Shown piece by piece: positions 1 through 47,131 of a stretch of 47,131 nucleotides of DNA. Source of the stretch: Gammaproteobacteria bacterium. Its GTDB lineage: Bacteria > Pseudomonadota > Gammaproteobacteria > Steroidobacterales > PWYM01. Under the pieces are notes generated by a model. The model was not told where the DNA came from, searched no databases, and worked only from the letters and a program-made list of their open reading frames with translations. Made by a program: the position numbers and the translations under genes. The DNA lies in contig JAFIFN010000013.1 in the NCBI GenBank assembly GCA_020832005.1, forward strand, positions 1 through 47,131. The letters run 5' to 3'. Position 1 is the stretch's first letter. Every line of letters begins with the position of its first letter.

Positions 1-141
1 GTCCACCGCGAGCGTCGTTACGCTTCTGTTCGCACGGGCGATCGCATCTATGGTCAGCTGCCAACACGTCGCGGTGAACTGCCCACCATGAACGAACACA
101 AGGGCGACCTGGTCAGAGCTGTTGCACGCAGCTGTCGTCAT
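1..141 (-). CDS. alpha/beta hydrolase family protein, N-terminal fragment (gene continues beyond left edge)
   Basis: Minus-strand frame from ATG at 141 reads MTTAACNSSDQVALVFVHGGQFTATCWQLTIDAIARANRSVTTLAVD, with an HGG oxyanion-hole motif typical of alpha/beta hydrolases. Too short for the supplied ORF track. Confidence 0.6.
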   Translation of the reverse strand, partial: MTTAACNSSDQVALVFVHGGQFTATCWQLTIDAIARANRSVTTLAVD

Positions 142-172
142 CCTGCTTGCCTTTGCAATTGTCGCCGCAATC

Positions 173-1249
173 TTATCCTACTTGAATTAAGGTCACAGAC
201 TTGATCAACGCATAGACCTGCATACCCGGCTGCAACTGCAGATGCCGAACCGCCCAGGGTGTCACCTCGGCCAGCAACAGCTGATCATCGAGCGTGCGCG
301 TGGCCACCAGGCAACGCTCCTGCTCGCTGTAATCAATGCGCTCGATGGTCACTCGCAGGTGATTCTGGATACTCGTGTGCTGTGGATCGTTCAGTGCCAG
401 CACGACGTCCCGGGCCGGAATACGCAACCGTGTGGCCCCGGTTGCAAGCATGGCCCCCGCCTGAGGCACCCACAGTGTCGCGCCTTCAACACCGAAACGC
501 CTGAGCCCTCCCCGCTCAGGGGGGCTCAGCGAACCCAGCAGCACCGAGGCCGCACCCTCGTCGGCGAACAGCGGCGAGTCCGCGCGCGCCAGCGCATCGC
601 GCAACGATTCGATCTGCTGTATGGCACCCTCGCGCATGAACACCACACGATCGGCCAGGCGCTCCACCTCGTCAGCCGCATGGGTGACCATGATGATGGG
701 GACGCCGGCCTCGCTGCCCAGGCGCGACAGATAGGGCATGATCTCGCGCTTGGTCTGCGCATCCAGCGCCGACAGGGGCTCATCGAGCAACAGCAGCTGC
801 GGGCTGCTCAGCAGCGCCCGGCCCAGGGAGATGCGCTGGCGCTCCCCACCGGAGAGCTGGTCGATCGAGCGTCCGAGCAGACCGCCGATCTCCAGCATGT
901 CACTGACCTCCTGGAGGTGCAGTCGCCGCAATGCCGGGGCCGTACGCGTGTAGCCATACAGAAGGTTCTCGCGCGCCGAGAGGTGCGGCAACAGGCTGTG
1001 CTCCTGGAACACCAGCCCGATTCTGCGCCTGTGCAGGGGCACGAAGCGCCGCTGCTGCTGCCATACCTCGCGACCGAATCGCACGCTCGCCCCGCTGGCA
1101 CGCTCGAGCCCGGCAATGACCCGCAGCAAGGTCGTCTTGCCGCAACCCGAGCGCCCGAACAGCGCCGTCACGCCCTCCAGCGGCAGTTCCATTGCCACAT
1201 CCAGCGTGAACCCCCCGCGCCGGACCTGTGCCTGGATGGACAGACTCAT
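173..1249 (-). CDS. modC: molybdate ABC transporter ATP-binding protein with C-terminal MOP domain
   Basis: Walker A GRSGCGKTT, LSGGERQR signature, LLLDEPLSALD; C-terminal Mop-like domain; adjacent to modB and modA. Confidence 0.95.
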   Translation of the reverse strand: MSLSIQAQVRRGGFTLDVAMELPLEGVTALFGRSGCGKTTLLRVIAGLERASGASVRFGREVWQQQRRFVPLHRRRIGLVFQEHSLLPHLSARENLLYGYTRTAPALRRLHLQEVSDMLEIGGLLGRSIDQLSGGERQRISLGRALLSSPQLLLLDEPLSALDAQTKREIMPYLSRLGSEAGVPIIMVTHAADEVERLADRVVFMREGAIQQIESLRDALARADSPLFADEGAASVLLGSLSPPERGGLRRFGVEGATLWVPQAGAMLATGATRLRIPARDVVLALNDPQHTSIQNHLRVTIERIDYSEQERCLVATRTLDDQLLLAEVTPWAVRHLQLQPGMQVYALIKSVTLIQVG

Positions 1250-1938
1250 AGCCTGGCGACCGAGAAGCGCCGGGTCATGCCGTACACCAGGAAAAGCGTG
1301 AAGAACGCGAACACCAGCAGCATCAGCGACAGCCGGTGGGCGGCGTCGTAGTTCATCGCCTCGGCATGGTCGTAGATCAGCACCGAGAGCACCTTGGTCT
1401 CTCCCGGAATGCTGCCGCCGAGCATCAGGATCACGCCGAATTCTCCGATGGTGTGCGCGAAGGTCAGTGTTGCGGCCACCACGAAACCCCCACGGGTCAG
1501 CGGCAGGATAACCGACACGAAGCGATCGATCGGGCCTGCGCCCAGGCTGCTGGCAACTTCAACCGGGCGGCGACCCAGATTGTTGAACGCCTCGGTCAGT
1601 GGCTGGACGGCAAACGGCATCGAGTAGAGCACCGAGGCCACCAGGATACCTTCGAAGCTGAAGGCCAGGTGCTGCAGGCCGATGGCCTCCAGCGAGCCAC
1701 CGATAAACCCACGTGGACCCAGTGCGATCAACAGGTAGAACCCCAGCACGGTGGGTGGCAGCACCAGCGGCAGTGCGACAACTGCCTGCACCGCCACCCT
1801 GACCGCCGAGCGCCCGCTCGACAGCCACCACGCCAGCGGCGTGGCAATCACCAGCAGAATCAGGGTCGTGTACAGGCACAGCCTGAAAGTCAGCCGGATG
1901 GCCTGCCAGTCTTCGGGACCGAGTCCGAACATCGACAT
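1246..1938 (-). CDS. modB: molybdate ABC transporter permease
   Basis: Membrane permease with GEFGVILMLGGSIPGETKVLSVLIYD motif; 4-bp overlap with modC. Confidence 0.95.
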   Translation of the reverse strand: MSMFGLGPEDWQAIRLTFRLCLYTTLILLVIATPLAWWLSSGRSAVRVAVQAVVALPLVLPPTVLGFYLLIALGPRGFIGGSLEAIGLQHLAFSFEGILVASVLYSMPFAVQPLTEAFNNLGRRPVEVASSLGAGPIDRFVSVILPLTRGGFVVAATLTFAHTIGEFGVILMLGGSIPGETKVLSVLIYDHAEAMNYDAAHRLSLMLLVFAFFTLFLVYGMTRRFSVARL

Positions 1939-1946
1939 AATCCTTG

Positions 1947-2705
1947 CTAACGGGGCAGAACAAACCCGTAGCGATGCATGATCTCGAGCGCCGGCTCAGT
2001 GCGCATGAACTGGGCAAAACGTACCGCTGCCGAGTTGCCGGCGGCACGTTGCGTGACGACATAGCCCTGGGTCAAGGGCTGGTGCAGCGCATCGTCAATC
2101 AACCGGTGCGGATGCTCCGCAAGGCGCGGGAACAGCGCCAGCGACAGGGCAATAATGCCCACCTCGGCGGCACCCGACTCGACCATCTGCGCCGTGTGAG
2201 CGATGTTCTCGCCAAACACCAGCTTGGGCTCAACGGCCGCCCAGAGACCAGCAGACACCAGCGCCTCCTGCGCGCGCATCCCGTAGGGTGCATGCGTCGG
2301 CTGGGCGATGGCGATGCGGCGGATACGCGCGTCGGTCGCAAGATCCTGCAGGCTCAGCGACGAGGCATCCATGACAGTGCTCCAGACGACGATACGCCCG
2401 ATCGCGTAGACCGTGGGTTCGGTGGCCGTCAGACCTGCGGCCTGGAGACGTTTCGGAAACGCAATATCCGCCGAGAAGAACACGTCGTACGGCGCACCAT
2501 TCATGATCTGCGTGGTCATCTTCCCAGACGACCCGTAAACGATGTTGAACGTATGGTCGGGATGCGCGTCGCGGAAAAGCACCGCAATGTCGTCGAGCGC
2601 ATAGCGCAGGTCCGCCGCCGCCGCTACGGTGAACTTCTGCGCCAGCGCCGAACACGGCAGCGCCAAAAAAATGCTCGCAAACAGCGCAACAACATGACGC
2701 GGCAT
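1947..2705 (-). CDS. modA: molybdate ABC transporter substrate-binding protein
   Basis: Signal peptide MPRHVVALFASIFLALPCSALAQ then FTVAAAADLRYALDDIA; start placed at 2705 rather than the ORF-track Met at 2768. Confidence 0.93.
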   Translation of the reverse strand: MPRHVVALFASIFLALPCSALAQKFTVAAAADLRYALDDIAVLFRDAHPDHTFNIVYGSSGKMTTQIMNGAPYDVFFSADIAFPKRLQAAGLTATEPTVYAIGRIVVWSTVMDASSLSLQDLATDARIRRIAIAQPTHAPYGMRAQEALVSAGLWAAVEPKLVFGENIAHTAQMVESGAAEVGIIALSLALFPRLAEHPHRLIDDALHQPLTQGYVVTQRAAGNSAAVRFAQFMRTEPALEIMHRYGFVLPR

Positions 2706-2713
2706 GATCAGTC

Positions 2714-2737
2714 CGTTATATTCTATGGAATATAGCG
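2714..2737. promoter_or_regulatory. ModE-type operator
   Basis: CGTTATAT-TCTATGGA-ATATAGCG, matching the known ModE half-site pattern (CGCTATAT / ATATAACG), located between divergent modA and the ModE-like gene. Confidence 0.85.
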
Positions 2738-2767
2738 GGATGCTATGCCAGCCCACCGGGGGGGTCA

Positions 2768-3121
2768 ATGACGCAAAGCGGCGTACGCCTGAGCCTGCGA
2801 ATCGATCTGCCGGGGGGGCGCTTTGGCCCGGGCAAGGCCGCCCTGCTGCGAGCCATCAGCGCACATGGGTCGATCAGCGCGGCTGCACGCCAGCTGCGCA
2901 TGTCGTATGCGCGTGCATGGAAACTCACTGAAGCGATGAATTCCAGCTTTCGCGATCCACTTGTGGAGACCTTTTCAGGCGGCAGCAGCCGCGGCGGCGC
3001 ACAATTGACCCTGGCCGGGCAAAAGGTGCTCGAACTCTACACCGCCATCGAGCACGCGGCTGTCAAGGCCGCTGGCAGGAATCTCGCATCACTTTCGTCG
3101 CTAAGCAATCACGAGTGCTGA
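2768..3121 (+). CDS. winged-HTH ModE N-terminal-type regulator (no MOP domain)
   Basis: LSLRIDLPGGRFGPGKAALLRAISAHGSISAAARQLRMSYARAWKLTEAMNSSF...PLVETFSGGSSRGGAQLTLAGQKVLELY; ends at 117 aa. Confidence 0.9.
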   Translation: MTQSGVRLSLRIDLPGGRFGPGKAALLRAISAHGSISAAARQLRMSYARAWKLTEAMNSSFRDPLVETFSGGSSRGGAQLTLAGQKVLELYTAIEHAAVKAAGRNLASLSSLSNHEC

Positions 3122-3130
3122 GCGAGCTGT

Positions 3131-3754
3131 TCAAGCCCGGTCATCCACCGGGGCCTCGCGTGCCGAAAGGCCGGCGGTCAGTACGAAACGCAAGGCGTCC
3201 TCCATGCGCATATTGACCGGTTGCAACCGAGACTTCGGTAAAAACAGCGTATACCCGCCCACCTGGTAACTCATCGGGAAATACACCGCGACTTCGCTGT
3301 CATCGAGCAGATCGGGGAACTGCGACAGGTCTTCCCGGGTGACAAAGCCTATCAGTTTCATCGCCGGCTGATCGAACTCTACGATGACCACACGGTTGAA
3401 TTGTTCGCCTGCGTCGCCGGAGACCAGACGCATGAAATCCCCCAGCGCGCCATAGATGGTTTTCACCAGTGGTATGCGGTTGAGTACGGTGTCCCACCAC
3501 GCGAACAGGCTCCGGAACAGCAACGCCTTGGCCATGAAGCCGACCGCAAGCGTGAGTGCGATACCCAGCAGGATACCCAGACCCGGGAAGTAGTATCGCT
3601 CCGGGATGACTGCCGAATACATGCCGCCAAGGAACGTCTCGAAGGCGGCACCGATCCACCACAGGACCCAAAGCGTCACCACGATTGGCAGGACCACCGC
3701 CAAGCCTGTCAGAAAAATTGTACGCAGCTCGCGAAACGTCATCATGATCGTATC
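3131..3754 (-). CDS. DUF502 family membrane protein
   Basis: FLTGLAVVLPIVVTLWVLWWI and RIPLVKTIYGALGDF motifs typical of DUF502; start chosen at internal Met (MDTIMMTFRELRTIFLTG). Confidence 0.85.
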   Translation of the reverse strand, partial: DTIMMTFRELRTIFLTGLAVVLPIVVTLWVLWWIGAAFETFLGGMYSAVIPERYYFPGLGILLGIALTLAVGFMAKALLFRSLFAWWDTVLNRIPLVKTIYGALGDFMRLVSGDAGEQFNRVVIVEFDQPAMKLIGFVTREDLSQFPDLLDDSEVAVYFPMSYQVGGYTLFLPKSRLQPVNMRMEDALRFVLTAGLSAREAPVDDRA

Positions 3755-3854
3755 CATTGGAAGCCAATGCCTACGATACATCATCACCGATCCTGCCGAA
3801 TGCAGGGCAATGCAGGAGACGGCGGACATCACGCCCGGGTCTGCCGGTCAGACT

Positions 3855-4313
3855 TCACTCCCGAACGAAGCGTCGCACCTGCTCATCATAGTGGCCGTGT
3901 GCGCCCCGCAAGACCGTCTCGTCACGCCATGCGGGCGCAATGGAGAACCATTCGTCCAGGATGTACAGATGCGCCTCACCAATGCTCACGTCGCCAAACA
4001 CTCCAGCTTTCTGGTAGGGGTCCCCGTCCAGAAACGCTTGCAGTGATTCCCTGGATTCAAAGGCCATCCACGCCCCAACCCCGACGACATTCGCATCTTC
4101 GTCAAGAATTCGAAAGGTTGAAACGTCTCGGCCATTTTGCAGGGTGTGCTCCCGATGCGCGTTACGCAGAGTCTCTCGTACCGCCTCGCTGCCCTCCACA
4201 TAGAGTCGCTGAACCAGATAGGTGCGAAAGTACTCGTCACCTGCCTTCACCTCTACAGGCATCAGGAGTGATACGAGCAGGAGACCAAACACTGCTGCCA
4301 TGGTGTGGTTCAT
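3855..4313 (-). CDS. exported YCII-like domain protein
   Basis: Signal peptide MNHTMAAVFGLLLVSLLMPVEVKA; DGDPYQKAGVFGDVSI...EWFSIAPAW; paralogous to the adjacent gene. Confidence 0.65.
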   Translation of the reverse strand: MNHTMAAVFGLLLVSLLMPVEVKAGDEYFRTYLVQRLYVEGSEAVRETLRNAHREHTLQNGRDVSTFRILDEDANVVGVGAWMAFESRESLQAFLDGDPYQKAGVFGDVSIGEAHLYILDEWFSIAPAWRDETVLRGAHGHYDEQVRRFVRE

Positions 4314-4813
4314 CGCGGTGCCCTCACGGTAGTGTCCGGTACCGGCGCAAGACCATCTCGCTCGTAGCGCCTGTGTTTGATCGCAAGGCCTTCCCCGCGT
4401 ATCCATGCAGGCTCAATGCGAAAATAACTGTCTATGAAATCGACCTCGACGGGAATAATGCGAATCTCTTTGTAAAATCCGGCTTTCGTGTAAGGGTCCT
4501 CGTAGACGTAGTATTCCACGCCCTCGCGCGTGTCGAATGCGTTCAATGCCACGACACCGATGGCCTTGCCGTTTTCATCATGCAGGTTCGTCGAAACGGC
4601 GGTCTGACTATGTCCCTCAATGTGCAGGTTGTGAGCGCGCTGTTCCTCGGGCGTCACTCCACTGACTCTTGCCATCAGATCATCCGACCAGATTCTATAA
4701 ACAAGATACATCTTGTAGTGCATCTCAGCGGCTTCATTGCGTCCCCCTTGCTGGGTGGCACAGCCCACGCAAAGAAGGCACGCGACGGCTGTCACGATTG
4801 CCAATCTCTTCAT
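4310..4813 (-). CDS. YCII-like domain lipoprotein
   Basis: Lipobox-like MKRLAIVTAVACLLCVGCATQ; EDPYTKAGFYKEIRIIPVEVDFIDSYFRIEPAW aligns with the neighbouring paralogue; 4-bp overlaps on both sides. Confidence 0.65.
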   Translation of the reverse strand: MKRLAIVTAVACLLCVGCATQQGGRNEAAEMHYKMYLVYRIWSDDLMARVSGVTPEEQRAHNLHIEGHSQTAVSTNLHDENGKAIGVVALNAFDTREGVEYYVYEDPYTKAGFYKEIRIIPVEVDFIDSYFRIEPAWIRGEGLAIKHRRYERDGLAPVPDTTVRAPR

Positions 4814-6051
4814 TCGGCCCCCTCCGTCGGGTTTTGTGTTGTGGTGTCCAGTCCGGCTACAACCGTATTGACAACGAAAGCATCGTCGAAGGATGCCCAC
4901 GGATTCGTCAGTCGTCCTACGCGAAATATTGCCAGTCGTCGAGAAGGCACAACATAGATCCTGCCGTTGCCGCTTGCCTCCATAAAGTAAGTGTCTTCAG
5001 CGAGGAAAGGCCCGGAGAGAGGCCGCGCCGAACCTGTTCGTGTACTTTGGATGCGCTTACCAGTAAAGGGTTCGACGAGCCAGACACTGAATCCGGCACT
5101 CGGGTTATGCGAGACCGGCGTACGTACGGTCTGCAGCCACTCTGGTGCGACAACCTGTCTGCCGTCCCAAACGCCGTTGTTTGCGAGCATCAGGCCGAAG
5201 CGCAGCCAGCTTGACACGCTACCAATAAAGCAGCAGATCGCCCGGGCATCACCACGCGCACGGTCAAGGGCCACGAATCCTGTTTCGTTACCAAGCGGCA
5301 TCCATAGATACTCGGACACCAGCTCGGCATAACGCTTGTTGGTCGCGCGCGTGAGCACGAAATATAGCGCTTGCGCATTGATGTGATTGAAGTCGAACGC
5401 TGAGCCCGGTGTGTGGTCCACAGTACGCTGCAATGTCAACGCGTGGAGGTTGCGCCCGATGAACAGATCCAGTACCGGATTGTAGGGTTTGCGATTGAAG
5501 CTTTCCTGCGCCAGCCCGGACTGATTGGCCAGGAGATCGTGCACGGTGATGCTGCGGCGTGCGTCCTGCTGCCACTCTTCCAGGTATCTGCCAGCACGCT
5601 CATCGAGGCTCTCTATCGCACCGGACTCCAGCGCATATCCAAACGCGATTGACAAAAGACCCTTGTGGATCGAGAACGAATCAACCAACGTCTCAGCATC
5701 GAGACCATCGGCGAAGTGGCTGTAGACGATGGAGTCACCGACGCCCACGACCAGCGCAAAGCTGTCCGTGTCGGTGGCGAATTCGTCGAGCGCCTGAACG
5801 GCCGCTTCATCCAGCAGACCGTGCAACTCAGGCAACGCGACGGGCACACCGGCACCCTGAACAGGCTCCAAGGGAGAATATTTGACGGTATCCAGTACAC
5901 GATCCGGATCCGATATCGAGAACGCCATGTAATTGCGCGCGTAGGGCGCAATGAAAATTGCCATAGTGGCAGCCACCAAGGCCGCCACTGCAGCAATCCA
6001 CCACGGTTTCACAAGCGTCATACTGGTCCTGGAAATCGACATCGTGCGCAT
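4810..6051 (-). CDS. membrane-anchored beta-lactamase-family (class C-like) serine hydrolase
   Basis: N-terminal TM segment; DSFSIHKGLLS (SxxK), SITVHDLLANQSGL, later conserved blocks; start uncertain (6051, 6042 or 6021). Confidence 0.8.
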   Translation of the reverse strand: MRTMSISRTSMTLVKPWWIAAVAALVAATMAIFIAPYARNYMAFSISDPDRVLDTVKYSPLEPVQGAGVPVALPELHGLLDEAAVQALDEFATDTDSFALVVGVGDSIVYSHFADGLDAETLVDSFSIHKGLLSIAFGYALESGAIESLDERAGRYLEEWQQDARRSITVHDLLANQSGLAQESFNRKPYNPVLDLFIGRNLHALTLQRTVDHTPGSAFDFNHINAQALYFVLTRATNKRYAELVSEYLWMPLGNETGFVALDRARGDARAICCFIGSVSSWLRFGLMLANNGVWDGRQVVAPEWLQTVRTPVSHNPSAGFSVWLVEPFTGKRIQSTRTGSARPLSGPFLAEDTYFMEASGNGRIYVVPSRRLAIFRVGRLTNPWASFDDAFVVNTVVAGLDTTTQNPTEGAE

Positions 6052-6307
6052 CACCAGGCCAACTATCGGCCCTGATCGCCCTGCACGGCACGACAGTCTC
6101 CTGCCGCCTTGTACCATAGGTGCAGTACACACCGCCGACTCGCCCGGAGAAAAGCAGATTAGCGGGACGGTCTCAATCAGTGAAACCGTCTGGGCCGATG
6201 GCCTGGGCGAGCCTGAAGCGCCTGTGCGTGGCATAGTAGCTGCTGACCAGCTGCTGGAGGATCGCAGAGTTGATGGCTACTGAGCCGAAAAACACAGGGT
6301 TGCACAG

Positions 6308-7876
6308 GTGAGCGCCACGCCTGCACACCTCGCCAGGGACGCAACCGAAGCACTGGTACGTATTGTCGGCTCGGATCATGTCGTGACCGATCCAACCGAG
6401 CGCGCCGCGTTGTCCAACGACATCTTCTTCTGGGAAGATGCCCTGCCGGCCGACCTGGTCGTACAGCCAGCCACCACCGGCCAGGTTGCCGAGGTCGTAC
6501 GGATCGTCGCCCGTCACGGGCTTTCGCTGTACACCCGCGGTGGCGGCATGTCCTACACCAAGGGCTTTGTGCCCACCGCCGCCGGCACGGTGCTGCTGGA
6601 CATGCGCCGCCTCGATCAGGTACACGAGATCAATGCCAGTGACCGCTATATCGTCGTCGGCGCCGGTGCCACCTGGCAGTCCGTGAGCGAGGCGCTAAAG
6701 CCTCACGGTCTCAAGGTGGCGTTCGGGGCGCCGTTTTCAGGTGTGTATTCGACCGTCGGCGGTGCCCTGTCCCAGGGGGTGCCCTCAGGCAGCGCCGGCG
6801 TACTGGGTCTCGAGGTCGTGCGCGCTGATGGGTCGGTGCTGCGAACCGGATCATGGGGACGCAAGTCTTCGCATGGTCACGCAGCGCCCTTCTTTCGCGA
6901 ATATGGCCCAGACCTGACCGGCGTGTTCCTCGGTGATACCGGTGCCTTTGGCATCAAGACAGCCGCGGCCTTGCAGCTCACGCAAAAGTTGCCCGCCGCG
7001 GCCCACGCGTCGTTCGCCTTCGAAAGCTACGAGGAGATGGCCGCCTGCATGATCGCGCTGGGTCCGCACGACTTCATCACGCGTCGCGTCGGACTCGATC
7101 CCTTCAAGAGCCAGAACTCCGTGAAGGTCGGCTTCAAGGAAGCGCTGAAGACGCTGGGCGACGTATCGACGTCAGGCCCGACGCTGCTGTCGGGACTCAA
7201 GGATTCGATGAAAATGGCCACCGGGGGCAGCAACTTCATGGGGGGTGTGAAGTGGTCGCTGCACCTGTCGACCGAAGCCATCAACGATGCCGTGGCCGAG
7301 GCGCAGATCGACGTTGTGCGCAACATCTGCCTGCGCCATGGGCGCGAGATCGCGAATTTCCTGCCGCGGGCGATGGATGCACGTGGCTACTCGGTGCGGG
7401 GATTTCTCGGCAGGCAGGGTCAGCGCTGGGTGCCCACCAATTCGATCTGGCCCTTGTCGCGCGCAGTGGAGATCGCCACCGCGGTGCAGGCGTTCTTCGA
7501 CGCACGCCGGGCGGAGATGGACAGACTCGGGTTCCAGGAGTCCTACATGAGCGGCTACGGGCCCGGTTACTTCCTGTGCGAACCGAGCTTCTACTGGCAC
7601 GACGAGGTCAGCGAGCTGCACCTGCGGCACCTGGGCGCTGATGAGGCGCAGCAGTTTCGCCAATTAAAGCCCAATCCGGAGGCCCGTGCATTTGCCATGA
7701 CGCTGCGCCGCGAGCTGGCGCAGTTCTTTTTCGACATGGGTGCGGTGCATGTGCAGATCGCGCGTTTCTATCGATACCAGGATTCGCTGGACGGGGGCAG
7801 TTCGCGTCTGCTGGGCGAGATGAAGGGCTTGCTGGATGCCGACGGCCGGCTCAATCCGGGCAATCTCGGCGTATAG
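6308..7876 (+). CDS. FAD-binding oxidoreductase / FAD-linked oxidase (GlcD/VAO type)
   Basis: GTG start; LYTRGGGMSYTKGFVPTAAGTVLLDMRRLDQVHEI, IVVGAGATWQSVSEAL, GLLDADGRLNPGNLGV. Confidence 0.88.
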   Translation: MSATPAHLARDATEALVRIVGSDHVVTDPTERAALSNDIFFWEDALPADLVVQPATTGQVAEVVRIVARHGLSLYTRGGGMSYTKGFVPTAAGTVLLDMRRLDQVHEINASDRYIVVGAGATWQSVSEALKPHGLKVAFGAPFSGVYSTVGGALSQGVPSGSAGVLGLEVVRADGSVLRTGSWGRKSSHGHAAPFFREYGPDLTGVFLGDTGAFGIKTAAALQLTQKLPAAAHASFAFESYEEMAACMIALGPHDFITRRVGLDPFKSQNSVKVGFKEALKTLGDVSTSGPTLLSGLKDSMKMATGGSNFMGGVKWSLHLSTEAINDAVAEAQIDVVRNICLRHGREIANFLPRAMDARGYSVRGFLGRQGQRWVPTNSIWPLSRAVEIATAVQAFFDARRAEMDRLGFQESYMSGYGPGYFLCEPSFYWHDEVSELHLRHLGADEAQQFRQLKPNPEARAFAMTLRRELAQFFFDMGAVHVQIARFYRYQDSLDGGSSRLLGEMKGLLDADGRLNPGNLGV

Positions 7877-7985
7877 GCGTGACTTCGCGCATGACCGACA
7901 GGCGCTTTAGTCAGCGCGCGGCACGCTTTTAACCAGACAGAGACCACCGCCTCCTCAAATGTGCGAAAGACTTTTTACGCTATTC

Positions 7986-9377
7986 TTAGGCCGATGGACT
8001 ACCCGACGCAGGCGTTTTTGCGCTAGCTTCGACTGCAAGCATCCTGGCTCTAAATGGCTTTAAACCGCTCCAAATAACGATCATGGCGAATACAAGTAAA
8101 GCAGGACAAACGACAGCCAACGAATATCTCAGCATTGCAGGGTCCGCGAAAACATAGTCTGTGACCAACGCAATGGAAGTGGGCCCTACGCCCTGCCCCA
8201 CCAAATTCGCAGATAACAAGAAAAGCGCGACAATTTGTGCCCTGGCCTGATTAGGAACGATCATTGGGAGCGCTGCGGGGCCGGCACCAAAAGGCATACT
8301 AAGCAAAAAGGTGATTATTGCCAGCGCCCCCAGTGCCACAAGGTGATTATCAACGAGCGCAAATATAACGATGAGCGGAGCGGCTAATCCTGCGCCAATG
8401 ATTCCGACCCTCAAATTGGAGTCCCTGACCCCACGTAAATAAAGAAAGTCTGATAACCAGCCGCCCGACAACACCCCCAGAGACCCGAAAACTACAAAAT
8501 AGAGGCCATAGATATAACCAATATCTGAAATAGGGAACTCGAAGGTTCTTACAAAATAGGTTGGCACCCAAGCGCCGAATCCAAAAGTAACCATCGCGAT
8601 TATAGAAAATCCGACAATCACACTGCCAACTGAACGAGCGTTCCCTTTAAGGAAAGCTCCTACCTCTTTCACTGGAAGTGCGCCTTCAGGTTTCCGGAGA
8701 CCAGACGCTGCACCAGCTGCATCAACAGCGTTTGTCTGACGGGGTGGCTCACGGACCGTCAGCCAAATCAATGCAGCCAATATAAATCCGGGTACGGAAA
8801 CAATCACAAAGGCCAGTTGCCAAGGATACATTGTACCGATTAAAGGCATTTCAATTTCGCCCAACTCGGTAACCAGGCCAACAACAGCTGCGCCGATCAA
8901 TAAGGCGACACCAGAGCCAATGAAACCTGAGCCTGTGAAAACACTTATGGCCCTCGTAACCATGCGACGCGGAAAATAGTCGCTTATCATCGAAAAGGCG
9001 GAAGGTGTTAACGAGGCCTCACCGGCACCCACCATTGCACGCGCCATAAAGAGCGTAAGGTAAGTTCTCGCAAGGCCGCAAAGAACAGTCGCCATAGACC
9101 AGAAGACCATGCCAATGGCGATAACTTTTTTACGGCTACGCGCATCGGCAAGTCGACCTATGGGAACAAGCATAACGCTGTAGAACAGTGCGAACGCCAG
9201 GCCTTGCAGAAGACTTATCTGAGTATCCGTTACACCGAGATCAAGGCGGATCGGCTCCACCAGCAAGTTTATGATCATCCGGTCAAGGTAAGCATTGATG
9301 TTGGATAGCGATAAAATGGCGACCACATACCATGCGTACGCATTCGACCTAAAAGAAAAGCTATCCCCTGCATTCAC
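7986..9377 (-). CDS. MFS transporter
   Basis: Twelve-TM-like hydrophobic pattern, GRLADARSRKKVIAIG loop motif; more AT-rich than its neighbours. Confidence 0.9.
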   Translation of the reverse strand: MNAGDSFSFRSNAYAWYVVAILSLSNINAYLDRMIINLLVEPIRLDLGVTDTQISLLQGLAFALFYSVMLVPIGRLADARSRKKVIAIGMVFWSMATVLCGLARTYLTLFMARAMVGAGEASLTPSAFSMISDYFPRRMVTRAISVFTGSGFIGSGVALLIGAAVVGLVTELGEIEMPLIGTMYPWQLAFVIVSVPGFILAALIWLTVREPPRQTNAVDAAGAASGLRKPEGALPVKEVGAFLKGNARSVGSVIVGFSIIAMVTFGFGAWVPTYFVRTFEFPISDIGYIYGLYFVVFGSLGVLSGGWLSDFLYLRGVRDSNLRVGIIGAGLAAPLIVIFALVDNHLVALGALAIITFLLSMPFGAGPAALPMIVPNQARAQIVALFLLSANLVGQGVGPTSIALVTDYVFADPAMLRYSLAVVCPALLVFAMIVIWSGLKPFRARMLAVEASAKTPASGSPSA

Positions 9378-9446
9378 ACTTAATTTACTCCACGGGCATC
9401 ATTTCTTTCCGGAGGGGCCGGCTCGGGATCCACGAGTCCTACATGA

Positions 9447-11215
<1,769 letters not shown>

Positions 11216-11219
<4 letters not shown>

Positions 11220-11476
11220 TGCTCGTCTACACCATGCTCGCGGTCCAGCCGGTTCATCCGCCAGGCATAGAAAAAGATCAGTACGATGAAGGTGTACAGC
11301 GAGCCCTGCTGTGCGAACCAGAAACCCAGTCCGTAGCCGCCGATACGGATCGCGTTCAGCGGTTCCACCAGCAGGATTCCCAGCCCCAGAGACACGAACG
11401 CCCAGATGGCCAGACAGCCGGCGATCACGCGCAGATTCGTGCGCCAGTAAGCGGCGCGGTGTTGTGACCGGTCCAT
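11216..11476 (-). CDS. DUF4212 domain protein, small subunit of Na+/solute symporter
   Basis: YWRTNLRVIAGCLAIWAFVSLGLGILLVEPLN...GFWFAQQGSLYTFIVLIFFYAWRMNRLD; 4-bp overlap with symporter gene. Confidence 0.92.
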
Positions 11477-11525
11477 GCCCCCCCGTTACATCTGCCGCCG
11501 GCGCCTTCCCAAGCTGGGCACTCGA

Positions 11526-11555
11526 CCTGTTAAGCCTTTGCCTGTTAAGCCTTTG
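11526..11555. repeat. perfect 15-bp tandem duplication
   Basis: CCTGTTAAGCCTTTG repeated twice head to tail (11526-11540, 11541-11555), just beyond the tRNA-Ser 3' end. Confidence 0.95.
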
Positions 11556-11561
11556 AAATCA

Positions 11562-11651
11562 TGGCGGAGAGGGAGGGATTCGAACCCTCGAAGGTGTTGC
11601 CACCTTGCCGGTTTTCAAGACCGGTGCATTCAACCGCTCTGCCACCTCTCC
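11562..11651 (-). tRNA. tRNA-Ser (anticodon TGA)
   Basis: Reverse complement GGAGAGGTGGCAGAGCGGTTGAATGCACCGGTCTTGAAAACCGG...GGTTCGAATCCCTCCCTCTCCGCCA; long variable arm; CCA encoded. Confidence 0.95.
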
Positions 11652-11805
11652 GGCTAAAGCCTGCGGTCGGGAATTCTCCCGGCCGGCGCGGTCTAAAGCA
11701 AGGCCACGGATAATTGCGCGGCGCCGGCTGTCACATGGTCGTCACCGGGCGGTGTGCTAACATCCGGTCGGTCAGGAATTTCAGGTCATTTCAGGAGGAA
11801 ACCCG

Positions 11806-12492
11806 ATGCAGCCACGTCGTTATGGTTCAGAACAGGTCATCGCCCGGCAACCCGCGGCGACGGACGTGCTCTCCACCAATCGCGTCCTGCGCAACACCTA
11901 CATGTTGCTGGCGGCCACTTTGCTGTTCAGTGCCGCGATGGCCGCCGTGGCCATGGCCACCCAGATGCCTTATCTCGGCCCCTTCGTCACGCTGGGCGGA
12001 TACTTCGGCCTGCTGTTTCTGACGCATTTCACGCGCAACTCCGCGATGGGCCTCGTCAGCGTGTTCGCACTGACCGGCTTCATGGGCCTCACGCTGGGGC
12101 CATTGCTCTCAGCCTATCTCACAGCGGTGCCCAACGGCAGCCAGGTGATCACCTCGGCGCTGGCCACCACTGGCCTGGCCTTCGTGGGCCTGTCGGCCTA
12201 CGCGGTGAAGTCCGGGCGTGACTTCAGCTTCCTGCGCGGCTTCGTGCTGATCGGCATCATCGCGCTGCTGGGCGTGATCATCTCCAGCCTGTTCTTCGAT
12301 CTCTCGGCCTATGCCTCGGTGATCTCGGGCGCCATCATCATCCTGATGGGCGCACTGATCCTGTTCCAGACCGGCCAGATCGTCAACGGCGGTGAGACCA
12401 ACTACATCATGGCCACGGTCACGCTGTATGTGAGCATCTACAACATCTTCGTCAGCCTGTTGCAGCTGTTCGGCATGGGCGGCGACGACTGA
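11806..12492 (+). CDS. Bax inhibitor-1/YccA family membrane protein
   Basis: Seven-TM-like protein, RVLRNTYMLLAATLLFSAAMA...NIFVSLLQLFGMGGDD. Confidence 0.92.
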   Translation: MQPRRYGSEQVIARQPAATDVLSTNRVLRNTYMLLAATLLFSAAMAAVAMATQMPYLGPFVTLGGYFGLLFLTHFTRNSAMGLVSVFALTGFMGLTLGPLLSAYLTAVPNGSQVITSALATTGLAFVGLSAYAVKSGRDFSFLRGFVLIGIIALLGVIISSLFFDLSAYASVISGAIIILMGALILFQTGQIVNGGETNYIMATVTLYVSIYNIFVSLLQLFGMGGDD

Positions 12493-12525
12493 CAGGCGCA
12501 CCCCGCAGCACGGCAGGAAAAACGC

Positions 12526-12565
12526 AAACCCCGCCTGGAACGAATGCGTTCCAGGCGGGGTTTTT
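12526..12565. terminator. strong intrinsic terminator, potentially bidirectional
   Basis: AAACCCCGCCTGGAACG-AATG-CGTTCCAGGCGGGGTTT followed by T-rich tract, between convergent yccA-like gene and serS. Confidence 0.9.
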
Positions 12566-12583
12566 CTTTATCAGCACATCAAT

Positions 12584-15226
<2,643 letters not shown>

Positions 15227-15234
<8 letters not shown>

Positions 15235-15634
15235 GCTGCAATCCGACGCGGCGTTCCACCCACTGGCACCAGTTACCCAGACCGACCATGGCCAGCGACA
15301 GACCGGCCACGATACCTGCGGTATTGGCGACGAAGTCACCGAAATCCGCACTGCGATGGGCAAGCCCTCCTTGGGTGAGCTCCATGAGCATGCCCAGCAG
15401 GAACAGGTACTGCGCGACCAGCAGGTAATGTTCTCGCCGGTAGAGACCGGCAAAAAACAGCATCAGCGAGAAGTACGCCAGGAAATGCCCGAGCTTGTCG
15501 TGGTAGGGAAACGGCAATACCCAGGCGGTATCCACCGCCTCGGTGGGCCCCAGGCTCAGGTATACCGCCAGTGCCAGCAACAGCCACGCAAGCATGCGCC
15601 ACAGGGGCGCGAGAATCAGCGGTCGCACACTCAC
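15227..15634 (-). CDS. VanZ family membrane protein
   Basis: DKLGHFLAYFSLMLFF...GMLMELTQGGLAHRSADFGDFVANTAGIVAGL. Confidence 0.85.
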
Positions 15635-16407
15635 CGCCCGTCCGGGCCGATGACGTCCACACCTTCTGGCGCGACAAACGAAAAACGCTCATCGCTCAGG
15701 ACCACATCACGCTCGACATCGCCGAACACCACGGCGGTGACCTGAGCCAGCGCATCGGTGAGTTCCATGCGCCGCACGACCTCACCGTCGTGCGCCAGCA
15801 CGATGCGCCGGAAATCGCTGTCTTCCTGCAACGGCTCCATCGCCAGCCATTCCAGGCCCTGGCGCTGCCAGGCCTCGACCACGCGGAAGCCATCGGTGAG
15901 CCGCCCACCCCCCAGCAACATGGCCGGCGAGCCCGCGATGCTCTGTTCGACGCGCGAGATGCTCACCTGTTCGAGATCCGCGTCATACATCCACACAAGC
16001 TCGCCGTCGGTGATCAGTAGCTGCTCGTAGGGTTGTTCATAGGCCCAGCGGAAGCGCCCGGGCCGCGAGATCTCCATGCGCCCAGCGGCCCGCTCGAGCA
16101 GTCGCCCGGAGGCATCGTGGACCTCCTGCTCGAAGACCGCACGCAGCGTGCCTGTGGCCTCGAGCAGGCGCTCCAGCCTCAGCGCGGCTGTGTCGGTGTG
16201 TCCCTGGGCCGGCGACGGCGCTGCGCGCACAGGCGCAGGCGCAGGCGCAGGCTTGGCGTCCGGTGTCGCTGCCGGCTCGGGCAACGCTGCCGGTTCGGGC
16301 CCGCTCTTGGGTCCATTGCCACCCGCCCACGCCCCCGCAGCCCACACGATCGCCGTGCAGGCCACGACCAGGCCAGTCAATCCGCTTGAATCTCTCGTCA
16401 CGCTCAA
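15631..16407 (-). CDS. lolA: outer-membrane lipoprotein carrier protein
   Basis: [65 protein letters not shown]; between ftsK and rarA as in other gammaproteobacteria. Confidence 0.9.
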
Positions 16408-18674
16408 TCCTCCGGCGCGCCGGGCGCCAGCACCTCGCGGCTGCCGTTGGACTGCAACGGACCCACGATGCCGGCCGCCTCCATGGTCTCGACCATGCGC
16501 GCCGCCCGGTTATAGCCAATCTTCAATCGCCGCTGTACACCCGAGATCGAGGCCTTGCGCGTATCGGTGACGATACGCACGGCCTCGTCGTACAGGGGAT
16601 CACTTTCCGCATCCGCCCCGGCATCGGCCTCGCCGAAAGCACCGGGCATGCCAGGAATAGGACCACTGGGACCCTCGATGATTTCATCGATGTAGCGCGG
16701 CTGCCCGCCACCCTTCTTCAGGCTGGCCACGACCTTGTGGACTTCGTCGTCGGAAACGAAGGCGCCGTGCACGCGCGTGGGCAACGCGGTGCCGGGCGGC
16801 AGGTAGAGCATGTCGCCGTGGCCGAGCAGCGCCTCGGCGCCCATCTGGTCGAGAATCGTGCGTGAATCCACGCGTGCGGAGACCTGGAAGGCGATGCGCG
16901 TGGGGATATTGGCCTTGATCAGGCCGGTGATCACGTCCACGGACGGCCGCTGCGTGGCGATGATCATATGCAGGCCCGAGGCGCGCGCCTTCTGCGCCAG
17001 GCGCGCGATCAGCTCCTCGACCTTCTTGCCGACCACCATCATCATGTCGGCCAGCTCGTCGATGATCACGACGATCATCGGCAGCGGCTCGAGCGCCGGA
17101 CGCGGCGGCGGATCATCCGGATCGGCCGTGGGTGGGGCCTGCCACAACGGATCAGGAATTTCCTGGCCGCGCGCAGCCGCCTCGGAGAGCTTGCGGTTGT
17201 AGCCGCCGATGTTGCGCACGCCAAGGGCTGCCATCAGGCGATAGCGCCGCTCCATCTCGGCCACGCACCAGCGCAGTGCGTTGGCCGCATCGTTCATGTC
17301 CGTGACCACCGGGGCGAGCAGATGCGGAATGCCCTCGTAGACCGAGAGCTCCAGCATCTTCGGGTCGATCATGATCATGCGCACCTGTTCGGCCGTGGCC
17401 TTGAACAGCAGCGAGAGCACCATCGCGTTGATGCCCACCGACTTGCCCGAGCCGGTGGTGCCGGCAATCAGCAGGTGCGGCATGCGCTGCAGGTCTGCCA
17501 CCACCGCCTCGCCGCCGATGTCCTTGCCCAGTGCCAGCGCCAGCGGCGAGCGCATGTCATCGTAGGCGCGAGACTTCAGGATCTCGCCCAGCGTGACCAG
17601 TTCGCGGATCTCGTTGGGAATCTCCAGGCCCACGACGCTCTTGCCTGGAATGATCTCGACCACACGCACGCTGATCGCCGAGAGTGCGCGCGCCAGGTCC
17701 TTGGCAAGGTTGGTGATCTGGCTGACCTTCACACCGGCGGCAGGCTGGAGTTCAAAGCGCGTGACCACCGGACCCGGGTGGACCGAGACGACTTCCACCT
17801 CGACCCCGAAATCGCGCAGCTTCAGCTCCACCACCCGCGACATCGCCTGCAGCGAGTCATCCGAGTAGCCGGCCTTGCGCGGCGGTGGATCATCGAGCAG
17901 CGACAGCGCCGGCAGCCCCTGCGCCGCCGGCGGATCGAACAGCGGCACCTGGCGTTCCTTCTCCACGCGCACGCTGGATTCAACACGCTTGACCACCGGT
18001 TCGATGCGCGGCGGCGTGCGCGTCTCCTGCTTTTTCACCGACTCGCGCATGGTCTCGCTGCGCGCCTGGCGGGCGCGCCGGCCCTCCAGCCAGCGCTGGC
18101 CGCGCGCGAACGCCTCGCGCACGCCGTCGACCAGCCACAACGCGGCGCGGCCGGTGCGATCCATGACCGCCAGCCATGAGACGCCGGTGAACAGCGACAC
18201 GCCGGCCAGCCACAGGGCCAGCAGCAGCAACGTGGCCCCCAGCAGGCTGAGCACGGCCTCGAACCCATGGCCGACCAGCTGGCCGACGATCCCGCCAGCG
18301 GTCTCCGGCAGCAGGGCTTCGGCGAAGTGCAGCGTGGCCAGACCGCAGCTGGTCGCAAGCGTCAGCAGGAAGCCACCGAACCGGCCTGCCAGCACACGCC
18401 GGTCCAGCGGCCCGGGATTGCGCCGCTCGCGGAACACCAGCCAGCCGGCCAGCAGCACCATGACCGGGAACAGGAAGGCGGGCCGGCCGAACAGCATGAA
18501 CGCCAGATCGGCAAACCACGCACCGGCACTGCCGATGCGATTGTTCACGGTGCTGCCATCGCCGGTCGAGGTAAAGCCCGGGTCACCCGGATGGTAGGAC
18601 GCCAGCGCCAGCAGCAGGATGAGCGCCAGCGCCCCGAGCACCCACAGCGCCGCCTCACGCAGTACGCGCGTCAT
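16404..18674 (-). CDS. ftsK: DNA translocase FtsK
   Basis: N-terminal TM region, [18 protein letters not shown] Walker A, C-terminal gamma winged helix [24 protein letters not shown]; start at [11 protein letters not shown]. Confidence 0.96.
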
Positions 18675-18970
18675 TGGCGTGCCGAGAATGGCGGGAGCGG
18701 AATCTGACCTGGCCTTGCCCACGAACAACCTTCTGGATATCGAATCAGAAAGAGATATTAGTCGTAATACTTTGACTTTTCTCGCGCAATAAGTCCATGC
18801 CATACGCCGTTCACGAAGCGCGCTGGCCGCCGACCGGTGCATTTGGCATAGTATCGGCCGTTCGGTCCCGAGCGCATCGGAACCGTGCCTGCGGACCCGC
18901 TGCAGGCGGCAATCGTCAGGGAATTCCGCGAGTATACATCAGGCGGGTCGGGGCCCTTGCGCCGGCTTAA

Positions 18971-19987
<1,017 letters not shown>

Positions 19988-20019
19988 GATTATCGCCGTC
20001 ACATACAGGGGCGCATGAC

Positions 20020-21168
20020 ATGGATGTCGACGTCGCCACAACACTCGAGGCTGTTGCCCCGGGCGAATGGAATGCGCTGAATTCGCGCAATGATCCGTTT
20101 CTGCGCCACGAGTTCCTGGTCGCGACCGAACGCCATGGCTGCGCCTCCAAAGCCAGCGGCTGGGAGCCCCGACACCTGCTGCTGCGCGGCGGCGGCCGGC
20201 TGCTCGGGGCGATGCCGCTGTACCTGCGTCACGATTCCTGGGGCGAGTTCGTGTTCGACTGGAGCTGGGCGCAGGCCTGGCAGCGGCTGGGCCTGCCCTA
20301 CTACCCCAAGCTGACCTGCGCGGTGCCGTTCACGCCGGCCACCGGCGATCGACTGCTGGTGGCACCGGGTCAGGACCCTCAGGCGATTCGTCGCGCACTC
20401 CTGGAAGCTGCCCTGGGACTGGCCAGGACGCTGGATGTCTCCTCGCTGCATGTGCTGTTCCCGCGCGAAGCCGAGCTTGGCACCCTGCGCGAAGGCGGCC
20501 TGCTGCTGCGCCAGGATACGCAGTTTCACTGGCATAACGAGGGCGATGCCGATTTCGAGGCATTTCTGGCGCGACTGAGCTCGGCCAAGCGCAAGAAAAT
20601 CCGCCGCGAGCGCCGGCGCATCAGCGAGCAGGGCATCGAGCATGTCGTGCGCAGTGGCAACGAGATGACCGAGGCCCTGTGGGAACAGGCCTGGGGGTTC
20701 TCGGCGCGCACGTTTCTGCGCCGCGGCCGCCCCCCGTACCTGAGCCTGGCGTTTTTCCAGGAGATCGGTCGCAGCATGGGCGAACAAGTGGTGGTGATCC
20801 TCGCCGAGCACCAGGGCACACCGATCGCAGGTGCGATCTGCCTGCGCAGCGACGACACCCTGTACGGGCGCTACTGGGGCGCGCTCGACGACTTTCACAG
20901 CCTGCACTTCGAGACTTGTTACTACCAGGGCATCGACTATTGTCTGGCCCACGGACTGGCCCGCTTCGAACCCGGCACGCAGGGCGAGCACAAAGTCGCG
21001 CGTGGGTTTCTGCCAGTGGCCACCGGCTCGGCCCACTGGGTAGCCGATGCGCGACTGCGCGCAGCCCTGGCCGATCACCTGGTTGCCGAACAGCGCCATG
21101 TGCAGCAGTACATGGACGAAGTTCAGGCCCACAGCCCCTATCGACAGTCCGGGGACGTGCCTGGATGA
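20020..21168 (+). CDS. GNAT / peptidoglycan-biosynthesis-like N-acetyltransferase (DUF482)
   Basis: [27 protein letters not shown]..., [53 protein letters not shown]. Confidence 0.88.
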
Positions 21169-21869
21169 GCCGACTGGTCTGGCTGTCGGCACGCGACCGT
21201 CCGGAGGCCTTTCCGGACCCCAACCTTGCGCTGGCCGAACCCAACGGCCTGCTCGCCGCAGGCGGTGATCTGTCCACCGAGCGCCTGCTCTACGCATATC
21301 GCCACGGCATTTTCCCCTGGTATGAAGCCGGCCAGCCGATCCTGTGGTGGAGTCCGGATCCGCGCGCGGTGCTGCGGCCCGGCGACCTCAAGGTCTCGCG
21401 CAGCCTGCGACGCGTGCTGCGCCAGCAGCGCTTCGAGTTCACTGCCGACAGCGCGTTTTGCGACGTGCTGGCAGGCTGTGCCGAGCCGCGCAGCTACGGG
21501 GCCGGCACCTGGATCACGCTGGAGATGCGCGCCGCCTACGAGCGCCTGCACGCGCTGGGCTGGGCGCATTCCATGGAAGTCTGGCAGGCAGGCGAGCTGG
21601 TCGGTGGGCTCTACGGGCTGCATATCGGCCGCGTGTTCTTCGGCGAATCCATGTTCTCGAGGGTCAGCGATGCCTCGAAAGCCGCGCTGGTGCGACTGGT
21701 GGAACATCTCGCGCCCATGGGCCTGGCCCTGATCGACTGCCAGCAGGCCACCGGACACCTGGCCCGGCTGGGTGCAATCACGATACCGCGCAGGGCGTTT
21801 CTGGCTGAGATTCACGAGGCCTGCAAGCCCGAACCCGAGCCCGTGAACTGGACACTCGGACAGAACTGA
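21165..21869 (+). CDS. aat: leucyl/phenylalanyl-tRNA--protein transferase
   Basis: [58 protein letters not shown] at 21165 overlaps previous stop. Confidence 0.97.
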
Positions 21870-21955
21870 TCGGCAGGCCAAATTGCACCCCCAGCCCGCC
21901 TGTGCAAAAATCCGCCTCCGTTCGGGCATGTGCCCATCAGCCATATCGAGGATTC

Positions 21956-22174
21956 ATGGCCAAGGAAGATGCCATTCAGATGGAAGGCGTGGTCGTCGAG
22001 ACCCTGCCCAACACGACGTTTCGTGTCGAGCTGTCCAATGGACATATCGTCACGGCCCACATCTCGGGCAAGATGCGCAAGAACTACATCCGCATCCTGA
22101 CCGGTGACAAAGTCACCGTAGAACTCACGCCCTACGACCTGAGCAAGGGTCGGATCGTCTATCGCGGTCGCTGA
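21956..22174 (+). CDS. infA: translation initiation factor IF-1
   Basis: [72 protein letters not shown] (72 aa). Confidence 0.98.
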
Positions 22175-22188
22175 AAGCTGGCGCCTGC

Positions 22189-24474
22189 CTATTCGGGCAG
22201 GTGTGCGAGCTCGCGCGTCAGCGGTTCCACCAGCAGAATCAACTCGCCGTCGTCGCCCAGACGCACGCGCACGTGTCCGCCGTTATCGGCAAGCTTGCCG
22301 AACAACAGCTCCTCGGCCAACGGGCGCTTGACGTATTTCTGGATGATGCGCGCCATCGGCCGTGCACCCATCTTCGGATCGTAGCCCTTCTCGGCGATCC
22401 AGCGACGCGCATCGTCATCGAGTTCCAGCGTGACATGCTTGTCTTCGAGCTGGCCTTCGAGTTCGACCACCAGCTTGTCGACGACTCGCTGGACCGACAC
22501 CGGGTCGAGCGCGTTGAACTGGATAATGGCGTCCAGGCGATTGCGAAACTCGGGCGTGAACATGCGCTTGATGGCTTCCACGCCGTCGCTGACATGATCC
22601 TGGTTGGTGAAGCCGATCGAGGCACGGCTCATTTCCTGGGCACCGGCATTCGTGGTCATGACGATGGTGATATTGCGGAAATCCGCCTTGCGGCCGTTGT
22701 TGTCGGTCAGCGTGCCGTGGTCCATCACCTGCAGCAGCAGGTTGAAGACGTCCGGATGGGCCTTCTCGATCTCATCGAGCAGCAGCACGCAGTGCGGATT
22801 TTTTGATACCGCCTCTGTGAGCAGGCCGCCCTGGTCAAAACCCACGTAGCCAGGCGGCGCGCCGATCAGCCGCGAAACCGTGTGGCGCTCCATGTATTCG
22901 GACATGTCAAAACGAATCAGCTCCACGCCCATGATCAGGGCCAGCTGCCGGGTCACCTCGGTCTTGCCCACACCCGTGGGACCGGCGAACAGGAACGAAC
23001 CCACCGGCTTGTGCTCATCGCCCAGCCCTGAGCGCGACATCTTGATGGCTGAGGCCAGCACCGAGATCGCCTCGTCCTGACCGTAGATGACCAGCTTCAG
23101 ATCGCGCTCGAGATTGCGCAGCACATCGCGGTCGGTCGCTGAGACGCTCTTGGCCGGAATGCGGGCCATCTTCGCCACCACGCCCTGCACCAGCTCCACG
23201 TCAACCGTCTCGGGACGTTCGTCCTCGGGCATCAGGCGCACGCGCGCGCCGGCCTCGTCGATGACATCGATGGCCTTGTCGGGCAGGTGACGATCATTGA
23301 TGTGTTTGGCCGCGAGCTCGGCTGCGGCACGCAGCGCGGCATCGTCATAGCGCAGGCCGTGATGTTCCTCGAAGCGGCTCTTCAGGCCCTTGAGGATCTG
23401 GTAGGTCTCCTCAACCGAGGGCTCGGGCACATCGATCTTCTGGAAACGCCGGGCCAGCGCCCGGTCTTTCTCGAAAATGCCGCGATACTCGCTGTAGGTG
23501 GTCGACCCGATGCAACGCAGATCGCCGTTGGCCAGCACCGGCTTGATCAGGTTGGAGGCATCCATGACCCCGCCGGAGGCCGCGCCGGCGCCGATCACGG
23601 TATGGATTTCGTCAATGAACAGGATCGCACCGGGGTGCTTTTTCACTGCGGCCAGTACGCCCTTCAGGCGTTTTTCGAAATCGCCCCGATACTTGGTACC
23701 GGCAACCAGCGAACCCATATCCAGCGCAAAGATGACAGCATTGCGCAGGATCTCGGGGACTTTCTCCTCGACGATCAGCCGCGCGAGTCCCTCGGCGATG
23801 GCCGTCTTGCCCACGCCGGCCTCACCGACGAACAGCGGGTTGTTCTTGCGCCGACGGCACAGGATCTGCACCGTGCGCTCGATCTCCAGTTCGCGGCCGA
23901 TCAGCGGATCGATGCGACCCTCCTCGGCGAGCTTGTTGAGGTTGGTGGCGAAGCGCTCGAGGGCGTCGCCGCCTTCCGGATCCTTTTCGCCGGCCACGGC
24001 GTCGGCGTCATCGGCAGGCTGCTCAGGGCCGGGCTCGCCGGCCTTGGAGATGCCGTGAGACAGGAAATTCACCACGTCGAGGCGCGAGACATCCTGCAGG
24101 GCCAGCAGATAAGTGGCCTGGGACTGTTTCTCGCCGAAGATCGCGACCAGCACATTGGCCGCCGAGACCTCTTTCTTGCCGCTGGACTGAACGTGAAACA
24201 CCGCGCGCTGGAGCACGCGCTGGAACCCCAGCGTGGGCTGCACGTCGCTGTCCTCGTCGCCCTGGGCCAGGCGCGGGGTCGATTCATCGATGAACGCCTG
24301 GAGATCCTGACGCAGTCGGTCGAGATCCGCGCCACAGGAGCGCAGGATCTCGGCCACGCGCGGAACCTCCACGAGTGCCAGCAGCAAGTGCTCCACGGTC
24401 ATGAACTCGTGGCGCTTCTCGCGGGCGTTCTGGAAAGCCTCATTCAGGCAGAATTCAAGCTCGCTTGAGAGCAT
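22189..24474 (-). CDS. clpA: ATP-dependent Clp protease ATP-binding subunit ClpA
   Basis: Two AAA+ modules (GEAGVGKTAIAEGLA; AGPTGVGKTEVTRQLA), N-terminal Clp repeat; start MLSSELEFC. Confidence 0.97.
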   Translation of the reverse strand: MLSSELEFCLNEAFQNAREKRHEFMTVEHLLLALVEVPRVAEILRSCGADLDRLRQDLQAFIDESTPRLAQGDEDSDVQPTLGFQRVLQRAVFHVQSSGKKEVSAANVLVAIFGEKQSQATYLLALQDVSRLDVVNFLSHGISKAGEPGPEQPADDADAVAGEKDPEGGDALERFATNLNKLAEEGRIDPLIGRELEIERTVQILCRRRKNNPLFVGEAGVGKTAIAEGLARLIVEEKVPEILRNAVIFALDMGSLVAGTKYRGDFEKRLKGVLAAVKKHPGAILFIDEIHTVIGAGAASGGVMDASNLIKPVLANGDLRCIGSTTYSEYRGIFEKDRALARRFQKIDVPEPSVEETYQILKGLKSRFEEHHGLRYDDAALRAAAELAAKHINDRHLPDKAIDVIDEAGARVRLMPEDERPETVDVELVQGVVAKMARIPAKSVSATDRDVLRNLERDLKLVIYGQDEAISVLASAIKMSRSGLGDEHKPVGSFLFAGPTGVGKTEVTRQLALIMGVELIRFDMSEYMERHTVSRLIGAPPGYVGFDQGGLLTEAVSKNPHCVLLLDEIEKAHPDVFNLLLQVMDHGTLTDNNGRKADFRNITIVMTTNAGAQEMSRASIGFTNQDHVSDGVEAIKRMFTPEFRNRLDAIIQFNALDPVSVQRVVDKLVVELEGQLEDKHVTLELDDDARRWIAEKGYDPKMGARPMARIIQKYVKRPLAEELLFGKLADNGGHVRVRLGDDGELILLVEPLTRELAHLPE

Positions 24475-24806
24475 CAGACCTCTTCCATTGTGCACAGCAG
24501 CGGGTGTTGGTGCTGCCGTGCGTAGCCGGTCACCTGGGCGACCTTGGTTTCGGCGATCTCGAAGGTGAATACACCACACACACCCTTTCCCTTGGTATGG
24601 ACTTCGAGCATCACGCGCGTGGCCTTCTGGCGATCCATCGAGAAGACATGCTGGAGCACATCCACGACAAATTCCATCGGCGTGTAATCATCATTGAGCA
24701 GGAGCACCTGGTAGAGCGGCGGCTTTTTGAGCTTTGGCTTGGCCTCTTCAACTGCCAGTCCACGATCATCGCCTCCCTGCTGGTGCTCATCATCCGAACC
24801 CGACAT
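24474..24806 (-). CDS. clpS: ATP-dependent Clp protease adaptor ClpS
   Basis: [64 protein letters not shown]. Confidence 0.97.
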
Positions 24807-25119
24807 GCTTCTCGTTACCCTCTCGCCCGCCATCCCGGCAGGCCGGTTTGATCTACCTTCAGATATATGGGGCAGGCTTGAACGCTTTGCAAGCCGGAAC
24901 TTCCTGCCCGAACCTGCATCATACCCTGCCACCGCCCACGCACTTCACGCAAGATTCTTCATCACCCATTGAGACAATGCTCGCAAGTTATAATCACTGA
25001 TGACATTTTTCCTTTGCCAGCCGCTTGTTAGGGGGCATGGCAGAGGCTATGATCGTTGCTTCTATGACCCGTAGCGTCGGCATAAGGTTCGGCCGCTCGC
25101 ACCGGAGCACGTACACCAG

Positions 25120-26046
25120 ATGCAGTTGACCGAAAGACTCGGAAGCGTGGACACCCAGGCCGCGCTGGCGTGGGCCAATCGCCGGCTGCCTCCATGGGTC
25201 GTGGTATTGCTGGTGATCGCGATCGCCTGGCAGCTTGCCCGCATGACCTGGCTGGTGCTGACCCCGGGCGTGGATCCTGCGGCGATTCCGGCCCTGCCGA
25301 CACCGTCCGGTTCAGCTTCCGCTGCCGTCCAGTCCCGGGACTTCGATGTGCAGCGTATCGTCGCCGCCCAGCTGTTCGGGCGCCTCAGCGATGAGCCGGC
25401 ACCCGTCGTCGAGCAACCCCAACAGGTCGATGTGCCAGAGACCCGCCTGAACCTGCAGCTGCGCGGGGTGATCGCCGAGGATGACCCTGAACGCGGTGTT
25501 GCGATCATCGCGGATAATCGCGGGCGTGATCAGCTCTACCGGGTCGGCCAGCAGGTGCCCGGGGGCGCACGCCTGCACGCGGTCCACGCCGAGCAGGTGG
25601 TGCTCAACCGCGCAGGCTCGCTGGAGAGCCTGCGTCTGCCGAAGGAATTTCCCGCCGAAAGCGCTCAGCGCGCCTCGCCGCGGCCCGGCGGTGTTGTGCG
25701 CCCGCAGCAGGACGGCTCGTCAGTGCGACAAGTCATTTCCGACAATGCTGCCCGGATCACGGAAATCCTGCGCGTGCAACCTTATATGGAAGGAGGCAAT
25801 ATGCGCGGCTACCGGGTCTATCCGGGCCGCAACCGCCAGCAGTTCACCGCGCTGGGTCTGCAGCCGGGCGACCTGGTCGTGGAGATCAACGGACAGCCGA
25901 TGAATGACCCCAGCCGCGGCCTGGAAATCTTTGCCGAACTTGGCGATGCGACATCGGTCAGCATCACGCTGGAGCGCGAGGGCGTAACGGAGACGATGAT
26001 GCTTGACACCTCACAGCTGGCATCCGCTGCGGGGGCCTCGCAATGA
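25120..26046 (+). CDS. gspC: type II secretion system protein GspC (with C-terminal PDZ)
   Basis: N-terminal TM, LNLQLRGVIAEDDPERGVAIIADNRGRDQLYRVGQQVPGGARLHAV, PDZ-like LGLQPGDLVVEINGQPMNDP. Confidence 0.92.
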   Translation: MQLTERLGSVDTQAALAWANRRLPPWVVVLLVIAIAWQLARMTWLVLTPGVDPAAIPALPTPSGSASAAVQSRDFDVQRIVAAQLFGRLSDEPAPVVEQPQQVDVPETRLNLQLRGVIAEDDPERGVAIIADNRGRDQLYRVGQQVPGGARLHAVHAEQVVLNRAGSLESLRLPKEFPAESAQRASPRPGGVVRPQQDGSSVRQVISDNAARITEILRVQPYMEGGNMRGYRVYPGRNRQQFTALGLQPGDLVVEINGQPMNDPSRGLEIFAELGDATSVSITLEREGVTETMMLDTSQLASAAGASQ

Positions 26047-28064
26047 GAATGACCGTGGCGGTGTGGCCGGCCCATCAGGCGCACCCCATGGCTGCGCGGG
26101 TAAGCGGGTTTTTCAGCGGCAGCCGTCTGGCGTGGCTGCTGCTCATGGCGGTGTTCGCGGCACCTGCCGTGCATGCACAATCGATCAAGCCCAACTACCG
26201 CGAAGCAGATATCCGCCAGATCGCCGAGGCGGTCAGCGAGGTCACCGGGCGTAACTTCATCCTGGATCCGCGTGTCAATGCGAAGGTCACGATGCTCTCG
26301 GCCACGCCGATGACGCCTGATGCCTTCTACCAGACCTTTCTGTCGATCCTGCAGGTCTATGGCTTCGTCGCCGTGGATACCGGCGACATCGTGCGCATCG
26401 TGCCCGATGCCAACGCCCGTCAGTTCCCTGATGCCGAGCGCGGTCGCGGCGATGAATTCATCACGCGCGTGCTGCAGCTTGAAAATACCGGTGCGGCACA
26501 GCTGGTGGCCATCCTGCGCCCGTTGATTCCCCAGTACGGTCACCTCGGGGCGCACCCGCAATCCAACGTCCTGATCATTTCCGATCGTGCGGCCAATGTC
26601 GCGCGCATGGAGCGCATCATCGCGCGCATCGACCGCGCAGCCGAGGAAGACATCGAAGTCATCCCGCTGCAGCATGCCAGTGCCGGCGATCTGGCCAATA
26701 TGCTGCGCACGCTGGTGCAGAACACCCAGGCGGCGGCAGGCGGCACACCGATGCCGCAGCTGCTGGCCGATACCCGCACCAACAGCCTGCTGCTCAGCGG
26801 ACCGTCCTCCGGACGTCTGCGCATGCGCGCGCTGATCGCGCATCTCGACACCCCGGTCGAGGCAGGCGGTGACACCCAGGTGCGCTACCTGGCCTACTCG
26901 GATGCCGAGGATCTCGCCGGGCGCCTGCAGCAGCGTTTTGCGGAAGGCACACGGCGCGAGGATGCCACCCAGCAGGTCAGCATCTGGGCCGATCAGCAGA
27001 CCAATGCGCTGGTGGTCACGGCACCGCCGGGCGACATGCGCGCGATCATGGGCATCGTCGACCGGCTTGATATCCGGCGCGCCCAGGTACTGGTCGAGGC
27101 GATCATCGTCGAGGTGTCCTCCGACAAGGCCGCGGAACTGGGGGTGACCTGGGCGATCGACGGTTCCCGTGATTCCAATGCCATCGGCGTGACGAACTTC
27201 CCCGGTGCCGGCGCAGGGGTGGTCCAGCTCGGCGGCGCACTGGCCGGCGACGTCCCCAACCTCGGTGCCCTGCCCTCCGGGGTGACCATCGGCGTGGGCC
27301 GCATCAGCCGCAGTGGTACCAGTTTTGCAGCGATCCTGAGCGCACTGCAGGGCGATGCCAACACCAACATCATCTCCACCCCCTCGATCGTCACGCTCGA
27401 CAACGAGGAGGCCGAGATCAAGGTCGGCCAGCGCGTCCCCTTTCTTACCGGGCAGTTCTCCACTGTAGGCACCGGTGGAGGTGCCCAGCCCGTCAACCCC
27501 TTCCAGACGATTCAGCGTGAGGATGTCGGCACGCTGCTCAAGATCACTCCGCAGATCAACCGTGCCGACTCGGTGATCCTGCGTATCCGTCAGGAGATCT
27601 CCAGCATCAGCGCCGGCACGGGCGGTGCCGTGGACCTGATCACCAACAACCGCGAAATCAGCACGACGGTAATCGTCGAGGACGGCGACATCCTCGTGCT
27701 CGGCGGATTGATCGACGACACGCTGCGCGAAAGCGAACAGCGCGTGCCGGTGCTCGGCAGCATCCCGATCCTGGGCCATCTGTTCCGCGCGCGCAGCACG
27801 CAGAAGGTCAAGACCAACCTGATGGTTTTCATCAGGCCGCGCATCATGCGTGACGGTCTCAGCGCGACGATGGCCACGGACCAGAAGTACAACTACATCC
27901 GAGACATCCAGCTCGGTGACGAAGGCCGCAGCGTGCCGCTGATGCGCGATGCCGAGCGCCCCAGGCTGCCCATGCTCGATCTGCGCGATCTGCCTGACGC
28001 GGATACCGGTGAATCCGGGGCGCGCAGTGATGCAGAGCGTGAGGACGATGGCCGCGAGGATTGA
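26043..28064 (+). CDS. gspD: type II secretion system secretin GspD
   Basis: N0-N3 and secretin domains: NYREADIRQIAEAVSEVTGRNFILDPRVNAKVTM, VLVEAIIVEVSSDKAAELGVTW, STPSIVTLDNEEAEIKVGQRVPFLTG. Confidence 0.96.
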   Translation: MRMTVAVWPAHQAHPMAARVSGFFSGSRLAWLLLMAVFAAPAVHAQSIKPNYREADIRQIAEAVSEVTGRNFILDPRVNAKVTMLSATPMTPDAFYQTFLSILQVYGFVAVDTGDIVRIVPDANARQFPDAERGRGDEFITRVLQLENTGAAQLVAILRPLIPQYGHLGAHPQSNVLIISDRAANVARMERIIARIDRAAEEDIEVIPLQHASAGDLANMLRTLVQNTQAAAGGTPMPQLLADTRTNSLLLSGPSSGRLRMRALIAHLDTPVEAGGDTQVRYLAYSDAEDLAGRLQQRFAEGTRREDATQQVSIWADQQTNALVVTAPPGDMRAIMGIVDRLDIRRAQVLVEAIIVEVSSDKAAELGVTWAIDGSRDSNAIGVTNFPGAGAGVVQLGGALAGDVPNLGALPSGVTIGVGRISRSGTSFAAILSALQGDANTNIISTPSIVTLDNEEAEIKVGQRVPFLTGQFSTVGTGGGAQPVNPFQTIQREDVGTLLKITPQINRADSVILRIRQEISSISAGTGGAVDLITNNREISTTVIVEDGDILVLGGLIDDTLRESEQRVPVLGSIPILGHLFRARSTQKVKTNLMVFIRPRIMRDGLSATMATDQKYNYIRDIQLGDEGRSVPLMRDAERPRLPMLDLRDLPDADTGESGARSDAEREDDGRED

Positions 28065-29568
28065 GCCGACGCTGGCCGAGGCAAACACGGCAGCGCCCGA
28101 GCGCGGCCCCAGGAGGCTGTCCTTTGCGTTCGCCAAGCGCCACGGGGTCCTGCTGCGCGACTCTGTCGCCGGCCGGGTCGACGTGGTTCACCGCCCCGGC
28201 ATCCAGCCTGCCACGCTGGCCGAGATCCGCCGCTTCGCCGGGCTGCCGCTGCACCTGATCCCGGTCGATGCCGAGCAGTTCGATCAGCTGCTGCGCGAGG
28301 CCTACGAGGGCGGCAACGCCGGCGCCACCAAGATGGTCGATGGGCTGGAAGAGGACATGGACCTCTTCGAGGTGGCCCAGGCGCTGCCCGAGCCCTCCGA
28401 CCTGCTCGAAAGCGAGGATGACGCCCCGATCATTCGCCTGATCAACGCGGTGCTTACGCAGGCCATCAAGGATGATGCCTCGGATATCCACATCGAACCC
28501 TTCGAGAACCGGCTCGTCGTGCGTTTTCGTATCGACGGCGTACTGCGCGAGGTGCTGACCTCGCGCCGCGCAGTCGCGCCACTGGTGGTCTCGCGCATCA
28601 AGGTGATGTCGAAGCTCGACATCGCCGAGAAGCGACTGCCACAGGACGGCCGCATCAGCCTGCGCATTGCCGGACGGGCCGTGGATGTGCGTGTCTCGAC
28701 CATGCCGTCCGGTCATGGCGAGCGCGTCGTGCTGCGACTGCTCGACAAGCAGGCAGGGCGGCTGGACCTCGAACGCCTGGGCATGGACCCGAAAACCCAG
28801 GCCGCGACCGACATGCTCATCCACCGACCCTACGGCATCATCCTGGTCACCGGCCCCACCGGCTCGGGCAAAACCACGACGCTGTATGCCGCGCTGGAGC
28901 GCATCAACGATCACTCCCGTAACATCATGACCGTCGAGGATCCCATCGAGTACTACATCGACGGTATCGGTCAGACCCAGGTCAACACCAAGGTGGAAAT
29001 GACCTTCGCACGTGGCCTGCGTGCGATCCTGCGCCAGGACCCCGACGTTGTCATGGTGGGCGAGATCCGTGACCTGGAAACCGCCGAGATTGCCGTCCAG
29101 GCGAGTCTGACCGGTCATCTCGTGCTCTCGACGCTGCACACCAATACCGCCGTGGGCGCGATCACCCGCCTGCGCGATATCGGGGTCGAACCCTACCTGC
29201 TGTCGTCCAGCCTGATCGGCGTGATGGCCCAACGCCTGGTACGCGTGCTCGACCCCGAGCACAGCGAAGCGTACCAGGCAGCCGAATACGAATGCCGTGC
29301 GCTGAACGTCGATCCGGCCAATCCGCCGACGCTGTACCGGCCAAGACCGGGCTCGGAGCTGAACGGTTTTCGCGGGCGCACCGGCATCTACGAGCTGATC
29401 GTGGTCGACGATGCAATGCGGACCATGATCCACGACGGTGCCAGCGAACAGGCCCTGGAGCGCCACGCGCGGGCGCACAGCCCGGGCATTCGCGATGATG
29501 GTCGGCGTCGTGTCCTCGCGGGCACGACGACGATCGATGAAGTCGTGCGCGTCACACGCGATGACTGA
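28030..29568 (+). CDS. gspE: type II secretion system ATPase GspE
   Basis: GPTGSGKTTTLYAAL Walker A, VEDPIEYYIDGIGQTQVN, LRAILRQDPDVVMVGEIRDLETAEIAVQASLTGHLVLSTLHTN; start 28030 or 28048, both inside the gspD 3' end. Confidence 0.95.
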   Translation: MQSVRTMAARIEPTLAEANTAAPERGPRRLSFAFAKRHGVLLRDSVAGRVDVVHRPGIQPATLAEIRRFAGLPLHLIPVDAEQFDQLLREAYEGGNAGATKMVDGLEEDMDLFEVAQALPEPSDLLESEDDAPIIRLINAVLTQAIKDDASDIHIEPFENRLVVRFRIDGVLREVLTSRRAVAPLVVSRIKVMSKLDIAEKRLPQDGRISLRIAGRAVDVRVSTMPSGHGERVVLRLLDKQAGRLDLERLGMDPKTQAATDMLIHRPYGIILVTGPTGSGKTTTLYAALERINDHSRNIMTVEDPIEYYIDGIGQTQVNTKVEMTFARGLRAILRQDPDVVMVGEIRDLETAEIAVQASLTGHLVLSTLHTNTAVGAITRLRDIGVEPYLLSSSLIGVMAQRLVRVLDPEHSEAYQAAEYECRALNVDPANPPTLYRPRPGSELNGFRGRTGIYELIVVDDAMRTMIHDGASEQALERHARAHSPGIRDDGRRRVLAGTTTIDEVVRVTRDD

Positions 29569-29596
29569 CATGCCTGAGCGCTGATCCCCGGCCGCC

Positions 29597-30811
29597 ATGG
29601 GTGCCTTCGAATACGTAGCCGTCGACGCCACGGGGCGTGAGCGCAAGGGTGTCCTCGAGGGTGACACCCCGCGCCATGTGCGCAGTCTGCTGCGCGAGCG
29701 GGAATTGCTGCCGCTGGAAGTCAACGAGGTCTCCCAGCGCGGCGACATCCGCCGTGGCCGAAAACCTCTGCGCCGTGGTATCAGCGCCGGTGATCTGACG
29801 CTGTTCACGCGCCAGCTCGCCACGCTGGTACGCTCCGGCCTGCCGCTCGAAGAAGCACTCTCGGCGGTCGGCGAGCAGACTGAAAAGCCCCGCGTGAAAA
29901 GTGTCATCGTAGGCGTACGGGCCAAGGTCATGGAGGGCCATGCGCTGGCCGACGGACTGGGGGATTTCCCGCAGGCTTTCCCCGAGCTGTATCGGGCCAC
30001 GGTGTCTGCCGGCGAGCAGTCCGGGCATCTCGATGGCGTGCTGGAGCGACTGGCCGACTACACCGAGAGCCGTCAGCGCCTGCGCCAGCAGGTGGCCAGT
30101 GCCCTGGCCTACCCGTGCGTGCTGATCCTGATGGCCCTGGGCATCATCGCGTTGATGATGACCTATGTCGTGCCCAAGGTGGTCAGCGTATTCGAGACCT
30201 CGGGGCAATCGCTGCCGGTGCTCACACGCGGCCTGATCGGGCTGAGTGACTTTTCCCGCGACTATGGCCTGTTCGTCGTCATCGCACTGGTGGTCGGTTT
30301 CTTCGGTTTTCGTCGCGCGCTGCGCAACGAGTCCGTGCGCATGCGCTGGGATCGCTTCAAGCTGCGCCTGCCGATCCTGGGCCGGCTGACACGGGCGCTC
30401 AACACCTCGCGGTTCACGCGCACGCTGGCGATTCTCGCCGGCAGCGGCGTGGCGGTGCTCGATGCCCTGCGCATCGCAGGCCAGGTGGTGGAGAACCTGC
30501 CGATGCGCCGGGCCATCGAGGACGCCGCAGCGCGCGTGCGCGAAGGCGCCGGGATTGCCCGCTCGCTGGCCGCCAGCCGGCTGTTTCCGCCGATGATGGT
30601 GCACCTGATTGCCAGCGGCGAGACCAGCGGACGGCTTGAGGAGATGCTCGGACGCACCGCCGACAACCAGGAAAACGAGATCAACACCATCCTGACTACG
30701 GTCCTGGGCTTGCTGGCGCCCCTGGTGATCGTGCTGATGGGCGGCATGGTCCTGATCATCGTCCTGGCCATCCTGCTGCCGATCATCAACATGAACCAGC
30801 TGGTGATGTAG
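29597..30811 (+). CDS. gspF: type II secretion system inner-membrane protein GspF
   Basis: MGAFEYVAVDATGRERKGVLEGDTPRHVRSLLRERELLPLEV...LTLFTRQLATLVRSGLPLEEAL. Confidence 0.95.
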   Translation: MGAFEYVAVDATGRERKGVLEGDTPRHVRSLLRERELLPLEVNEVSQRGDIRRGRKPLRRGISAGDLTLFTRQLATLVRSGLPLEEALSAVGEQTEKPRVKSVIVGVRAKVMEGHALADGLGDFPQAFPELYRATVSAGEQSGHLDGVLERLADYTESRQRLRQQVASALAYPCVLILMALGIIALMMTYVVPKVVSVFETSGQSLPVLTRGLIGLSDFSRDYGLFVVIALVVGFFGFRRALRNESVRMRWDRFKLRLPILGRLTRALNTSRFTRTLAILAGSGVAVLDALRIAGQVVENLPMRRAIEDAAARVREGAGIARSLAASRLFPPMMVHLIASGETSGRLEEMLGRTADNQENEINTILTTVLGLLAPLVIVLMGGMVLIIVLAILLPIINMNQLVM

Positions 30812-30983
30812 CGTCGCTACCCCCCTGCGGCGCTTTTTCAACCGCCGTCAAACGGCTGAAACACAATCCACTGAGTATTTCGCTTTCGCAAGGCCTTCGG
30901 GGGTATTGCGTGGACATGATTTCGGGTTTATAAATCGCTGCGCGGCCGGCAGTAGCCGCAGCCCTCCGGGGTTTAGGGTTCCT

Positions 30984-31241
30984 GTGGAACTGCGTTATTG
31001 CGACGCCGATGACACCGAGGACGATGACGTGGCGCAGAAAGGCGACAGCGACGCCGATGAGTCCGACGATGACAACGACGAGGCAGAGGAGGTCGACGTG
31101 GAAGATATGAACGGTGATTTCGATACCGATACATCCTCGGTTGTCGGCAAGGACATGTCGGCAAGGCGTCGTCTCGAAGAACTGCTCGAGGAACGCCGTG
31201 CTGCGCGGGATCTCGAGGACTTCGAGGACTACGACTGCTAG
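30984..31241 (+). CDS. highly acidic small protein, PA3496-family-like C-terminus
   Basis: In-frame GTG at 30984: VELRYCDADDTEDDDVAQKGDSDADESDDDNDEAEEVDVEDMNGDF...SARRRLEELLEERRAARDLEDFEDYDC; start codon uncertain. Confidence 0.55.
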   Translation: MELRYCDADDTEDDDVAQKGDSDADESDDDNDEAEEVDVEDMNGDFDTDTSSVVGKDMSARRRLEELLEERRAARDLEDFEDYDC

Positions 31242-31270
31242 CCAGCCCGGGCCTTACGGCCTGGTCCTTA

Positions 31271-34200
31271 CTAGTGAAAATCCCGTGAGCGCGTGAGCAG
31301 CGCGCCCAGCCACGCGCTGCGATCATCGAGATGGCGCGCGATGACATGCGTCACCGCGTCCTGGCGCTGCAGACTCCCGCGCACACACAACAGCCGTGCA
31401 TTGAGCAATGGCTGGCGTTGCCGCTCGCCGAGCGCCTCCCAGACGACCACGTTCACATAGCCGGTCTCGTCCTCCAGGGTCACGAAGGTCACGCCACCGG
31501 CCGAGCCCGGACGCTGCCGTGTGGTCACCAGCCCCGCAACGCGCACCTGTGCACCATCGCGGTGTTCGCCCAGCGCCGACGCGGGCACGATGCCATCGCG
31601 TTGCAGGCGCGCACGCAGCAACGCCAGTGGATGCCGGCCCAGGCTAAAACCCAAATGGCGATAGTCGGCGACGATGTCCTGGCCTTCGCTGGGTGCGCGC
31701 AGCAACGGGTCGGCTTCGTTGAACTGCGGCACCGGCAGCAGCGGCAGCGCTGCCTCCACGCCGGCCACCATCCAGCGCGCACGATAGCGATGTCCGGCAA
31801 GCTCGCGCAGGGCGCCCGCCGCGGCCAGCGCACCCAGGTCAGTGCGGTTGAGCCGCGCACGGCTTGCAAGATCCTGCACGCTGTCGAAGGCCGCCACTGC
31901 GCGCGCCTCGCACAGCCGCCTGCCCCCCTGCTCGGACAGCCCGCGCACCTGCGATAAGCCCAGACGCAGGGCTGCACGACCCTGCTCCTCCGCCACCAGC
32001 GTACAGTCCCAGTCACTGTCACGGACATCGATGGCAAGCAGCGTCACGCCACACTGCTCACGGGCACAGCGCAGCAGCTGCGCCGGCGCATAGAAGCCCA
32101 TCGGCTGGCTGTTGAGCAGAGCACAGAAAAACGCCGCCGGTTCATGGCACTTCAACCAGGCCGAGACATACACCAGCAGCGCGAAGCTCGCCGAGTGGGA
32201 TTCCGGAAAACCGTACTCACCGAAGCCCAGGATCTGGTTGAAGATCTGCTGTGCGAAGTCCTGCGAGTAGCCACGCCGGCGCATGCCTTCGATGAGGCGC
32301 TGCTCGAAGGGTCCCAGGCCGCCCTTGCGTTTCCAGGCGGCCATCGCGCGGCGCAGCTGGTCGGCCTCGCCGGCCGAGAAACCCGCCGCGACGATGGCCA
32401 GCTGCATGACCTGCTCCTGGAAGATCGGCACGCCCAGCGTGCGCTGCAGGACGCCGGCGACCTCGTCGCTGGGATAGCTCACCGGCTCGAGTCCATTACG
32501 CCTGCGCAGGTAAGGATGCACCATGTCGCCCTGGATCGGCCCCGGGCGGATGATCGCCACCTCGATGACCAGGTCGTAGTAATTGCGCGGCTTGAGCCGG
32601 GGCAGCATCGCCATCTGCGCGCGTGACTCGATCTGGAACACACCGATGGTCTCGGCGCGACAGATCATGTCGTAGACGCTGGGGTCCTCGGCCGGCAGCG
32701 TGGCCATGGTCAGTTCACGACCGCTGTAGCCGCGCACCAGATCAAAGGCCTTGCGGATCGCCGTGAGCATGCCCAGTCCGAGCACATCAATCTTCAGCAG
32801 GCCGAGGGTCTCGAGATCGTCCTTGTCCCACTGGATCACCGTGCGCTCGGGCATGGCGGCATTCTCGATCGGCACCAGCTCATCAAGCGGCCCGGCCGAG
32901 ATCACGAAGCCCCCGACATGCTGGGAGAGATGTCGTGGAAACCCCAGCAGCGCATGTACCAGCCACAGCAGACGGCGAGTGACCGGATGCTCCGGATCCA
33001 GGCCGGCCTCGCGCACACGCTCAGGATCGATGGCGCGCCCATCCCACCACTGGATCGTACCGCTGAGCCGCTCGATGACATCCGCATCGATTCCAAGCGC
33101 CTTGCCGACATCACGCACGGCGCTGCGCGGCCGGTAACAGATCACCGTGGCGGCCAGTGCTGCACGCGTGCGTCCGTACTTCGCATAGATGTACTGGATC
33201 ACCTCCTCGCGACGCTGGTGTTCGAAGTCAACGTCGATATCAGGCGGCTCGTTGCGCTCCCTGGAGATGAAACGTTCCATCAGCAGCGACATGCGCGCAG
33301 GATCGACCTCGGTGATGCCCAGGCAGAAACACACGGCCGAGTTCGCCGCAGAGCCCCTGCCCTGGCAGAGAATGCCGCGACTGCGGGCGAAGGCGACGAT
33401 ATCGTGCACGGTCAGGAAATAAGCCTCGTAGCGCAGCTCGCTGATCAGCGCGAGTTCATGCTCGATGAGTGCGCGCACACGCACCGATACCCCTTCAGGC
33501 CAGCGTTGCGCCATGCCCTGCATGCTCAGACGTCGCAGCTGACTGGCGGGCGTCTCGTTCGCAGGCACCAGTTCGGCCGGATACTCGTAGCGCAGTTCAT
33601 CGAGCGAAAACTCACAACGCGCCGCCACCGCCAGTGTTTCGGCCAGCAGTGCCGGCGGATAGCGTCGTGCCAGCTGTTCGCGACGACGCAGGTGGCGCTC
33701 GCCGTTGGCAAACAGTGCAAGACCCGCACGCGCCACCGGCACGCCCAGGCCGATGGCCACCAGCACGTCCTGCAGTGCACGGCGGCTGCGTACATGCATA
33801 TGCACATCACCGCTGGCCACGCAGGCAATGCCGAGCTTCGCCCCCAGGCGGCCGAGCGTCTCCAGGCGACGTGCATCCTGGCCATCGGCAAGCATCTCCA
33901 CGGCCAGCCACAGGCGATCGGCAAAGCGCGCTGCCAGCCAGCGGCCATCGGCCTCACAGGGCTCGGGTCCGGGCAGCCACAGCGCAAGACAGCCCGGCAG
34001 ACCGCAGGCGAGATCCTCGCGCAGCAGCCGGTATTCACCCTTGGCGCTGCGCCGGCGGGCGCGGCTGATCAGCGCGCTCAGACGCGCATAGCCTGCGCGC
34101 GAGGCGGCCAGCAGCACGAGCGCAAGACCCTCCTCGCAGTGCAGTTCGCTGCCCACGATCAGTGCCAGGCCGTGCTCGCGCGCCGCGGCATGTGCGCGTA

Positions 34201-34363
34201 CAACACCGGCCAGCGAACACTCGTCGGTGATCGCCAGCGCCGCGTAGCCCAAGGCGGCGGCACGTGCAACGAGTTCCTCGGGATGCGAGGCGCCGCGCTG
34301 GAAGCTGAAGTTGCTCAGGCAGTGCAGCTCGGCGTAGCCCGGCGTGGCGGCATCCCGGGTCAT
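31271..34363 (-). CDS. dnaE2: error-prone DNA polymerase DnaE2 (ImuC)
   Basis: PHP domain [69 protein letters not shown]; downstream of imuB. Confidence 0.96.
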
Positions 34364-35769
34364 CCGAATACACCGTGCAGCCACCAGCCACGCGCACCGA
34401 TGCGCTCGCGGTAGATCCACAGCCGCATGCCCGGGGGATTGCGTGCGATGTAGTAATCACGCGCCACGTCGCGGCCATCCCACCAGCCGGTCTCGATACG
34501 CTCGGGCCCCTGCTCGATGCGCAGCCGTCCCTGGTAGTGCGGCTGGCCACCCTGCCCGGCCAGCGCCACCGGTTCGGCCAGCATCCACAGCGGGCGATGC
34601 ACCGCCGAGGCAGGCAGCGCGGCATCATTGATACGTCCGCCTGGCGAGTTCACCGCCTGCCAGGCATTTTCCGGACGATGCTCGGGCACCAGGCACAGAC
34701 CGAAGACCGCGGAGACACCCAGACGCGCACGCAGCCGCTCGATGAGCTGCGGCACACCGGCGCAGGGATGCGCAGGCGTGCGCCGGGCAAACAGTTCGCC
34801 GGACTCAGCCGCTGCGTCGAGTTCCAGGCGCGGCACCGAGAGTCGCAGCATCATCACCGGTGCCGGCAGCATCACGCGCTCAAGACGCTGTGCATACAGT
34901 GCCTGCAGATGCGCCACATCGCGACTGGGCTGGGAGAGCACCAGCGCCACCCGCGTGGTCGCCTGATTGGCATGGCACAGCGACAGCAGCAGTCGATGCA
35001 CACTGGCATCGCGCCTGCGCAGCACCAGGCCCAGGCGCTCGATCAGCCAGTCGACCCCCTCGATGAGCCGGGCGAGTGTTTCCGTCTCGGCAGGCAGCGC
35101 CAGCACATCGTCAAAGCCCGCGGGCGGTTGCCAGGCACGGCGCGGATCGGCACTGCGGCCCAGTGCCCGGTCCAGGCTTTGCAGCAGCGCCGGCGAACTG
35201 CGCCGCGACAGCGCATCGCGCGGCAGGCGCAGGCAGTCGGCCAGGCTGCGCACACCGAGTTCCTGCAGCAGCTTTGCCTGTGTCGCCGGCCAGCGGCACA
35301 CTTCAACCGGCAGCTCGCCCAGCCGCCCGGGCAGTTGCGCAAGCTCCGCTACATCGCCGCCATCGGCACGCGCCAGCCAGCTCGCCGCCAGCGGCGTAGG
35401 CGCCAGCGCAAGCCAGGTCTCGGTACCCAGCGCCTCGAGCCGACGCGCCACCGCGGCACGCAGCGTTGCCGCCCCGCCGAACAGCCGCAGGCTTGCGCCC
35501 ACTTCGACGACCAGACCATCCGGGGGCTCGAGACTGAGCTGTGGCGAGAACTGCGCCAACGCCAGCGCAACACGTTCCAGACCGGACTCTGCGGCCAGCT
35601 GCGTCGACCCACGCAGATGCACCCCCAGCCACAGGGTCTCGGCCACGACACTGGCACGCGGCGACGCATGTGCAAGCGCCTGCGGCCGAGGGGCGGCTTC
35701 AGACCGGGTGGCCGGGGGCGGTAAGGCCTCCTCCGGAAACAGAGGCAGGGTTGTGCGCATGCGTGACAT
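34360..35769 (-). CDS. imuB: Y-family polymerase-like protein ImuB
   Basis: Y-family-like fold without catalytic acidic motifs; [12 protein letters not shown]..., [45 protein letters not shown]; 4-bp overlap with dnaE2. Confidence 0.93.
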
Positions 35770-35775
35770 GACGCA

Positions 35776-36447
35776 TCAGTCCGCCGGCATCCGATCGGGA
35801 GGGTACGGCGAGTGTCCGGGCACCTGTGGCTGGCCACCGCGACACTTGAGAATAATCAGGCCGTCGCCACCGAGGTGTACGCGCAAGGCCGCGGGCGAGT
35901 GCTGCTCGCGCGCCTGTGCGGAGCGCACCAGCACGGCCCAGGCATCACTGCCCTCGGCGGCCAGCTGCAGGCGACGCAGCCGCAGGTCGGCGACCTGCTC
36001 GGCCCAGACCAGCACCGCGCAGCACTGCCCGGAATACAGTGCCTGTTCGGCCGCCCAGAGACTTTCCGCGGCACGCTCGCGCGCCTGTGCGCGCTGCGAG
36101 GGATGCACCACGAGCATGCGCTCGGGTGGCAGACCATGTGCGGCCAGCGCCGGTGCATAGGGCATGAACGGAGGCGCCACCCAGCATACCCAGCGCGGCT
36201 CGGCTGCTTCGTCGACGCTGCCACGACACAACGAGGCCAGCGCCGGCAACAGCAGGCCAAGCTCGCCCAGTCCGTGGGCTTCGAGCAGCAGCTCGGTGAG
36301 TGCGCCACGCGGCCAGCCACCGCCGGGCAGCCGGGCATCGAGATCGGCAAAGCCTGTAGCGATGACAGGCAGCTCATCGGCAATGCCTGCCTGTGCCGCG
36401 CGCCAGAGCTGACCCTGTCGCAGCAGCCGATCGAGCCCATCGTCCAT
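35776..36447 (-). CDS. imuA: translesion synthesis-associated protein ImuA
   Basis: LPVIATGFADLDARLPGGGWPRGALTELLLEAHGLGELGLLLPAL; RecA/SulA-like; between lexA and imuB. Confidence 0.9.
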   Translation of the reverse strand: MDDGLDRLLRQGQLWRAAQAGIADELPVIATGFADLDARLPGGGWPRGALTELLLEAHGLGELGLLLPALASLCRGSVDEAAEPRWVCWVAPPFMPYAPALAAHGLPPERMLVVHPSQRAQARERAAESLWAAEQALYSGQCCAVLVWAEQVADLRLRRLQLAAEGSDAWAVLVRSAQAREQHSPAALRVHLGGDGLIILKCRGGQPQVPGHSPYPPDRMPAD

Positions 36448-36463
36448 CCGAGGCGACCGTGTA

Positions 36464-37081
36464 CTAGGGGGCCAGACGATCGCGCAGTACGCCAACCACG
36501 ACGCCTTCGATGACCATGGCCTGCTGGGCAAGATCGATTTCCATCGGCTCGAAGTCTGGGTTTTCGGGCAGCAGCCAGACCGTGCGGCCATGCTGGCGAT
36601 AGCGCTTGACCGTGACCTCGTCATCAAGACGCGCAACGATGATCTGCCGGTTCCTGACTTCAGGGGTGCGGTGCACCGCCACCAGGTCGCCATCGAGAAT
36701 GCCGGCATCGCGCATGCTCATGCCGTTGACGCGCAGCAGGTAATGGGGCTTGCGTGCAAACAGCGTGGGATCGATGCGGTAGCGCGCCTCGATATGTTCC
36801 TCGGCGAGAATCGGGCTGCCGGCGGCCACCCGGCCCACCAGTGGCAGGCCCAGTTGATCGCGCAGCGAGTCCCTGAGCTGGATGCCGCGCGAGGCCCCTG
36901 GCAGCAGCGAGATGGCACCCTTGCGCTCCAGCGCGCGCAGGTGCTCCTCGGCGGCGTTGGGAGAGCGGAAGTTCAGCGCCTGGGCTATTTCGGCACGCGT
37001 TGGCGGCATGCCGGTTTCCTCGATGTTCTGGCGGATCAACTCCAGGACCTGTCGCTGGCGGGGGGTAAGTTCGGCGGACAT
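36464..37081 (-). CDS. lexA: SOS repressor LexA
   Basis: [38 protein letters not shown]; Ala-Gly cleavage site in GRVAAGSP; catalytic Ser in [20 protein letters not shown] and Lys in VTVKRY. Confidence 0.97.
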
Positions 37082-37088
37082 GTAGCAC

Positions 37089-37104
37089 CTGTATGTATGA
37101 ACAG
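37089..37104. promoter_or_regulatory. LexA box 1
   Basis: CTGTATGTATGAACAG, CTGT-N8-ACAG, 7 nt upstream of lexA start codon. Confidence 0.93.
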
Positions 37105-37107
37105 TCA

Positions 37108-37123
37108 CTGTTAATGTATACAG
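37108..37123. promoter_or_regulatory. LexA box 2
   Basis: CTGTTAATGTATACAG, CTGT-N8-ACAG, 3 nt from box 1. Confidence 0.93.
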
Positions 37124-37245
37124 TCATTCAGGCATCCACGCAAGTCCGCGCATCCATCTGCCTGCAAACGGCGCTGTCGCGCCTCTGAACTGCACGTCGT
37201 GTTATCGCGACACGTTGCAGTTGTCACGCGTTTAGAGCATCATCT

Positions 37246-37292
37246 GCGCAACATTCAGGGCGCAGGTTCGCCTGCGCCCTGAAGTGTTGCGC
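37246..37292 (+). promoter_or_regulatory. long stem-loop upstream of lpp-like gene
   Basis: GCGCAACA-TTCAGGGCGCAGG-TTCG-CCTGCGCCCTGAA-(G)-TGTTGCGC: 21 paired positions, one bulge, TTCG loop. Confidence 0.8.
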
Positions 37293-37342
37293 ATGTTGCG
37301 CAGACGTATCGTGAGTCGACTCAAGACACAGGGGACATTTAG

Positions 37343-37663
37343 ATGACAACGCATTTCCGGACCGCCCTGAAAGTTGGGGCGCTGACAGTTGCAGCCGTGC
37401 TTGCCACGGGCTGCGCCAGCACCAATATGCAGACTGCGGTTGAACAGGCCCAGGCAACTGCTGAGCGTGCTGCGCGTGACGCCGCTGCCGCACAGACCAC
37501 GGCTGCCGAGGCACAGCGTACCGCCAACGAGGCCCGCCAGCTGGCCTCCGGTGCGCAGAGCACCGCCAACCAGGCTCTGTCGGCCGCCAACGCCTCTCAG
37601 GCCTGCTGCGACGCCACCAACGAGAAGGTGGACCGCATGTTCCGTGATCGGATGTCCAAGTAA
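37343..37663 (+). CDS. Lpp/OprI-type alanine-zipper outer-membrane lipoprotein
   Basis: Lipobox LATGCAS; Ala heptads VEQAQATAERAARDAAAAQTTAAEAQRTANEAR; C-terminal ...VDRMFRDRMSK ending in Lys. Confidence 0.9.
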   Translation: MTTHFRTALKVGALTVAAVLATGCASTNMQTAVEQAQATAERAARDAAAAQTTAAEAQRTANEARQLASGAQSTANQALSAANASQACCDATNEKVDRMFRDRMSK

Positions 37664-37684
37664 GCTTCCAAGCTTGCGAATGAC

Positions 37685-37720
37685 AAAAAAGCCGCGGTCT
37701 TTCGGGACCGCGGCTTTTTT
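37685..37720 (+). terminator. intrinsic terminator
   Basis: AAAAAAGCCGCGGTC-TTTCGG-GACCGCGGCTTTTTT, after the lipoprotein gene. Confidence 0.92.
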
Positions 37721-37770
37721 AATGATCACATCAGACCAGGGCTGAGATGATCCGGACCGATGGCTACGAA

Positions 37771-38778
37771 TCAGTCCTCGATCACCATCGCCAACTCCTG
37801 CAGGCCTTCGTCCGTATCCGCCTCGTCATCGGCCTGCGGCAGGCTGCGCTGATCCAGACTGGCCATCACCGCCGGCACACCCCGCGCCTGCCCGGCAATG
37901 AATTCCGCCCCCGCCCAGTCGACCGCTGCAGCACGCTCACGCGTGCCGGCCACGACCATCTCGGTGAGCACCGTCAGGCTGCGTTCGGCGAACTCCTCGG
38001 CGAACTCCTCCAGCGGCGGATGCGCCTCGAGATACATCACATGGCCGTTCCAGCCGACCTTGTAGGGCTGGTTGATGATGCGCACCTCGGTGCCGACCGA
38101 CACCAGTTCATATAACGCCTCGACATCCTCGGGATACATTCGGATGCAACCGGCAGTCACGCGCATCCCCACCCCTTCTGGACGGTTCGTGCCGTGAATC
38201 AGGTAGGACGGCAGGGTCAGTCGCATGGCACGACTGCCCATCGGATTATCCGGGCCTGGCGGCACCACCGCCGGCAGACGTCGACCCTCGGCGGCATATT
38301 CAGCGCGCACCGAGTCAGGCGGCCGCCAGCTCGGATTGCGGCGCATCTCGGTGATGCGGTGCAGGCCGATCGGCGTGTCCCAGTCCATGCGCCCGATACT
38401 CACCGGATGGGTGATGACACGACGCGGTTCGCCGGGCGGGGTTTCAGGAAAGTAGTACAGCCGGTATTCGGGCAGGTTGATGACGATGCCACGCCGCGGC
38501 ACATCCGGCAGCACGAAGCGTGTCGGCACCAATACCTCGGTACCCTCGCCCGGCACCCACTCATTTACACCGGGGTTGGCACGTTTGATTTCCTCGAAAC
38601 CCACACCATGCCGGCGCGCGATATCCAGCAGCGTCTCCTCCCAGCGCGAGTGCACGACCTGCACCTCGCCAACCACGCTCTGGTGTTCATCTTCGATAAT
38701 GTAGCTTGCCGCCTCCGCTGCGCGGGCGCCGAGCAGCAGCAGGGGCAGAAGAATCCAGGCCAGACAGTACAGTCGCAT
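37771..38778 (-). CDS. L,D-transpeptidase (YkuD) with LysM-like N-terminal region
   Basis: Signal peptide MRLYCLAWILLPLLLLGARAAEA; LDIARRHGVGFEEIKRANPGVNEWVPGEGTEVLVP (LysM-like); catalytic HGTNRPEGVGMRVTAGCIRMYPEDVEAL. Confidence 0.93.
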   Translation of the reverse strand: MRLYCLAWILLPLLLLGARAAEAASYIIEDEHQSVVGEVQVVHSRWEETLLDIARRHGVGFEEIKRANPGVNEWVPGEGTEVLVPTRFVLPDVPRRGIVINLPEYRLYYFPETPPGEPRRVITHPVSIGRMDWDTPIGLHRITEMRRNPSWRPPDSVRAEYAAEGRRLPAVVPPGPDNPMGSRAMRLTLPSYLIHGTNRPEGVGMRVTAGCIRMYPEDVEALYELVSVGTEVRIINQPYKVGWNGHVMYLEAHPPLEEFAEEFAERSLTVLTEMVVAGTRERAAAVDWAGAEFIAGQARGVPAVMASLDQRSLPQADDEADTDEGLQELAMVIED

Positions 38779-38889
38779 CAGTTCAGTACTCACGGGTAAG
38801 CACAGGCACGGTGGAGACAGTATAACGGCAGCAGGGGTTCCCCCCTCAATCGCACTGCACACTTTGGCGGTTGAGCCAGACGGCTACGG

Positions 38890-39855
38890 CTAGTAGCGCA
38901 CCAGCGCCGAGCCCCAGGTCAGGCCGCCGCCAAAGGCTTCGAGCAACAGCAGCTGCCCGCGCTGGATGCGTCCGTCACGGATGGCGACATCCAGTGCCAT
39001 AGGCACCGAGGCCGCCGAGGTGTTGCCATGATCCTGCACGGTCAGCACCACCCGCTCCATCGGCAGGTCCAGGCGCTTGGCCGTGGCCTGGATGATGCGG
39101 ATGTTGGCCTGGTGAGGAATCAGCCAGTCGACCTCGTCCTTGCCCAGGCCGGCCTTGGCCAGCACGTCTTCGGCCACGCCACCCAGCGTACGCACCGCGA
39201 CCTTGAAGACCTCGTTGCCGCGCATGTGGATGAAGCCGTCATCGCGGGCAGGCACCGGATTGCGCCGCGAAGGACCGGTCGGCACGTACAGAAGGTCGCC
39301 GTAATGACCATCGGCGCCCAGGTGCGTAGCCACGATCCCCGGCGTCTCGGAGGCCTCCAGCACCACGGCGCCGGCACCATCGCCAAACAGCACGCAGGTA
39401 TCACGCGACGTCCAGTCAGTGATGCGCGAGAGTGTTTCGGCGCCTACGACCAGCGCGTATTTCGCCTCGCCTGAGCGCATGAACTTGTCGGCCACCGAGA
39501 GACCGTAGAGAAACCCGCTGCAGGCAGCCTCCACGGCAATCGCCGGCGTGCCATGCACGCCAAGCTTCTGCTGCAGCAGGCAGGCAAGGTTCGGAAAGAT
39601 CTGGTCAGGCGTGGTGGTGCCGGTAACGATGAGTTCGAGATCCTGCGGACCGATTCCGGCGGCCTCCATGGCTGCCAGTGCGGCCTGATAGGCCAGGTCA
39701 CTGGTCAGCTCGTTGTCGGCTGCGATGTGGCGGCGCTCGATACCGGTACGCGAGCGTATCCACTCATCGGAGGTCTCCACCATGCGCTCGAGCTCGGCGT
39801 TGGTGAGAATGCGTTCGGGCAGATAGCGCCCTGTGCCTGCTATGCGGGAATACAT
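38890..39855 (-). CDS. fabH: beta-ketoacyl-ACP synthase III
   Basis: YSRIAGTGRYLPERILTN, VEAACSGFLYGL, LIPHQANIRI, GNTSAASVPMAL. Confidence 0.96.
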   Translation of the reverse strand: MYSRIAGTGRYLPERILTNAELERMVETSDEWIRSRTGIERRHIAADNELTSDLAYQAALAAMEAAGIGPQDLELIVTGTTTPDQIFPNLACLLQQKLGVHGTPAIAVEAACSGFLYGLSVADKFMRSGEAKYALVVGAETLSRITDWTSRDTCVLFGDGAGAVVLEASETPGIVATHLGADGHYGDLLYVPTGPSRRNPVPARDDGFIHMRGNEVFKVAVRTLGGVAEDVLAKAGLGKDEVDWLIPHQANIRIIQATAKRLDLPMERVVLTVQDHGNTSAASVPMALDVAIRDGRIQRGQLLLLEAFGGGLTWGSALVRY

Positions 39856-40880
39856 GTGACTTTCTGCGACTCAAGCATGCGAGTGATATGCACCGGAACG
39901 CCCTTGCGCGCCTCCTCCAGTGCCACGTGAACGGCATTGGCGAACGCCAGGCTGTCGGCCGAACCGTGACTCTTGACCACGATTCCGTTCAGGCCCACCA
40001 GACTGGCCCCATTGTAACCGCGAGGGTCCAGGCGGTGCTTCAACGCGTTGATGGCCGGCATTGCCGCCAGCCCCTGCAGTCGGCGCAGGCCGCTGCGCGA
40101 GAATTCCTCACGCATGTACCGGGCGATGAGCTGGGCCACACCTTCCATGGTCTTGAGTGCCACATTACCGGTAAAACCATCGGTGACAACCACGTCGACC
40201 TCACCGCTGAAAATCGTATTGCCCTCAACGAAACCGATGTAGTTGAGTCCCGAGGCGGCAATCATGCGCGAGGCCTCACGCACGGTGTCATTGCCCTTGA
40301 TGTCTTCCTCACCGACATTGAGCAGCCCCACGCGCGGCGACGCCAAACCGCCAAGATCAGCCGCCACAACACTGCCCATGCAGGCAAATTGCAGCAGATT
40401 GTCGGCATCGCAGCCCACATTGGCGCCGAGGTCAAGCATGAAGGTCTGACCAGACAGCGAAGGTACGGGGGCGAGAATCGCCGGCCGGTCGATGCCCGGC
40501 AGGGTCTTGAGGACGAATTTCGCGGTGGCCATCAGCGCACCGGTATTGCCGGCACTGACGCAAGCCGCGGCATCGCCGGCCTTGATCATGTCCAGCGCGA
40601 CGCGCATCGACGAGTCCTTCTTGCGACGCAACGCCTCGCGCGGTGACTCACTCATCGCCACCACCTCGGCAGCAGCCTGAAAGCCCAGGCGATCACCAAA
40701 ACGCCCGCCATGGGCCTTGCGTGCCTCTTCGAGAACCTCGGGAAGCCCTACCAGCACCAGCCTCGCACGCGCGTCGCTTTCAAGTACGCTGACAGCGGCC
40801 GGCACGACCGTGTCAGGTCCACGATCGCCGCCCATCGCATCAAGCGCAATGACCAGTTCAGTCGTCACGGCTGCGCACAC
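39840..40880 (-). CDS. plsX: phosphate acyltransferase PlsX
   Basis: IALDAMGGDRGPDTVVPAAVSVL, CVSAGNTGALMA, LDLGANVGCDADNLLQFA. Confidence 0.96.
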   Translation of the reverse strand: MCAAVTTELVIALDAMGGDRGPDTVVPAAVSVLESDARARLVLVGLPEVLEEARKAHGGRFGDRLGFQAAAEVVAMSESPREALRRKKDSSMRVALDMIKAGDAAACVSAGNTGALMATAKFVLKTLPGIDRPAILAPVPSLSGQTFMLDLGANVGCDADNLLQFACMGSVVAADLGGLASPRVGLLNVGEEDIKGNDTVREASRMIAASGLNYIGFVEGNTIFSGEVDVVVTDGFTGNVALKTMEGVAQLIARYMREEFSRSGLRRLQGLAAMPAINALKHRLDPRGYNGASLVGLNGIVVKSHGSADSLAFANAVHVALEEARKGVPVHITRMLESQKVTCIPA

Positions 40881-40959
40881 AGGGAGGATGACGCCTGCCG
40901 CGACCGGCAGGCGTGCAACGGCATCACGGGATCACACCGGTCCGTGGCGGTGACGGGCC

Positions 40960-41148
40960 TTATTCCTGATCGTCGGTCTGGACGTCAATCACCTTGCGCC
41001 CACGATAAAAGCCATCGGGGCTGATGTGATGACGACGATGGGTCTCGCCGGTGGTCGGCTCGATCGACAATGTCGGATTGCTCAGCGCGTCGTGCGCGCG
41101 GCGCATGCCGCGACGCGACGGGGATTTCCTGCTCTTTTGAACGGCCAT
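40960..41148 (-). CDS. rpmF: 50S ribosomal protein L32
   Basis: [54 protein letters not shown]. Confidence 0.97.
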
Positions 41149-41167
41149 GTCAGTTTCACTCCAGTAT

Positions 41168-41683
41168 CTAAAGTTCGGGGGCCGGTGTAAGCACACGCCG
41201 GGCCGGTTCGTCACAATCCGCGATGTCCGGGTGCACCGGCACCAGCGGCAGTGCCATGATCAATTCATCCTCGATGAGGTCCAGCGGCCGAATCCTGTCG
41301 CTGACAACCTCCATCTCCTCGTCGCCGTCGAGCCTGTCGATCAGCGCCTCGCCATCCACCAGCAGCATGCTGAAATCGGCATCCACGTGCTGCGTGAATC
41401 CCCCAAGGCAACGCTGACATACCAGCGCCAGTGCCGCGTGACATTCACCGGCAACCTGTACGACGCCTTCTTCGCCCCGGCTGAACGTCAGCCGCGCGCT
41501 TACCTCACCATCCCCGGACTCAAGCATCGCGCCCAGCCGGTCAAAGGCTGCCAGCGGCAGGGCCCCTGCAAACTTCGCGCGGCGGGCCGCAAGTTCGAAG
41601 GCATCGTGCCAGGAAACCCACGCCCGCTGGTCCCGCGGCAGGCCAGTTTCGAATGCCATAACCCGCCTATGATAAATTTCCAT
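41168..41683 (-). CDS. yceD: YceD/DUF177 family protein
   Basis: [34 protein letters not shown]...[17 protein letters not shown]; adjacent to rpmF; start 41683 or 41659. Confidence 0.9.
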
Positions 41684-41702
41684 AAAATCGTTGTCAAAAT
41701 AA

Positions 41703-42296
41703 ATGGATATCCCTGTGTCGCAACCCCCGCTGATCCTCGCCTCCTCGTCACGCCACCGGCGCAGCCTCCTGGAACGGCTGCTGACGGAGTTTGAGTGCAT
41801 TTCGCCGGATATCGACGAGCAACGCCAGCCCGGAGAGCCAATTTCAGCGCTTGCCGAGCGTCTGGCGCTGACCAAGGCCCGCACAGTGGCCACCGCACGG
41901 CCGGAGGCCGTGATCATCGGCGGCGACCAGGTCGCCGCACTCGGCGATGAGGCGCTGGGCAAGCCCGGCACGGTAGCTCGGGCGCAGGCCCAGCTGGCCG
42001 CCTGCGCCGGACGCGAAGTGGTTTTCCATACCGCCGTGTGCGTGATCGCCGCCGGCGGCGCGACCGAACGGCATCAGGACATCACACGCGTGCGCTTCCG
42101 CGCCCTGGATGCATCCGAGATTCGCCGCTACGTGGCCCGCGAGCAGCCTCTGGACAGTGCCGGGGCGTTTCGCTGCGAGGGCCTCGGCATCGCGCTGTTC
42201 GAGTTTATCGACAGTCGCGACCCCACCGCGCTGATCGGCCTGCCACTGATCTGGCTGAGCGGCGCCCTGCGCCGCGCCGGGATCGCAGTGCTGTAG
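41703..42296 (+). CDS. Maf-like nucleotide pyrophosphatase (YceF type)
   Basis: LILASSSRHRRSLLERLLTEFECISPDIDE, VIIGGDQVAALGDEALGKPG. Confidence 0.93.
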   Translation: MDIPVSQPPLILASSSRHRRSLLERLLTEFECISPDIDEQRQPGEPISALAERLALTKARTVATARPEAVIIGGDQVAALGDEALGKPGTVARAQAQLAACAGREVVFHTAVCVIAAGGATERHQDITRVRFRALDASEIRRYVAREQPLDSAGAFRCEGLGIALFEFIDSRDPTALIGLPLIWLSGALRRAGIAVL

Positions 42297-42375
42297 TAAA
42301 GGCTAAAGCCAGGGCTTGCCGTGCCGATATGCAGGGCATCCATCCAGCCCCGCGTATCGCCGGAGAAATGCCCTG

Positions 42376-43251
42376 ATGTCACCTGCCAGCAACAGCGCCG
42401 AGACTTCAATGCAGCACGACACGACCGAAGCCTTCCAGCTGGTGCAGGACCTGGCGTCCCAACTCTCGACCGGGAACCTGCGGCTGCCCTCACTGCCCGA
42501 GGTGGTCATTCGCATTCGCCGCACACTGGAACAGGACGACTTCGACGTCGACGAACTGGCCAGGATGGTCAGCAGCGAAGCGGTGCTGGCGGGCACGATT
42601 CTGAAGCTGGCGAACTCGGTGACCTATCGGCGCAGCGGCGCCGAGGTCGTGAATATGCCAAATGCTATCGCACGGATTGGCGCCAGTATGGTGCGCACGG
42701 CAAGCATGAACTTCGCATTGCAGCAGTTGCGCAACGCGCATCAGTTCAAGCATATCGAGCACCTGCTCAACCCCGAATGGCAACGTGGCAAAACCGTGGC
42801 GGGCCTGTGCCACGGTCTGGCACGCAGTTCCCGCAAGGCGCATCCCGACGAGATGCTGCTGCTGGGCCTGGTGCACAACGTCGGGCGCATCTTCATCTTG
42901 AGCCACGCCGAGCACTATCCATTGACGTTCTCCAATGAGGCGGCCCTCAACGACCTGATGGACCAGTGGCATCCGTCGGTAGGCAGCGCGATTGCGCAGT
43001 CATGGAATCTGCCGGAGAACGCCGTGCAGGCGATCGCCGAGCAGACCACGCCGGATGCGGAAAAAGACCACTGTCACGCGGTGTCGGATCTGCTGCAGGT
43101 CGCCGTGACGCTGCATGCGATTTCGGGCGACGACACGCAGGCCATCGCCGATGTCGCCGCCCTGCCCGCCAGCACGCGCCTGGGCATGGATGAGCCCACG
43201 CTGGTCCAGATCAAGGCACAGGCCGGCGACTGGGCAGACCTGCTGGGTTGA
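42376..43251 (+). CDS. HDOD domain signalling protein
   Basis: LRLPSLPEVVIRIRRTLEQDDFDVDELARMVSSEAVLAGTILKLANS..., GLVHNVGRIFIL. Confidence 0.9.
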   Translation: MSPASNSAETSMQHDTTEAFQLVQDLASQLSTGNLRLPSLPEVVIRIRRTLEQDDFDVDELARMVSSEAVLAGTILKLANSVTYRRSGAEVVNMPNAIARIGASMVRTASMNFALQQLRNAHQFKHIEHLLNPEWQRGKTVAGLCHGLARSSRKAHPDEMLLLGLVHNVGRIFILSHAEHYPLTFSNEAALNDLMDQWHPSVGSAIAQSWNLPENAVQAIAEQTTPDAEKDHCHAVSDLLQVAVTLHAISGDDTQAIADVAALPASTRLGMDEPTLVQIKAQAGDWADLLG

Positions 43252-43260
43252 ATCACACCG

Positions 43261-44235
43261 TCAGCGGCGCCCGGGGCCTCGCTTGACGGGACCGAGCCGA
43301 TCCAGCACGCCGGCCAGTTCCGCCGGCAAGGCGGCACTCACGGCGCAGGGTTCGCCCGACGCCGGATGACGGAATGCGAGCATGTGAGCATGCAGGAACA
43401 GCCGGCGCAGGCCGAGTTTCTGCATGTCGAAGTTCAGATCGCTGTCGCCGTAGCGCTCATCGCCGGCCAGGGGATGGCCCACCGCCTGGGCATGCACGCG
43501 AATCTGGTGGGTGCGCCCGCTGTGTGGCATCACCTCGAGCAGGCTTGCCCAGCCATAATCCTCGACCAGGCGGAAACTTGTCGTCGCCGGCTTGCCGGCA
43601 TCGCCGACCCGTACATGGCGTTCACCGCCTGCCCGGTTGGACACCTCCAGCGGCAGGTCCACGGTATCGCGGCCGCGTTGCCAGCGACCCATGACCAGTG
43701 CCAGGTAACGCTTCTCGACAAGATTGTCACGAAACTGCGCATGCAGGGCCTTCAGGGCACTGCGACGCTTGGCGATGAGCAGGCAGCCACTGGTGTCGCG
43801 GTCGAGCCGATGAGCCAGTTCCAGCGAGCGTGCCTGTGGACGCATCGCCCGTAAGGTCTCGATGACACCGAAACTCACGCCGCTGCCACCATGCACGGCC
43901 ATGCCGGCCGGCTTGTCCAGCACCAGGAAATCATCGCATTCCTCGATCACGGCGTCGGCCAGACGGTGCTGCAGTGCAGCCGGCACCGGTGCGCTTGCGA
44001 CGCTGTCGGGCTGCGCCTGGGGTGGCAGACGCACACGATCGCCGAGATTCAGGCGATAATCTGGGCCTCGCCGGCCGCTGTTGACGCGCACCTGGCCCGA
44101 GCGCAGCAGGCGGTAGATCTGGCTGCGGGGCCAGCCCTTCAGGCGGCGCAGCAACCAGTTGTCGATGCGCTGGCCGGCAGCCTCATCATCGATCACCAGC
44201 GTGGTGGCGCTGCGCACCGGGCTTTCCTTGGCCAT
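43261..44235 (-). CDS. rluC: 23S rRNA pseudouridine synthase RluC
   Basis: S4 domain RIDNWLLRRLKGWPRSQIYRLLRSGQVRVN; catalytic AHRLDRDTSGCLLIAK; HSGRTHQIRVHAQAVGHPLAGDERYG; divergent from rne. Confidence 0.94.
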   Translation of the reverse strand: MAKESPVRSATTLVIDDEAAGQRIDNWLLRRLKGWPRSQIYRLLRSGQVRVNSGRRGPDYRLNLGDRVRLPPQAQPDSVASAPVPAALQHRLADAVIEECDDFLVLDKPAGMAVHGGSGVSFGVIETLRAMRPQARSLELAHRLDRDTSGCLLIAKRRSALKALHAQFRDNLVEKRYLALVMGRWQRGRDTVDLPLEVSNRAGGERHVRVGDAGKPATTSFRLVEDYGWASLLEVMPHSGRTHQIRVHAQAVGHPLAGDERYGDSDLNFDMQKLGLRRLFLHAHMLAFRHPASGEPCAVSAALPAELAGVLDRLGPVKRGPGRR

Positions 44236-44734
44236 CGTGGGGATGCTCCGTCACCGTTGCGCAGCTGCGGATCAAAGCACGCAAGCAACTGAAAATAAAG
44301 ATATTGATCGTGCACTGGTCGCGGCCGCGCAACAGCACGCTTTCAATTGCTGAAGACATGACGCATTGTTATATTACGAAACCTGAGCGAGCCCCGCAGG
44401 AATGTCGCGGAAGTCGGTCAGTAACAAGGTTTCTGGTGCCGCCAGGCAGGTCCGGGTGGCGCGGAATGCAGGTTCAAGAATTTCCTTTAGTCTTCCCCGG
44501 GAGTTTCGCGGAGTTCGCAGACCGCTCGTGCGCCGAGCGCCGAGGTCTGGTCCGATACGTCGAGGAACACGCATCGATACGGTAGCCCACAGGCGGGCGT
44601 GTCGAAAGCGACAAGAGATAGCAGGTAACGCATGCTGGTTCTCCTAATCGCCATGTTGTCCCAACCGGCTGCGGCACTGTTGCCGTGCGGCGGGCTTGCG
44701 GCTGCTCCCGTGGAACCCAACCAAGCAGGTTCCA

Positions 44735-47131
44735 ATGAAAAGAATGCTGATGAATGCAACTCAGCAGGAAGAGTTGCGAGTGGCCATGGTCGATGGCCAG
44801 AAGCTCTACGACCTCGATATCGAGGTGCCGTCCAGGGAACAGAAAAAGGCCAATATTTATAAGGGCCGTATTACCCGGATAGAACCCAGCCTCGAGGCTG
44901 CCTTCATTGACTATGGCGCAGAGCGTCATGGCTTTCTGCCGCTGAAGGAAATCTCCCCCGAATACTACGTGCGCCAGCCGGACAACGGCGACCGCGTCAA
45001 CATCCGCGATGTATTGCGCGAAGGCCAGGACATCGTTGTCCAGGTCGAGAAGGAAGAACGTGGCAACAAGGGGGCGGCGCTGACCACCTATGTCAGCCTC
45101 GCCGGGCGCTTCCTGGTGCTGATGCCGAACAACCCGAAAGCCGGTGGCGTGTCGCGCAGAATCACCGGTGAAGATCGCGACATCATCCGCGAGTCGATGG
45201 CGGAACTCGCCGTGCCGGAAGGCATGGGTGCCATCGTGCGCACCGCGGGCGTGGGTCGCAGTCCAGAAGAGCTGCAGTGGGATCTCGACTACCTGCTGTC
45301 CGTCTGGGAAGCCGTCAAGCAGGTCGTAGTCTCACGGCCGTCGCCTTTCCTGATCTATCAGGAAAGCAAGGCCATCCTGCGTGCGCTGCGTGATTACCTG
45401 ACCAACGACGTCGGCGAGATCCTCATCGACAACCTGGCCGTCTACGAAGAGGCCCGGGAGTTCATGGAACGGGTCATGCCGCACAATCTGCGCAAGCTCA
45501 AGCACTACGACGATGAGACGGTGCCGCTGTTTACGCGCTACCAGATCGAAAGCCAGATTGAATCGGCGTTTTCGCACACGGTCACGTTGCCTTCGGGCGG
45601 TGCCATCGTCATCGATCACACCGAGGCGCTGGTGTCGATCGACATCAACTCGGCGCGTGCCACCAAGGGCGGTGACATCGAAGCCACTGCGCTGAACACC
45701 AATCTTGAGGCTGCAGACGAGATCGCCCGTCAGCTGCGCCTGCGCGACATCGGCGGCCTGATCGTGATCGATTTCATCGACATGACGCCGGCCAAGCACC
45801 AGCGCGACGTCGAGAACCGGCTGCGCGATGCGGTGAAGATGGATCGCGCGCGTATCCAGATCGGACGCATCTCGCGCTTCGGCCTGCTGGAGATGTCGCG
45901 CCAGCGGCTACGACCATCGCTGGATGAGTCAACGCATACCGTCTGCCCGCGCTGCAATGGCAGCGGTTCGATCCGCGGCGTCGAGTCGCTGGCACTGGCC
46001 ATCCTGCGCCTGATGGGCGAGGAGGCACGCAAGGACCGCACAGCCAAGGTCATTGCCCAGCTGCCGGTCGACGTGGCGACCTACCTGCTCAATGAAAAGC
46101 GCGAGTGGGTCAACAACATCGAAACCGGCAATACCGTGCGCATCATCCTCGTGGCCAATCCGGATCTCGAAACGCCGGCCTACGCCATCAGGCGCGTACG
46201 CGATGACGAGATGGAACTGCCGGAGAACGCGGTGACCAGTTACCAGATGGTCACGCCGGCCGAAGACATCACGGAACAATATCTGGCCAGTACCCAGGCA
46301 CCCAGGATCGAGCAGCCGGCAATCAGCGGCCTGGTGCCGAGCAGCCCCGCACCTGCGCCCTCTGCGCCACGCCGCGCGGCCGCCAGTGAAGACGCCGACA
46401 CGCCCGAGCCCAAAGCGACGGGCGGGAGTTTCTGGGGCTGGCTGTCGGGGCTGTTCGGTAGTGCCGACGAAAAGGCTGCGCCTGAAGATGCCGGAAAATC
46501 CGCTCGAAGCCCGGCGCGCTCGCGTACCCGCGACCGTGGTCGCGAGGACGACGGCGGTCGCAAGGGTGGTCGTGGTGCCCGCCGCGGCGAGAGCGCCGAA
46601 GGGCGGACCGGACAGGGACGCAGTCAACAGCCCCGCCGGGGACGCCGTAATGGCGCCGATGAAGCCACCTCTACCAAGCCATCCGAGGAGCCGCGCCGCG
46701 GCCGCAGGGGCGAAAAGTCCCGCGGCAGCGACGAAGCCCAGCAGCGCAGCGATGAACGGCCGCGCAAGGAACCGAGCAGCGAAGAGCAGAAGGCGCCACC
46801 AGCGGCTGCTGCGCAGAACTCGGACGCTCAACCCACGGGGGGCGATCAGGACGGTGGCCAGGGCACATCACGTCGCCGCGGTCGCCGGCGCAGGCGTGGC
46901 GGTCGTGGCGGACGTGGCGGCGCTGCTGAGAGCAACACGGCAGATGGCGAGAACCAGTCCGCTGAGGCCAGCCCGCAGGAAGAAAAGTCGGGCACTGCCG
47001 ATACGCCGAAGCAGGCCGATACGCCGAAGCAGGCTGATACGCCGAAGCAGGCTGATGCGCCGAAGCAGGCTGATGCGCCGAAGCAGGCTGATGTGCCGAA
47101 GCAGGCTGATGTGCCGAAGCAGGCTGATGTG
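44735..47131 (+). CDS. rne: ribonuclease E (3' end beyond window)
   Basis: [73 protein letters not shown]; Zn-link CPRCNGSG; Arg-rich tail; no stop before window end, hence absent from ORF track. Confidence 0.97.
46997..47131 (+). repeat. in-frame 18-bp tandem repeat in rne tail
   Basis: GCCGATACGCCGAAGCAG-type units, seven complete plus a partial eighth, encoding AD(T/A/V)PKQ. Confidence 0.97.

Follow-up and report, generated by a model that had tools for sequence, protein, structure and literature searches.

The analysed window, a stretch of 47,131 nucleotides, carries three genes on the minus strand, all with open reading frames. The first encodes a membrane-anchored SxxK serine hydrolase of the beta-lactamase/class C family (4810..6051; 413 aa). 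It is followed by two putatively exported YciI-fold proteins: paralogue A (4310..4813; 167 aa), which carries a lipobox-like CVGC, and paralogue B (3855..4313; 152 aa), which has a signal-peptide-like N-terminus ending in VKA. An ATGA joins the hydrolase stop to the paralogue A start (4810..4813, minus strand), and a second one joins the paralogue A stop to the paralogue B start (4310..4313, minus strand). These 4-bp overlaps at both junctions bear out the original prediction of a three-gene arrangement and support translational coupling of the trio. A promoter scan found no promoter. Divergent from the trio lies a gene for a VAO/PCMH-type FAD oxidase (6308..7876, plus strand; 522 aa, no signal; PF01565, 95.5 bits), with a gene for an MFS transporter after it (7986..9377, minus strand; 463 aa; PF07690 at 148.5 bits and PF03137 at 25.5).

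The hydrolase scored 64.6 bits against PF00144 (cut-off 27) and contains a hydrophobic segment at residues 17-37. Its S127-I-H-K130 motif aligns with the Ser and Lys of 44 of 45 homologues, the remaining one being gapped there. It had been described as a TM-anchored beta-lactamase-family hydrolase with SIHK, and these features agree with that description. The position usually held by the Tyr of the YxN general-base motif is occupied by Phe221; in the homologues this column contains Tyr (30), His (12) or Trp (2). Hydrolases of the PF00144 type are common in the order, with up to 10 paralogues per genome. We also observed a Cys-Cys pair at residues 273-274 that is kept in nearly all homologues.

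Paralogues A and B share 29% identity over 111 aa (E 2e-16), confirming that the two small proteins are related to each other. Against the Pfam YCII family (PF03795) they scored 16.3 and 19.2 bits, under the cut-off of 24, and NCBIfam YciI-like models matched them at E 1.8e-5 and 2.1e-6, below the models' own cut-offs. We built structure models of both proteins with 47 aligned YciI-type sequences as input. The cores were predicted with confidence (approximately residues 31-110 of B and 31-120 of A; pLDDT mostly 88-98), and the tails were poor. For both models, the best matches among solved structures were TftG (4lbp, 4lbh) and HI0828 (1mwq), with E values from 2.3e-6 to 2.9e-5, followed by other small barrels at about 1e-3. 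The models support a ferredoxin-like alpha/beta (dimeric alpha-beta barrel) fold for A and B, although this support is not fully independent and is not proof, since the input alignment itself contained YciI proteins. A fold outside the YCII/dimeric alpha-beta barrel group had been named beforehand as evidence against the prediction; the models instead lie closest to YciI structures.

We then compared the active-site positions of the pair with those of the family. YCII proteins have a conserved His-Asp pair, with an Arg and a Ser proposed to form an oxyanion hole (PMC4850264). The comparison set comprised 47 rows (44 ordinary YciI proteins, A, B and a relative from genome G741), in which the Asp, His, Arg and Ser columns were matched to the published residues by alignment only. 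The invariant His was kept in all 47 rows (His53 of B, His61 of A). The Asp column, located where the first strand ends, holds Asp in 43 of the 44 ordinary proteins and Ser in the other, whereas it is aromatic in the clade formed by the remaining three: Tyr38 in B, Trp in A and Phe in the G741 relative. Similarly, 43 of the 44 ordinary proteins have Ser or Gly in the Ser/Gly column, where all three clade members have Val (Val79 in B). The Arg, present in all 44, is kept within the clade solely in B, and neither A, B nor the G741 protein has both of the residues proposed for the oxyanion hole. Judged from these alignments, A and B are YciI proteins by fold, minus most of the proposed YCII active site. 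The label "YCII-like" stands for the fold, with TftG and HI0828 as the best matches, and falls short at the Pfam cut-off and the active site. Because most of that site is missing, it is unsafe to regard the pair as YCII enzymes relocated to the periplasm, and with Asp and Ser lost the two proteins may be non-catalytic.

Both paralogues have hydrophobic N-termini, with best 11-residue hydropathy means of 2.96 and 2.81. The original prediction had seen a lipobox in A and a cleavable-looking signal peptide in B. The export-type character of the N-termini held up; the finer assignments are less clear. The CVGC of A, with Cys at -3 and Ala at +2, does not match a PROSITE-style lipobox pattern, and the n-region of B contains no Lys or Arg. 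Since both signals depart from the norm in these ways, we regard lipidation and cleavage as no more than plausible. An export-like N-terminus occurred in 1 of the 44 ordinary YciI proteins sampled, in line with the expectation that exported YciI proteins are unusual. This exception comes from the window's own genome (G000:C21, L110:14260-14697); it scored 51.3 bits, over the Pfam cut-off, and belongs to a different branch from the window pair. A cytoplasmic location with the domain at the N-terminus is a usual, though not strictly defining, YCII trait, and the hydrophobic N-termini of A and B do not fit it.

To place the trio among related genomes, we searched 97 relatives (including four congeners) and overlapping sets from the class (369 genomes), the order (396), the family of G741 (200) and the phylum (399). 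The trio was absent from all of these other genomes, approximately 1,160 distinct ones, congeners included. The locus had been proposed as an envelope operon, and the lack of co-occurrence of the trio in related genomes, named in advance as counting against that proposal, was what the neighbourhood check returned; a conserved envelope operon was rejected on this distribution. GC3 was 0.61-0.65 in the trio versus 0.796 ± 0.031 in 22 other window genes. As the trio is absent from the congeners and its GC3 lies far below that of the other window genes, it looks acquired, which is the simplest reading. The FAD oxidase has a normal GC3 (0.79). The MFS gene (GC3 0.50 amid genes near 0.8) is likely a recent arrival. 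Symporter and DUF4212 genes lay together in 5 of 5 genomes tried; the other window genes did not lie beside them there, so an empty insertion site was not definable.

A phage or plasmid origin was considered and rejected: the viral contigs searched contained no relatives, and plasmids gave single ordinary YciI matches only. A motif scan of 84,980 genomes, which requires near-exact peptide motifs and would miss the G741 protein, returned five loci, all ordinary YciI proteins of about 100 aa. The 47-domain tree united A and B with the G741 protein in a separate clade (support 100/98) with long branches. Within it, A grouped with the G741 protein (support 95/82; 44% identity), which is the closest and sole close relative, single-copy, cytoplasmic and without a signal peptide. 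A recent tandem duplication is not supported, with a long-branch caveat, since A is closer to the G741 protein than to B. Because that single-copy, signal-less protein stands beside A, the pair did not arise by a fresh duplication; either the window lineage gained export or G741 lost it. Near the G741 gene lie a GPH-type transporter gene and genes for a methyltransferase and a CN_hydrolase, and a TonB-receptor-like ORF follows.

In G005, the gene for the closest relative of the window oxidase (54%) overlaps one for a methyltransferase that shares 43% identity with the G741 methyltransferase; as the window's genome contains 20 or more copies of this methyltransferase family, the link is weakly specific. 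FAD oxidases of the family often adjoin such a methyltransferase, as at L132:7393-10256 (G005:C116) and in other genomes. Outside the window, 3 of 16 YciI loci in the order adjoin a FAD oxidase of the same family (G018, G551 and G000:C63), and none of 47 further YciI-bearing loci, scanned likewise and some of them overlapping, did so. At G000:C63 the oxidase may have been inserted beside the YciI gene, as G004 has related neighbours without the oxidase. The YciI and oxidase genes of G018 and G551 are accompanied by genes for a 220-aa protein (no Pfam match at the cut-off used) and a CN_hydrolase; this recurring four-gene set spans L111:1465-4094 in G551 and L135:8328-10891 in G018. Several more genomes of the order also have relatives of the 220-aa protein near YciI genes. 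Besides the window, G072 and a single-genus cluster that looks orthologous (G059, G067, G085) had a hydrolase and a FAD oxidase within 10 kb of each other, and from the place lists we judged this linkage not clearly above chance. Since a VAO/PCMH-type oxidase and an MFS transporter adjoin the trio and other YciI genes in the order lie beside such oxidases, the setting looks degradative and not envelope-related. Our literature search found nothing joining YCII, signal peptide, beta-lactamase and operon.

Our preferred reading, held tentatively and at a little under even confidence, is that the trio was acquired and serves a small-molecule degradation locus as a periplasmic processing module. 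What we infer here goes beyond gene structure, fold and context. The periplasmic substrate cleaved by the tethered hydrolase would be an ester, a lactone or an amide. A and B, which most probably form an alpha-beta barrel as homo- or heterodimers, would bind the hydrolase product and isomerise it, eliminate from it or protect it via the retained His and the aromatic residue replacing Asp. The MFS protein would then import the product, and the cytoplasmic FAD oxidase would oxidise it. Within this scheme the FAD oxidase is a probable pathway partner and the MFS protein a possible importer. Several observations weigh against the degradation module: the link between the hydrolase and the YciI pair depends on the operon structure of one assembly, the oxidase has a normal GC3 unlike the trio and may have arrived separately, and the general-base Tyr position of the hydrolase is Phe. 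The possibly non-catalytic state of the pair, the chance-level proximity of hydrolases and FAD oxidases elsewhere and the weak specificity of the methyltransferase link count against it as well. More specifically, a heterodimeric A/B enzyme, with His kept and Asp replaced by an aromatic, might act directly on the product of the tethered hydrolase in the periplasm. We consider this doubtful; if true, it would be the periplasmic arm of degradation chemistry, so far undescribed for the YciI fold.

Given the lost Asp and Ser, the main rival is a non-catalytic role, in which the YciI pair would be a heterodimeric periplasmic partner that binds the hydrolase or its ligand and tunes or senses its activity. 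Loss of these residues from both proteins while the fold is kept would fit this role, as would the coupling of two diverged copies to one hydrolase. However, the cytoplasmic G741 relative keeps the His, the DPY-x-x-AG motif and the pocket aromatic with no such hydrolase beside it, which suggests a function of its own, and we consider the non-catalytic role unlikely, if still a serious contender. The trio could also belong to a segment of recently acquired cargo whose genes share no settled role, with the trio lying next to the FAD oxidase incidentally. The low GC3 of the trio and the MFS gene beside a normal oxidase, together with the single occurrence, would be consistent with such cargo, but the frames are intact, the ATGA couplings are exact and the YciI-oxidase adjacency recurs in other genomes; we place this, too, among the less likely explanations. 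Least convincing is an envelope module, comprising a DD-peptidase- or esterase-like hydrolase and two accessory envelope proteins that help to maintain wall or lipids: the TM anchor, the SxxK motif and the lipobox-like and signal sequences would suit it, but it is made improbable by the lack of conservation in the genomes searched, the acquired composition, the oxidase and transporter neighbours and the hydrolase's weak matches, far under the cut-offs, to D-aminopeptidase and AmpH models.

The trio is a rare, apparently acquired variant of known folds. YciI proteins are widespread and mostly without known function, and TftG, a dehydrochlorinase and the one enzyme among them described in the literature consulted, relies on a His/Asp dyad (PMC7641849). 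A clade with an exported-looking pair, in which the fold and His are kept and Asp is replaced by an aromatic residue, offers a natural way to probe the capabilities of the fold, and it warns against naming such genes YCII enzymes on similarity alone. In addition, the recurring YciI-FAD oxidase neighbourhood provides a testable lead to substrates.

Compared with known systems, A and B share the alpha/beta core, the invariant His and the DPY-KAG motif with YCII proteins (PF03795), HI0828 and the 5-chlorohydroxyhydroquinone dehydrochlorinase TftG. They differ in their export-type N-termini, a C-terminal F-I-PAW extension, scores below the Pfam cut-off and the replacement of the dyad Asp by Tyr or Trp (Phe in the G741 relative) and of Ser by Val. 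The muconolactone isomerase-like ClcF and other small dimeric alpha-beta barrels have a related fold and gave weaker matches (3znu, 3zo7; E about 3e-3 to 6e-3); unlike the exported-looking A and B, ClcF-type enzymes are cytoplasmic, and they belong to another sequence family. ClcF and other small enzymes of this barrel type are auxiliary degradative enzymes. The window hydrolase shares the PF00144 match and SxxK motif with class C beta-lactamase-related serine hydrolases (8rlj; 6-aminohexanoate-dimer hydrolase), whereas its TM anchor, its Phe in place of the majority Tyr and its coupling to YciI-fold genes set it apart. The window oxidase has the FAD-binding domain of VAO/PCMH flavoprotein oxidases, its solved relatives including p-cresol methylhydroxylase and vanillyl-alcohol/eugenol oxidase; because the likeness covers mainly this N-terminal domain, their substrates are not transferable to it. 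The role proposed for A and B would resemble that of the auxiliary small-barrel enzymes of aromatic degradation, such as TftG and ClcF/muconolactone isomerase, but outside the cytoplasm.
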